Part shown: piece by piece, positions 1 through 64,000 of the stretch | Position numbering within the stretch: the first letter of the stretch is position 1 | How the letters are laid out: each line of letters opens with the position of its first letter | Origin: Betaproteobacteria bacterium HGW-Betaproteobacteria-22 | Lineage (GTDB): Bacteria; Pseudomonadota; Gammaproteobacteria; Burkholderiales; Methylophilaceae | Direction of reading: 5' to 3' | DNA: 64,000 nucleotides | Assembly: GCA_002842285.1 (NCBI GenBank) | Contig: PHCJ01000002.1 | Span: 124,001-188,000 of the forward strand | Translations under genes and position numbers: made by a program | The notes under the pieces: model-generated | Told to the model about the DNA's origin: nothing | Seen by the model: the letters and a program-made list of their open reading frames with translations, nothing else | Databases searched by the model: none

Positions 1-598
1 GCTTGTCGTAATTTGAATCAGATCGTATTGGATTGACGACAGCGATAGCAGACTTAGGAGGACCGTTAGCGCCAATTTCATGATGATCAGTCACTATTAC
101 ATCAATGCCAGCATCTGCAATCTTTTTAATTCGTGGTTCATCACTACTCCCCTTATCCGCAGATATAACCAAGCCTGGTTTAATATCAATGATTCTTTGA
201 GCAACTGGTTCTGTAATACCATAACCTTCAGTAAGTCTATGGCTAGTAACTACATTTACTAATGAAGGGTTAACATTGAAGTAATCAATTAATGCTGACC
301 ATAAAACAGCCGCCGAGCCCGTACCATCCATATCATGGTCACAGACTAGTACTATTTTTTCTTCGTTTTTGATGGCGCCCACTATCCGCCTTACTGCAAC
401 ATCCATATCAGGTATTGATGATGGATCTTCTACATCAGATAAATCATTGGAATACAACAATTCAACATTAATTGGTTTATCTAGTCTTGATGATAAAATT
501 TTGGCAAGCCAGCTAGACATCCCATTTTCAATTAGATTTGAATATACGGATTCATCAATTTCACGAGCTTTAAATATGGGATTTGGTGGCTTTGACAT
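1..598 (-). CDS. RecJ-like DHH-family phosphoesterase/exonuclease, N-terminal part (runs off left edge of window)
   Basis: Manual minus-strand translation from ATG at 598: MSKPPNPIFKAREIDESVYSNLIENGMSSWLAKILSSRL...EEKIVLVCDHDMDGTGSAAVLWSAL...ISADKGSSDEPRIKKIADAGIDVIVTDHHEIGANGPPKSAIAVVNPIRSDSNYDK; motif I CDHDMDG and DHH motif VTDHHEIG. Not in the ORF track because it has no stop inside the window. Confidence 0.85.
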   Translation of the reverse strand, partial: MSKPPNPIFKAREIDESVYSNLIENGMSSWLAKILSSRLDKPINVELLYSNDLSDVEDPSSIPDMDVAVRRIVGAIKNEEKIVLVCDHDMDGTGSAAVLWSALIDYFNVNPSLVNVVTSHRLTEGYGITEPVAQRIIDIKPGLVISADKGSSDEPRIKKIADAGIDVIVTDHHEIGANGPPKSAIAVVNPIRSDSNYDK

Positions 599-915
599 TT
601 ATACGTCCATTATTTTTACTCAGAGTGCTTTAAATGTGACTGATATAACTTTTGAATAAAAATTAATTATTTAAGAATTTACTCTAGCCCTGATCATATC
701 TAGGCTAGTTAGTGGCATTACAACTTATGAAATTAATTGTGAAACACTAAATTTAAGAATCAGTTAATGAATAATACTTTTGTTAAACAATTAGAAAACT
801 ACAAAGCAAATAAAGTATTTTTTTACAAACTATTATTTTATTGTTAATATATCATCGTGATAATTAATGCAGTATATTGTTTTTATTAATTTTTTTATTT
901 AAATAATAAAAAATT

Positions 916-1167
916 TCATGACCGAAGAAAATCACCTACAATCAGTATTTTTTTGTTGGCTTGAATGGCATCCGCCAGCAAGCGCGCCATCTGTTGATTA
1001 TGTGTAAGGCTATGTGGTGACAACAACTGATTTAACGAAGTTTTAACCTGAGCAACATCCGCAACGCCTCTTGCCGCAAAAAGCTTGGCCAGTATCGGTG
1101 CAACCCCTGCCAACTCCAATATTTTCACCGCTTCTTTTGGTATATTTCTCTGTACAATTCGTGTCAT
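916..1167 (-). pseudogene. recJ: Truncated 5' end of chromosomal recJ (single-strand exonuclease)
   Basis: 83-aa ORF MTRIVQRNIPKEAVKILELAGVAPILAKLFAARGV...ANKKILIVGDFLRS matches the RecJ N-terminus and stops where IVGDYDADG is expected. Confidence 0.8.
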
Positions 1168-1174
1168 CGTTCGC

Positions 1175-2137
1175 CTAGCAAATGATTTGCGGCACAGGTT
1201 TGGTGGCTTGCCAGAACTTCAGGGTATCCCAGTAATTTAATTCTGCCAACATTGTTCTATCGTAACATCCTAAATTTAAAGTCAGTTTTTTAATTTTATT
1301 TCGCTTGAGTCCCTGACATATCGCTGCAAAAACTGGCTGCTGCAACTGCCCCGCGCCCAACCCGATACGCACGCGTTTTGCTTCTGCTGCACCGTCCAAA
1401 GCATCAGCCCAACGCCCATTGACTGCATGAAAAGGCACACCAGACCAAGCTGCCAAACCTTGATAAAAAATATCATCTGTCAGGACTAAATCAACACCAT
1501 GCGCTGGCTTTTTCTGCAATGCAGGAAAAACACCACCACCCGACAACCAAAGGCTATTCACTAATGTCTGATTTGAAGCCTCACGCTCGGCATTGACAGG
1601 ATGCGTATGCAATAGCATCTGAATCTCATTCAAATAAGCACGCCATGTTTGCGCCTCATCACCTTGAGGCAGACACGCAAAAACATTTCTGCCAATAGCT
1701 TCGCTGGCAAAAGCGGTTTTAATCTGCGGAGAATGCGCCAAACGTACATACCATGCACCTGAGCTTCCCAGTATAAAAGTTAAGCCATCTGCGCTGAAGT
1801 GCTGATTCAAACTCTCAATCACACGCATCGCATGCGCGTGACTTAATAATAGTGGCACATCCTCACTTAAACTCAGACTGTCACGCTGCATCACAAGATG
1901 CACTGGCGTTGCATGCAGCCAATAATCATGTCCAACCGCTAGGCCATCCATATGGGCGGCCATTGCCGCGACTGGGTAATCTGGCTGGGGAGTTAAACCA
2001 AACTGGCCGCAGACTAGCCGCTCCAAAGATTGAGCTTGCCAGACCTTGCGCGCTTTACTGAGCAAGTAAGCCAAAGCTGAGTGCTCGGCCTCAGCCAATA
2101 ATGATCGAGTTATCTCAACATCTACAGTCAGTTTCAC
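1175..2137 (-). CDS. Uncharacterised protein of the phosphoglycerate-mutase-like (alkaline phosphatase superfamily) group often found next to recJ
   Basis: 320-aa ORF; family recognised by context and general sequence character only. Confidence 0.55.
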   Translation of the reverse strand: MKLTVDVEITRSLLAEAEHSALAYLLSKARKVWQAQSLERLVCGQFGLTPQPDYPVAAMAAHMDGLAVGHDYWLHATPVHLVMQRDSLSLSEDVPLLLSHAHAMRVIESLNQHFSADGLTFILGSSGAWYVRLAHSPQIKTAFASEAIGRNVFACLPQGDEAQTWRAYLNEIQMLLHTHPVNAEREASNQTLVNSLWLSGGGVFPALQKKPAHGVDLVLTDDIFYQGLAAWSGVPFHAVNGRWADALDGAAEAKRVRIGLGAGQLQQPVFAAICQGLKRNKIKKLTLNLGCYDRTMLAELNYWDTLKFWQATKPVPQIIC

Positions 2138-2280
2138 TTAACACTCTAAAATGATAATCATAGTGCGCCAATTTTACTTGCAAGTGTGCGGATTTACCTC
2201 AACTTCGTAGTTTAATAGATTAAAAAACTAGCGGCATTGATCTGCACGCTAGGTTTTATCTAGTCAAACAACATCAGTAA

Positions 2281-2934
2281 CTAGTAATAGCGATGGTGCT
2301 TTCCATGTCCACGTCTATCATCATGATGATTGCGCCATTGGTTGCGCCCACCGCTTTCAGGGGCGATGTAGTTTACCTGTGAAACAACACGACTGTTGGG
2401 TGACACCGCCACATTTACGCTGATATATTGGCCTGGGTGCTCGCTAGTCACTGTGCTGTAGGTTCTGCCATGATATTCGTAGGTAACATAGTAGCCAGCA
2501 TTCACCGTTTGCCAGTTGTCCACTTGGTAGCAGGTTTCAACAGGAACAGTGCGGGTTGTCACATTACTGTTTCTGTTGTTTGCAATTCGGTCGCCCGCAA
2601 TGGCTCCGACCCCTGCACCAATGGCTGTGGCGGCAACGCGACCATTGCCACGGCCAACGGTATTCCCCAGCAATCCACCCGCAATACCGCCTATCACCGC
2701 GCCAGTGATGGAGTTCTGATGATCGTGACTGTAACTTTGCTGCTGATATTCTGTACGGCATTCCTGGCGCGGCACATTCACGCGCTCAGTTTGCGGTGAA
2801 ACAGAAAGCACGCGTGCGGTATCCGTGTATTGATGATCGGCCATTGCTGGCAATGCAAAGAGTGCGGCCATGAATGCAGGCGCCGCGATTTTCAATCGCA
2901 TGTGATTCACTATATTTGACTTTGTATTACGCAT
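2281..2934 (-). CDS. Glycine-zipper 2TM domain outer-membrane/periplasmic protein
   Basis: Signal peptide (MRLKIAAPAFMAALFALPAMA) and glycine-zipper segment GAVIGGIAGGLLGNTVGRGNGRVAATAIGAGVGAIAGD. Confidence 0.8.
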   Translation of the reverse strand: MRNTKSNIVNHMRLKIAAPAFMAALFALPAMADHQYTDTARVLSVSPQTERVNVPRQECRTEYQQQSYSHDHQNSITGAVIGGIAGGLLGNTVGRGNGRVAATAIGAGVGAIAGDRIANNRNSNVTTRTVPVETCYQVDNWQTVNAGYYVTYEYHGRTYSTVTSEHPGQYISVNVAVSPNSRVVSQVNYIAPESGGRNQWRNHHDDRRGHGKHHRYY

Positions 2935-3102
2935 TTTTTGATTCTCCTGTATCCAGAAATTTTAGCCATTTCTAACGACTATGGACAATCAACGCGACAA
3001 TACTCACTCGGGCATACTTGAAATTGTTAACGATTTGTAACTCATGATAATCATGAATAGTGGGGTATAAATTGCAGATTCATTATCAAAAACTACCATA
3101 CA

Positions 3103-3624
3103 TTACTTGCGGTCTTGTTTTTCTGAGCTTTTAAAATCATCCCAAGTAGCTTCACTCACATTGTAATCATGACTATGATCCTCTACCACCTTGACATCAA
3201 CAAAATAGTCATCTTCGGCTTCAGTTTCCACATCATTTGGGCCCTTACCTTTGGCAAGCGCGGCCAGTTCATGCACCTGCACAGGAAATCGCCAGTAAAT
3301 CTTTTCAACCGTATTGCCTGTTTTCTTTTGAATATGTGCAATCAGGTTGGATTCAAGAATATTTGAATAGCGAAAGCGTTTAAGTGGCTCTGACTCAATC
3401 AGCGTGACAAAATGCTTATCTGAATCCAGCTTAAAGCAGGCGACGTCAACCTGTGCACCCGTATGCTGAAAATAATCTTGGATAAACGTAGTGATGGCTG
3501 TAATTGATTGGGCTATTTTTCTTTTCTTATGAAACAGATACAGAATATATGAAAATAAAATCAGCATATCCGCCGCAACAATGTGCATCACGGTTGGATC
3601 AAAACTGAGCGTCAATGTCACCAT
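3103..3624 (-). CDS. Hypothetical protein with N-terminal membrane anchor
   Basis: 173-aa ORF, hydrophobic N-terminus, no recognised family. Confidence 0.5.
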   Translation of the reverse strand: MVTLTLSFDPTVMHIVAADMLILFSYILYLFHKKRKIAQSITAITTFIQDYFQHTGAQVDVACFKLDSDKHFVTLIESEPLKRFRYSNILESNLIAHIQKKTGNTVEKIYWRFPVQVHELAALAKGKGPNDVETEAEDDYFVDVKVVEDHSHDYNVSEATWDDFKSSEKQDRK

Positions 3625-3707
3625 TGTTTCACCTTAATGTTTTTTTAGCATTCAGATTTTACCTAAAGATTTCATTTGTTACCGAAACTATTCACTATAC
3701 AACTTCA

Positions 3708-4946
3708 CTATTCACCATCGCTTTCAACGACAAGATCAGGAATATGATTAAACGCGATACGCATAGGCGCGTCTTTCAATGCCTCATGCGCACCGCCAAA
3801 ATAAATCGTATTTTTACCAAATTTAAGATTCAGATGGTCAATCGTCTGATTGAGTTTCTTTTCGTTTTCCAACGGCACACGCTGAAACAAATCTCGCGCA
3901 GCTTCATCCATGGTCATCAGCCCTGAAAAAGAAATCCCGACGGCATAGGGCTCCGCATTTATTTTAGGATTAGGATAATGCTGTAAAAAACTTTCTAACG
4001 CTTCAATTAAACTTAATGTGTTGTCTGTAGGGGAAATAGCATTTTCCATGACCCAGCTTGGACGGCCTCTCATTTTAACCTTAATACTGATTTTTGAGGC
4101 CAGCAAATCATAGCTGCGCATACGCATACACGCTTTTTGTAGTAAACGATGCAGCACCGCCCTCACGCCTGTTTCGTTACGTTGCTCCGGCGGTAGCACG
4201 TGTGAATGCCCCAGGCTACTACGCACACTGTTCACGTAATAAGGCTCAATCCCGCGCAGTTTGTCGTACATGCGCTCACCTTCAATACCTCCCCAAGCCG
4301 TTTGCAGCTGCTGACGATTGGCAGCGTACAATTGTTCGACTGTTGTGATTCTGTAACGATTCAAGCGCGCTTCCATCTGCTTGCCTATTCCATTTAAATC
4401 ACGAAGCTTTAAATGGAATAAACGCTGCGGCAATTCGTGCGCATGTATCACAGTGCAACCATCCGGTTTTTGCATGTTGGAAGCAACCTTAGCTAAAAAC
4501 GTATTGGGTGCAATACCAATCGAACACCTGATACACTCACCTGCTTTTTCTGCAAGTGCCGCCTTGATCCTCGCCGCTAGCTTAAGCGCATTCTCTGTCG
4601 CTTGCTGGCTACCCGTCAATTTGCAGACCATCTCATCTATCGAGAGCACCTTTTCCACATGCGTACAACTCTCTACAATTTCAATAAGTCGGTGATGATA
4701 CTGTACATAGACTGATGGGCGCGCTTCAACAAACACGATGTCGGGGCATAATCTGCGTGCCTCGATTACCATAGTACCCGTTTTAACACCAAACGCCTTG
4801 GCTTCATAACTAGCGGCAATACAGCAGGTGGTTTCCGCCATCACCGCAAGCACACCAACAGGCTTGTTGCGCAGCCCAGGCACCAATTGCTGCTCCACTG
4901 AAGCAAAATAGGAATTAAAATCAACATAAAGTGCATTAAGACTCAT
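3708..4946 (-). CDS. Y-family (DinB-like) translesion DNA polymerase
   Basis: MSLNALYVDFNSYFASVEQQ...VLSIDEM...CSIGIAPNTFLAKVASNMQKPDG...LNGIGKQMEARL: Y-family catalytic and HhH motifs. Confidence 0.85.
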   Translation of the reverse strand: MSLNALYVDFNSYFASVEQQLVPGLRNKPVGVLAVMAETTCCIAASYEAKAFGVKTGTMVIEARRLCPDIVFVEARPSVYVQYHHRLIEIVESCTHVEKVLSIDEMVCKLTGSQQATENALKLAARIKAALAEKAGECIRCSIGIAPNTFLAKVASNMQKPDGCTVIHAHELPQRLFHLKLRDLNGIGKQMEARLNRYRITTVEQLYAANRQQLQTAWGGIEGERMYDKLRGIEPYYVNSVRSSLGHSHVLPPEQRNETGVRAVLHRLLQKACMRMRSYDLLASKISIKVKMRGRPSWVMENAISPTDNTLSLIEALESFLQHYPNPKINAEPYAVGISFSGLMTMDEAARDLFQRVPLENEKKLNQTIDHLNLKFGKNTIYFGGAHEALKDAPMRIAFNHIPDLVVESDGE

Positions 4947-5031
4947 GCTGATATTGTAATATTTTGCACTTCAAGAAACCATTCCACAATTCCACAGACT
5001 AAATTTCATCCATAAAATTTAGAGCACACAA

Positions 5032-5543
5032 ATGAACAATCAACAAATTGCCATTTTCGCCGGCGGCTGCTTTTGGTGCACCAGGTCACATCCGGCTACA
5101 TTGGCGGGCACACTCAACACCCTAGCTACAAAGAGATTTGCAATGGTGACACAGGGCATGCGGAAGCGATAAAAATCACTTATGACGCCGCATTGATTGA
5201 CTTTGAAACGCTGCTTGAAATATTTTTTGCCTCGCATGACCCCACCACGCCAAATCGTCAGGGGAATGATATCGGCACACAGTACCGATCAGCGGTGTTT
5301 TGCCTGGACGATACGCAAAAAATCATCACCGAAAACATGATCAAAGCACTTAATGCGCAAGGGGCGTGGCCAAACCCAATTGTGACACAGGTGAATAACG
5401 CAGCAACTTTCTACCCTGCGGAAGACTATCATCAGCATTATTTCGCCAACAACCCCACCCAGCCCTATTGTCTAGCTGTGGCCGCACCAAAAGCGGCTAA
5501 AATCCGGGCGAAATACGCGCATTTGGTTAAATCAAATGATTGA
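5032..5543 (+). pseudogene. msrA: Peptide-methionine (S)-S-oxide reductase MsrA broken by an internal deletion/frameshift
   Basis: Frame 1 from ATG 5032: MNNQQIAIFAGGCFWCT; the rest of MsrA (QVTSGYIGGHTQHPSYKEICNGDTGHAEAIKITYD...) follows immediately but in another frame (ORF 5073..5543); the roughly 12 residues expected between GCFWCT and VTSGY are missing. Confidence 0.8.
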
Positions 5544-5550
5544 TACTGAT

Positions 5551-6657
5551 TCAGGATCGGTTGCCCAGCCACTGCCTGCGCCAGAAGATAAGCAGCATCA
5601 AAACGGCGATCCCTCCCATCATCGCCATCGCCCACCAAAAACCATCATGCTCAGCAATCCATGGCATGTAGTGAAAATTCATGCCAAAAATTCCGGCAAT
5701 CAGGGTCGCCGGCATGAATAGCATCGCGACTACGGTTAACGCCCGCAACTCAAGATTAACGCGATTGCTCACACTCGTCATATAAATATCCATCAGCCCG
5801 CTTAAACTATCGCGTATCGCCTCCAGCGATTCAATGAAATTTACCGTGTGATCATAAATATCACGTAAATAAGGAATCGTTGGCGCATTAAAAAAACCGT
5901 GCTCATTGCGAACAAGGTGATTAATCACCTCTCGCAACGGCCACACTGCGCGCCGCAACTCTATGCTGGCACGTTTCAGTTGATGGATACTGTGCAGTTC
6001 CGCGTTACCGGGTTTGGTTAACAACGCATCTTCCAATGCTTCACTGTCATCCCCCATCTGTTCCAATACATGGAAATACTTATCTACAATACTATCCAGC
6101 AAAGAATAGGCTAAATAATCAACGTCTAAGCTGCGCATAGGTGAGTGCTCTGCACGCAGGCGCTCACGCACCGGTTCAAATGCACCAGTGGAGCGCTCTT
6201 GAAAAGTGAGCAGAAAGTGACGCCCCAAGACAAAGCTGATTTGCTCAGAATCAACAGATAGCGTTGATCTGTCATAATAAAAGTGACGCGTTTCCATAAA
6301 CACATAATGATTAAACTCATCTACCTTTGGCCGCTGCTGCGTATTCAGGATGTCTTCGAGCACCAGCGGATGCAAACCAAAAACAATGCCTATCTGTTTT
6401 ATCAGACCAACATCATGGATCCCGTGCACATTAAGCCATAAGTGCTTTTCGGGATTGATATTAAAATCGGCAAGCTCTGCGATATCCATCACTTTTTCCT
6501 GCAAACCGCCTGCGTCGTAGCACATCATGCTAAGTTTTGGTACGGCTAGCTGTGCGACATCCTCATCGCCCTGCCCCACGTATACAAGGGTGCCTGGCGG
6601 TAAACCGCTTTTCTTAGCCTGGTGTTTTTTGCGCCGACTCAAGTGTGATTTTTTCAT
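5551..6657 (-). CDS. corA: CorA-family magnesium/cobalt transporter
   Basis: C-terminal GMNF motif and two TM segments (LFMPATLIAGIFGMNFHYMPW...). Start placed at MKKSHLSRRKK, because the upstream part of the listed ORF is dispersed-repeat sequence. Confidence 0.85.
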   Translation of the reverse strand: MKKSHLSRRKKHQAKKSGLPPGTLVYVGQGDEDVAQLAVPKLSMMCYDAGGLQEKVMDIAELADFNINPEKHLWLNVHGIHDVGLIKQIGIVFGLHPLVLEDILNTQQRPKVDEFNHYVFMETRHFYYDRSTLSVDSEQISFVLGRHFLLTFQERSTGAFEPVRERLRAEHSPMRSLDVDYLAYSLLDSIVDKYFHVLEQMGDDSEALEDALLTKPGNAELHSIHQLKRASIELRRAVWPLREVINHLVRNEHGFFNAPTIPYLRDIYDHTVNFIESLEAIRDSLSGLMDIYMTSVSNRVNLELRALTVVAMLFMPATLIAGIFGMNFHYMPWIAEHDGFWWAMAMMGGIAVLMLLIFWRRQWLGNRS

Positions 6658-6770
6658 GATTATCTCGAACAGAAAATATAGCATTTTGCGAATCAATATT
6701 AGCAATTTTTTGACTACTCCACAAAGCACCATTCCCCTCAATGAGTAAATTACACACCGAATAGGCAATG

Positions 6771-6865
6771 ATATTGACAGAAAATTGGCACAAAAAAGAC
6801 GTAGATTGGGCAAGTTGACATTCAAGTGGATGTAAAATCATCTTATGGAAAAGCTGGGTTTATTC
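6771..6865 (-). repeat. Dispersed intergenic repeat, copy C
   Basis: Reverse complement AAACCCAGCTTTTCCAT..GATTTTACATCCACTTGAATGTCAACTTGCCCA..TTTTTTGTGC.AATTTTCTGTCAATA resembles sequences at 11911 and 42261. Confidence 0.7.
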
Positions 6866-6941
6866 AGGGATGGCAACACCTGATTGAAAACACACAGGAA
6901 GGATTGCGGCTATTAACCGCAGAAATTAGCGCCTAAAATCG

Positions 6942-7559
6942 TTATAGGGTGGCAGATACAGGCTCACCCGTGACAAAAAAAGTACCGCTTGCCACGTGGT
7001 GAATGGTGCGCAAACCAGGGTAGCCTTCAAAGTGCCAACCGAATTGTCCATTTTCATTTTTTGAGAACACGCGTTCATCTGCATAGGCGGCAACCACTTC
7101 AGCCACAAACAAATCATGCGTGTCCTGACAATGCGGCTCGGGAATCACCCGGCACTCAAGCCATGCTACGCAGCCTTTAAGCAATGGAGCATCTATAGTT
7201 TTGGCCAGGAACGTCTGCAAACCATACAGTCTATACTTATCTGTATCATTCAAGTTGCGCCCGGAACTTGTACCCACTTTGCGCACGGTATCAAGCTGCG
7301 CCACACAGGGCACATTAATGGCAAAGGCACCGGAAGCTTCAATCAGCTCACGGGTATAAGTGTTTTTATCAATCACAATCGTGATTTTAGGCGGGGCAAA
7401 ATCCAGCGGCGTCACCCATGCTGCTGCCATGAGATTTTGTTTGCCATTGTGATATGATGAAACAATTACAGTCGGCCCGTGATTAAGCAATCGATAAGCC
7501 TGCGCTAACGTCACTTCGCCTATCTCAGCATTCGCTCGATTAATTCGCATATCACCCAT
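6942..7559 (-). CDS. Flavin reductase family protein (FMN-binding split barrel)
   Basis: ORF with NLMAAAWVTPLDFAPPKITIVIDKNTYTRELIEASGAFAINVPC; start chosen at MGDMRIN. Confidence 0.8.
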   Translation of the reverse strand: MGDMRINRANAEIGEVTLAQAYRLLNHGPTVIVSSYHNGKQNLMAAAWVTPLDFAPPKITIVIDKNTYTRELIEASGAFAINVPCVAQLDTVRKVGTSSGRNLNDTDKYRLYGLQTFLAKTIDAPLLKGCVAWLECRVIPEPHCQDTHDLFVAEVVAAYADERVFSKNENGQFGWHFEGYPGLRTIHHVASGTFFVTGEPVSATL

Positions 7560-7603
7560 ATTAACCACTGAATTTACCACTGAAAGTTTTAGCTGGGCAG
7601 CAC

Positions 7604-8758
7604 TTAGCGCTGTGGCGCGCTTTCCTGATGAAGGTAAAACTCACGATCATGTCCCGGGTTTAAAAATTCAGGTGCAGTCACTTTAATCTGTGCCAAACGA
7701 CCATCTAAAATCGTGAGATTGGTGTTGTAAGCCACCATCGCCAGGACATTTTGATCCTGCTCACTCAATGCACCATCACGGACAAGATTTAAACGCACGG
7801 ATTCATACCCCTTGATTGCCTGATCAAGTTCCGGGTGTTTTTTTAACGCTTGCGTATATCGTAGCTGGCGGTCAGCGTCTGTTTCACCCAGCACCTCACC
7901 CACCGCAGCTTTATAGGCATTGGACAAATGTACACGGTCGTCGCGGTCTTGCTGCTCAAGGTAAGACTTACCCGCAACACCCGCAGCCACTGCTCCCGCT
8001 ACAGCGGTTGTGGCAACGAGGGTGTTTCTTACAAAGTGATCGTCTTCGGGCGCATTACCACGATGCGTACTTTCAACATTCACTGGTTTTTTGTTTAAAC
8101 TTGCTGCTTCAGGTTTATCAATCGGCAGCAATTCCAGAGGTGGCCTGTTGACAAGCTCACGTGTACCATCCTCTTTGTATAGCACACCGTCTATCTCCAG
8201 ATCACCGATTGGACGACGCCCGTGCATAAAAGCTGGGTCATGCGGCTGACTGGGATTAGTGTCGCCTTCCCATGGCTTGGTCGATTCGTGATGACGGCTA
8301 TTTGGATGCATTTTACCCAACTTACTCAAGTCACTCGCCATATCTAGCTTCTTTTTTGGGTCTATGCTGCCCGCAAAGGCAGCCCCTGCCATAGTTCCCA
8401 GCTTACCTACATCCCCCTGCTCGTAGGCTATGCGCATTTCATCGATACTGGCTTTTAAAGCATCTTTTAAAGCTATAACCGTATTCGGATCAGTCAAGGC
8501 GCTTAAAGTGTTGCCTGCAGTTTCAGCCAACTGCTTTTGTACGGCTTCATCACCCTGCATTAACTTAAGGATAAGCTTGGCGCCTTCTTTCACGTCTGCA
8601 ATTTGTGTTTCAAAATGATCTGCCACCGCATTGGCAAAATTATTTTCAATTAAGCGCAGTTGCTCATAATGATCCACTTTCAGATGCTGACTCAACGGTC
8701 CTGGCACCAATTCAAAATTCATTTGCTGCACCATTGTTTCAGATGGTTGCTGCGCCAT
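7604..8758 (-). CDS. Hypothetical protein, 384 aa, with Ala/Gly-rich hydrophobic segment
   Basis: Long ORF; TLVATTAVAGAVAAGVAGKSYLEQQ hydrophobic stretch; no recognised family. Confidence 0.6.
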   Translation of the reverse strand: MAQQPSETMVQQMNFELVPGPLSQHLKVDHYEQLRLIENNFANAVADHFETQIADVKEGAKLILKLMQGDEAVQKQLAETAGNTLSALTDPNTVIALKDALKASIDEMRIAYEQGDVGKLGTMAGAAFAGSIDPKKKLDMASDLSKLGKMHPNSRHHESTKPWEGDTNPSQPHDPAFMHGRRPIGDLEIDGVLYKEDGTRELVNRPPLELLPIDKPEAASLNKKPVNVESTHRGNAPEDDHFVRNTLVATTAVAGAVAAGVAGKSYLEQQDRDDRVHLSNAYKAAVGEVLGETDADRQLRYTQALKKHPELDQAIKGYESVRLNLVRDGALSEQDQNVLAMVAYNTNLTILDGRLAQIKVTAPEFLNPGHDREFYLHQESAPQR

Positions 8759-8815
8759 ATTTAAGCTCCCTTAAAAATTGTCAAAAATACAGGTCAATCT
8801 TAGTATCTCATTGCA

Positions 8816-10600
8816 TTACTTCTGCCATGCATCACGCAAAGTCACTGTACGATTAAACACAGGCTTACCTGAGACACTGTCCTTTTTATCCGCCACAAAA
8901 TAGCCATGACGTTCGAACTGAAAACGCTCTTCTAACGCCGCATTTTGCAAGCTTTGCTCTAGCTGAGCTGTAATTACCTTGACTGAATCTGGATTGATAT
9001 CCGCTAAAAAGTCGTGGTCACCGCCATCTGCCTGCCTGCCTTCACCTGGATGTGCTTCCTTAAACAATCTGTCATACAAGCGCACTTCTGCCGCATAAGC
9101 ATGTGCAACGCTCACCCAGTGAATATTGCCTTTGACTTTGACGCTATCGGAGCCCAGCGTGCCGGATTTTGTGTCTGGCAGATACTCACAATGCACCACA
9201 GTAATATTGCCATCGGCATCTTTCTCGCAACCAGTGCACTTCACAACATAACCATAACGCAGACGTACCATGCCACCCGGCGTAAGTCTAAAGAAACCTT
9301 TACTTGGCACTTCCATAAAGTCTTCACGCTCGATCCAGAGCTCTCTCGAAAGCTGCACTGTGCGCTTGCCCAATTCGGGCTTTAATGGATGGTTAGGTGC
9401 AAAGCAGTCTTCACTTGTCGCCTCAGGGTAGTTATCAATCACCAGCCTGATCGGATCCAGCACAGCAATACGGCGCTGAGCTTCTATATTGAGCACTTCA
9501 CGCATACAGTCTTCTAAAATCGTGTATTCAATCCATGAGTCAGCCTTGCTCACACCGATGCGGTCAGTAAACAACTTGAATCCGGATGCGGTGTAACCGC
9601 GACGCCTTGCCCCCGCCAACGTAGGCAAGCGCGGATCATCCCAGCCTGACACGTGCTTCTCTTCAACCAATTGAATCAATTTACGTTTTGAAAGCACCAC
9701 ATAAGTGAGGTTTAAACGCGCAAATTCATATTGTTTGGGCAATGGATGCGCAAGTAACCCAGCCTCTGCAAGACACTCCAGCAGCCAATCATAGAACGGA
9801 CGCTGATCTTCAAACTCCAGGGTGCAGATTGAGTGGGTAATACGTTCCAGCGCATCTTCAATCGGGTGGGCAAAGGTGTACATCGGATAAATGCACCATT
9901 GGTCACCGGTATTATGGTGGTGCGCTCGACGCACGCGGTAAATGGCAGGATCGCGCATATTCATATTGGGCGAGGCCATGTCGATTTTGGCACGCAGCAC
10001 CATGCTGCCATCGGCATGCTTGCCATCACGCATCTCTCGGAAACGCACCAGATTCTCTGTAATACTGCGGTTGCGGAAAGGAGATTCTTTGCCTGCTTCA
10101 GTCAGTGTGCCACGGCTGGCGCGCATTTCATCTGCGCTTTGTTCATCCACATAAGCATAGCCGTGTTCAATCAAGCTGGTCGCCGCACGGTACATAAAGT
10201 CAAAATAATTGCTGGCAAAATACAGGTTGCTTTCACCATGATTCTCCCAGCCAAAACCGAGCCACTGCACTGCATCTGTGATGCTGTCCACATACTCCTG
10301 GCTCTCTTTCTCCGGGTTGGTGTCATCAAAGCGCAAATGACAGACACCATCAAAATCACGCGCCAGACCAAAATTCAGAAAAATAGACTTGGCATGTCCG
10401 ATATGCAGATAGCCATTGGGCTCTGGCGGAAAACGCGTGCGAATTTTTGCCGCATCGACAACACCTGCTTCATGATGTGTAGCATCCCCCGGGCTACCTG
10501 CCCATTTTTTTGTGGCAAACTGATTAAGCGATAAATCTTTTTCAATAATCGCGCGTATAAAGTTTGATGCTGCAGGAATCGGTGTTTTTTCAGATGACAT
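8816..10600 (-). CDS. glnS: Glutaminyl-tRNA synthetase
   Basis: TRFPPEPNGYLHIGHAKSIFLNFGLA and VLSKRKL class-I synthetase motifs; start at MSSEKTPIPAASNFIR. Confidence 0.97.
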   Translation of the reverse strand: MSSEKTPIPAASNFIRAIIEKDLSLNQFATKKWAGSPGDATHHEAGVVDAAKIRTRFPPEPNGYLHIGHAKSIFLNFGLARDFDGVCHLRFDDTNPEKESQEYVDSITDAVQWLGFGWENHGESNLYFASNYFDFMYRAATSLIEHGYAYVDEQSADEMRASRGTLTEAGKESPFRNRSITENLVRFREMRDGKHADGSMVLRAKIDMASPNMNMRDPAIYRVRRAHHHNTGDQWCIYPMYTFAHPIEDALERITHSICTLEFEDQRPFYDWLLECLAEAGLLAHPLPKQYEFARLNLTYVVLSKRKLIQLVEEKHVSGWDDPRLPTLAGARRRGYTASGFKLFTDRIGVSKADSWIEYTILEDCMREVLNIEAQRRIAVLDPIRLVIDNYPEATSEDCFAPNHPLKPELGKRTVQLSRELWIEREDFMEVPSKGFFRLTPGGMVRLRYGYVVKCTGCEKDADGNITVVHCEYLPDTKSGTLGSDSVKVKGNIHWVSVAHAYAAEVRLYDRLFKEAHPGEGRQADGGDHDFLADINPDSVKVITAQLEQSLQNAALEERFQFERHGYFVADKKDSVSGKPVFNRTVTLRDAWQK

Positions 10601-10825
10601 AACGAGAATTTCAATATAAGTTGCGCTTATTTTACACCATCGCCAGTGATTCAAAATGCGCAAGCATGGCTAGCCGTATAATTTCACTGCGATTATTTTC
10701 AATACTGCATCATTTTGATCATTAAGCTTCACACTGCCTTGGCGACAACTTTCACAAGCTCAATTAATCTGCAAAATAGAAAAATAAACCGGTGAGCGGA
10801 ATGAGCCGTTTTCTTTAATTTCCGC

Positions 10826-11893
10826 CTAGCGTTCCATCTGATGAGCATGTGACTGATCTGAGTTCACAGGCGCCAGCACTGCTTCAGTCTGATGTGCCTT
10901 GTCTAACTCACGCTCGAACTTACCAGTAACAATATCACCTGCAATACTGCGCGTTACTGCATCCATATAGTCTGCTTCACTCATAATATTGGCTCCGCTC
11001 AATTTCATCTTTTCATCTATTGTCAGATGGGTATAGCGTTCACGCATGGTTTCGAGCACGCTTTCTGCAGCCTTGGTCAGTTCAGGCCTTACTTCAAGAG
11101 CGAGTTGAAGCGCTTTTTCTCCATTTAATTTTTGTATAACTTTGTGCAGATCTTCAGCCTCAGGCTCTTTAGCATCCTGTGATAAATCCAATGCAGTCTT
11201 TACCCCAATTGCAGAAACGCCTATCGTCTGCGCAACACCACGCAAATTATTGCTGGCCATCACTGCAAGTAACTGCCCATCCGTTTGTGCAGCAGCCCCT
11301 TTTAAATGCGTCATCCAAGTGCCGCCATAACGACTTGGCCCTATCAAATATCCCACCTCAGGGTTTGCATTATCGTAATGCAAGGCACGTAAGAATCTGG
11401 AGGCAGATGATAAAGTTTCACGATAATTCTTTTCATCATCCAGCGCCAGTTTTGCATACTTATGTAAATTATCATTCCCGACAAAGTTGCCCAACTCCTT
11501 GATATTTTTAACAAATAAATCGGCACCTTTATTAGCGCCTATATCCTGTGCAGGCATCACTCCTTCTTTAATCCCTCTACCAATCACACTCTCCAGCGGC
11601 TCCATAGCATTTCTTAACTGTTGTAACTCAGCCTGCTCCATAGCTTTTTTTGCAATCTGTTTTTCTACGTAATAATCACGCACATCCCCAAACACCTCTT
11701 TGACAGCGGTATAAGCCTGCTTGGCATAAGGCTCCACTGCTTCCAGCACTTTAGGAACCACTTTACGCTCAACGGTCCCGGCGATTGCCCCCAAGGGCAG
11801 AAGGCCACCAGTCATCGCATCCATTATGTCCTGCACTTGCAACTCTTCTCGTTGCGCCTCCGTTAATTGACTCCCTTTTATGTCTTCAGCCAT
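10826..11893 (-). CDS. Hypothetical protein, 355 aa
   Basis: Long ORF MAEDIKGSQLTEAQREELQVQDIMDAMTGGLLPLGAIAG...; no recognised family. Confidence 0.6.
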   Translation of the reverse strand: MAEDIKGSQLTEAQREELQVQDIMDAMTGGLLPLGAIAGTVERKVVPKVLEAVEPYAKQAYTAVKEVFGDVRDYYVEKQIAKKAMEQAELQQLRNAMEPLESVIGRGIKEGVMPAQDIGANKGADLFVKNIKELGNFVGNDNLHKYAKLALDDEKNYRETLSSASRFLRALHYDNANPEVGYLIGPSRYGGTWMTHLKGAAAQTDGQLLAVMASNNLRGVAQTIGVSAIGVKTALDLSQDAKEPEAEDLHKVIQKLNGEKALQLALEVRPELTKAAESVLETMRERYTHLTIDEKMKLSGANIMSEADYMDAVTRSIAGDIVTGKFERELDKAHQTEAVLAPVNSDQSHAHQMER

Positions 11894-11910
11894 GCTTGCT
11901 CTCCCCTTTG

Positions 11911-12082
11911 GTTAAACCCAGATTTTTCATCATGCGATTTCACATCCACTTGAATCTCAACTTGCCCATTCTGCGTTTTTTTGTGCAAATTTTCTGCCAA
12001 TAGCATAACGATTGAATCATAAAATTTGCACAAAAAACCCATCAAACTTTGTGGCGTTGCCATTTTTAGCTATACTTGCAAG
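11911..12082 (+). repeat. Dispersed intergenic repeat, copy A
   Basis: gttaaacccagatttttcat...cacatccacttgaatctcaacttgcccattctgcg..ttttttgtgcaaattttctgccaatagcat...gttgccatttttagc.atacttgc shared with copies at 42261 and 6771. Confidence 0.75.
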
Positions 12083-12386
12083 TAACGATAGCAAGCAGCA
12101 TGCCAACTAAAAATATTTTTATTTTTCATATAGTTAAAAACACACCAACACTTCCATCAAATCAATACATCAGAAACTGTAGCCAAGCAACGACAAATCA
12201 ACCAAGTGCAACTACAAGTGCTACAAATAGTGCCTATCGCACTTTTGTCTGGTTAAATGCATCCCTTTATAGCAATCATGGAATAATTCAATATAATGCA
12301 ACTAGTTATGCAATTTATCCCATCACTTAACAATTTTTTACAAAATCAATCCCTGTTCACTCAGCGCGTTTAACTTTACATCCCGC

Positions 12387-13361
12387 ATGAACACTCTAAC
12401 TTTTCCTATTCTAAAACTGCTCGCCGATGGCAAGTTTCATTCCGGTGAAGCGATTGCAAAGCATTTCAAGGTGTCGCGTGCGTCGGTGTGGAATGCATTA
12501 CAGCATGCCGAGCAGCTTGGCATTGCGGTGTTTTCTGTACGCGGCCGCGGCTACAAACTGCCGCATGCGCTCACGCTACTGGAAGAACAGGCCATACTCG
12601 ACGCACTCAGGAAGTTTGGCCATACGTTCAAACTCGAGATTCATGACCACATCGAGTCCACAAACACGTACCTGATGCGAAAAGCCAACGCTGAACAGGC
12701 GCATGCCACATGCGTTGCAGCACACCTGCAAACGCAGGGGCGTGGCAGGCGTGGCCGCATCTGGCAGGCGGGGTTAGGAGCGAGTTTAACGTTTTCATTG
12801 CTGTGGCGCTTTCAATGCGGCGCAGCTGCGTTGTCCGGCTTGAGTCTGGCAATTGGAGTCGCCTTGATGCGTGCTTTACACACGCTGGGAATCCACCAGG
12901 CACAGCTCAAATGGCCAAACGACATTTTGATTCATCGTGAAAAGCTGGCAGGCATTCTGATTGAACTGCAAGGCGATATGGACGGGCCCAGCACTGCGGT
13001 CATCGGCATCGGCATCAATCTGCGCCTGCCGGATAACATCAAAAAGCAGATTGAACAGCCAGTAACCGATTTAGCCAGCGTTTCGGCCCAGCCAATCGAC
13101 CCCAACACACTGCTGAGTACATTACTCGGGCAACTGGCCGACGTGCTGAAAGAGTTTGAACAGAATGGGCTAATGAATCTGGGCAATGAATGGACAAACC
13201 ATCATGCATACCATTTGCAGCAGGTTCGCATGCTGATGCCGGATGGTCGGGAAATACACGGCATTGTGCAAGGCATTACGGAAGATGGCACTTTACTCGT
13301 GGAAACTGAAAGTGGCTTACAAAAATTTATTTCTGGCGAAATCAGCCTGCGCGGAATTTAA
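12387..13361 (+). CDS. birA: Biotin--[acetyl-CoA-carboxylase] ligase / biotin operon repressor
   Basis: N-terminal HTH, ESTNTYLMRKA, QGRGRRGRIWQAGLGASL, LKWPNDILIHREKLAGILIE. Confidence 0.95.
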   Translation: MNTLTFPILKLLADGKFHSGEAIAKHFKVSRASVWNALQHAEQLGIAVFSVRGRGYKLPHALTLLEEQAILDALRKFGHTFKLEIHDHIESTNTYLMRKANAEQAHATCVAAHLQTQGRGRRGRIWQAGLGASLTFSLLWRFQCGAAALSGLSLAIGVALMRALHTLGIHQAQLKWPNDILIHREKLAGILIELQGDMDGPSTAVIGIGINLRLPDNIKKQIEQPVTDLASVSAQPIDPNTLLSTLLGQLADVLKEFEQNGLMNLGNEWTNHHAYHLQQVRMLMPDGREIHGIVQGITEDGTLLVETESGLQKFISGEISLRGI

Positions 13362-13382
13362 CCCGCACAGGCTCAATAAAAC

Positions 13383-15674
13383 CTAATACTTAAGGGTTAA
13401 GCCAACATTGATGGAACGTCCCATCCCCGGCATCGCAGTACCCCATAACGGTACAGATCCGGTTGGCACAGTCGCCGTTGTCATTGTTGTTCCCTGCCCA
13501 ACATAGGCACCACCTAGAGGTAGCGCGTATTCCCTGTCAAACAGATTCTCGATACCAAAATCAACCCTGGCCTGTTTCCAGGAGTAACTCGAACGAAGAT
13601 TAACGAGGCTATATCCCGGCGTTCTCATTTCATTACGCGCATCCGAAAGCTTATCTTTCTCTTTCACTACCAACAATTCAACAGCGTTGTTCCATTGATC
13701 GTAATTGTGCGTCAGTGTAAGTTTGGCATTAAGTGGCATGATATTGTAAAGATCATCGCCCGTGTCACGGTTTTTACCGTTGGTATAATTCAGCAACCCC
13801 TTCAGTCTGAACGCTCCTGCGCCGGTTTGCGCTAATGGCATTTGCCCGGAGACATCCATGCCAAAGATGCGTGCAGACTGATTAGCGTAACGAAGCACGG
13901 TAAACTGATCACGCAGCAGCGTCGTTCGTGCGGTGTTAGTCGCTGTGTTCCACTGTACAGCATCAATATAATCAGTGACATAGGTAAAGTAAGGCGTCGC
14001 CTTGAATTCCCAATCACGGTCAGCCGCATGCCAATCGAAGGTAGCGGAGAGTGTATGTGCCTTTTCCGGCTTCAGATTGATATCACCGAAATAGCCATTG
14101 CCATCACCAACCGTATTATTCATCAAGGCAGCCATCTGCCAGGTAGACCAAGTGTAGCGCTCGTACAAATTTGGTGAGCGTACTTTACGTGCCAGCCCAA
14201 ACGCCATGTCCATGCCGGCATTTTTGGTGTAGCGTGCCAGTGCAGTCATATCCCAGTTATGGTCAGTTTTATTGTGATTGCGGGCATTGAATGCGGTACT
14301 GTCACGCAACTGATTTGAACCCATCGCATTGGTACTGTCATAGCCGGCCACACTTCCGGCATCGGTTTTTACGTGCTCATAACGCACGCCTGCGAGCGTT
14401 GTCCAATGAGAATCAATTGTTTTTTCCCACTCACCAAAGAGAGCCGCACGGTCACGCTTGCCATTATTAACATTCAGGAATGTACCGGGCCGCATCATCG
14501 CACCAGACGCTTCCCACCAGTCATCCAGACGATATTGCTGCAACTCACCGCCGATGCGAAGTAGCTCTTGTTGAGAGAGTTTAACATCTCCTTTCACGGA
14601 GGCGCCACTTGTCTTGCCTTCGGTATACATGGGCATGCCGGTGGCACAGGCTGCTGTGCCCACAGGAGCACATGGCCCACCATTACCGGATCCACCAACC
14701 CCAGTATTGCCGCCAGATGCACTACCATACCAGTAGCGCTTGTCCGCACCGAAATCCATGTAATGATCAACCTTCTCATGGTAAACACGCGCCTCGAGAC
14801 CACCCCAATCAAAGTCGCCCAGATAACGTAAATTTACAAGTTTCCGCTCATTATCCAGCATGTCCATACGCTGGTTTGGATAGCCTTGCTCAGGGATATT
14901 CTGATAACCTAACTTAGCTTCAACAATATGAATGCCGCGCTTTAAAGCAAGCACCAACATTTGATTGGTCGTTTCGTAGGCGGTTGAGCCAACTTCGTCT
15001 AATGGGAGCGTATGCCCAATACGGCCGGTGACCAATGAGTTTTTAAAGTTTCCGCCAGCTTTATAGTTATCCGCCTTGGTAATTGCACCGGTATAGCCGG
15101 CATTAAATGATTCCGTCGCATAAGTTGCTGAAATATTCCCACCACGGGCGTTGTTATTGCTGCGATAAAAAGTCCCGATCTCACCCTTGAAAATACTCGC
15201 TTCTCCGGATTTCGCAAACTCCGGTTTTTTTGTTTCGGCGATAATCGTGCCGCCTATACTGTCTCCACCTACACTCACGGGTGTAACCCCCGCATAGACC
15301 TTAATATTATCGACATTGCTTGGGTCCACATACGAAAGTGGCGGATTCATATGATTCGCGCAGCTGGAAATCAGATCCATACCATCCACTTTGACCCGCA
15401 CGCGGTCATCTGCCAGGCCATGAATAGCAGGCAGGCTTGATACGCCACCAGCACGATAGAGGCTGACGCCAGGCTCATCGTTTAACAGGTTTGCTGTATC
15501 ACTGGTACGCTCTAGCAACTTACCTTCATCCGGCAACTTGTCAGCAGTAATTGTTATCGTCGGCAAATCCTGATGCTCAGCACATGCACCTTGTGAATAC
15601 ATTGCAACCAGACATGATGCTAAAATGCTCGATATCACTGAGTGTTTTTTTAACTTAAACTGCTGCATGAACAC
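13383..15674 (-). CDS. TonB-dependent receptor, OprC/NosA-like (putative copper receptor)
   Basis: Plug domain VRVKVDGMDLISSCANHMNPPLSYVDPSNVDNIKVYAGVTPVSVGGDSIGGTI with CxxxM; C-terminal beta-barrel ending NVGLTLKY. Confidence 0.8.
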   Translation of the reverse strand: MFMQQFKLKKHSVISSILASCLVAMYSQGACAEHQDLPTITITADKLPDEGKLLERTSDTANLLNDEPGVSLYRAGGVSSLPAIHGLADDRVRVKVDGMDLISSCANHMNPPLSYVDPSNVDNIKVYAGVTPVSVGGDSIGGTIIAETKKPEFAKSGEASIFKGEIGTFYRSNNNARGGNISATYATESFNAGYTGAITKADNYKAGGNFKNSLVTGRIGHTLPLDEVGSTAYETTNQMLVLALKRGIHIVEAKLGYQNIPEQGYPNQRMDMLDNERKLVNLRYLGDFDWGGLEARVYHEKVDHYMDFGADKRYWYGSASGGNTGVGGSGNGGPCAPVGTAACATGMPMYTEGKTSGASVKGDVKLSQQELLRIGGELQQYRLDDWWEASGAMMRPGTFLNVNNGKRDRAALFGEWEKTIDSHWTTLAGVRYEHVKTDAGSVAGYDSTNAMGSNQLRDSTAFNARNHNKTDHNWDMTALARYTKNAGMDMAFGLARKVRSPNLYERYTWSTWQMAALMNNTVGDGNGYFGDINLKPEKAHTLSATFDWHAADRDWEFKATPYFTYVTDYIDAVQWNTATNTARTTLLRDQFTVLRYANQSARIFGMDVSGQMPLAQTGAGAFRLKGLLNYTNGKNRDTGDDLYNIMPLNAKLTLTHNYDQWNNAVELLVVKEKDKLSDARNEMRTPGYSLVNLRSSYSWKQARVDFGIENLFDREYALPLGGAYVGQGTTMTTATVPTGSVPLWGTAMPGMGRSINVGLTLKY

Positions 15675-15770
15675 GCCCCGTCTTTTGTAAGTTGTTGTAA
15701 TTTGACGGGCATTATAATCATTACTACACCGACCAAAAAAGTGACAAATTGTCGCACCGCATGGAGAACT

Positions 15771-16565
15771 ATGCTGTTAACAATAGATGCAGGCAATACC
15801 CGAACCAAGTGGGCAGTATTTAATGCAGAGGGCGAAATAACGGCGCAGCAGGCTTGTCTTAACCAAGCGCTTGATGGCGCTGACTTTTCAGTTCCTTTAG
15901 CCACTTGCCGGCAAGTCATCATTTCAAATGTTGCAGGGGATACGCATACCGGCCGGCTTGAAAAAAAATTATCTGTCACTCGTGCCCCCATACACTGGTT
16001 AAAATCATCGGCACAAGCTGCGCATGTGATGAATGACTACTTAATCCCGGAGTCACTCGGTAGTGACCGCTGGGCAGCCCTGATTGCAAGTTGGCACCTG
16101 TATCGCGCCCCATGCCTTGTCGTTAACGCAGGCACTGCAGTAACCATAGATGCGCTTATTCAGCACAGCGCCACAGATAAAACCTATGGCAGATTTATTG
16201 GCGGGATGATTCTGCCAGGCCTGGATTTAATGCAAAAAAGCCTGGAGCTGGCCACGGCGCAACTCCCCAAAGCAAGCCTCACAAGAACAACAAACCAGCC
16301 GGGCAATGAAATCATTTTCAGCAAAAGCACCGCCGACGCCATTTACGATGGCGCACTTATCGCCATTATCAGCAGTATGGAAAAATTAGCGCAGGCGCTG
16401 GCAAAAACCTGCGGCACACCGCCCATCATCGTCATCGGTGGTGGCAACGCCGCATTGATTGCAGAAAATTTTTCACGTTATGCCGCAAACATGGTGGCAA
16501 AACAAACGGTCATCGTGGATAATCTGGTGTTAAAGGGCCTGTTTCTACTGGCACAACCCGGCTAA
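15771..16565 (+). CDS. coaX: Type III pantothenate kinase
   Basis: MLLTIDAGNTRTKWAVF...NAGTAVTIDAL...GGMILPGLDLM motifs. Confidence 0.93.
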   Translation: MLLTIDAGNTRTKWAVFNAEGEITAQQACLNQALDGADFSVPLATCRQVIISNVAGDTHTGRLEKKLSVTRAPIHWLKSSAQAAHVMNDYLIPESLGSDRWAALIASWHLYRAPCLVVNAGTAVTIDALIQHSATDKTYGRFIGGMILPGLDLMQKSLELATAQLPKASLTRTTNQPGNEIIFSKSTADAIYDGALIAIISSMEKLAQALAKTCGTPPIIVIGGGNAALIAENFSRYAANMVAKQTVIVDNLVLKGLFLLAQPG

Positions 16566-16589
16566 GAAAGCTTAACAAAGCAAAACGCT

Positions 16590-17264
16590 ATGAAATACAT
16601 ATTTGGACTACTTTTCACAATCAATTTAGGGTTATTTGCCTATTTCAATAGCGAAAAACTCTTACCAAGCTCTCCAAAAATCAAAACTCCTGAAATCGCC
16701 CCGGAAAAAATTGTCGTATTATCAGAGCAGGCGCTGGCGAATCAGATCACAGCGACAGCAAAACCAGCGGAGATAAATCCGGTAGAACTCCAGGCATCGC
16801 TTGCAAGCACATGCTATGAATGGGGAGTTTTTGCAGATACCAACATTGCTAATGCACAAAGCGCTTTGGCAAAACTAGCCCTGCAATCCACCATTAAAGA
16901 ACAAACCTCACAACAGGCAAAAAGATTTTGGGTATATCGCTCACCTGCAAAATCAGCAGCTGAAGTGCAGGCAAAAGTGAACGAGATCAAGGCGCTGGGG
17001 GTTCATGATATGTTTGTTGTACAAGAACCCAATTGGAAAAATGCAATTTCTTTTGGCATTTTTTCAGACGAGAAACTCGCCATCAACTTACAAAAAGAAT
17101 TACAAGCAAAAGGTGTCAGAAATGTAGAAAAATCCTTGCGCAGCCAAGGCAAGCACTACTCCAGCCTGCTGATTAACAACCCAAGCGAGCCGCAACTGGC
17201 TGAGATAAAAAAACTAAAACCTGACTTCCCTGCCGCTGAACTGAAAGAAGCAAGCTGCAGTTAA
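16590..17264 (+). CDS. SPOR-domain-like protein
   Basis: N-terminal TM; CYEWGVFAD..., FWVYRSPAKS, SFGIFSDEKLAINLQKELQAKGV repeats typical of SPOR. Confidence 0.75.
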   Translation: MKYIFGLLFTINLGLFAYFNSEKLLPSSPKIKTPEIAPEKIVVLSEQALANQITATAKPAEINPVELQASLASTCYEWGVFADTNIANAQSALAKLALQSTIKEQTSQQAKRFWVYRSPAKSAAEVQAKVNEIKALGVHDMFVVQEPNWKNAISFGIFSDEKLAINLQKELQAKGVRNVEKSLRSQGKHYSSLLINNPSEPQLAEIKKLKPDFPAAELKEASCS

Positions 17265-17318
17265 GAATTGATCGATTTTAAAGGCCCTAGTAAAGCCTTT
17301 ACCTGCCTAACGTCCGCA

Positions 17319-18695
17319 TCATGCAGGAAAAAGCTTGCCAGGATTTAAAATATTGTTTGGGTCAAAGGTCAGTTTTAAGGACTTCATTAAATTGATCGTG
17401 CTTGCGTCAATTTCACGTGGCACAAAGGGGCGTTTGGCCATGCCCACACCATGCTCTCCTGACAATGTGCCCTGGAGTGACAGCACCAAACTGAACACCT
17501 CATCCAGACAGGCATAAGCGCGTTGCATTTCATCGGCATTATCAGGGTTAACCAGTAAATTCACATGAATATTGCCGTTGCCTGCGTGGCCAAAATTCAC
17601 ATTGGCAATTTGATAATGCGCGGCCAACTTCTCTAAACCTGTGAGCAATTCAGGTAAATGAGACACTGGCACAGCGATATCTTCATTGATCTTTTTAGGC
17701 GCAATATCTTTTAATAAAGGTGAAAGCGCTTTACGTGCAGCCCACAACGCTTTGGTATCATGCGCCGGTTTTGCCTCAATCAAGCCATGCACTTGGCAGG
17801 CTTGCAGAATAGCCGCCGTGGCTTCAGCAATCTCCTGTTGCGAACCGTCCACCTCAATCATCAAATAGGCGCGGGCATTTTCAGGTAATAAGTTCTCATG
17901 TCGATTACGAATCAGCGTGAGCGCACCGTTATCTAAAAACTCCAGCGCGCTTGGCGTGTAAGGTTGCGCCATAATGGCAGCAATCGCCCTAGCACAGCTT
18001 TGCGTATCAGAAAACTCAGCAGTCAAGCCACCTGTATGTTTAGGTAGCGGGGTTAATTTAAGCGTCGCCTCCACAATCACCGCCAAGGTACCTTCAGAGC
18101 CCACCAGCAAACGGGTTAAATCATAACCCACTACCCCTTTGCTGGTATAGCAGCCCGTTCTAATCACATCTCCACCGCCGGTCACCGCGGTCAAGCCCAA
18201 CACATGGTCACGCGCCACGCCATATTTCACTGCATGCGGACCTGCCGCACAAGTAGCGAGATTGCCACCCACACTGCAATAAGCCGCGCTTGAAGGATCT
18301 GGTGGCCAAAAAAAACCAACCTTTTTAATTGCATCCTGCAATTCCTGATTCAGCACCCCAGGCTCCACAGTCGCCATGCGATTATCTGGGTCTATGCTCA
18401 CAATATTATTCATGCGTTCTAATGACAACACCACACCACCCACCTCAGGCACGCTGCCACCCGCAGTGCCTGTGCCACGCCCCCGGGGCACAACCGGCAC
18501 ATGGTAATGATTGCACAACTGAATCACCGCCTGAACTTCTTCCACATTCAGCGGAAAAATCACCGCGACAGGCGCATGATAATTGCGCGAATTATCATAA
18601 GCATAGGCATAGCAATCCACCGGGTCAGTGTAAAGCCTGTCTGCCGACACCAATGGCGTAAGCTTAGCAATCAGTTCTGTTTGCGATGTTGTCAT
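17319..18695 (-). CDS. FAD-binding oxidase (GlcD/D-lactate dehydrogenase-like)
   Basis: VVPRGRGTGTAGGSVPEVGGVVLSLERMNNI; C-terminal FGHAGNGNIHVNLLV...GTLSGEHGVGMAKRPF...DPNNILNPGKLF. Confidence 0.9.
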   Translation of the reverse strand: MTTSQTELIAKLTPLVSADRLYTDPVDCYAYAYDNSRNYHAPVAVIFPLNVEEVQAVIQLCNHYHVPVVPRGRGTGTAGGSVPEVGGVVLSLERMNNIVSIDPDNRMATVEPGVLNQELQDAIKKVGFFWPPDPSSAAYCSVGGNLATCAAGPHAVKYGVARDHVLGLTAVTGGGDVIRTGCYTSKGVVGYDLTRLLVGSEGTLAVIVEATLKLTPLPKHTGGLTAEFSDTQSCARAIAAIMAQPYTPSALEFLDNGALTLIRNRHENLLPENARAYLMIEVDGSQQEIAEATAAILQACQVHGLIEAKPAHDTKALWAARKALSPLLKDIAPKKINEDIAVPVSHLPELLTGLEKLAAHYQIANVNFGHAGNGNIHVNLLVNPDNADEMQRAYACLDEVFSLVLSLQGTLSGEHGVGMAKRPFVPREIDASTINLMKSLKLTFDPNNILNPGKLFPA

Positions 18696-18761
18696 ATGTT
18701 GTTGTCATCTATTTTTTGCGAGCAATTGAGCTTTGCCCACAATCATATCGTTCTGCATTCC

Positions 18762-19400
18762 TTATAGTCCTAATGCATTTTGCATGAAACTGACCTCACC
18801 TGTGGCCAAATCGTAAATACCGCCAATAATCGCAATTTGTTTGCTGGCAACCATGTCTTGCAAAATATCACTGGTATGCATAATTTCATCAATTTGCACT
18901 TGTACGCTTAACGCGCATACTTTAGCCACAAAATCATCGTTGCTGGAACTTCTGTTCTCAACAATGCTTTTTTCCATACGTACCGCAGGCTTGATTAAAT
19001 TAGTGATTTCACCAATATGGCCATCTTTAAAATTATCACACGCGGCTTTTACTGCGCCACAGCCTGTGTGCCCAAGCACCACAACCAGCTTACTACCCAG
19101 GTATTTACAGCCAAATTCCAGGCTGCCAATCGCTTTATCTGAAGCAATATTGCCTGCCAGGCGCACGCTAAACACATCGCCCAAGGCTTGATCAAACACC
19201 ATTTCCACCGGCGCACGTGAATCACTACAACTCAACATTGAAACAAACGGATGTTGCTTATCTTTGGTCATCATCACCAAATTATGCAAATCTTTATTTG
19301 CCGTTAAGTTATTAGCAAAGCGATGATTACCATCAATCAGCACATCTAGCGCCTGTTGCGGCGTCATTTTGTCACGGTCTAGCAAGGGGTGTTTATACAT
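18762..19400 (-). CDS. Beta-class carbonic anhydrase
   Basis: SMLSCSDSRAPVEMVFDQALGDVFSVRLAGNIA; LVVVLGHTGCGAV. Confidence 0.93.
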   Translation of the reverse strand: MYKHPLLDRDKMTPQQALDVLIDGNHRFANNLTANKDLHNLVMMTKDKQHPFVSMLSCSDSRAPVEMVFDQALGDVFSVRLAGNIASDKAIGSLEFGCKYLGSKLVVVLGHTGCGAVKAACDNFKDGHIGEITNLIKPAVRMEKSIVENRSSSNDDFVAKVCALSVQVQIDEIMHTSDILQDMVASKQIAIIGGIYDLATGEVSFMQNALGL

Positions 19401-19484
19401 GCGTTACCTCGGTTTAATGATTTTTTTGCATTATAACTGAGTCCATCAACAAGCTATTAAAAATCATATCAGCCTTTATATATA

Positions 19485-20897
19485 TCAGCGCTCCGAGGCG
19501 GGGCCTGAAATTAAATACAGCTGTCCATATTCCACCAGCTCCGGGTCGGGGTGTGCCAAATGTGCTTGCGCAACCCCTAAATAATAGCGTTTTTTGGCAT
19601 CAAACCAGCTGGCAGATTGCACCGCCTCAGTCACTTCAACAATGCCAGACTGCTCTTCATCCTGCGTCATAAACTTAGCATTTGCCTGATCAACAAATCG
19701 CTTGGCATCGGCGTCAAATAAGCGCGTCGCTTGATTGGGATATTTTGGGTCAAACAACCAGATACCTGCCGCAGATTTATCTTTACCTGGGTCTTCATTG
19801 AGTAAAATGCGCCCATCACTATCGGCTTCGATATTATCAAACATCTGCCCGCCGATATCGTGTGCTGTCAGCACCGCCTGATACTTGCCTCCTTTTTCAG
19901 GCTGTCGTGCATTGTCAAAATCCATACGGAACAGCTGGCTTTGCCCGTCAATCTTGTCGGTAGTGGCAAACCAGAACAAGTTTTTATCACGCTTATCCCA
20001 CGCACCATCTTCAGGCCGTAATAGCGGTGTAGCACCCAGTGCATTGGCGCGTGCTCTTAGTGCTTTGCCATCCAAACCAACCACATCACCCAAAGGCAGT
20101 AAAGCAAAGCGCTCACCTTCAAATTTCACGGTATAAAGTGCGCCACCAACCAGCCCTGCTTTTTCTGCCGGGTTACCGATACGGCGCTTTTCACCCACAT
20201 ACACATATACATGCCCACCGGGGAAGTCATCCATGCCAATCACCACGGTACGTTTGCCTGCGTTTGGCAAGGCGAGTAGATTCTCCCAAGCCACACGACC
20301 TAAATGCGGCAATTCATAACTCACGCCATTATTTTGTCCACTGGCAATATGTGCCAATGCACGGCCACCGAGGTCTTTTTCCTCTTCACCATTGAGCAGA
20401 ATTTTGCCATCAAAGCCATTGCCATCAGCATCCAAAAAGGCTGAGCCATGCGCTAAATCTGCCGAACAAAAGCGACCAAAAGTCACAGATTCACCTGTGT
20501 GATAACTGCCTGCACTCGCATCCCACAACTGTACTTTTTTGACCAAATCCTCACCTTGCAACACAGCTAAATCGTTCAACCCAACTATCCAGCGCGAAAC
20601 AAAAGCGCCCTTGGCACCATGCGCACGCACGACACCAATGTCTGCATTTAACTCATGGTTCATCAACACCGTCATTGAACCATCACCATTATTAAAAGCA
20701 CCCAAGCCATCTGGCACGCCCACCATCTTGTAGCCGTTAATAGCAGATTCACCCACCGTGATAATGGGGCGAACATCCCAACCTTTAGCGACGGGTTGAA
20801 TATACGCTTCACCTGCCAGTACAGGGGTTGCCGCAAAAAAGAGCAAAGCGACTAAATATTGTGTGATTACTTTAATCATCTGTGAACAACCTTTCAA
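19485..20897 (-). CDS. PhoX-like / DUF839 family alkaline phosphatase-like secreted protein
   Basis: Signal peptide, MTVLMNHELN, NIEADSDGRILLNEDPG. Confidence 0.7.
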   Translation of the reverse strand: MKGCSQMIKVITQYLVALLFFAATPVLAGEAYIQPVAKGWDVRPIITVGESAINGYKMVGVPDGLGAFNNGDGSMTVLMNHELNADIGVVRAHGAKGAFVSRWIVGLNDLAVLQGEDLVKKVQLWDASAGSYHTGESVTFGRFCSADLAHGSAFLDADGNGFDGKILLNGEEEKDLGGRALAHIASGQNNGVSYELPHLGRVAWENLLALPNAGKRTVVIGMDDFPGGHVYVYVGEKRRIGNPAEKAGLVGGALYTVKFEGERFALLPLGDVVGLDGKALRARANALGATPLLRPEDGAWDKRDKNLFWFATTDKIDGQSQLFRMDFDNARQPEKGGKYQAVLTAHDIGGQMFDNIEADSDGRILLNEDPGKDKSAAGIWLFDPKYPNQATRLFDADAKRFVDQANAKFMTQDEEQSGIVEVTEAVQSASWFDAKKRYYLGVAQAHLAHPDPELVEYGQLYLISGPASER

Positions 20898-21031
20898 ACC
20901 AAAAATTGTAGCTATTTTTGTAGGGCGGGGTTAAAACCCCATGCGGGATGTGCAAATTTAACCATTGCAAAGCGTAAGCCACAAGTGACCCACGCTATTG
21001 GGCTACGCTCGCTTACTCCCCTGCTACCGCG

Positions 21032-21126
21032 CCTGATAGCTGCAATCTTTTGGAAGGATTTCGGTAAGCGGCTGTTTGAGCGCTAGCGAGTTCCGCTTGC
21101 CGTTCCAAAAGATTGCAACTATCAGG
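21032..21126. repeat. Long inverted repeat (large hairpin)
   Basis: cctgatagctgcaatcttttggaa...aagcgg paired with ccgcttgccgttccaaaagattgcaactatcagg. Confidence 0.85.
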
Positions 21127-21160
21127 AAAAAAGCGACCTATTACAACCTTTATGAAAGTT

Positions 21161-21187
21161 AAAAAAAGCCCGCTATTGAAGCGGGCT
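21161..21187 (-). terminator. Rho-independent terminator of the porin gene
   Basis: Minus strand: AGCCCGCTTCAATAGCGGGCTTTTTTT. Confidence 0.85.
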
Positions 21188-21243
21188 AAGGGGATGTGGT
21201 TTACACCACAAGGAGATTGTTATTTAACTTGAAGGAACATTGA

Positions 21244-22719
21244 TTAGAAATCAATTTGTGCACGCAAGTTAACAGCTTTTTCTTTATCTTCTGTACATAC
21301 AAAGCCTTTTACGCAATCCATGTCAGTAGTCACGTAGTTAGCCAGGAAACGTACATTCGGACTAGGAATCCATTTCAAACCAATGGTCCAGGCATCCGCT
21401 TCATTGAATTTACCATTTTCACCAGCACCGTTGAATACGTCGGCAGTTTCAGCGCCTAATTTAAAATCAGAAGCATCTAACTTGCTGTAACGTGCGCCAA
21501 TTTCCCAAGCGCCTGGCCCCCATTTACCCGCTTTAGGGTCAAAGTTGTTTTTTGGTTTCATACGGCCGCCAAACATGCCGCCTTTATACACGTCAGCATA
21601 GCTCTCGCCTGTAATCATCCAGTTCACTGCTGCATACCAGGCAGTGATATCTTTGCCTTGACCCGCTGGCGCGCCACCCACCAAACTGTTATTGCCATCT
21701 GGCTCAAACTCAGCTCTGATCCATTCTGATTGGAATTTCACAGGACCATAAGCCACCGCACCTTCTAAACCAGTACGTTTTAGATCGTAGCCTTTATTGG
21801 TTGCGCCCACTGCACCAGGTGCTGTCGATTGGAAAATATTAGAACCGCGGCCTTCAGTACGGATTGCGAATGTGTTCACATCATGATTATCACTGGTATC
21901 AGAATACGCAGCACCAATGTGGTAAACCGCATCTTTAATGTCCATGAGTTCTGCAATATTCACTGTCGCACGGCCTGTCACTGATTTGCCATCTGCATCA
22001 ATGCTAGTATCGTTGTTGTTTTGGCCACGATTAATACCAACTCCATTAAACACGCCCAAAGCATAAGTCACGCCTTTAAATGGAGTGCCGTGAATCTGTG
22101 CACCGCGGTCCACTGCTGGCACTAATTGTGTCATCATTGAGCGCTCAGTAAAGTTTAAAAAGCGTGAACTACCTAATTCTTCCATGCTGAATGGTTGTTT
22201 GAACTGACCAAATTTAAACTGCGCTTGATCCCACCAGCGTACGTTCAACCATGCATACAATAAATCTGAACCAGTTGAACCTGCGCCGTTGTAAGTCATT
22301 TCAAAATCGTAGGTATCATAAAATGTGCCTTTAGCGGTTAAGTAAGCACGGCGAATATCAAAAGTTTCAGCCTGATTGCCAGTTACTTCGTTGCTGAAAG
22401 TACGGTAGTCTAGCTGTGCGCGGCCATTGATAGACATTTTGTGTTGCTTGTCACCTGACTCAAACACGATACCATCTTTGAAAGAAGCCTTGATTTCGCT
22501 GTCTTTTTTCTTTTTAGCCGCTTCTTTTTCGCCAGCGCGGCCTTTTTGCAACAGTGCGCCTTCTTCTTCTGTCAGCACGCCTTTTGCAATCAGCGCATTC
22601 AAGATATCATCGGTGCTGTCTGCCATGGCAGGCATTGCGTTCAACAACACTGCACCCGCAACGGCGGCAACAACACTGCGTAATTGGTTTGTTTTCATTG
22701 ATTTATTCCCTAGTTTCAT
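21244..22719 (-). CDS. OprO/OprP-family (phosphate-selective type) porin
   Basis: Signal peptide, coiled-coil N-term, INGRAQLDYRTFSNEVTGNQAETFDIRRAYLTAKGTFYDTYDFEMTYNGAG...KFGQFKQPFSMEELGSSRFLNFTERS. Confidence 0.85.
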   Translation of the reverse strand: MKLGNKSMKTNQLRSVVAAVAGAVLLNAMPAMADSTDDILNALIAKGVLTEEEGALLQKGRAGEKEAAKKKKDSEIKASFKDGIVFESGDKQHKMSINGRAQLDYRTFSNEVTGNQAETFDIRRAYLTAKGTFYDTYDFEMTYNGAGSTGSDLLYAWLNVRWWDQAQFKFGQFKQPFSMEELGSSRFLNFTERSMMTQLVPAVDRGAQIHGTPFKGVTYALGVFNGVGINRGQNNNDTSIDADGKSVTGRATVNIAELMDIKDAVYHIGAAYSDTSDNHDVNTFAIRTEGRGSNIFQSTAPGAVGATNKGYDLKRTGLEGAVAYGPVKFQSEWIRAEFEPDGNNSLVGGAPAGQGKDITAWYAAVNWMITGESYADVYKGGMFGGRMKPKNNFDPKAGKWGPGAWEIGARYSKLDASDFKLGAETADVFNGAGENGKFNEADAWTIGLKWIPSPNVRFLANYVTTDMDCVKGFVCTEDKEKAVNLRAQIDF

Positions 22720-22858
22720 TAAAAAAATTACGAAAAATTGACTGCTTGATTAACCTGTAACACGGGCTGAATTTTGCCAACCGAATGTGACAACTTGATG
22801 ACAATGGCCTATTTTTTAGCGTACTGTTGTAAAAATACAACAATAAGCTACATGGAAT

Positions 22859-23713
22859 CTAGCGATGTGACCAACCCAGTAATATCAAGCCTGCCGTAAT
22901 GACCACCATGCCTGCCAAACGCCTGCGCCAATGCGCATGTTCGCGAAAAACCAACATGGAAAGCAGCCCCGCCAGCACAATGCCTGCATTGGTAAACGTC
23001 ACTACGGTTGCCGCGGGTAAAGTGCGCATGGCATGCACCACCAGCACGTAGGCCAGACCAATGCATAGCCCTGAACTCAGCATGACAGTAATTTTAGGTT
23101 TACGCGCAGGCAGCCAGCGTCCGTGCGCTCGGTATAACAGCAGGCTGATGGCTAGGAAAGACAAGGCATAGCCCACCGAGATAAAACCAAGCACACTGCT
23201 CATGGTAGGCAGATAGAGCGTTGCCGCCTTATCGGTGAGCGAATATACGCTGGTAGCAAGCGCGGCTGCCAGCGCCCACGGCAATGCATAGCCGTCAGCA
23301 TTGCGCCAGCCGGTAGAAGCCAATATCAACAAGCCACACACGCTCACCGCCATGGCCAGCCAGGTGTTTATTCCTAAAGTTTCACTAAAAAACAGCACGC
23401 CCCATAAGCCAATCAGCAATGGTGATGAGCGCACAATCGGATAAACCAGCGCGACGGGCGCATGGTGATAAGCACGATCCAGCGCCACAAAATAAAAGGC
23501 GTTGGCTAGTGATGATGCCAGCAGAAAGCCTAACAAAGCAGGGGTCCAGTGGGCTTGCGTTACCAGAGCGTAGATTCCCCATGGGCCCAATAACACACAA
23601 TGCACTGCCAATGCCCACCATAACAGGCGCACTTCTTTGCCTTGGCTACGCACCATGAGATTCCAGGCCACATGCATGAGTACAGAAGCCGCGATTGCAA
23701 TAAAGGCGTTCAT
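22859..23713 (-). CDS. EamA/DMT-superfamily transporter
   Basis: About 10 hydrophobic helices; VALVYPIVRSSPLLIGLWGVLFFSETL typical EamA half. Confidence 0.85.
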   Translation of the reverse strand: MNAFIAIAASVLMHVAWNLMVRSQGKEVRLLWWALAVHCVLLGPWGIYALVTQAHWTPALLGFLLASSLANAFYFVALDRAYHHAPVALVYPIVRSSPLLIGLWGVLFFSETLGINTWLAMAVSVCGLLILASTGWRNADGYALPWALAAALATSVYSLTDKAATLYLPTMSSVLGFISVGYALSFLAISLLLYRAHGRWLPARKPKITVMLSSGLCIGLAYVLVVHAMRTLPAATVVTFTNAGIVLAGLLSMLVFREHAHWRRRLAGMVVITAGLILLGWSHR

Positions 23714-23716
23714 GCG

Positions 23717-24460
23717 TTAAATGGCCATACTATCCCGTGCGATGACGACACCGCGCGGTAGCGCATCCGGGTGGGCTAACAGCCAGGCATCCAACTCATG
23801 CCCAATATGCGTAAGATAAGCCTGATCCGGCGCCACATCAGCAATGGTTTTTAGTGCCAATGTGAAGTCATTGTGGTTTTTGGGCAATTCACGCGGTGGG
23901 TAAGAGCAATCCAGCACCAAGTCCGTTGGCCGCCAGCGCGTTAAAAAGTCCAGCGTGGCGGGTGGCAGGCCAATGGTATCGGTTAAATAGGCAATGCGTG
24001 TTGCGCCATCATCCACGCAGTAGCCCAGCGTGGGTTTTGAGTGTATCAATGGCACAGGCGTCACACGTACATCACCAATGGTGAAAGTTTCAAATTTATG
24101 TACCTGTTCAAATTTGAGTATACCGGGATTTTTGAATAAATCTGCGCAGCCTTCGTTATCTGGTGGGCAATAAACTTTAACCGCATCGCCCACCCCCCAG
24201 CGCATAGGAAACAAGCCCTGTACATGGTCGGGGTGAAAGTGCGTGAGCAGGATCGCCGCAAAACTCCCCGATGGAAATTTATCGCCCAGTTCATGCAAGC
24301 CTGCATCAATAATAAAACGCGTTTCACCTGCCTCAATCAGGGCTGAGGCAGGCTTGCGCCGCATGGAAATCACTGCACGCGCGGCTTTGCACACGGCACA
24401 TTCGCAGCCAAACAGCGGGGGCGCACTAGTAGAACCCGTACCTAAAAAAGTCAGGCGCAT
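23717..24460 (-). CDS. phnP: Phosphoribosyl 1,2-cyclic phosphate phosphodiesterase
   Basis: MBL motif LLTHFHPDHVQGL; LGTGSTSAPPLFGCECAVC; last position in phn operon. Confidence 0.93.
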   Translation of the reverse strand: MRLTFLGTGSTSAPPLFGCECAVCKAARAVISMRRKPASALIEAGETRFIIDAGLHELGDKFPSGSFAAILLTHFHPDHVQGLFPMRWGVGDAVKVYCPPDNEGCADLFKNPGILKFEQVHKFETFTIGDVRVTPVPLIHSKPTLGYCVDDGATRIAYLTDTIGLPPATLDFLTRWRPTDLVLDCSYPPRELPKNHNDFTLALKTIADVAPDQAYLTHIGHELDAWLLAHPDALPRGVVIARDSMAI

Positions 24461-25014
24461 GCGGCAAGCGCTTTCGGTGCAATCAATTTAACCAACTGTT
24501 CACCTGCCAATTCCAGCGCACCATCATTAGTGATGACTATTTCTCCAGCAGGCGCGCGATATGCCGCTGCGCGCATTAATCGCTGCTGAATTTCATTTTC
24601 TGATTCACGGTTGCGCGCGCGTAACCGTTCTGCCAACACCGCTTGTGAGACTTCAATCCACACAGGTTGAAGCTCTGGATAATCTTGACGCGCATAGGGC
24701 AGATGCTCGCGCGAGCCATTCATCACCACATTGCACCCTTTTGCCAGCCACATATTGATTTCTTTGCCGATGCCATAATGACAGCCATGGCTATGCCAGT
24801 GCATGGCAAACAGCCCCGCTTGCTGACGCGATTTAAATTCCTGCTCGGTGAGTGCCACATGATTTTCACCACCGGCATTGGCCGCACGGGTAATGTAGCG
24901 GTGCGCAAACACCACCTTGGGGTTGCCTGCCAGCCTTGCTCTAGCGTAGGTCATGAGGCTATCTTTACCGCTACCGGAGGGGCCTATTACATAAAAGAGT
25001 GTGCCATTAGCCAT
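24451..25014 (-). CDS. phnN: Ribose 1,5-bisphosphate phosphokinase
   Basis: P-loop VIGPSGSGKDSL; phn operon; start at MANGTLFYV. Confidence 0.93.
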   Translation of the reverse strand: MANGTLFYVIGPSGSGKDSLMTYARARLAGNPKVVFAHRYITRAANAGGENHVALTEQEFKSRQQAGLFAMHWHSHGCHYGIGKEINMWLAKGCNVVMNGSREHLPYARQDYPELQPVWIEVSQAVLAERLRARNRESENEIQQRLMRAAAYRAPAGEIVITNDGALELAGEQLVKLIAPKALAACA

Positions 25015-26161
25015 GATCAAACCTCGCCTGATAGGCCAATTGTCCGGCTGTCCAAACCGATGATGCCTGTGCCAGGCCATTGATATGCGCCACCGCCACC
25101 AAGTCAGCACGCTTGCCTACGGCAATACTGCCTCTATCATCCAGCCCTGCCGCACGCGCGGGGTTGATGCTCACCAGACGAATCGCATCTGCCAGTGAAA
25201 TGCCAGCCAGTTCCGGCAGGCGGAATACAGCAACAATCAAGGCGGCTGGCGCATAATCAGCACACAGGCAATCTGCCACGTTTTCTTTCACGGCATCTAG
25301 TGCTTTCATGGAGCCAGACTGGCTTTTGCCACGCAAAATGTTAGGCGCGCCAAACACAGTAAACATGCCATTGGCTTTGGCTGCCTGCGCAGCGGCCAAG
25401 TTAATCGGAAACTCTGAAATCCCCACACCTAGCGCATGTACGGTTTGCACTTTTTCTGGCGTATCATCATCATGACTCGCCACGCGAATACCAAACCCGC
25501 GTGCCGCCTCAATTAAGGTCTCGATACGCTGCATTGCGCCTTCAGATTGCATGGCTTTTTCAGCCAGTAAGGCGTCCAGCTCGGCATCGCTTTTTTTATA
25601 GGTGCGCGCTAAATAATCACGAAATGCGGCAATATCTTTAAATTGCCCCTGCCCCGGTGAGTGATCCATCACCGAGAACAAATGCATGTCACCTTTTTGC
25701 ATTAAATCCAGCAGCACTTCTGGTGCGGTCGGATCTGTCACTTCGTAACGGCAATGCACACGGTTATCTACCAGCGCATGCGGCTGCCAGGCATGTACCG
25801 CACGGGCAATCTCTGCGGCAAACGCGTTATTGCGCACGCCCAACTCATGGTTGGCGAATGACAGCGCATGAAATACTGTGGTCACCCCTGCCGCAGCATT
25901 GCGTTTATCGGCCTGCGCACAGGCAAAGTCGAGTGGAAAATGCACGTTAGGGCGCGGTTCAACTTCTTTTTCTAGCGCATCGCAATGCAGATCAATCATG
26001 CCCGGCATCAAGGTTTGCCCACGCAGGTTGATTTCTTCAGCACCGCTTACTTGCACTGGGTTGATGGCAGCAATGATACCGTTTTCAATCAGCACGGCAG
26101 CATCATGCAGGGTTTCGTTTTCCAACACTACGTTGGCATGGGTTAAGTAAGTTTTGCTCAT
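25007..26161 (-). CDS. phnM: Alpha-D-ribose 1-methylphosphonate 5-triphosphate diphosphatase
   Basis: Amidohydrolase-type LMPGMIDLHCDALEKEVEPRPNVHFP; phn operon. Confidence 0.95.
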   Translation of the reverse strand: MSKTYLTHANVVLENETLHDAAVLIENGIIAAINPVQVSGAEEINLRGQTLMPGMIDLHCDALEKEVEPRPNVHFPLDFACAQADKRNAAAGVTTVFHALSFANHELGVRNNAFAAEIARAVHAWQPHALVDNRVHCRYEVTDPTAPEVLLDLMQKGDMHLFSVMDHSPGQGQFKDIAAFRDYLARTYKKSDAELDALLAEKAMQSEGAMQRIETLIEAARGFGIRVASHDDDTPEKVQTVHALGVGISEFPINLAAAQAAKANGMFTVFGAPNILRGKSQSGSMKALDAVKENVADCLCADYAPAALIVAVFRLPELAGISLADAIRLVSINPARAAGLDDRGSIAVGKRADLVAVAHINGLAQASSVWTAGQLAYQARFDHG

Positions 26162-26898
26162 GCGACCGCCTTTTCTTGCTTGTTGATTGCTTGTGTTTGT
26201 ATCAATGTAGAAGGTGGTGTGAGTTCTACCACGCGATCACCTAATCTATGGGTCAATTCCGGATGGTGAAAAATCGCCAGCATGGCCACGCCTTCTTGCT
26301 TAATACCTTCAATAATGCCGATCACCCGCTCGGCGGTGACAGGGTCAAGGCTTGCCGTCGGCTCATCGAGCAACAGCAAACGCGGCTTGGCCACCAATCC
26401 ACGCGCCAGATTCACGCGTTGCTTTTCACCGCCTGAAAACGTGGCGGGTGAGATACTCCACAGACGCTCAGGCAAATTGAGCGCTGCCAGCATTTCAGCC
26501 GCCTTACTGCGCGCAGATTCGCGGCTTTCACCACGCACCACCAATGGGTGTGCGACAACATCCAGCGTAGATTGACGCGGCAGGCAGAATAAAAACTGCG
26601 TCACAAAACCGATTTCCTCATGACGCAATTGCAACATGCGGTATTCATCCGCTTGCGCTAAATCCACCAGTTCGCCATGACGATCGCGATAGAGAATTTC
26701 GCCCGCGCTGGGCAGATAAGTGCGATAAATACCTTTGAGTACAGACGATTTACCTGCGCCTGTAGGACCTATCAATGCGGTAAGCTCACCCGCATACACC
26801 TCTAAATTAACATTATGTGAAGAAGGAATCTTCTTACCCTGCTCATGCAGAGTGAAGTGTTTGGCAAAGCCGTTAATTTTAAGTATGGGTGTTTGCAT
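26158..26898 (-). CDS. phnL: C-P lyase subunit PhnL (ABC ATPase-like)
   Basis: Walker A GPTGAGKSS, signature FSGGEKQRVNLARG; phn operon. Confidence 0.94.
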   Translation of the reverse strand: MQTPILKINGFAKHFTLHEQGKKIPSSHNVNLEVYAGELTALIGPTGAGKSSVLKGIYRTYLPSAGEILYRDRHGELVDLAQADEYRMLQLRHEEIGFVTQFLFCLPRQSTLDVVAHPLVVRGESRESARSKAAEMLAALNLPERLWSISPATFSGGEKQRVNLARGLVAKPRLLLLDEPTASLDPVTAERVIGIIEGIKQEGVAMLAIFHHPELTHRLGDRVVELTPPSTLIQTQAINKQEKAVA

Positions 26899-26907
26899 AA
26901 AATTTCC

Positions 26908-27738
26908 TTATAAAGCGGACGCGACCAAACGCTGCGTGTAAGCGTGTTGCGGATCTTCCAGAATCTGGTCTGTTAAGCCCGATTCAATCACGCGACCATA
27001 CTTCATGACCAGTGCACGGCCTGTGAGCAGGCGAATCACACCTAAGTCATGCGTCACCACAATCATCGCAGTGTTGCGCTCTTGCTGGATTTCAAGAATC
27101 AAATCCAGAATGCGTGCCTGCACAGAAAGGTCTAAGCCCGTAGTCACTTCATCTAAATACAGCAGTGGCGGATTGGTGGCCAGCGCCTTGGCAATTTGCA
27201 CGCGCTGCTGCATACCGCCTGAAAAAGCTGCGGGCGATTCGTCCATGCGTGAAAGCAGCACTTCAGTACGTGACAGCAGCTCTTTTGCCCGTTCGCGGAT
27301 TTCGCCGTAATGCGACACATCGCTCATCAATAGTCGCTCGGCAATGTTACCGCCTGATGAAATGCCGAAGTTCAGCCCCAAGTGCGGGTTCTGATACACC
27401 ATGCCAAAGCGCTGGTTACGCAAGCGGCGTTGCTGTGCGGCATTCAGGTTAAACATTTCATGCGTGGCATCTTCTTCAAAAAAGCGTGCTGAGCCGCTGC
27501 TCGGCGTTTGGTCAAAATACAGGTTTTTCACCACGGTGGATTTACCGCTGCCTGACTCACCCATGAGGCCTAAAATCTCACCTTCGTGCAGATCAAAGCT
27601 CACATCATGAATCGCCACCACGCTGCCGCAGTGTGGGCACATATTGGTGTCGGCTTCAGGTCCGGTGGATTCAATGCAACGCGGGCAACCTTTACCGTAA
27701 ATTTTTGACAGATTACGGACTTCAAGAATCTTACGCAT
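26908..27738 (-). CDS. phnK: C-P lyase subunit PhnK (ABC ATPase-like)
   Basis: YGKGCPRC, GESGSGKSTVVKNLYFD, FSGGMQQRVQIAKALA. Confidence 0.95.
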   Translation of the reverse strand: MRKILEVRNLSKIYGKGCPRCIESTGPEADTNMCPHCGSVVAIHDVSFDLHEGEILGLMGESGSGKSTVVKNLYFDQTPSSGSARFFEEDATHEMFNLNAAQQRRLRNQRFGMVYQNPHLGLNFGISSGGNIAERLLMSDVSHYGEIRERAKELLSRTEVLLSRMDESPAAFSGGMQQRVQIAKALATNPPLLYLDEVTTGLDLSVQARILDLILEIQQERNTAMIVVTHDLGVIRLLTGRALVMKYGRVIESGLTDQILEDPQHAYTQRLVASAL

Positions 27739-28600
27739 GTGCGGCCTCCTTGGTTTCAGCTAACACCGTGTCGCAGTAATCGCTATCTGAACACTGGTAA
27801 CGCTTGCTGCCATCTTCGTTAATATATTCATCCAGAAAGGAGTCTGTCGCACCGCAGCGTTCACATGGACGGCGATTGCCATGGGTATCGTTAAAACTTT
27901 CCACGCGGAACGGCACATCATCAAACGCCAATGGTTCGGCAATGGTGTGTGGTGGCACCGCATAAATTTTCTTTTCACGCCCGGCACCAAATAAAATCAA
28001 TGCCGGTGAATTGTTGAGCTTTGGCACATCCCAGCGCGGAATCGGCGATGGGTCAATGACATAATGCCCATTGATACGGGTTGGGTAACGGTGTGAAATG
28101 GTAATTTCATCAAACTTGACGATGTCTTCATACAATTTAACCAAGAGGCGCGCGTAATCTGCCTCGCCATGCATCACTTTGCGTTTGTCTTCTGAAGGCT
28201 CTACCACCACTAGCGGATCAGGATACGGCACTTGTAACACTAGCGTTTGATTAGGGGTAAGCGGCACTTCCGGAATGCGGTGGCGCGACTGAATCAGCGT
28301 CGCTTCATTCAAATGCGTGGTGGTATTCACCCCTGGGCAGGTCAGTTCAACAAACTGGCGCAAGTTCACCGCATTGACAGAATCATCAGAACCCTGATCA
28401 ATCACTTTCAAGGTTTCATCTGCGCCAATCAGTGAAAGCGTAATTTGTAGCCCGCCTGTACCAAATCCACGCCCCATCGGCATTTCACGCGATGAATACG
28501 GCACCTGATAGCCAGGGATAGAAATGGCTTTTAAGATAGATCGACGCACTTCTTTTTTCGCGTGCTCATCCATAAAGCCAAAGTTATAAGTCACACTCAT
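27731..28600 (-). CDS. phnJ: C-P lyase catalytic subunit PhnJ
   Basis: YNFGFMDEHAKKEVRRSILKAISIPGYQVPYSSREMPMGRGFGTGGLQ; Cys cluster RPCERCGATD...YQCSDSDYC. Confidence 0.97.
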   Translation of the reverse strand: MSVTYNFGFMDEHAKKEVRRSILKAISIPGYQVPYSSREMPMGRGFGTGGLQITLSLIGADETLKVIDQGSDDSVNAVNLRQFVELTCPGVNTTTHLNEATLIQSRHRIPEVPLTPNQTLVLQVPYPDPLVVVEPSEDKRKVMHGEADYARLLVKLYEDIVKFDEITISHRYPTRINGHYVIDPSPIPRWDVPKLNNSPALILFGAGREKKIYAVPPHTIAEPLAFDDVPFRVESFNDTHGNRRPCERCGATDSFLDEYINEDGSKRYQCSDSDYCDTVLAETKEAAHA

Positions 28601-29721
28601 TGTGCATCTCCCATCTTGGTGTTGTTACTGTCTTCATGTTTTTGCTGGGTAGTACGCAATCTATCCATATCAGACTGAAAGGTAACGTAGTGCGGCATCT
28701 TGTAGTGCGAGGCAAATCCCATCGAATCCACGCCATCGACATGCAGCAACACAAATTCCGGGTCTTCAGAGGGGTTGCTTGCGCCGTCTTTCATGCCTTT
28801 TTGCAATGCGCGGTCTAAAATCGCCATGGCAATCGCTTTGACTTCGTTATGACCAAAACAGGCGCCATAACCCAGCGTAAATGTTGGTTTACCTTGATTG
28901 CTGTCATCTTCGTACATGGCCACCACTTCACATTCGGTCATTAATACTTCCCCAGCCTCAGTCAGTTCGCCCGTAATCGGGTGCGGTAGCATCACTGGCA
29001 AATACCCCACGCGCAGTTCGGCAATGGTCGGGTGCACATCACCGTAACCGCGCATGTTGGAATACGCTAAAGCCAGTAGCGAGCCTGTTTCAGCACGCGC
29101 CATGGTGGCTAATGCCGCTGAGCGTGGCACGGGGAAAATTAACGGTTCACGCGTGATGTCAAATGGCACATCCACACTTTCCTGCGCGGGTGGCAGTAAA
29201 CCTTCCTCACGTAACGCTTCTACCACTTTAGGAAAAGTATCCGGCAAATTAGACTCCGGTGTTTCTTCTAAAAACTGCCGCGCGATGTCACGAAATTTCT
29301 CAGGGGATTCATCGGTTAAATCCAAGCGCATCAGGCGCAGGGCATAATCATACGTAGGGCCTAACATCTGACCACCAGGAATATCCTTAAACGCCGATGA
29401 AATACGCCGAATCAAGCGCATTTTGCTGGTATCCTGTGCTTGTGTTTCCATCAAGCGCGGCATGGTGGAGCGATAAGCCCGCAAAGCAAACGCCGCCTCT
29501 AGTGTATCGCCCTGCGATTGCTTGATCGCGAGCGCGGCAAGTTTAGGATGATACAAGCCGCCTTCTGACACAATGCGTGAAGTCAGCAAACGCAACTGGT
29601 TTTCAATAGCGTCAATTGTCAGCGGCGTTCCTGAAGTGCCTTCACCGGCGCGTAAAGTTTCTAGTACATCCTCTGCCCCGCGTATGGCTTGCCCGCCCCC
29701 TTTAATCGCAACATAACCCAT
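28597..29721 (-). CDS. phnI: C-P lyase subunit PhnI
   Basis: MGYVAIKGGGQAIRGAEDVLE...LGYGACFGHNEVKAIAMAILDRAL. Confidence 0.97.
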   Translation of the reverse strand: MGYVAIKGGGQAIRGAEDVLETLRAGEGTSGTPLTIDAIENQLRLLTSRIVSEGGLYHPKLAALAIKQSQGDTLEAAFALRAYRSTMPRLMETQAQDTSKMRLIRRISSAFKDIPGGQMLGPTYDYALRLMRLDLTDESPEKFRDIARQFLEETPESNLPDTFPKVVEALREEGLLPPAQESVDVPFDITREPLIFPVPRSAALATMARAETGSLLALAYSNMRGYGDVHPTIAELRVGYLPVMLPHPITGELTEAGEVLMTECEVVAMYEDDSNQGKPTFTLGYGACFGHNEVKAIAMAILDRALQKGMKDGASNPSEDPEFVLLHVDGVDSMGFASHYKMPHYVTFQSDMDRLRTTQQKHEDSNNTKMGDAQ

Positions 29722-29724
29722 AAT

Positions 29725-30273
29725 TTATGCTCCTTTTATGCTTGTTGTACGCGGTAAGGCCAGCACTTTTCTGCCAGCCAGCAATAGGATGTCCACGCCC
29801 ATCGGAAATGCTGCATTCCAGCTTTCACGCGCATCCAGCCATGCAGGGTTCAAGCCCTGCAATGCAATGTTGCGGACGCCATCAATACCCGGACCTGACA
29901 ACGTGTAAGCATTGCCTTCACTGACAGACGTAATCGCAAGTAGCAGCGTAGCGCCCCCTTCAGGTGATTCCAGCGTGCCAAGACTAGGCGCAAAAGCAGG
30001 CACTTGTGCACCATCTGCAAGCACGAAATGTGCGGTTTCAGGCGTGGCAGTGACTGTTTCCAAACGCGTATAATCCAATGCAGGAATCAGGCCATGCACG
30101 TCTGCTAATGAAGTCGCGCCATCAAGTAGCGTAGCCAATGTGAGCAGCAAAGCATCATCAGAGAGTGTTTCAATTTGCCCTGGGTTGGCAAACGCCTGCA
30201 TCAACTGACGGTATGCCTGCTGCTGCGTATGTGGCTGCCATACTGAGGGGATGGTGGTGGCAAGGTTACTCAT
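29725..30273 (-). CDS. phnH: C-P lyase subunit PhnH
   Basis: QAYRQLMQAFANPGQI...LLAITSVSEG...LSGPGIDGVRNIALQGL; start at MSNLATTIPS. Confidence 0.94.
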   Translation of the reverse strand: MSNLATTIPSVWQPHTQQQAYRQLMQAFANPGQIETLSDDALLLTLATLLDGATSLADVHGLIPALDYTRLETVTATPETAHFVLADGAQVPAFAPSLGTLESPEGGATLLLAITSVSEGNAYTLSGPGIDGVRNIALQGLNPAWLDARESWNAAFPMGVDILLLAGRKVLALPRTTSIKGA

Positions 30274-30751
30274 CTGCGTCCTCCTCTTCAGCACTGCTGA
30301 GTAGTGAGAAATCAACACGGGTGCGTGCCAGCATTTTTTTGCGACTGGATTGTTGCGCTGTGAGCACCGTTAGGCCACGCGCCAACAGCTGCGTCACCAG
30401 CTCATGCCCGGTTAATTTTGCACTCACTACCGCATCCATAATCGCAATGGCGCGGGCAAGACCTGCTTCACTGTGCATGATTTGTGCCGCACCCTCGGTG
30501 CGGTTCTGCTGCGCATCGGTGAGTACCACGTGCGCCGTTGCCAGCGGAATTTCCCCTAAAAAATAGCCATCTTGCAACGCACTATCTTTTAGCTGCATCA
30601 ATCCCAAGCCAGCCTGTGGTAGCTTGATGTCTTCTATGCGGTAATGTTCAGCAAAACTTGCTGCGGTGGTCATCACCTCGTCTTCCGGCAACGCCATCAG
30701 CAGTCTCGGCAACTGTGTGCGCTGATGCTTTATATCTAATGTCTGATTCAT
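30266..30751 (-). CDS. phnG: C-P lyase subunit PhnG
   Basis: Operon position and G-type sequence (PLATAHVVLTDAQQNRTEGAAQIMHSEAGLARAIAIMDAV). Confidence 0.93.
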   Translation of the reverse strand: MNQTLDIKHQRTQLPRLLMALPEDEVMTTAASFAEHYRIEDIKLPQAGLGLMQLKDSALQDGYFLGEIPLATAHVVLTDAQQNRTEGAAQIMHSEAGLARAIAIMDAVVSAKLTGHELVTQLLARGLTVLTAQQSSRKKMLARTRVDFSLLSSAEEEDADE

Positions 30752-30860
30752 CTTTTTCTCTCGGTATGGATGTCTAGATAAGTGACGCGATGTTGAATCC
30801 CGCGCTCATTTGCGGGACGCACGCATATAGAACTTCCTAATCTTGTTTAAATAAGCCTAT

Positions 30861-31892
30861 TTAAATAAGCTTGGCTCTCAGCCTTGCTGAAAACTGATCC
30901 AGCAGAAACACCACAATAAAAATAGCAATCAAAATAGTCGCTACATGGTCGTACTGAAACATGTCAAAACGCCCTTTCAGTTCCTGCCCAATCCCGCCTG
31001 CACCGACCAAACCAATCACCGTTGCCATGCGCACGTTACGGTCCAGAATGTACAGCGTGTAGGCAATGTATTGCGGCACCACTTGCGGCATCACGCCGTA
31101 CCACAACGTTTTAAGCTTGCCTGCACCAATCGCTTCAAGCGCTTCTTGTGGTTTTTTGTCTGCGTTTTCAATGTCTTCTGCGTAAAACTTGCCCAAAAAA
31201 CCAGCGGCATGCAGCCCCAGCGCCAGCACACCGGCAATCGGGCCAAAACCGTAGGCCAGCACCAAAAACAAAGCCACAATCAGTTCTGGCATGGAACGCA
31301 ACAAACTAATCGTGCCGCGTGCCAGCGTGTAGGTGAACTTGTTGTAGGTATAGTTACGCGCTGCATACCAGGCCAGTGGAATTGAAAGCACTACAGAAAA
31401 CAGCGTACCCCAAATGGCAATTTCAATAGTTTCGAGCATTTTGATAAATACCATCCACAAATAGCCCAGTGGCTTGACCAGCACTTCTACCTGCTCGCGC
31501 TGCTCTTCCAACTGCAACGTGTCGGTATTAAGTTTCTGTTCAACACGCTCATGGGTTTTTATACTGGCTAAAAATGGCAGATTGTTGCGGTCTAAATCCG
31601 TTAATCTGGCCACTTCTTCTTCAGTGCCTAACGCAGGTGGCCACATGGATTCACCCACGCGTGACAGCCCACGTACCACTTGTGAGTCATCAGCAAGCCC
31701 CACCACATTGCCTACCGCCTGACCCGTCATCACCACCATCTTGTCCATCTCGGTGCGATGCCCGGTAAACAGCAGCACCGCAAGCAAGATAATGAGCAAT
31801 AACAAGTGTTTCGCACGATAAGGCTGATCCAGATGCCAGTCTAACGTTGTACCCTGAGCAGGCACGGGAATCGGTTTAATATCCATCATCAT
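30861..31892 (-). CDS. phnE: Phosphonate ABC transporter permease
   Basis: Permease TM pattern, ETIEIAIWGTLFSVVLSIPLAWYAARN; start at MMDIKPIP. Confidence 0.93.
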   Translation of the reverse strand: MMMDIKPIPVPAQGTTLDWHLDQPYRAKHLLLLIILLAVLLFTGHRTEMDKMVVMTGQAVGNVVGLADDSQVVRGLSRVGESMWPPALGTEEEVARLTDLDRNNLPFLASIKTHERVEQKLNTDTLQLEEQREQVEVLVKPLGYLWMVFIKMLETIEIAIWGTLFSVVLSIPLAWYAARNYTYNKFTYTLARGTISLLRSMPELIVALFLVLAYGFGPIAGVLALGLHAAGFLGKFYAEDIENADKKPQEALEAIGAGKLKTLWYGVMPQVVPQYIAYTLYILDRNVRMATVIGLVGAGGIGQELKGRFDMFQYDHVATILIAIFIVVFLLDQFSARLRAKLI

Positions 31893-31896
31893 CCCT

Positions 31897-32700
31897 TTAT
31901 GCTGCAACCAACTGCGGTTGCAATGCATCTAGTTCTGCTTCCACCTCGGTCGCGGGATGGTCTTCCCACTGCGCACCATGGTATAAAGCCTCCACACGCT
32001 CATCGGTAAATTCTTCCGGCGTGCCATCAAACACAATCCTGCCATCTCGCATGCCTACAATGCGGTCACCAAATTCACGCGCCAAATCCACCTGATGCAA
32101 ACTGCACAGCACGGTAGCGTTGCGCTCACGCGCAGCATCACGAATCAAACTTAAAATTTCACGTGAGATTTTTGGATCCAGACTTGCCACAGGCTCATCT
32201 GCCAGCACCACTTCAGGGTCCAGCATAAAGGCGCGTGCAACGCCAACTCGTTGCTGCTGACCGCCGGATAACTCACCCGCACGTCGCTGCACGTGCTTTG
32301 GCGTCAAGCCCACTCGCTCAAGCAATGCGCAAGCCTTGGCACGGTGTTCAGGTGTAAACCAGCCTAATATTGCGCGTCCGGTTGAAACTACAGGCAGCAA
32401 ACCTGCCAGTACATTGGCCGCCACACTCATACGCAGTGTTAAATTAAAGTGCTGATGTATCATCGCAACGCGCTGGCGTAATGTACGCGCCGTTGCGGAT
32501 GTGAGTGTGACGCCATCAATCACCACCTCGCCATTGGTCGGCTGCATCAAACCATTCACGGCACGCAGTAATGTAGATTTACCAGCACCGGATGGCCCTA
32601 AAATGACACAGAACTGTCCTTTGGGAATCGTGACATTGACGTCAGATAGTGCAGCGGTACCGTCAGGCCATTTCTTTGATATTGCTTTAAATTCAATCAT
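31897..32700 (-). CDS. phnC: Phosphonate ABC transporter ATP-binding protein
   Basis: GPSGAGKSTLLRAVNGL, LSGGQQQRVGVARAFM. Confidence 0.95.
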   Translation of the reverse strand: MIEFKAISKKWPDGTAALSDVNVTIPKGQFCVILGPSGAGKSTLLRAVNGLMQPTNGEVVIDGVTLTSATARTLRQRVAMIHQHFNLTLRMSVAANVLAGLLPVVSTGRAILGWFTPEHRAKACALLERVGLTPKHVQRRAGELSGGQQQRVGVARAFMLDPEVVLADEPVASLDPKISREILSLIRDAARERNATVLCSLHQVDLAREFGDRIVGMRDGRIVFDGTPEEFTDERVEALYHGAQWEDHPATEVEAELDALQPQLVAA

Positions 32701-32763
32701 GTTGCTCTCCTACAAAATAGAGATGACAAAAAGTTTGCCATCCCTTGAATTGACAACCTACTA

Positions 32764-33726
32764 CTAGCGTTTACCTGCTTTTTGCATGATGTCAGCCTTA
32801 ACTTGGTCAGTCACGGTTTCAAACATCTTGCCTGTTTCAGCCATTTGTTTTTCACTCACCACAGCGGTATAGCCATCCACCTTACCGCCGCCGTAACCAC
32901 GGATTTGGTCTTTCGTGATGCCTGGGAAGTTTGCGATATTACTGAAGGCAAATTTCAATTTGGATTTCAGGTTTTTATCTAAATCTGGATGCACTGCCAA
33001 TGGCGGCTGCGGGATAGGGTTACTTTTTACGACCACTTTAATTTTGCTCGGATCAATTGCTTTTTGGTTGACAGCCTTTTCATAGGAATCAAAAGAAGCC
33101 CCCCCTGCATCAACCAGTCCCTCAGCTAAGGCCTTAAGCACATTGGCATGACTGCCTGCTAAATTAATGACTGCGGCATCTTGTGCTGGATTTACGCCGG
33201 CAGCCAGCATCATGGCAACAGGCACATTAAAACTAGAGGTAGAGTTCACATCACCCAAAGCAATTCTTTTGCCTTTAAGATCAGCGATGCTATTAATGTT
33301 GGCATCTTTGCGTGCAAAAATACCTGAGTAGTAGACAGATTCACCATGCTTCACTGCAACTGCCAGCAACTCTGCACATCCACGATTGTGCGCCTGCAAA
33401 TAAGACGCAGGACCATACCAGGCAATATCAGCCGCACCGTTGCACATGGCCTCCACTACAGCGCCATAGCTTTGGCCAACCTTAATATCAAACTTAATGT
33501 TGTAGAACTTGGAAATTGCATCAAAAATAGGCTGAAAATCCTTTTTAGTCCCATCTTCAGTGCCACCATCGGCAGGAATCAGAATCACACGCAATGGTTT
33601 TTCTGCACTGCCGTCGTTTTGCGCTGCCATGGCTGGTGTAGCAATATTTACTAGCAAAGCTGCTGTCATGGCTGATAATAATTTTCTGAGTTTCATTACA
33701 TTGACTCCTAAGGTTTTAATAAACAA
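32764..33726 (-). CDS. phnD: Phosphonate ABC transporter substrate-binding protein
   Basis: Signal peptide; KPLRVILIPADGGTEDGTKKDFQPIFDAISKFYNIKFDIKVGQSYGAVVEAMCNGAADIAWYGPASYLQA. Confidence 0.95.
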   Translation of the reverse strand: MFIKTLGVNVMKLRKLLSAMTAALLVNIATPAMAAQNDGSAEKPLRVILIPADGGTEDGTKKDFQPIFDAISKFYNIKFDIKVGQSYGAVVEAMCNGAADIAWYGPASYLQAHNRGCAELLAVAVKHGESVYYSGIFARKDANINSIADLKGKRIALGDVNSTSSFNVPVAMMLAAGVNPAQDAAVINLAGSHANVLKALAEGLVDAGGASFDSYEKAVNQKAIDPSKIKVVVKSNPIPQPPLAVHPDLDKNLKSKLKFAFSNIANFPGITKDQIRGYGGGKVDGYTAVVSEKQMAETGKMFETVTDQVKADIMQKAGKR

Positions 33727-33765
33727 ACATTAATAAATAAAGTACTAATACAAATAAAAAACAAC

Positions 33766-34497
33766 TTACGGGCGAATACGTAACTGAATACGATCCGCTC
33801 GAAAACGGGTTAAAGCATATTCCATGGGAATCTCTGGCTTTTCTGCGTTCACATTCACGCTCTTTACACGCAGCACCGCCTGGTGCTGCGGCATATTGAG
33901 CAATCTCGCATCGTCACCCAGCGGCATGCTGGCGGTCACAAGGCTTTCTGAACGGCGCAGATTAACTTGATAACGTGTGCTGATATACGCGTGCAAAGAG
34001 CCGCCTGCATAGGCCTCCAACGCATCAGAAAAATAAACTTCAGGTAAAAAATGCGATATCAGACAATATGGACGCTCGTCCACCAGACGCAGTGTTTCCA
34101 TCCACACCACAGATGCGCCCTCTTTGAGCTTAAGGCGCGCTGCAACGCCGCCATGAGCGGGAATAACAAGCTTACGCAAGATGCGAGTCGTGGCCGACAT
34201 ACCTTCAGCTTCCAGCTGCTCGGTAAAGCGCGTACGCTCACCAAGGGCATAATCCATGGCCGCATCCAATACGCGTGTACCCTTGCCATGCTGACGCTCC
34301 ACCACACCAGCATGGACAATCTCATCAATAGCACGGCGAACGGTATGGCGATTCACGCCAAAACGCGCTGCCAATTCTGCTTCTGAGGGTAGATATTCAC
34401 CCAGACGATAAAGCTGGCCAATTTCCGCCAGCAAAGAGCGGGCTATCTGGCTATAAACCGCTTCACCGTTATGTCGATTAATCGCAAATAAACTCAT
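33766..34497 (-). CDS. phnF: GntR/HutC-family transcriptional regulator of phosphonate operon
   Basis: GntR wHTH LGEYLPSEAELAARFGVNRHTVRRAIDEI and UTRA domain; head of phn operon. Confidence 0.92.
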   Translation of the reverse strand: MSLFAINRHNGEAVYSQIARSLLAEIGQLYRLGEYLPSEAELAARFGVNRHTVRRAIDEIVHAGVVERQHGKGTRVLDAAMDYALGERTRFTEQLEAEGMSATTRILRKLVIPAHGGVAARLKLKEGASVVWMETLRLVDERPYCLISHFLPEVYFSDALEAYAGGSLHAYISTRYQVNLRRSESLVTASMPLGDDARLLNMPQHQAVLRVKSVNVNAEKPEIPMEYALTRFRADRIQLRIRP

Positions 34498-34651
34498 CTA
34501 GACATGCCTACAACATTGAATAGGTGTCACTTTAGAGAGCTAATGCGTCAATGAGATGAATGAAATATGAAGTTTTTTTGACAAGCACTCGAAACTTAAA
34601 AGTTTTCAGGAAATAAAAAGAGATTCCACAAATTAAGATTCATACGATTGT

Positions 34652-34691
34652 CACATTGAGTTGCTAGCTTTAGCACTCAATCAGCAATGTG
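34652..34691. promoter_or_regulatory. Inverted repeat immediately upstream of the EAL-CBS-GGDEF gene
   Basis: CACATTGAGTTGCTAgcttTAGCACTCAATcagCAATGTG; nested arms. Confidence 0.6.
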
Positions 34692-34700
34692 AGTTAAATC

Positions 34701-36497
34701 ATGAAACATAACGTCGCGCAATTTAACCAGGCAAGCGTACTAAAAAACACCATGGACCCGATTGCAGGTCAATTGCGTGAGATTATTGACAATCAGCGAC
34801 TAAGCGCCGTGTTTCAGCCGATTATTGTCATCAAAACCGGTGAGATACTGGGGCATGAAGGGTTGATACGCGGGCCCGCCGATAGCGCATTGCACTCACC
34901 ACTCAAGTTGTTTAATACCGCAAGAACCCATAACATGGTGGCGGAGGTGGAGTATTTGGCGAGGCGTGAAGTGTTACAGTCATTCTATAAACTCTCAGGC
35001 CTTGGTAAGGTTTTTCTCAACATCAGTCCGGACGTACTCACCAACCCTAATTCCAAGGTGGGGGAAACACTTAAATATGTCGAAGAAATCGGCCTAAGCC
35101 CGCAGCAGGTGGTGATAGAGCTTACAGAAAACGCGGCCACAACCGACTATCAAATATTAAGGGATGCTTCACACTATTACCGTGCCATGGGGTTTGAGAT
35201 TGCAATTGACGATCTGGGTGAAGGCTTCTCCGGACTTCGCATGTGGTCAGAACTGCGACCCAATTATGTCAAAATTGACCAGCACTTTATCCAGGGCATC
35301 AATCACGATCCACTGAAGCTGCAATTCGTACGTTCAATTCAGGAGATTGCCAACAAATCCGGCGCTCGCATCATTGCGGAAGGCATAGAAACAGAACAGG
35401 AACTCATCGCAATCAGAGAAATAGGCATTGCCTTTGGACAGGGCTATTACATCACACGCCCACAAACACAACCCATCAGAGAAATTCCACCGCATGTAAA
35501 ACAATCACTTGGCACTAAAAATATGAATCAAACTTACTGCATTGGCAAAAAAGTAACCGTAGAAAATTTAATGAAACAGGTGCCATGCATATCACCTGAA
35601 ATTTCAAATGATTTGGTACTCAAGCAATTTGAGCTCATGCCGGAAGTCAACGCCATACCGGTAGTTAAAGATGGCTGGCCCATCGGCATTATTGGCCGTC
35701 ATTACATCACGAGCCTGTTTTCCAAACGCTACTACCGGGAGCTCTATGGCAAAAGCCCGTGCGAAATCATCATGGACAGCAGGCCTGTCATTATTGATAA
35801 ATCGGCAAGTCTGCAAGATATCAGCGAACTTATTCTACAAAGTGACCCGCATTACCTTTCCGTTGGCTTTATTGTGACAGACAACGGCTACTACAGAGGC
35901 ATGGGTAGCGGACATGATTTACTGCGCCTATTTACGCAAATGCAGTTAAGTGAAGCACGTTACGCCAACCCATTAACGCTTCTGCCTGGCAATGTGCCGA
36001 TTAATGAACACATAACAGAACTGCTGAGCGCTCATGTGCCGTTTGTTACCTGTTATTTCGATTTAGACTTTTTTAAGCCATTTAATGATGTACACGGCTA
36101 CAAAAAAGGGGATGACGTGATTCAACTGCTAGGTACCCTGCTTAAAGAAAACTGCGCCAAAGACATCGACTTTATTGGCCATATTGGCGGTGATGATTTT
36201 ATCGTACTATTTCAAAGTCAGGATTGGGAACAGCGCTGTAACGCCATCATGGCAAGATTTTCAGAAGTGGTAAAATGGTTTTATACCGAAGAACAACGCC
36301 AGAATAACGGCATGGAAGTAGAAGACCGCACCGGCAACAGTACATTCCAGCCACTTGTCAGCATCTCCATCGGTGCTGTGATTACTCAGCACGGGCAGTT
36401 TAACTCCCCGCATGATGTATCCAGCGCTGCGTCCCTAGCCAAAAAACAAGCCAAAAAAATTGCAGGAAACGCAATATTTATTGAACGCCGTCAGTAA
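34701..36497 (+). CDS. EAL - CBS - GGDEF domain c-di-GMP signalling protein
   Basis: EAL: HEGLIRGP, FLNISPDVL, IELTENA, DDLGEGFSGL, VKIDQHF, AEGIETEQEL; two CBS-type repeats; GGDEF: IGHIGGDDFIVLF. Confidence 0.9.
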   Translation: MKHNVAQFNQASVLKNTMDPIAGQLREIIDNQRLSAVFQPIIVIKTGEILGHEGLIRGPADSALHSPLKLFNTARTHNMVAEVEYLARREVLQSFYKLSGLGKVFLNISPDVLTNPNSKVGETLKYVEEIGLSPQQVVIELTENAATTDYQILRDASHYYRAMGFEIAIDDLGEGFSGLRMWSELRPNYVKIDQHFIQGINHDPLKLQFVRSIQEIANKSGARIIAEGIETEQELIAIREIGIAFGQGYYITRPQTQPIREIPPHVKQSLGTKNMNQTYCIGKKVTVENLMKQVPCISPEISNDLVLKQFELMPEVNAIPVVKDGWPIGIIGRHYITSLFSKRYYRELYGKSPCEIIMDSRPVIIDKSASLQDISELILQSDPHYLSVGFIVTDNGYYRGMGSGHDLLRLFTQMQLSEARYANPLTLLPGNVPINEHITELLSAHVPFVTCYFDLDFFKPFNDVHGYKKGDDVIQLLGTLLKENCAKDIDFIGHIGGDDFIVLFQSQDWEQRCNAIMARFSEVVKWFYTEEQRQNNGMEVEDRTGNSTFQPLVSISIGAVITQHGQFNSPHDVSSAASLAKKQAKKIAGNAIFIERRQ

Positions 36498-36651
36498 AGT
36501 GCGGCATTGCGTGTCAACCATGACTTCAGATTAGCGTTATCTTCAAACAAGTAACAACATATTCTATAAATCAGTATTTAGCATTTTTTGCTTTATAATA
36601 TGGCGTTGTTTAAATAACCATCTCAACCTTGAGAAATCTGGAGAAAAATGA

Positions 36652-37188
36652 ATGAAAAAATTTCTAGCCCTAATCGCACTTAGCTTGACCACAAGCTTGG
36701 TTTCTTTCACCGCTGCGGCACACGGCCCATCACCGCTTAAAGTGGACAAATCTGTGACCATTAAAGCTGATCCGGCTAAAGTTTGGGCAATCGTGAAAGA
36801 TTTTGGCGGCCTGCATAAATGGCACCCTGCCATTGCCAGCACTAAATTAGAGAAAAAAGGCGATGACACCTTCAGAACACTCACGCTCAAAGACGGCGGC
36901 ACTATCTACGAAAAACTGCGCAGTGTAGATGATGGCGACATGAAAATCCGCTACGAAATCGTAGAGAGCCGCTTGCCACTCACTGACTACAATGCATTCA
37001 TGGTAGTTAGCAAAGGTGCAAACCCAGGCGAAACCAACGTACAATGGGTTGGCCGCTTTTACCGTTTATACAAATTAAACCCACCTATTCCTGCCGGCCA
37101 AGATGATGAAACCGCATTAAACACCATCAACGGTATTTTTGACGCAGGTTTAGCCGGATTGAAAAAGGTCGCAGAATCGTCAAAGTAA
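36652..37188 (+). CDS. SRPBCC-family periplasmic protein, MxaD-like
   Basis: Signal peptide; VDKSVTIKADPAKVWAIVKDFGGLHKWHPAIASTKLE...; MxaD assignment from general resemblance. Confidence 0.75.
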   Translation: MKKFLALIALSLTTSLVSFTAAAHGPSPLKVDKSVTIKADPAKVWAIVKDFGGLHKWHPAIASTKLEKKGDDTFRTLTLKDGGTIYEKLRSVDDGDMKIRYEIVESRLPLTDYNAFMVVSKGANPGETNVQWVGRFYRLYKLNPPIPAGQDDETALNTINGIFDAGLAGLKKVAESSK

Positions 37189-37289
37189 CAGGCCAGGATA
37201 CTGGCCCAAATGAAGATGACAGCAAACCGAAACCATGGTGGAAATTCTGGTAACGCATAAAAACCACCCAGCCGGGTGACCACCTTCGG

Positions 37290-37320
37290 CAATTGACTGA
37301 CAAATTTTGTCAGTCAATTG
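37290..37320. repeat. Perfect 15-bp-arm palindrome
   Basis: CAATTGACTGACAAA-T-TTTGTCAGTCAATTG. Confidence 0.9.
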
Positions 37321-37332
37321 TCTAAAAAATAC

Positions 37333-37362
37333 AAAAAAAGCGAGGTTTTACCTCGCTTTTTT
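37333..37362 (+). terminator. Rho-independent terminator (near-symmetric)
   Basis: AAAAAAAGCGAGGTTTTACCTCGCTTTTTT. Confidence 0.88.
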
Positions 37363-37695
37363 ATTGTCCTTTTTTATTTCTATAGTGCTTTTATTGCCAT
37401 AGTGTTTTTATTGCCATAGTCTGCTGGCCTATTTAAATAAACACTATTTACAATTCCACCTTAATGCTCTGTTTATGCCACAACTTTAACGCAACACGCC
37501 ATTCCATCCTGTTAAACACGCGCAAGCTGACCTAAAATGGTTAAAAACACACATAAAATGGAGTTGCTACAACTTTCACCACATCCTGCCACTACAAATT
37601 AGGCAAAATAATGTATGCTAACGAAACAAATGATACACGCGTGGCATATGCGAATATTGTTGCAAGTATAAATGCTTGAGTGGTGCAGTTATAAT

Positions 37696-37711
37696 TGGCA
37701 CAACTTATGCA
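37696..37711 (+). promoter_or_regulatory. Sigma54 (RpoN) -24/-12 promoter of pilA
   Basis: TGGCACAACTTATGCA, GG/GC spacing as in TGGCAC-N5-TTGCA, about 80 nt upstream of pilA ATG. Confidence 0.75.
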
Positions 37712-37793
37712 TGTAACAATTTGAACACAGCAATAATAGACTTAAAGCGTTGCGGTGTATTTTTTAGTAATTTTTTAGACAAAGGAAATTAAA

Positions 37794-38129
37794 ATGAAAC
37801 AAGTACAAAAAGGTTTTACCCTGATTGAGTTGATGATTGTTGTGGCAATTATCGGTATTTTGGCTGCAATTGCGATTCCTGCTTATCAAAGCTACACCAA
37901 AAAATCAGCTGAACGCGCCTGTATGATGGAAACAAAATCATATGCAAACAGAGCATTGGTTGAGTTTGCAGATGGCGCATCAGCTGTATCCGCAGCAACG
38001 ACGGGTGCATGTACGACCATTGACACCCCAGCAAACGCAACTGCTACAATTACTGGCACACCAAAACAACCTGGCACAATCACAACAACTTGTGATTTGG
38101 GTAACGGTGCTACTTGCGTAAACCCATAA
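37794..38129 (+). CDS. pilA: Type IV major pilin
   Basis: [38 protein letters not shown] prepilin signal; C-terminal Cys pair region. Confidence 0.93.
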
Positions 38130-38183
38130 TTGCACTTTAAACCAAACCGCACGCTATCATAAATTGCGTGCTGATCTTTAAAA

Positions 38184-38208
38184 AGAGACCCTTGCGGTCT
38201 CTTTTTTT
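38184..38208 (+). terminator. Rho-independent terminator of pilA
   Basis: AGAGACCCTTGCGGTCTCTTTTTTT. Confidence 0.9.
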
Positions 38209-38285
38209 ACTATGTTAGCTTACTGCAATCAATAAGTTCGACTCTTATACTTTTATCATAGTCATAATTAAATAAAGTCAATATC

Positions 38286-40079
38286 ATGCTTAAACGCAAC
38301 TCAGAAATCAATGGCACATTCATCAGTTTAGGTTTTATTCATCTAATGCTGTTATTGCCTTTTGTGAATATGTACCACCGCTTACCTATACTGACTTTTT
38401 ATGCTGAATGGCTCGCAGCAGCTCTGGGCATGCTGGCAATGTTACCGCTACTGATCAAAAAAAACACCATTCAGATTCCAAAAATTTCACTTATTTTTTG
38501 GGGGCTGTCACTACTTCTACTCATCCAACTTGTCACGGGAGTCATGCATTCAACCCAATATGCACTACTAATACTTTCTTACCTATTATGGGGTGGGCTG
38601 CTGACGATACTAGGCCAACATCTGTATAAAGAACTGGGATTGGAGAAATTAGCAATCACTCTAGCTTGGGCATTGTTTATTGCAGGCATGATTAACATCG
38701 GAATATTCACACTACAAATTGTGTCACACACTGGCGGATATATCTCTTTTTTGCCAAACCTAGTCGGATACGGCCCATTTTCCCAAGTGAACCACTTTGC
38801 TGACTTTGTGACACTTGCAACTGCCTCTCTCATTTACTTATATGCTAAAGGACGCTTCTCTTTAAGTTTCTTTATACTCATTTTTGTATGTTTTTTAATT
38901 ATGCTGACATTCTCAGGCTCACGCAGTGCATGGTTTTATTTAATTGCGCTTAGCATATTAGGGGGCATCACACATAAAAAAATGTTGGAATCACAACCTG
39001 ACCCTAAAAGTAGCGACAAACTGCTATATGTGAGCTGCATGTTACTGCCTGCTTTCACGCTGATTCAAATAATTATTTACTACACTGTTCCCAGTGAATT
39101 AGTAAATTTATCTACCGGCCGCATGGTTGAGGCAATAACAGCGAACACAAATTCAGCTCGCATACAAATCTGGCACGATAGTTTACGGCTATTATTCCAA
39201 TCACCCTGGCTTGGCATTGGGGCCGGTAACATGCGCTATGAATCATTCATGTTACTTAGCAACCCTAAAAGTCTAAGTTTCAACCGCATGTTTGAACACA
39301 GCCACAACCTCTTCATACACCTGCTAACTGAAATGGGTATTGTTGCGTGTTTAATTGTGCTGATAGGACTTGTTGCTTGGGGACGCGCCTTTAAGTGGCA
39401 CACGCTTAATCTTGAAAAATGGTGGTTAATCAGTTTACTGGCAACGATTGGAATTCATAGCATGCTGGAATATCCACTTTGGTACGCCTATTTTCTTGGC
39501 ATAGTAGCCATATTACTAGGTGCAGGCGACGGAAAGGCTTTTTCGCTGGAGCTTGGCAAGTTACCCATCATCGCTGGCCAGAAATCAAAACAGGCATTAT
39601 TGCACGTCGGCTTAATAAGCGCTTTATTACTAAGCGCGATAAATCTCTACACTTTACTAGTGGCCAACCTAAAACTGGAAAGTTGGATACAAAATTATGT
39701 GCAAGAGAACATCAATCAACAGTCTGACTTGAACTGGGTGAAACAACACTCATTATTAGCCCCCTACGCCCAATTCATGCATGCCATGTCAGCCACGATA
39801 AATATAGAGGAAATTGACGAGAAAGTTAATTTAAGTGAATCTGTGATGCGTTTTAGACCGCTAAGAAAAATTGCCTATCAACATGTCATGTTACTGGAGC
39901 TACAGGGTGATCATGCTAATGCAATTAAATATTTAAAACTAACACTCATCGGACACTCAGGAAATTTAAAAGGTGCAATGGCATATATTCCCAAGGCACA
40001 TCAACAAAGATTCCTTGAATTAATAACGGAGGTAAGGCCTGATTTATTAAAGACAATTAATGCATACCAACATGAATAA
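38286..40079 (+). CDS. PglL/PilO-type O-oligosaccharyltransferase / O-antigen ligase family (Wzy-like) membrane protein
   Basis: Many TM helices; FSQVNHFADFV, GSRSAW, NRMFEHSHNLFIHLLTEMG motif; directly after pilin. Confidence 0.85.
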   Translation: MLKRNSEINGTFISLGFIHLMLLLPFVNMYHRLPILTFYAEWLAAALGMLAMLPLLIKKNTIQIPKISLIFWGLSLLLLIQLVTGVMHSTQYALLILSYLLWGGLLTILGQHLYKELGLEKLAITLAWALFIAGMINIGIFTLQIVSHTGGYISFLPNLVGYGPFSQVNHFADFVTLATASLIYLYAKGRFSLSFFILIFVCFLIMLTFSGSRSAWFYLIALSILGGITHKKMLESQPDPKSSDKLLYVSCMLLPAFTLIQIIIYYTVPSELVNLSTGRMVEAITANTNSARIQIWHDSLRLLFQSPWLGIGAGNMRYESFMLLSNPKSLSFNRMFEHSHNLFIHLLTEMGIVACLIVLIGLVAWGRAFKWHTLNLEKWWLISLLATIGIHSMLEYPLWYAYFLGIVAILLGAGDGKAFSLELGKLPIIAGQKSKQALLHVGLISALLLSAINLYTLLVANLKLESWIQNYVQENINQQSDLNWVKQHSLLAPYAQFMHAMSATINIEEIDEKVNLSESVMRFRPLRKIAYQHVMLLELQGDHANAIKYLKLTLIGHSGNLKGAMAYIPKAHQQRFLELITEVRPDLLKTINAYQHE

Positions 40080-40302
40080 CTGAATGGGGGCGCTCAAATT
40101 TGAAGTGCAACGTTTTTTGAAGGAAAATCTTGCATGGAAAAATACTGACAATTAAGCGAGCGTAGATGACTCGATGATAATCGAGGGTGACAACACATAA
40201 AAACCCCTGTAATAAACCTAGATTATCATCGAGGCATTTAAGAAACCTACAGAACCATGTGACATTTACCCGCTCGATTGTCACTAAGGCTACGAAATCT
40301 GA

Positions 40303-41421
40303 CTAACCCGCACTGGCCCGCGTACCGCCGGCAAGCACCAGCACATCAAACCCTCGCTGCGCTAATATAAAGGCAGCAGCTGAGCTGCGGCGGCCTGTTT
40401 GGCAATACACCACATAAGTTTTGGCTTTATCCAGAGTGTCTGCATGCTGGCGAATATCACCGACGGGCAGGTTGATTGCGCCGCGTATGTGATCAAACGT
40501 ATATTCAGAGGGCAATCGCACATCCACCCAAATAGCCCCTTCTGCCATCTTGCGCTGGGCATCCGGCCAGCTGACCTGCTTAATTAACGGGGCTTTAAGC
40601 AGCTCGACAAAATCTTTTTTATTTAATCTTAACAACTCACCGTCTGTTTTCATGGTGACAGTTGCGCTACGTTTATTATCGGAGGCAAGGGCTTCTTCAC
40701 CAAAGGCGTTACCCGCTTCCAGTTCGGCAACTACCTCAGGCGGACGTGTGAAGTCATGTATTTTGCTGACAATGACTGTGCCGCGCTCAATTAAATAATA
40801 ATAGTCACCTTCCATGCCTTGCTGAATAATGGTTTGTCCGGCGGTGGCGGTCATGCGCGTCATGCGTTTAAACATTTCTTCAATATTGGCTGCCGGCAGA
40901 CGGCTAAATACGCCTTTTTGCAGTTTTTCTACACTGAACACACTGGTGTCGTGCATCCAGTCGGCAGTGGTTCTGGTTTGATTTTCATTTGACTCCGCCC
41001 GTGGCTGGCGCATCTCACCCTGAGATAGCTGATCCCATGTCATCATGATATCGAGCAGGTCCATGTCGATACGCAGTATTTCAATATCAGTCAATGCGAT
41101 GGTGTCTTTGATCTTGGGATCTTGATTCAGCGGGTGTTTTGCCGCAGGTGAGCCGCCGCGCAGAATCACTTTGCTCTGATTCACAAAGCGTATGCCTAAA
41201 TCACCTTTCACCAGGTAAATCGCCTGTGCGGATTTACTCACATTCATCCGCAGCGGGTCGATGTTTTGAGTGACTTTTTCCAGAAAGCACAACTCTGCAA
41301 GCTCTTGTCTGCGCCCTGCGGAAAGTCTTGCCGTTGGCTCTAATGTATCAAGTAGTAATTTATCGGATAAAGCCATTACTTCGCCTTTGTGTATTTTTCT
41401 TAGGTGAAATGTATCGTGCAT
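40303..41421 (-). CDS. Cyclic-nucleotide-binding domain + rhodanese domain protein
   Basis: GQTIIQQGMEGDYYYLIERGTVIV...AFGEEALASDNKRSATVTM; rhodanese YVVYCQTGRRSSAAAFILAQRGFDV. Confidence 0.9.
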   Translation of the reverse strand: MHDTFHLRKIHKGEVMALSDKLLLDTLEPTARLSAGRRQELAELCFLEKVTQNIDPLRMNVSKSAQAIYLVKGDLGIRFVNQSKVILRGGSPAAKHPLNQDPKIKDTIALTDIEILRIDMDLLDIMMTWDQLSQGEMRQPRAESNENQTRTTADWMHDTSVFSVEKLQKGVFSRLPAANIEEMFKRMTRMTATAGQTIIQQGMEGDYYYLIERGTVIVSKIHDFTRPPEVVAELEAGNAFGEEALASDNKRSATVTMKTDGELLRLNKKDFVELLKAPLIKQVSWPDAQRKMAEGAIWVDVRLPSEYTFDHIRGAINLPVGDIRQHADTLDKAKTYVVYCQTGRRSSAAAFILAQRGFDVLVLAGGTRASAG

Positions 41422-41445
41422 AACACATTATCACTTGATTAGATC

Positions 41446-42243
41446 CTAAAGCTTGAATACTTGCCCACGCTGCAATGCCGATACCGAAAATGGCAGGTCG
41501 CTTTCACCAATTTCACGCATGATAATTTCACCCTCGCCCGGTTTTAAATGGGTTATAAAAACTTCAGGCTCTGCAGCGCTATCACTGGCACTCCGCACGC
41601 TTATCGTTAATTTGCCAAGTTCACTTACCAGCGTTTCCGGGCAAAGATGTTTTGAAACTTTTGCCAAGGCACGCTCGTCATTACTGAAAGCAGTTTCAAT
41701 AATGATATATTTCAAATGATGAATTTCATTCACAGCCTGCCACAGGGCGTCGCACACTGTTGTGTCGCCAGTATAAACCAAACTGTGTGTTTCGCCGTCA
41801 ATTTGGTAGCCAACAGCCGGCACTACGTGCTCCACAGGCAATGCGGTGATTTTTCGGCTATTTAGCGTAATGGTTTCACCTAATCGAATCGGGTTGTAGC
41901 GCAGAAATGGCGCATCGCGACTGGGAATTGCATTAAAATCTGGCCAGATGACCCAATTAAATAGGTGCGCCTGCAGAATATCCAAAGTTTCTTGTGTGGC
42001 GTGTAGCGTAATCGGCTCTGTACGTATACCCATCACGGTATCAACCAGAAACGGAATAAACGCCACATGATCAAGATGCGAATGTGTCACAAAAATATGG
42101 TCTATGGCTAGCAACGCATCCATAGATAAATCGCCAACGCCAGAGCCCGCATCGATCAAAATATCATGGTCGAGCAAAATTGAAGTGGTGCGCAAATCAC
42201 CACCAATGCCACCACTACATCCAAGAATTTTAATCTCTGCCAT
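41446..42243 (-). CDS. MBL-fold class II 3',5'-cyclic-nucleotide phosphodiesterase-like hydrolase
   Basis: HIFVTHSHLDHVAFIPFLVD; YTGDTTVCDALW; FITHLKPG; overall class II PDE-like. Confidence 0.75.
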   Translation of the reverse strand: MAEIKILGCSGGIGGDLRTTSILLDHDILIDAGSGVGDLSMDALLAIDHIFVTHSHLDHVAFIPFLVDTVMGIRTEPITLHATQETLDILQAHLFNWVIWPDFNAIPSRDAPFLRYNPIRLGETITLNSRKITALPVEHVVPAVGYQIDGETHSLVYTGDTTVCDALWQAVNEIHHLKYIIIETAFSNDERALAKVSKHLCPETLVSELGKLTISVRSASDSAAEPEVFITHLKPGEGEIIMREIGESDLPFSVSALQRGQVFKL

Positions 42244-42260
42244 TTTCAGTGTACTCTAGG

Positions 42261-42492
42261 TTAAACACAGAATTTCCATTAGTCGATTTTACATCTGCTT
42301 GAATGTCAGCTTGCCCATTCTGCGTATTTTTTGTGCAAATTTTCTGTCAATAGCATGACGATTGATCATGAATTTTGCAGAAAAAATCCATCAAACTGTG
42401 CGGCGTTGCCATTTTTAGCAATACTTGCCAACCTGTTGGCTTTAGTGTTGATTATCAGCCGTTGGCAAGTCCTGATTGAAAATCTGGGTTAA
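42261..42492 (+). repeat. Dispersed intergenic repeat, copy B, with terminal-inverted-repeat-like ends
   Basis: Ends TTAAACACAGAATTTCCAT / ...ATTGAAAATCTGGGTTAA; body shared with copies at 11911 and 6771. Confidence 0.75.
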
Positions 42493-42586
42493 ATTAAAAC
42501 CACCCAATATTTTTTACGCTACGGTAAGCTTCTTCTATTAGGTACAATCATGCTTTTAAAGCGATTAAGCAACATTAAACACTACC

Positions 42587-43291
42587 ATGATGAACTACAA
42601 GCACCCATTAGAGTTAATCAGCGTATCTGCTGATGTTAATCACAGCAAAATTGATGCCAGCATCATCTGGCTACACGGCCTAGGTGCAGATGGCTACGAT
42701 TTTGAGCCCATTGCACAAAGACTATTACAGCTGAACGCCTTTGCGCGTGTGCGTTTTATTCTGCCGCATGCCCCTGAAATGCCGGTTACACGCAACAATG
42801 GTTACATCATGCCTGCCTGGTATGATGTGTATGGCAGCATTCCCATTACAAAAGAAGATGAAGCCGGAATAACCGCGAGCCAGACCTATATCAACACATT
42901 GATTAAAAATGAAATTAATCAAGGGATACCCAGCAATCGCGTCGTACTGGCAGGCTTTTCTCAAGGGGGTGCTATTGCGCTATATACCGCATTGCACTAC
43001 CCAGATAAACTTGCCGCCGTCATTGCGTTATCGACCTATTTACCGCTGCAAGCTCAATTCAAGTCTGATGCAAACCGGGCCAGTTTAGCCATGCCGATCT
43101 TTATGGCGCACGGTTTATTTGACGATATTATTCCGCTTGATTTAGCCAAAAGCGCTTTTGATACCCTACAAAACCGTCGACATCTCGTCACATGGCACGA
43201 TTACCCAATGGCGCATCAACTGTGTGAACAAGAGATTATTGATATTACGCAGTTTTTACAGCAGGTTTTACAGCTAGATTTGGTAGAATAA
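42587..43291 (+). CDS. Alpha/beta hydrolase, carboxylesterase/phospholipase family
   Basis: IWLHGLGADGYDFEPIA; VLAGFSQGGAIALYTAL; HGLFDDIIP. Confidence 0.93.
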   Translation: MMNYKHPLELISVSADVNHSKIDASIIWLHGLGADGYDFEPIAQRLLQLNAFARVRFILPHAPEMPVTRNNGYIMPAWYDVYGSIPITKEDEAGITASQTYINTLIKNEINQGIPSNRVVLAGFSQGGAIALYTALHYPDKLAAVIALSTYLPLQAQFKSDANRASLAMPIFMAHGLFDDIIPLDLAKSAFDTLQNRRHLVTWHDYPMAHQLCEQEIIDITQFLQQVLQLDLVE

Positions 43292-43327
43292 GCACTTGAA
43301 TATAATAATGCATCGCTAACCAAACTT

Positions 43328-43606
43328 ATGTCCGCTTCAACACCCACAAAAAATAGCGCGCCCCCAACGCCCAGCGACTCTATGCCCGTTGCTGACATGA
43401 GTTTTGAACAGGCATTTGGTGAGCTGGAAAAGATTGTGGCACAAATGGAATCCAGCCAGATGCCGCTTGAGGCATCGCTCGCTGCTTATCAGCGCGGTAG
43501 CACGCTGCTCGCATTTTGCCAAAAATCACTTGCTGATGTTGAGCAGCAAGTCAGCCTGCTGAACGATCGCCAACAGCTTGTGCCATATAATGCAGAAATT
43601 GAATAA
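43328..43606 (+). CDS. xseB: Exodeoxyribonuclease VII small subunit
   Basis: MSFEQAFGELEKIVAQMESSQMPLEASLAAYQRGSTLLAFCQKSLADVEQQV. Confidence 0.93.
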   Translation: MSASTPTKNSAPPTPSDSMPVADMSFEQAFGELEKIVAQMESSQMPLEASLAAYQRGSTLLAFCQKSLADVEQQVSLLNDRQQLVPYNAEIE

Positions 43607-43612
43607 GTGCAT

Positions 43613-44509
43613 ATGATTGATAGTAACGTAGCAGATTTTTTGATTTGGGCAAAACAAAAGCAAACGCGCATCGCCGACATTTTAAACGAGGCGCTGCCTG
43701 CCACTAGCATCGCCCCCCAAACCCTGCATGAAGCGATGCGCTACAGCACCTTAAATGGCGGTAAGCGCGTACGCGCACTGTTAAGCTTTGCTGCGGCAGA
43801 ATTTTGCCATACGCCGGATACGGTAGCCGAGGCGGCAGCATGTGCGGTTGAACTGATTCATGCATATTCACTGGTGCACGACGATATGCCCTGCATGGAT
43901 GATGATGATTTGCGACGCGGCAAACCAAGCTGCCACAAACAATACGATGATGCAACAGCTTTACTAGTGGGCGATGCCCTGCAAAGCCTTGCATTTGAGG
44001 TGCTATCAACGCCGCAGCTTTGCAGCAATGCCAATCAGCAAGTGCGCATGTTGAACATACTGGCAAAGGCCGTCGGCTCATCAGGCATGGCAGGCGGACA
44101 AGCCATCGACCTTAGCTCCGTGGGTGCCAAACTCTCGCAAACCGAGCTCGAAACCATGCATCAGCTTAAAACGGGCGCGCTGATTCAGGCTGCGGCACTG
44201 TTAGGCGCAGCCAGTGGCTCACAACAGCAGATTTACGCCGTGCATATTTATGCACAAAATATTGGCCTAGCGTTTCAGGTGATTGATGACATTCTTGATG
44301 TAGAGGCAGACACCGGCACCCTGGGAAAAACCGCCGGTAAAGATGCTGACAATGAAAAACCTACTTATGTGTCGGTGCTGGGACTGGAGCTTGCAAAAAA
44401 ACTGGCAGACGAGTTATATGAAGCGGCCATTCACGCACTGGCACCCTATGGTGAAGAAGCAAGACGCCTGCGTGAACTTGCAGGATTTATTCTACAACGC
44501 AGTTTTTAA
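43613..44509 (+). CDS. ispA: Farnesyl diphosphate synthase (polyprenyl synthetase)
   Basis: GGKRVRALLSFAAAE; DDMPCMDDDDLRRGKPSCHK; QVIDDILDVEAD. Confidence 0.95.
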   Translation: MIDSNVADFLIWAKQKQTRIADILNEALPATSIAPQTLHEAMRYSTLNGGKRVRALLSFAAAEFCHTPDTVAEAAACAVELIHAYSLVHDDMPCMDDDDLRRGKPSCHKQYDDATALLVGDALQSLAFEVLSTPQLCSNANQQVRMLNILAKAVGSSGMAGGQAIDLSSVGAKLSQTELETMHQLKTGALIQAAALLGAASGSQQQIYAVHIYAQNIGLAFQVIDDILDVEADTGTLGKTAGKDADNEKPTYVSVLGLELAKKLADELYEAAIHALAPYGEEARRLRELAGFILQRSF

Positions 44510-44538
44510 TACCGCCCTTTAAGATACTAAAATAACCA

Positions 44539-46395
44539 GTGACTTCTTTACTTAATACCATCGATTATCCGCAGCAACTCAGGCTACTTGAGCGTAAACA
44601 ACTGGGCCAACTTGCACAAGAGTTACGCCTGTTCTTAATTGAAAGCGTTGCTCAAACTGGCGGTCATCTTGCTTCCAATCTCGGCGTGGTTGAACTCACT
44701 ATCGCACTCCACTATGTATTCAACACACCGGAAGATAAGCTGGTTTGGGATGTGGGGCATCAGACTTACCCCCATAAAATACTGACAGGCAGGCGTGCAC
44801 TCATGCAAACGCTACGTAAACCTCAAGGCTTGGCAGGGTTTCCAAGGCGCAGCGAGAGTGAGTACGACACTTTTGGCACAGGCCACTCCAGCACTTCGAT
44901 TTCAGCCGCCCTGGGCATGGCGGTTGCCGCACAAAGAAATAACAGTACGCAACGTGCCGTGGCCATTATCGGTGATGGTGCGATGACCGCAGGCATGGCA
45001 TTTGAGGCGTTAAACAACGCAGGCAATATGGATGCCAATTTACTGGTTGTGCTGAATGACAACGACATGAGCATTTCCAACAACGTAGGCGCACTTAACA
45101 ACTACCTAGCCAAGTTACTTTCCAGCCGCTTCTATGGCACAGTTAGAAAATCAGGCAAAAAGGTACTCTCAGCCGTGCCCCCCATGATGGAATTTGCCAA
45201 GCGCGCAGAAGAGCATGTTAAAGGCATGGTCACACCAGGAACCTTGTTTGAGGAATTTGGTTTTAATTACATTGGCCCGATTGACGGGCATGACCTAGAC
45301 ACCCTGGTTGAAACGTTAAATAACATCAAGCAACTCCCGGGCCCGCAGTTCTTACATATTGTCACGCAAAAAGGCAAGGGCTTTGAGCCCGCCGAAGACA
45401 ATCCAAACAAATTTCACGGTGTGGGCAAATTCGACCCATTCAACGGCAACGCACTGCATACACACTCTAAAAAAACCTATACCGAGGTTTTTGGCGACTG
45501 GCTGGTGGATATGGCAGATGCCGACCCACACCTGACTGCCATCACGCCCGCCATGTGTGATGGCTCCGGTCTCAACGCCTTTGCAGAAAAATATCCGCAG
45601 CGTTATTTTGATGTAGGCATCGCCGAGCAGCATGCACTTACTTTTGCCGCGGGCATGGCCTGCGAGGGTTTAAAACCTGTTGTTGCCATTTACAGCACAT
45701 TTTTACAGCGTGCTTACGACCAACTCATTCATGATATTGCCCTGCAGAATCTACCTGTTTTATTAGCGATTGACCGTGCCGGACTGGTCGGCGCAGATGG
45801 CCCAACGCATGCGGGCAGCTTTGATTTAACCTTTTTACGCTGCATCCCCAACATGGTCATCATGACCCCAAGTGATGAGAATGAATGCAGGGCTATGCTC
45901 ACAACCGGCTTTAAATTAAATGGCGTGGCAGCCGTACGCTACCCACGCGGCAGCGGCACCGGCGCTGCCATCAGCAAGGCATTGAACACCATAGCGCTAG
46001 GTAAAGGGCAGATTGCTCGTCACGGCGAGAAAATTGCAATTCTCGCTTTCGGCTCTATGCTTTCACCCGCACTTAAAGCAGCGGATGCACATAATGCCAC
46101 TGTGGCAAATATGCGTTTTGTCAAACCGCTTGATATCGCCCTGCTTGAAGAAATCGCACAATCGCATGACACGATCATCACCGTTGAAGAAAACTGTATA
46201 ACGGGCGGTGCAGGCTCTGCCGTCATGGAAGCGCTGCAAGCAATAACTCCTGGCCTTTCTCACGCCATCAACACGTTAAGCCTTGGATTACCTGACACAT
46301 TTATAGAACATGGTGTACATGAAACTATGCTAGCTGAGTGTGGTCTGGATGCTGAAGGTATTGCCGCTTCAATTGCGAAACTAATAACCAAGTGA
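44539..46395 (+). CDS. dxs: 1-deoxy-D-xylulose-5-phosphate synthase
   Basis: [65 protein letters not shown]. Confidence 0.97.
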
Positions 46396-46468
46396 TATAC
46401 TCAAGTATTATGAGAAATTATTTAAGCGCAAAGTATAATTTAATAGCAAGGTAAAAAGTAGAAAATTC

Positions 46469-47278
46469 ATGAGCGAAAACAAAGCCCCGACCATTGAAGA
46501 CGTACAAAACACGGTTGACACACGTCACTTAGCCATTGATAAAGTGGGTATTAAAGCAATTCGTCACCCCGTGGTAGTCAAGGACAAATCCGGCGGAGAG
46601 CAACACACAGTCGCAGTATTTAACATGTATGTACATCTGCCTCAGCAATTCAAGGGCACCCACATGTCACGGTTTGTGGAAATTCTCAACATGAACGAGC
46701 ATGCCATCTCCGTTGAGTCATTTGAAACCATCTTGCGAGAAATGGTGTCACGTCTTGAGGCTGAATCAGGCCATGTTGAAATGACATTCCCCTACTTCAT
46801 CAACAAAGCCGCACCTATTTCCGGGGTAAAAAGCCTGCTAGACTACGAAGTCACTTTCATTGGTGAAATTCACCGTGGTGAGTTCGAAATCACGGTTAAA
46901 GTTCTGGTGCCAGTGACCAGCCTTTGTCCGTGCAGTAAAAAAATATCAGACTATGGCGCGCACAACCAGCGCTCGCATGTCACCGTGACCGCACTGGTCA
47001 ATGACTTCATCTGGATTGAAGACATCATTGATCTGGTTGAAAAACAAGCCTCATGTGAGCTATACGGCCTGTTAAAACGCCCGGACGAAAAATTTGTCAC
47101 TGAACGCGCCTATGACAACCCGAAATTTGTGGAAGATATGGTGCGCGATGTCGCCGCTCAATTGAATGCTGAAAAGCGCATCGTCGCTTACACCATAGAA
47201 TCTGAAAATTTTGAGAGCATTCACAATCATAGCGCTTATGCCTTAATTGAAAAAGATAAACGTTTACAACATCACTGA
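46469..47278 (+). CDS. folE2: GTP cyclohydrolase FolE2 (type IB)
   Basis: [39 protein letters not shown]. Confidence 0.95.
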
Positions 47279-47381
47279 CTGACAAAATTTCGGTGAAAAC
47301 TAACCTTTAGGTTATGTTGGAACCAAAATTTTGAGAGCATTCACAATCATAGCGCTTATGCTTTAATTGAAAAAGATAAAC
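47205..47381 (+). repeat. Direct repeat of 57 bp: folE2 3' coding end (47205-47261) and downstream copy (47325-47381)
   Basis: AAAATTTTGAGAGCATTCACAATCATAGCGCTTATGCcTTAATTGAAAAAGATAAAC occurs twice, 120 nt apart, with one difference (c/t). Confidence 0.97.
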
Positions 47382-47417
47382 CCAACTGATTCAATGGTTA
47401 TTTTGAAGAGGTAAGGC

Positions 47418-48083
47418 TTAATACTTTTTAGTCAGCGTCATGGCAATATCCTGACGCTGCATATTTAAACGATTCAACGCGCTCATACCCATTAAAACAA
47501 TAGAAGGTGAACCCCCTTCCAGCACGCTGGCTTCAACCTGATTGAGTGTAATGCCACCAATTTTTAAAGTCGCAATAGTGACACGATAAGCAGTCACCAC
47601 GCCATTGGCTGTGCCTACCAACACAGGCTCACCACGTTTGTAATCAATTTTTGCAAACTTGGCATCTCCACTATTTAACGCCACAGTCGTGGCACCTGTA
47701 TCCACCAAAAACTTAAGTGGCGCACCGTTGATGTAGCACTCAGAAATAAAATGCCCCTGCATGTTGGCGTACAAAGTCACACTTGGGCGACCGCTCGCAT
47801 CATCCCCCACCACAGAGGCTGCCTGCCCCATGCCTAACACCTTGACTTTGCCTTCGATCAGAAACTTGGCTGAAGCACTATCAGCCTCGAGTAACTTAAC
47901 CCCTTCACGACTCTCCCCCACGCTTAAAGTTTTGGGTTTACCGCCATTGATGATTACAACAGCCTTGTGATTAAACAAACCCACTACATTCACACGGGTC
48001 TCTGCCATGACACGTATTGGCAATGCGGTGAGTAGTAGCACCAAGACACATAAGCTGAATTTACACATGATGGCATTAGGCAT
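47418..48083 (-). CDS. Retropepsin-like aspartic protease (TIGR02281-type)
   Basis: INGAPLKFLVDTGATTVALN; VLMGMSALNRL. Confidence 0.88.
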   Translation of the reverse strand: MPNAIMCKFSLCVLVLLLTALPIRVMAETRVNVVGLFNHKAVVIINGGKPKTLSVGESREGVKLLEADSASAKFLIEGKVKVLGMGQAASVVGDDASGRPSVTLYANMQGHFISECYINGAPLKFLVDTGATTVALNSGDAKFAKIDYKRGEPVLVGTANGVVTAYRVTIATLKIGGITLNQVEASVLEGGSPSIVLMGMSALNRLNMQRQDIAMTLTKKY

Positions 48084-49255
48084 TATCTAAACATTCCTTG
48101 TGAATTTTGCTGATTATTCGTAAGCTTTAACCCAAAACCGATTACCGCAAGCCCGACAAGTGGAAACGCAGCCGCCATGGCAAAGGTGACCTGCCCGCCT
48201 AGATACTGCAGCGCATAACCACCCGCAACGCCGCCTATCGTACCGCCCACCCCGTAAGCGACACTGTTATATATCGCCTGCCCTTTTGCCTGATGTCGAC
48301 CATTAAAAAACTGCGTGACCACCTCAACTGAAGCAGCATGGAAGCTGCCAAAAGTTGCAGCATGTAAGGTCTGCGCAAACAAAAGTAGCCATAAACTATC
48401 AACCGCAACACCTATCAGCAGAAACCTGACCACAGCAAGCAACAAACTCGCAAGCAGAATCAATTTAAGCGTAAATCGCCGCATAATCACAGGCATGAGC
48501 ATAAAAACACCAATCTCGCAGATCACGCCGATTGACCACAACAGGCCTATCACCCCTTTGCTGTAACCATGCTCGCTTAAATAGATAGAGTAAAAATTAT
48601 AAAGCACCCCGTGCGCGGTCACCATCAGCGAGCACCCGACCAGTAAAGTAATGACGTTTGGCTGCTTAATCACCTGCCAGATTGAAAAATGATCATGCGC
48701 ATGTGAAGCGATTTTTGGTTCAGGCAAGCTATAAGAGAGCAAGAACAACACCAATTGCACTGCCAGCAAAAACCAAAGCAAACTGGCAATGCCTGCTATA
48801 TCAATCATAAAGCCCAACACGACGGCCGCCACGATAAACCCTAAGGATCCCCACATGCGTATGCGGCCATAATGGCCATTCGTTGTAGCCAAATGCGCTA
48901 AAGTGAGCGATTCTGCCAAAGGCAGAGTTGAGCTGGTAAACAAGCTCAGTGCTGCCATAACAAAAAACATCCAGAAAAAACCCTGCGCCCAAAATACACC
49001 CATAAAACCGCACAAGCCAAGAAATGCGGTTAATTTGATCCAGGGTGCGCGCTTCCCCGTATGATCAGCCAGCCAACCCCAAAAGTTAGGCGCAAAAATG
49101 CGGCTAATCTGAAATAACGACATTAATATTCCTATATCGGCTGCAGTGAATTGTTCCGACTGTAAATACAAACCCCAGTAAGGGACAAAAGCCCCGACAA
49201 AGAAATAATAAATAAAGTAGAACCGAGAAAGCCGGTAATGAAGGTTGTTGTGCAT
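48083..49255 (-). CDS. MFS transporter (PPP/HcaT-like)
   Basis: 12-TM; RLSRFYFIYYFFVGAFVPYWGLYLQSEQFTAADIGILMSLFQISRIFAPNFWGWLADHTGKR. Confidence 0.9.
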   Translation of the reverse strand: MHNNLHYRLSRFYFIYYFFVGAFVPYWGLYLQSEQFTAADIGILMSLFQISRIFAPNFWGWLADHTGKRAPWIKLTAFLGLCGFMGVFWAQGFFWMFFVMAALSLFTSSTLPLAESLTLAHLATTNGHYGRIRMWGSLGFIVAAVVLGFMIDIAGIASLLWFLLAVQLVLFLLSYSLPEPKIASHAHDHFSIWQVIKQPNVITLLVGCSLMVTAHGVLYNFYSIYLSEHGYSKGVIGLLWSIGVICEIGVFMLMPVIMRRFTLKLILLASLLLAVVRFLLIGVAVDSLWLLLFAQTLHAATFGSFHAASVEVVTQFFNGRHQAKGQAIYNSVAYGVGGTIGGVAGGYALQYLGGQVTFAMAAAFPLVGLAVIGFGLKLTNNQQNSQGMFR

Positions 49256-49272
49256 ATCAGGATGATAACAAT

Positions 49273-49299
49273 AAAAAAGTCGGCCTATGCCGACATTTT
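49273..49299 (-). terminator. Rho-independent terminator downstream of aroC
   Basis: Minus strand: AAAATGTCGGCATAGGCCGACTTTTTT. Confidence 0.8.
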
Positions 49300-49422
49300 G
49301 ATAAACACGGATTTTCCATTAGCGTCTGACAGGCAAAGGAAGGAACACTCAACAGGCAGTTGCATGCACGTTGAAGCAAAACCACCCCATGAAGCATGCA
49401 GGCTTAACCCAAACAGAAGCGA

Positions 49423-50511
49423 TTAAACTATTTTTGGTGTCGCGCAATGCACATCGGCATTTTGCGCTCTGTTACGCAAGGCGTGATCCATTAGCACCAT
49501 GGCAAGCATTGCTTCTACAATCGGCGTTGCACGCACGCCCACACATGGGTCATGGCGCCCTGTCGTCTGCATGGTGACTGCGTTGCCCTGCTGATCAACA
49601 GAACGGCGCGCTTGCGGAATGCTCGAAGTTGGCTTTAATGCCACATTCACACGAATTTCCTGGCCCGTTGAAATCCCCCCCAAAATGCCGCCCGCATGAT
49701 TGGTCACAAAACCTTGCGGTGTCATTTCATCCGAATGCACACTGCCACGCTGAGCTACGGCATCGAACCCCGCCCCAATCTCAACGCCCTTCACGGCATT
49801 GATACTCATCATGGCGTAGGCAATTTCAGCGTCCAGCCGGTCAAAAATGGGCTCACCCAGTCCAACAGGTACGTTCTCGGCAACCACTGTTATCTGCGCG
49901 CCAACAGAGTCGCGCTCGTTGCGGATTTTATCCAGATAATCTTCAAGCTGCGGCAACACTGAACTGTTTGGCGAAAAAAACGGATTGTGGTTCACCAGAT
50001 CCCAACTTTCAAATGGAATTGCAATCTCGCCCAACTGACTCATGTAACCCCTTATAGTTACACCCAATCGCTCTTTTAACCATTTTTTTGCAATAGCGCC
50101 TGCCGCTACGCGCACTGCTGTTTCGCGCGCACTGGAACGTCCACCTCCACGATAATCACGCACGCCATATTTTTGTGTGTAAGTATAATCCGCATGCCCT
50201 GGACGGAATGTATTCATGATTTTGCTGTAATCATGACTGCGCTGATCAGTATTGCGGATCAGCAAACCAATCGGCGCACCGGTTGTTTTGCCCTCAAACA
50301 CACCTGATAGAATTTCAACCGCATCAGCCTCTTGGCGTTGCGTTACATGGCGTGAAGTGCCTGGTTTACGGCGATCCAAATCAATTTGTAAATCTTCTGC
50401 GCTCAATGTCAAACCAGGAGGGCAGCCATCTACTACGCCGCCAATTGCTGCGCCATGCGACTCACCAAAAGATGTAAAAGTAAAAAGTTTACCCAACGTG
50501 TTACCAGACAT
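49423..50511 (-). CDS. aroC: Chorismate synthase
   Basis: [64 protein letters not shown]. Confidence 0.98.
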
Positions 50512-50574
50512 GATGCTACCTCAAATTAAGTTGCACCATTTTAACATATCAAATTGCGGTATTAAGATTTGGTA

Positions 50575-51282
50575 TTAACTGCGCAAACCTTTAATCCATT
50601 GCGCGTAGACCTGCTGAGCCACTTTACTCAGAAAAAAGCAATGTAACGGCAGCGTTTGCCTAATAACCTCTGATTGCTGTACGGCAGGGCTGCCTGAAGC
50701 GCTCATGATTTCATCAGCGCCAATATCACACCAACTGCGTACCATTTCCGCAGTCATCTCTATATGGCACTGAAGCGCCAAATGCTTGCCAAGCGCATAA
50801 GCCTGATTTTCGCAATACTGACTGGCGAGCATATGCACTGCACCTGCGGGTAGACTAAATGTTTCACCATGCCAGTGAAATCCATTAAAACGCCCAATAT
50901 CACCAAACCAAAGTCGAGCTGTATCATTATTACTGACGATGACTTCACTCCAGCCGATTTCTTTGACTGCATTTTTGATGACAACACCGCCTAATGCCTT
51001 GCTCAACAACTGTGCGCCCAAACAGTGAGCAAGTAAAGGAATGTCCTCACCTACTGCCTGCTGAATCAAATGAAGCATGGGTAACATCCATGGCAAATCG
51101 TCGTTAACACTCATCGGGCCACCCATCAGCACCACGCCACTGTAAGCTGATATTGACACGGGCAGCGAGTCCGACGAGTCAACTTGAATCAAACACCATG
51201 GAATGTGATGTTGATCAAGAAACGTTGCTAAAAGACCGGGGCCTTCGGCTTCTGCAAACCTAAAAATCACCACCGGCTTCAT
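50575..51282 (-). CDS. Type 1 glutamine amidotransferase
   Basis: GVVLMGGPMSVND; LLAHCLGAQLLSKALGG; FHWHGETFSLP. Confidence 0.9.
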   Translation of the reverse strand: MKPVVIFRFAEAEGPGLLATFLDQHHIPWCLIQVDSSDSLPVSISAYSGVVLMGGPMSVNDDLPWMLPMLHLIQQAVGEDIPLLAHCLGAQLLSKALGGVVIKNAVKEIGWSEVIVSNNDTARLWFGDIGRFNGFHWHGETFSLPAGAVHMLASQYCENQAYALGKHLALQCHIEMTAEMVRSWCDIGADEIMSASGSPAVQQSEVIRQTLPLHCFFLSKVAQQVYAQWIKGLRS

Positions 51283-51293
51283 CTAGTTCTTGC

Positions 51294-51830
51294 TCACTTT
51301 TCAATCACTTGATAGTGCCCAATCTTGATATCATCAACCGTGTAATGTCCGATTGCATAACGGATCAATCGCAACGTGGGGAAGCCTGCCTTCGCCGTCA
51401 TGCGTCTTACTTGGCGATTCTTGCCTTCTGCTATTTTAATCTCAAGCCATGTCGTTGGAATCGCTTTACGCTCGCGTATGGGTGGATTGCGCGCCCAAAG
51501 GCGCTCTGGTTCAGCCATTATTTTCACCATGGCCGGCTGCGTCACAAAATCCCCCAAATCCAGGCCTTCACGCAGTGTCTGCAAATCCGCATCCTGAGGC
51601 GCACCTTCAACTTGTACCCAGTAAGTTTTAAATTCTTTGTGTTTTGGATGACTTAAACGATGTTGCAATGCCCCATCATCGGTTAAAATAAGCAATCCTT
51701 CACTATCCGTATCTAGGCGACCTGCTGCGTAAACATCAGGTAGCGGTATAAAGTCTTTTAACGTGGGATGCTTTTCATGTGCGCTGAACTGGCATACGAC
51801 GTTAAAAGGTTTGTTAAATAAAATTATCAT
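51294..51830 (-). CDS. Pseudouridine synthase (RsuA/RluE family)
   Basis: [52 protein letters not shown]. Confidence 0.92.
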
Positions 51831-51845
51831 GTTAGGATTTTTGCA

Positions 51846-53129
51846 ATGAGCACCAAAGCCGTTTCCAAAATTTCAGATTCAAAAATTACCATCCCCGCTA
51901 TCGGCGAAAAAATCACTGTCAACGCAGACAATTCGCTTCATGTGCCGAATCACCCCATTATCCCATTTATTGAAGGTGATGGTATAGGCGTAGATATTAC
52001 ACCACCCATGATCAAAGTAATTGACGCTGCGGTCAACAAGGCCTACGCCGGCGCCAGAAAAATCTCCTGGATGGAAGTTTTTGCTGGTGAAAAAGCGGTG
52101 AACATATACGGCAAGGACAAAGATGGCAAAGACATCTGGCTACCTGGCGAAACCATGCAAGCTGTAAATGATTATGTCGTTTCAATCAAAGGACCGCTTA
52201 CCACGCCGGTCGGCGGGGGCATTCGTTCCTTGAACGTAACACTACGCCAGGAGCTTGACTTATATGTGTGCCTACGCCCCGTACAGTATTTCAACGGTGT
52301 GCCCAGCCCAGTGAAACACCCGGAAAAAACCGACATGGTCATTTTCCGTGAAAATACTGAAGATATCTATGCAGGTATCGAATGGGCCGCCGGTACAGAT
52401 GAAGTTGAGAAAGTCATCAACTTCTTAAGTGATATGGGAATGCGTAAAAAAATCCGCTTCCCTGAATCCTCAGCGATTGGTATTAAGCCTGTGTCTATCG
52501 AAGGGAGTCAACGCCTAGTACGTAAAGCAATTCAATACGCGATCGATAACAACCGGAAATCGGTCACCATCGCGCATAAAGGCAACATCATGAAATTCAC
52601 GGAGGGCGGCTTTAGAGATTGGGGCTATCAAGTCGCTAAAGAAGAGTTCGGCGCTGTGGAAATTGACGGGGGGCCATGGTGCAGACTACCCAATGGCATC
52701 GTGATTAAAGACTGTATCGCAGACGCGTTTTTACAGGAAATCCTATTGCACCCGCAAGATTATGACGTCGTTGCCACGTTAAACCTGAACGGTGACTACA
52801 TGAGTGACGCGCTAGCCGCACAAGTTGGTGGCATTGGCATTGCCCCTGGTGCCAACCTAAGCGACACAGTTGCCATGTTTGAGGCCACCCACGGCACAGC
52901 ACCTAAAATCGCGGGTAAAAACATCGCCAACCCCAGTTCACTGATACTTTCAGCTGAAATGATGTTGCGCCACCTGGGGTGGACAGAAGCGGCAGATTTG
53001 GTGTTAAAAGGCGTAGCAAGTGCCATTACCGCAAAACGCGTCACTGTGGATTTTTCTAGCCAGATGGAAGGTGCCACTCAAGTTGGAAGTGCCGAATTTG
53101 GTGACGAAATCATCGCAAACATGAATTAA
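51846..53129 (+). CDS. icd: NADP-dependent isocitrate dehydrogenase
   Basis: [65 protein letters not shown]. Confidence 0.97.
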
Positions 53130-53235
53130 CATCAGTGAATACCAAATCAAGCAAGCCAGCGTGATGTGCTGAACTGACGTAAGAACCGGCACCACCAGAG
53201 AAGTCGCCCAAAAATTCACTCGCGCTGTGACGCAT
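53110..53235 (-). CDS. Possible small ORF (41 aa), overlaps icd 3' end antisense
   Basis: GAGGAAA Shine-Dalgarno-like sequence 7 nt before [44 protein letters not shown]. Confidence 0.35.
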
Positions 53236-53277
53236 GGTATGTTTCCTCAGTGTTAATCACACGTTTGCAGCAGATAC

Positions 53278-53308
53278 AAAAAAGGCTCGTTCAGTGACGA
53301 GCCCTTTG
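53278..53308 (-). terminator. Rho-independent terminator of csp gene
   Basis: Minus strand: GGGCTCGTCACTGAACGAGCCTTTTTT. Confidence 0.88.
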
Positions 53309-53356
53309 CATTTTGGCTATGTACGTTAACGCAATTTAGCCTAGCAATACCAAGAA

Positions 53357-53560
53357 TTAAGCTTTTTGAATGTTAGAAGCTTGTTTGCCTTTTGGGCCTT
53401 CAGTTAAATCAAAACTTACACGCTGACCTTCTTTCAAGCTTTTGTAACCTGATTCTACAATTGCTGAGAAGTGTGCGAATAAGTCGTCACCACCATCATC
53501 CGGCGTAATAAAACCAAAACCTTTAGAATCGTTAAACCATTTTACGGTACCTGTTGCCAT
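53357..53560 (-). CDS. Cold-shock protein
   Basis: [37 protein letters not shown] motifs. Confidence 0.97.
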
Positions 53561-53920
53561 TTCATACATCCTTACATAATACATAGGGGGGCGCCCCAAA
53601 AAGTTTGTCTCAAGAACAGAAGTCGCAGTAAAGTATTTATTTAAAGCAGGCTACAAAAAACTCGAACTCAAACACCTGATTATATTTATAAGTGCGTTTT
53701 ATGGCGCTGTCAAGAAAAATTTTCAAAAAATTCCAATCGCCAACACCAAGACCGCTCATCTAGTCACAATATCCGTGATTTGATGCCTCTAACAATATTA
53801 AAAACTGTTAATTTCTAATTTTACCTCCGCAAAGTCTTTACAAAAAAAAGTCTAAAGTGCATTATTAGCTCGTTCGAACAACCTTTTGCCTACGGGGCCT
53901 AATCACAAGCAATTCACAAT

Positions 53921-55651
53921 ATGGCAACTACAACCGCACAAAACAAATTAAGTGGTCTGGCCAGAACCCTGATTCAAGAAAAACTGCTATCCGAAGATGA
54001 AGCCAAAACGGTTGAGGCACAAGCCTATACCGGTAAAGTGACTTTTATCTCGCAGTTGATACAGAGCAAAAAGTTAAGCGCACTAAGTATCGCAGAGGCT
54101 TCGGCACGTGCTTTTGGCTTTCCTTATCTCAATCTTGATGCATTTAACGCGGATTACCTGCCCAGCAAACAGATAGACAGTAAATTAATGCAAGCTAATC
54201 ACGTGCTTGGCTTGCAGGCACGCAATAATGTGCTGTTTGTTGCAATTTCCGACCCAACCAACATTCAGGCGCTGGATAGCGTCCAGTTTCAAATGGGCAT
54301 GAGCGTTTCACCCGTCGTAGTTGAGGAAGATAAACTTGGGCGCTGGATAGATAAAGTCATACAGGGCAGCAGCGCCGGCCTGAATATGTTACATGCAGAC
54401 GAACATGATGACTTTGGCTTTGTAGATGAGAACAACGAGCCTAGTGAAGAGGCGACAACCGCAGATCAAGAAGTTGACGACGCACCCGTCGTGCGCTTTT
54501 TGAATAAGATGCTGCTGGACGCCATTAACATGGGAGCATCTGACCTGCATTTTGAACCTTATGAGAAGTTTTATCGCGTACGCTATCGTGTGGATGGCGT
54601 TTTGCGCGAAATCACGCAGCCACCGCTTGCCATAAAAGAAAAACTGGCCTCCCGGATTAAAGTTATTTCCAGCATGGACATTTCTGAAAAACGCATACCG
54701 CAGGATGGCCGTATGAAACTTGTGCTATCCAAGACACGTACGATTGATTTTCGCGTGAGCACTTTGCCGCTTATTCACGGTGAAAAAATCGTAATGCGTA
54801 TTCTAGACCCTGCAAGTGCAACACTGGGAATTGAGGCGCTGGGTTATGAACCGATACAAAAAGAGCGTTTACTGCATGCAGTGAGTCGTCCCTACGGCCT
54901 CGTGCTGGTCACAGGTCCAACCGGATCAGGTAAAACCGTTTCTTTATACACATGCCTGAATATCCTCAATGAACCCGGGGTCAACATTTCAACAGCCGAA
55001 GACCCCTGTGAAATTCCGCTGGCTGGCATTAATCAGGTCAATGTCAATGACAAACAAGGTTTAACATTTGCCGCCGCATTAAAATCATTCCTGCGGCAAG
55101 ATCCTGACATTATTATGATTGGGGAGATTCGCGATCTGGAAACTGCCGATATGGCCATCAAGGCAGCATCCACAGGGCACATGGTACTCTCGACACTGCA
55201 CACCAACGACGCGCCATCGACCCTCACGCGCCTGCTTAATATGGGGGTTGCGCCCTTTAACATCGCCTCCGCCGTATCCCTCATCACCGCACAGCGTTTG
55301 GCTAGAAGATTATGTAAACATTGTAAAATTCCTGTTAATGACATCCCCAAAGAGGCGCTCCTGAATGTGGGCTTTATTGAAGAAGATTTCAATGAGTCAT
55401 GGCAGCTATATGTGCACAACCCAGAGGGATGTGAGTTATGCAATGGCGGTTACAAAGGCCGCGTGGGCATTTATCAGGTAATGCCCATCACAGATGCGAT
55501 TAGCCGCATCATAATGAAAAACGGCACTTCACATGATATTGCTGACCAGGCAAGAGCCGAAGGTGTAAACGACTTACGCCGCTCCGGCATCCTTAAAGTC
55601 ATGCAAGGACTCACCTCAATTGAAGAAGTGGAAGCTTGCACCAATGAATAA
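53921..55651 (+). CDS. pilB: Type IV pilus assembly ATPase
   Basis: VTGPTGSGKTVSLYTCLNIL; GEIRDLETADMAIKAASTGHMVLSTLHTNDA; tetracysteine CKHC...CELC. Confidence 0.95.
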   Translation: MATTTAQNKLSGLARTLIQEKLLSEDEAKTVEAQAYTGKVTFISQLIQSKKLSALSIAEASARAFGFPYLNLDAFNADYLPSKQIDSKLMQANHVLGLQARNNVLFVAISDPTNIQALDSVQFQMGMSVSPVVVEEDKLGRWIDKVIQGSSAGLNMLHADEHDDFGFVDENNEPSEEATTADQEVDDAPVVRFLNKMLLDAINMGASDLHFEPYEKFYRVRYRVDGVLREITQPPLAIKEKLASRIKVISSMDISEKRIPQDGRMKLVLSKTRTIDFRVSTLPLIHGEKIVMRILDPASATLGIEALGYEPIQKERLLHAVSRPYGLVLVTGPTGSGKTVSLYTCLNILNEPGVNISTAEDPCEIPLAGINQVNVNDKQGLTFAAALKSFLRQDPDIIMIGEIRDLETADMAIKAASTGHMVLSTLHTNDAPSTLTRLLNMGVAPFNIASAVSLITAQRLARRLCKHCKIPVNDIPKEALLNVGFIEEDFNESWQLYVHNPEGCELCNGGYKGRVGIYQVMPITDAISRIIMKNGTSHDIADQARAEGVNDLRRSGILKVMQGLTSIEEVEACTNE

Positions 55652-55729
55652 TCTCCAACATTTGCTTCAGTGCATTTTAAGGAAGCACGAAACAAGTGAA
55701 TAATAAAATCAACCATTCAGGAAGTCGTC

Positions 55730-56950
55730 ATGGCCGCTAATCCTAAAGCTACAAAAGATGTCACCTATTCTTGGGAAGGAAGAGACAAGAAGGGCAAGAT
55801 TGTTAAAGGCGATATGCGCGCATCGGGCGAGTCCTTTGTGAGTGCCACACTCAGACGTCAGGGCATTACTGTCACCAAAGTCAAAAAGCAAAGCAGCTTT
55901 GCCAACAAAGGTACCGTATCTGATAAAGATGTGACATTATTCACGCGCCAGCTTGCCACCATGATGAAATCCGGCGTGCCGCTTTTGCAGTCTTTTGATA
56001 TCGTAGGCAAGGGGCATAGCAACCCCGCTGTTGCTAAATTACTTTCGGACATTAAAGCGGATGTTGAAACGGGCAGCAGCCTAAGTGCCGCATTCCGAAA
56101 ATATCCGCTTTATTTTGACGCGCTTTTCTGCAACTTGATTAGCGCTGGTGAGCAAGCGGGTATACTAGACACATTGCTTGAGCGTTTGGCTACCTATAAA
56201 GAGAAAATACAGGCGATCAAGTCTAAAATCAAATCAGCGCTGGTGTACCCGGTGTCTATCATTGTTGTTGCATTTATTATCACCGCTGTCATCATGATTT
56301 TTGTGATTCCGGCTTTTAAAGAGCTTTTTAGCGGATTCGGTGCAGACCTACCTGCCCCTACATTGGTCGTGATGGCAATCTCTGATATTTTTGTGGAATG
56401 GTGGTGGGCTATTTTTGGCTCTATCGGTTTTGCGTTATGGTTTTTCTTTTATACCTGGAAGCGCTCGGAATCGCTACAGGCCACCATGGATAGATTGCTA
56501 TTGAAACTGCCTATTTTTGGTGAGCTGATTCGTAAAGCGACCATTGCCAGATTTGCCCGCACCATGGCCACCATGTTCGCAGCCGGCGTGCCTCTGGTTG
56601 AAGCTTTGGATTCAGTGGCCGGTGCGTCTGGCAACCGCGTTTATTATGATGCAACCAAACGCATTCAGAGTGAGATCAGCACCGGCACCAGCCTCACCGT
56701 AGCCATGCAGAATGCGGAGGTATTCCCCAATATGGTATTGCAGATGACGGCCATTGGTGAAGAGTCTGGGGCGTTGGACTCGATGCTAGGTAAAGTCGCG
56801 GATTTTTATGAGGCGGAAGTGGATGATGCCGTTGACTCTCTTTCCAGCCTGATGGAACCTGTTATCATGGTGGTACTAGGCACACTTATTGGTGGCCTCG
56901 TAATTGCCATGTATCTACCTATCTTTAAAATGGGCCAAATCGTTGGCTAA
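55730..56950 (+). CDS. pilC: Type IV pilus inner-membrane platform protein
   Basis: FTRQLATMMKSGVPLLQSFDIVGKGH; FARTMATMFAAGVPLVEALDSVAGASGN. Confidence 0.95.
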   Translation: MAANPKATKDVTYSWEGRDKKGKIVKGDMRASGESFVSATLRRQGITVTKVKKQSSFANKGTVSDKDVTLFTRQLATMMKSGVPLLQSFDIVGKGHSNPAVAKLLSDIKADVETGSSLSAAFRKYPLYFDALFCNLISAGEQAGILDTLLERLATYKEKIQAIKSKIKSALVYPVSIIVVAFIITAVIMIFVIPAFKELFSGFGADLPAPTLVVMAISDIFVEWWWAIFGSIGFALWFFFYTWKRSESLQATMDRLLLKLPIFGELIRKATIARFARTMATMFAAGVPLVEALDSVAGASGNRVYYDATKRIQSEISTGTSLTVAMQNAEVFPNMVLQMTAIGEESGALDSMLGKVADFYEAEVDDAVDSLSSLMEPVIMVVLGTLIGGLVIAMYLPIFKMGQIVG

Positions 56951-57080
56951 ACATTCAAAACCAATGTTGCAAAATACTAAAGAAATCATTCTCAATCATT
57001 GTACTAAACGCTGTACCGATATGATGCAAGACGTTTAGCTTCGCTACATTCTAGGAGTTAATGCCATGTATCCATTAAAC

Positions 57081-57332
57081 CTAGGGAAACACGGAATAAG
57101 ACCTATGCGAGCGAATTGCTGCGTTGCGCGGTGCTCGCAACCTCTCTGTACAATGTGTACTATCTCGGTTACTGCGTTCCGTGCGCCTTTGGCGTGTGAA
57201 TAATGCGCTTTAGCGCATATATTCCACGGACACGCCCTTTACGGGTGCACTGCATCTCGCCTAGCCACTTATTCCGCGTTTTTCTAGATTTTGCATTAGG
57301 ACTTGCCAGCGGCTGATAATCAACACTAAAGC
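57081..57332. repeat. Structured intergenic repeat with imperfect 20-bp inverted ends and internal hairpins
   Basis: Arms ctagggaaacacggaataag (57081-57100) / cttattccgcgtttttctag (57268-57287); 57299-57332 matches 42439-42472 (reverse complement) at 33 of 34 positions. Confidence 0.7.
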
Positions 57333-57473
57333 ATAAAATCTAGCATATTTAGTTCCAATCCATTCAAACCGCAAGGGTCCTCTCCGTGGAACATAAGTGC
57401 TTAAGCACTTTGTTCGCACGTGAAAGTGGGAATTTCTACCGCGAGCCCCTTATGTCAAACGATGTATTCGCAC

Positions 57474-58238
57474 CTATTTCTTGCCGACTTCAGCCAATCT
57501 GCGCTCAATTTCCTGCTTGGGTTGCGCACCTAACATACGTCTGCCATCAGCAAAGAATAGTGTAGGGGTACTGGTAACCCCTAATTTTCTGGCTAGATCC
57601 CCGACTTGTTCCAAAGGCACATCACAAGTACCGCTTGCTTTTGCCAACTGATCTTTCAATATCCAGTTTTCCCAAGCTTTGACGCGATCTTTGGCACACC
57701 AGATCAGTTTTGATTTATTGGCAGCATCAGGATGCAACTGTTCTATTGGATACAAGAACGTGTAAATAGTTACGTCATTGATACCGCTTAATTCATTACG
57801 TTCCAGGCGTTTGCAAAATGGACAGTCCACATCAGAAAACACAACCAGCTTGCGGCTGCCATTACCCTTAACCACTTTAATCGCCTGTTGCAAGGGCAGG
57901 CTGTCAAAATCTACCCGTGTGAGTTCCTCCAGACGTTCACCTGTAATGTCTTTTTTAGTTTTTGGGTCGACCAACCGGCCTTCCGCAATTAAAAAAGTTA
58001 AATTTTCATCAGCATAAATAATCTGTCCCGCCATAAAAATCTCATACAGCCCTGCAAATGGCGTTTTGGTGACTTTTTCCACCTTAAATTTTGGATAAGC
58101 GGCTTCAACCGCTTTTTTAAGACTCGCTTCATCAGCCATCACAGATGATACAAAAGCGGTTGCCAATAGCGCTGCTATAATCTTCTTCAACATTTCGTTT
58201 CCTTTTTTAATTTGAGTGATACATATTCTGCATACCAC
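57474..58238 (-). CDS. dsbC: Thiol:disulfide interchange protein DsbC-like
   Basis: Signal peptide; VFSDVDCPFCKRLERNEL (CPFC); GVTSTPTLFFADGRRMLG. Confidence 0.92.
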   Translation of the reverse strand: MVCRICITQIKKGNEMLKKIIAALLATAFVSSVMADEASLKKAVEAAYPKFKVEKVTKTPFAGLYEIFMAGQIIYADENLTFLIAEGRLVDPKTKKDITGERLEELTRVDFDSLPLQQAIKVVKGNGSRKLVVFSDVDCPFCKRLERNELSGINDVTIYTFLYPIEQLHPDAANKSKLIWCAKDRVKAWENWILKDQLAKASGTCDVPLEQVGDLARKLGVTSTPTLFFADGRRMLGAQPKQEIERRLAEVGKK

Positions 58239-58267
58239 ACATCATATACATTTAACCCTTAACACGA

Positions 58268-59464
58268 CTACATTTTTACAGCATGACTCACCAGTATTTT
58301 CTTAACGAGCGACTGATTGACCGCTGTTAAGCCTTGATTCCTGATTTTTTTTATGTGTTCACTATGGCTCTCAAACAAATGATATAAACCATGGGTAAGC
58401 GTGGTCATATCAAACAGATCTGACTTTCTTGATTTTGCATAATGCCTCAACAGGCCCTCATCATTTAATGATTGATAATATTGCTTACCTTTCAACACTG
58501 ATACCAGATCAATGACATCTCGAAACCCCAGATTCACGCCCTGCCCTGCCATGGGATGAATGCGATGAGCGGCATCACCAATCAACGCCGTCGAGCCTTT
58601 GGTAATCTGACGCGCAGTTGTTAACGCAAGCGGAAAGCTTGCAGGTGGTGTAATTAAATCAAAATTGCCTAATGCCGCATTTCCCACTGCCATCACTTGC
58701 TGACTAAATGTCTTTGTATCCAGTTCTAACAAAGATGCCGCCTGTTGCGTTGACACCGACCAAACTATGGAAATTTTATTTCCAGGCATCGGCAGCCATG
58801 CCATTATGCCGCAATGGCCATCGACCTCCTGCGTAAACCATTGCCTAGCAATGTGCTGGTGGGGGGATTCTGCGTCAAAATTCGCGACGATAGCCGTCTG
58901 GTTGTAAGGCTTTTTATCCACGGCAATACCAAGCTGGCTACGCACCCATGAGTTGGCGCCATCAGCCGCCAATAACAAATCGCCAATGATAGTCACCCCT
59001 GAACTTAAGATTAATTGGGATTGTATTGATGCTGTATGTACAGATACGCATGGCTCATAAAAAATATCCACGCCGTTTGCCTGGACTTGCGCCAGTAATG
59101 CTTGTTTTAAGGCGCGCTCCTCAAGCACAAAGCCCAATGCCGTTGCATTCACAGCATCTGCTTGCAAGGCTAAGGGCGCAACAGTGGCATCACCCCATAT
59201 GTGCATAGCCTCTATCGTTGCAATACGCACTGCGGGCAGTGTCTGCCACACGCCCAAGTCTTTTAACCACGCCATATTATTGGGGCTGATGGCATAAATG
59301 CGCTGATCCCAGTCATCAGATTGAGGCCCTAGCATCTGAGGTGGTTGTCCATCCACCAGCGTCACCGCATACCCCATACGTGCAAAAGCCAAGGCAGCTG
59401 CCAGACCAACCAGACCAGCACCGACAATCGCGACATCTGCTTTGTGCAAACGTTTCTCTGTCAT
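58268..59464 (-). CDS. UbiH/UbiF/VisC/COQ6-family FAD-dependent hydroxylase
   Basis: DVAIVGAGLVGLAAALAFARMG; ALIGDAAHRIHPMAGQGVNLGFRDV. Confidence 0.92.
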   Translation of the reverse strand: MTEKRLHKADVAIVGAGLVGLAAALAFARMGYAVTLVDGQPPQMLGPQSDDWDQRIYAISPNNMAWLKDLGVWQTLPAVRIATIEAMHIWGDATVAPLALQADAVNATALGFVLEERALKQALLAQVQANGVDIFYEPCVSVHTASIQSQLILSSGVTIIGDLLLAADGANSWVRSQLGIAVDKKPYNQTAIVANFDAESPHQHIARQWFTQEVDGHCGIMAWLPMPGNKISIVWSVSTQQAASLLELDTKTFSQQVMAVGNAALGNFDLITPPASFPLALTTARQITKGSTALIGDAAHRIHPMAGQGVNLGFRDVIDLVSVLKGKQYYQSLNDEGLLRHYAKSRKSDLFDMTTLTHGLYHLFESHSEHIKKIRNQGLTAVNQSLVKKILVSHAVKM

Positions 59465-60624
59465 TTGCCAAAACTCATCTTGTTTACCAAATAGCGCTTC
59501 ATCGGCTTAACCAGATCAAAAATGCTCAGGCCTGCACTTCTGAGTGATGAGATGCCAACGATATCATTAGAAAAAACACTGACAAGAAAATCAGTGAACA
59601 TCAAACCATGTTCTGTATCGGTCTTACGGCTAGCCTGATACGCAGAAAGCATCTGCGGGCTGCCTAATTCACAAGCACTGCGGGCAACCTCTCTGGCTAA
59701 CATCTCAGCATCACGCAAGCCAACATTAAAACCCTGCCCTGCAACTGGGTGCATGGTTTGTGCCGCATTGCCGATAACAGCGAAGTGCGGGGTATCGGCA
59801 TCTTGCAATTTTGACAACCTAAGCGGGAATGTCATGCGTTTTTCAACCCGCAGAAAACGCCCCACTCTATCGCCAAACTGCGCGTGGAGTTGCGCCAGAA
59901 ACTCCGCATCACTTAAATCAAGTAGCGCTGCCACATATTCTGTCTTACCCGTCCAAACCAGTGAAAAATCACTTGCCCCATTCGGCAGCAGGGCCATCGG
60001 GCCGTTGCTGGTAAATCGCTCATAAGCGATGTTGCGATGCGGCAATTCCGCTTTTACTTTGGTGATGAGTGCGTCATGACCATATTCTTTAACATTACGT
60101 TTTAACCCTGCCGCCTGCTCAAGGCTGCGCCCTCCGTCAGCCAGCACTAACAACCCGGCATTGCGCTGAAAAGACACGCCCCCTTGCACGTACGTCACCG
60201 TCGCAAACTCGGTGTTATAGGCAATTGACTCAGCCTGTGCTTCATCAATCAGCGTAATATGCGCCTGTGCATCAACCTGAGCGTTTAATGCGCTACAAAG
60301 CGCGCCATAAGAAAGGACATACCCCAGTGACTCCTGGCCATAGTCGGCTGCTTCCAGCACACTACGCCCAAAACTGCCTTTTTGCGAAACATGAATCGTA
60401 TTAATCGCTGTCGCATAAGGGGCAAGCAATGACCAAGTTCCCAGTTTATCCAAAATCACACGAGTGCCATAAGACAGCGCCAGCGCTCTGGCGTCCTGGT
60501 TTGCTGCACCTTTTTTTCTGGCCTCCAGCAACGTGCTGGGGATGCCTTCTTTTGCCAGCAGTAAAGATAACACCAACCCGACTGGCCCCGCCCCAACTAT
60601 AACGATATTGTCAATTTTCTGCAT
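59461..60624 (-). CDS. UbiH-type FAD-dependent hydroxylase
   Basis: NIVIVGAGPVGLVLSLLLAKEG; AVIGNAAQTMHPVAGQGFNVGLRDAEML. Confidence 0.92.
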   Translation of the reverse strand: MQKIDNIVIVGAGPVGLVLSLLLAKEGIPSTLLEARKKGAANQDARALALSYGTRVILDKLGTWSLLAPYATAINTIHVSQKGSFGRSVLEAADYGQESLGYVLSYGALCSALNAQVDAQAHITLIDEAQAESIAYNTEFATVTYVQGGVSFQRNAGLLVLADGGRSLEQAAGLKRNVKEYGHDALITKVKAELPHRNIAYERFTSNGPMALLPNGASDFSLVWTGKTEYVAALLDLSDAEFLAQLHAQFGDRVGRFLRVEKRMTFPLRLSKLQDADTPHFAVIGNAAQTMHPVAGQGFNVGLRDAEMLAREVARSACELGSPQMLSAYQASRKTDTEHGLMFTDFLVSVFSNDIVGISSLRSAGLSIFDLVKPMKRYLVNKMSFGK

Positions 60625-61928
60625 TATTGCGCCATCACGCTTTCAATATCAGCAACCGTCTTCGGCGCATCACTGGTGAGAATATCACACCCTGCAGCCG
60701 TCACTAGCGCATCGTCTTCTATGCGTATGCCAATATTCCAGAAATTCTCAGGCACATTTTCTGCAGGGCGAATATAGCATCCTGGCTCTACCGTCAGCAC
60801 CATTCCCTCTTCCAGCATGCGCCAATTTCCGGCTTTGTCTTTATATTCACCCGCGTCATGCACATCCAGCCCCAGCCAATGACCTGTGCGATGCATATAA
60901 AACTGGCGGTAATCTCCACTTTCAAGCACACCATCAAGACTACCCTTTAACCAGCCAAAATCAATAAAGCCCTGCGCCAAAACGGCCAAAGCTGCTTCGT
61001 GCGGGGCGTTCCAGTGGTTTTGTGTATTCACCTTGGCAAGGGCTGCCGCCTGCGCCGCCAGCACCAGCTCATACACCTCCTTTTGTGCAGCGCTGAACTT
61101 TCCGCTAATCGGGAAGGTGCGTGTGATGTCGGAGGCATAGCCATCGAGCTCGCAGCCGGCATCTATCAGCAGCAAATCACCGTTTTTGAGTACGCTATTG
61201 TTGGCGTTGTAATGCAAAGTGCAGGCATTGGCACCACCAGCCACAATGCTGGTGTAGGCGGGCGCCTGTGCACCAAACCGATAAAATTCGTGTAGAAATT
61301 CAGCTTCGATTTCATATTCCATTTTATCCGGCCGTACCTTTTGCATGGCACGCCGGTGCGCACTGGCTGCAATGTTTGCCGAACGACGCATGATGTCAAT
61401 CTCTGCCGCGGATTTATAAAGCCGCATTTCATCTAACAACTTGCGTACGTCTACAATCTCATCCGGGGCCGTGATGCCTGTTCTAGCCTCTCTTTTGACT
61501 GTATTCAGCCATGTCATCACGCGCGCATCCCATGCCGCATCTGCGCCTAAGCTATAAAACAATTTAGATTGATTTGCCAGCAACTTTGGCAACAAGACAT
61601 CCAGCTGATGCATGCTGTAAGCTTCATCCAGTCCAAATTTAGATTTAGCGGCATCCGCACCATAGCGGAAACCATCCCAGATCTCACGCTCAACATCTTT
61701 ATCCCGGCAAAACAGAATGCTTTTATTCTCTTCCCCTGCAATCACCACTAACAGAGCTTCAGGCTCTTTAAACCCGGTCAGATAATAAAAATAGCTATCA
61801 AAACGATAAGGGTAATGGCTGTCTCGATTGCGGATTAGCTCCGGTGCCGTAGGGATAATTGCAATACCGGCGCCCATGTTTTTAATGAGTTGCCGCCGGC
61901 GCTGTTGAAATTCAGAAAGATTTAGCAT
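60624..61928 (-). CDS. pepP: Xaa-Pro aminopeptidase P
   Basis: FQQRRRQLIKNMGAGIAIIPTAPELIRNRDSHYPYRFDSYFYYLTGFKEPEA; GCELDGYASDITRTFPISGKF. Confidence 0.94.
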   Translation of the reverse strand: MLNLSEFQQRRRQLIKNMGAGIAIIPTAPELIRNRDSHYPYRFDSYFYYLTGFKEPEALLVVIAGEENKSILFCRDKDVEREIWDGFRYGADAAKSKFGLDEAYSMHQLDVLLPKLLANQSKLFYSLGADAAWDARVMTWLNTVKREARTGITAPDEIVDVRKLLDEMRLYKSAAEIDIMRRSANIAASAHRRAMQKVRPDKMEYEIEAEFLHEFYRFGAQAPAYTSIVAGGANACTLHYNANNSVLKNGDLLLIDAGCELDGYASDITRTFPISGKFSAAQKEVYELVLAAQAAALAKVNTQNHWNAPHEAALAVLAQGFIDFGWLKGSLDGVLESGDYRQFYMHRTGHWLGLDVHDAGEYKDKAGNWRMLEEGMVLTVEPGCYIRPAENVPENFWNIGIRIEDDALVTAAGCDILTSDAPKTVADIESVMAQ

Positions 61929-61934
61929 AAATAA

Positions 61935-63667
<1,733 letters not shown>

Positions 63668-64000
63668 AAACAGAGGCTTTTATAATAATTCTCCAGACCT
63701 TTTCGCTCACGGGTGATGGGCAAGCGTAACACTAAAGGTGAGAAAAACTGACGAAAAACCAGCGCTTTCCTATATCATCTAGCGCGCCTTGGCGCCTATA
63801 GGCGAATACAACCACTGGCAACAATGGTCTTTTTTCAGTTTTAGTTTTGGATTACAGGCAACCCTAAACCATCTACCAAACACCCAACATCGATGAATTT
63901 AAACGGCTGACTGATTTATTGATTGCCAAAAACTGCTATTTGTGAGATTTTATCACTGATGAAATAAATGCGTTTAGCTATAATTGCTTACTTCAAATTC

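Follow-up and report, generated by a model that had tools for sequence, protein, structure and literature searches.

The window analysed here is a 64,000-nucleotide stretch of a single contig (C28:124001-188000) in a 2.53 Mb genome, a draft of 40 contigs that is 99.98% complete. Near its left edge lies the 5' fragment of a host recJ gene, on the minus strand at window positions 916-1167, as an 83-aa open reading frame with the translation MTRIV...KKILIVGDFLRS-stop. The first 79 codons of this frame are those of the host gene, native up to the codons GGT-GAT at about position 931, while the closing FLRS-stop is supplied by an inserted element; RecJ models are matched over residues 19-80 of the product. 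The 3' remainder of recJ (503 codons, starting PKDYDADG) was located further left on this contig, at a distance of 44.65 kb and in the same direction, at C28:78761-80272. Joining the flanks in silico, with 44.66 kb removed (about 80267-124930), yielded an undamaged 579-aa RecJ of the host type, which clustered in a tree with genomes from the same family. The cut falls within the stretch encoding DHH motif I, between GD and YDADG, and the right junction of the insert lies at about 930/931 of the window.

Immediately upstream of recJ is a host phosphoglycerate-mutase-like gene, provisionally called apgM (window 1175-2137, minus strand). Across the order, many genomes have an apgM-like gene adjoining recJ, and the right flank is therefore chromosomal. 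On the left flank, downstream of recJ, is the host gene for NAD(P)H-hydrate dehydratase. Given host genes on both flanks and an undamaged joined gene, the locus records not a chimera but a single insertion, which has split the host recJ at DHH motif I. A preliminary description of the window had spoken of an element that destroys a repair nuclease, which needs correction. Because both fragments of recJ are undecayed, the insertion was probably reversible rather than destructive, although excision is inferred and no excision data are available.

The insert and its gin operon

The insert in recJ is an island of about 45 kb, with a gin operon at its left end and an AT-rich tail at its right. The ginABCD operon (C28:80411-86017) consists of four consecutive open reading frames of 440, 508, 821, and 122 aa, the first three encoding tyrosine-recombinase-like proteins and the last GinD. 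A Phage_integrase domain (PF00589) is present in GinB, and the tyrosine-recombinase residues (Arg, RH, and Tyr) are conserved in the alignments of both GinA and GinB. Nine related loci match GinA, GinB, and GinC in the same gene order, six of them also with a GinD homologue, for which homology is weak (E 1e-3 to 1e-8). A profile of GinC matched the GinC of a canonical GInt with 99.4% probability; the latter belongs to an island on Pseudomonas aeruginosa plasmid p3, directly after the ssb gene, a known GInt site (PMC5385486). The right end of the island is non-coding (window 599-930), with 20.6% GC over positions 599-918 (320 bp) as compared to 46-48% in the flanks. On the basis of the gin operon, the relatives with the same gene order, the link through GinC to an ssb-site GInt, and the AT-rich tail, the insert was assigned to the GInt type (three-integrase genomic islands).

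Cargo of the island includes an IS21 element and an IS-type transposase. Its metal-resistance genes comprise two heavy-metal efflux sets (Cus- and Czc-like) and a pair of heavy-metal P-type ATPases, and a phosphoethanolamine transferase of the EptA/EptB type is also encoded (L005 and L006:4987-6609). A defence-like block adjoins the last gene of the island (C28:119993-122641, equivalent to L006:9993-12641); it encodes a CAP12-type TIR protein (PADLOC candidate family PDC-S35), a T5orf172-domain protein, and an MmeI-like N-terminal piece.

Most of what the preliminary description had proposed for this junction, from sequence alone, was upheld: recJ is indeed cut at catalytic motif I by an insert, the site is the right-hand junction of an integrated element that targets the motif-I codons, the predicted recJ 3' remainder exists at the far end, and, in answer to the prediction of a tyrosine or serine recombinase, tyrosine recombinases are encoded at that far (left) end. 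Its claim of about 0.9 kb of AT-rich DNA held only in part, since about 0.33 kb is non-coding tail and the rest is the start of a second recJ gene. A duplicated att sequence had also been predicted; comparison of the island ends gave only a short, imperfect match (GTAGTC at the left, AAAATC at the right), and a search for direct repeats between the two recJ junction regions found nothing beyond chance matches of 10 bp.

The RecJ gene carried by the island

The right-most gene of the island encodes a complete RecJ of 591 aa (C28:122823-124598), so that the earlier claim of a second RecJ-like gene running leftwards from window position 598 also held. Its first 199 codons occupy window positions 1-598 on the minus strand and the gene continues left to C28:122823. 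The protein has DHH, DHHA1, and RecJ_OB domains, and keeps motif I as CDHDMDG (DxDxDG) along with VTDHH; its match to solved RecJ structures reaches E 1e-52. It is only about 33% identical to native RecJ, and its score against the NCBIfam RecJ equivalog TIGR00644 (358.6 bits) is below the cut-off of 396.9. The element RecJ thus belongs to the RecJ family but falls outside the set of RecJ orthologues; its 5'-3' ssDNA exonuclease activity is inferred. Exactly two DHH-family loci occur in this 99.98% complete genome, the element gene and the recJ 3' remainder, which leaves the element RecJ as the only full-length RecJ. The case that would have refuted the preliminary description, either a second complete native recJ or the absence of a 3' remnant, is excluded by this genome search.

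In a tree of 39 rows, the element RecJ was placed inside a clade of plasmid-borne RecJ proteins (support 100/100), although some branches of the clade are long, and its grouping with native host RecJ was rejected. The clade includes the accessory RecJ of large plasmids in Xanthomonas, Dyella, Rhodanobacter, and Thioalkalivibrio, most of which have motif I as DHDxDG. Those plasmid genes lie among maintenance and recombination genes (HU, RdgC, RusA), unlike the element gene, which sits at a recJ insertion site. There it has the orientation of the split recJ and lies next to the promoter side of that gene; no terminator-like site was found between the junction and the element gene. A scan of viral contigs with the element RecJ returned no relative, and its best matches in a phage collection were about 32% identical. 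A role in phage defence, raised in the preliminary description, was rejected for want of a PADLOC match. A plasmid-type RecJ was also seen in a MAG (G526, 67% complete), inverted on a 3.9-kb contig (G526:C106) and tail-to-tail against apgM, where related genomes have the native recJ; no gin operon and no recJ 5' remnant accompany it there.

Related islands in dinB and other genes

A profile built from four GinC proteins and searched over 85,000 species added six relatives, half of which sit in dinB (Pol IV) at an identical site after GIDEI in the catalytic motif. A fourth dinB island, in a single-contig genome (G923), came from a later search of the family to which Duganella (G766, below) belongs. 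In all four the gene is cut at the catalytic codons, between GIDEI and Y. The Piscinibacter island (G768) is 38 kb long and has ACGAGATC in common at both ends; a full-length DinB, sharing 62% identity with the interrupted host protein, is encoded about 0.3 kb from its right junction. In Herbaspirillum (G769), the full-length DinB shares 65% identity with the native protein and is encoded about 6 kb beyond ginD; the dinB 3' remainder is on another contig and the right boundary is unresolved. In G923, the 5' part of dinB (cut at GIDEI) is at 3076461, a complete DinB at 3106136, and the 3' part at 3115631, and the gin operon lies 23 kb away from the left junction, which makes the island composite. 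No spare DinB was found in the draft genome of Duganella (G766), which also has a dinB insertion. The spare gene is not always at the island end. Where present, the three spares differ from native dinB (GIDEIYID) at the target codons in every case (GIDEVYAD, GIDEIFID, and GIDEVFFD). All fall in the host's own DinB group and do not form one clade, indicating that they were acquired separately.

Another GInt (G764:C27:80874-117090; about 36 kb, Czc-like cargo) splits a radical-SAM gene within the CxxxCxxC motif; no spare of its target was found, and neither was a RecJ or DinB found there. Related gin operons were also observed beside a truncated Lrp/AsnC-like regulator in Paraburkholderia caribensis and beside a truncated Hsp20-like gene in Janthinobacterium, and a further related island is at a hydrolase site; the right ends of all three are unresolved. 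Enterobacter hormaechei and Salmonella enterica also have GInt-like ginABCD operons, in both cases on IncHI2A plasmids. The preliminary description had suggested looking for other elements at the recJ site, and with GinC as query, 369 genomes of the class and 399 of the order yielded only this genome, with no second recJ-targeting GInt.

The tally of islands with a spare of their target is small: one of one in recJ, three of four in dinB (two with complications), and none of one in the radical-SAM gene. If the sole full-length copy were placed at random in the genome, its chance of falling inside the island would be about 1.8%, 0.9%, and 0.7% in the three resolved cases. These figures are rough and ignore the enrichment of mobile DNA for such genes.

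Explanations and known systems

The likely explanation is compensation, in which a GInt splits a conserved coding site and brings a diverged homologue that restores the function. Under this explanation, the island integrated site-specifically into the conserved motif I codons of recJ, splitting the chromosomal gene, and brought a complete, diverged RecJ of the plasmid-borne lineage as its right-most gene. The element RecJ would then be expressed and substitute for the lost 5'-3' ssDNA exonuclease, as the preliminary description had in part anticipated in suggesting that it may rescue or divert DNA repair; replacement fits best, with function inferred. The island may thus exploit a site that is highly conserved, and hence widely available, without loss of function to the host. 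The diverged motif-I DNA of the spare would protect it from becoming a target in turn, and excision of the island would restore the host recJ. That the spares are active and are not themselves targets is an inference; no data on expression, activity, or excision exist to show it. Compensation could still prove wrong: no spare was found for the Duganella (draft genome) and radical-SAM islands, the Herbaspirillum boundary is unresolved, the G923 island is composite, the spare is not terminal in every island, and the element RecJ scores under the equivalog cut-off.

One alternative is coincidental cargo: a plasmid-type RecJ was gained within a recombination kit and the landing of the island in recJ was unrelated. 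The plasmid RecJs of this clade do have HU, RdgC, or RusA genes as neighbours on their large plasmids, and islands of the GInt class have varied cargo. Against it, target and spare match for dinB in three islands as well, the element RecJ is the terminal gene, and neither RecJ nor DinB was found in the radical-SAM island. Because the target and spare pairs match, we consider chance unlikely, with the caution that the sample is small. Alternatively, the spare could have been captured in another host, at a site the island formerly targeted, by faulty excision or tandem integration, without selection for rescue. The spare DinBs, three separate acquisitions, do share the DinB group of the host; the element RecJ, however, is of a plasmid lineage and does not derive from a chromosomal recJ, and the frames of the spares remain open at full length despite long divergence, which suggests selection. 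Capture is the weakest of the biological alternatives and very unlikely.

A takeover would go beyond compensation, with the divergent RecJ or DinB specialised to shift host recombination or mutagenesis in favour of the island (its transfer or establishment). The low identity of the element RecJ to the native protein (about 33%) would fit, as would the fact that both recJ and dinB are repair or recombination genes. No direct evidence supports takeover, however, and related islands also hit non-repair genes (radical SAM, Lrp-like, Hsp20-like); we think it improbable. An assembly chimera at the recJ junction could be raised because the genome is a draft of 40 contigs, but a single 300-kb contig carries both parts of recJ and their host neighbours in line, and joining the parts gives an undamaged frame, which all but excludes it.

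Compensation therefore remains our preferred reading. A bolder version, on which we would lean neither way, is that "break and replace" is a general GInt strategy: the integrases would recognise DNA that encodes catalytic motifs in conserved housekeeping genes, and any island inserted in a repair gene would bring along a spare of that gene, recoded so that it cannot be cut, in a natural parallel to engineered cleave-and-rescue drives. The common view is that mobile elements settle where host genes stay unharmed. In the present case, islands of one class split the active-site codons of repair genes and seem able to do so because a diverged spare is on board. If true, this would explain how islands use highly conserved, widely available sites, RecJ and Pol IV function would be under mobile-element control, and the insertion site alone would predict spare genes, a prediction that can be checked in existing genomes.

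The element class itself is known. Like the GInts described by Bardaji et al. (2017; PMC5385486), the recJ island has ginABCD at one end with integrase-like GinA and GinB, a large GinC without a Pfam match, a small GinD, cargo of tens of kb, a short AT-rich 3' end, and high site specificity. Further GInt traits are imperfect direct repeats of 10-11 nt at either end and circular excision requiring all four gin genes. The targets reported by Bardaji et al. are the 5' end of an ABC-transporter gene and the start or end of ssb, with insertion thought not to inactivate the target completely; in the recJ and dinB islands, by comparison, catalytic codons are split and a full-length homologue of the target is on board. 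The main text of that report does not mention recJ (its supplementary tables were outside this check). SE elements, whose core proteins include Tfp and Srap, are similar in having four core genes, among them one for a recombinase-fold protein, and in being large, non-conjugative islands; they differ in having been reported from a subset of Gammaproteobacteria as a sequence group of their own, and the text of the SE report mentions neither recJ nor dinB. The literature searched, excluding the GInt supplementary tables, held no precedent for splitting of recJ or dinB catalytic codons together with a complete homologue. A functional parallel is with islands and prophages that restore their targets in tRNA and tmRNA genes (PMC4383910; compare the dusA islands, PMC4482086), where the function of a conserved target is likewise spared. 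Islands of the tRNA/tmRNA type restore the split gene by supplying its missing end, whereas the recJ island carries a separate, diverged, and complete gene.
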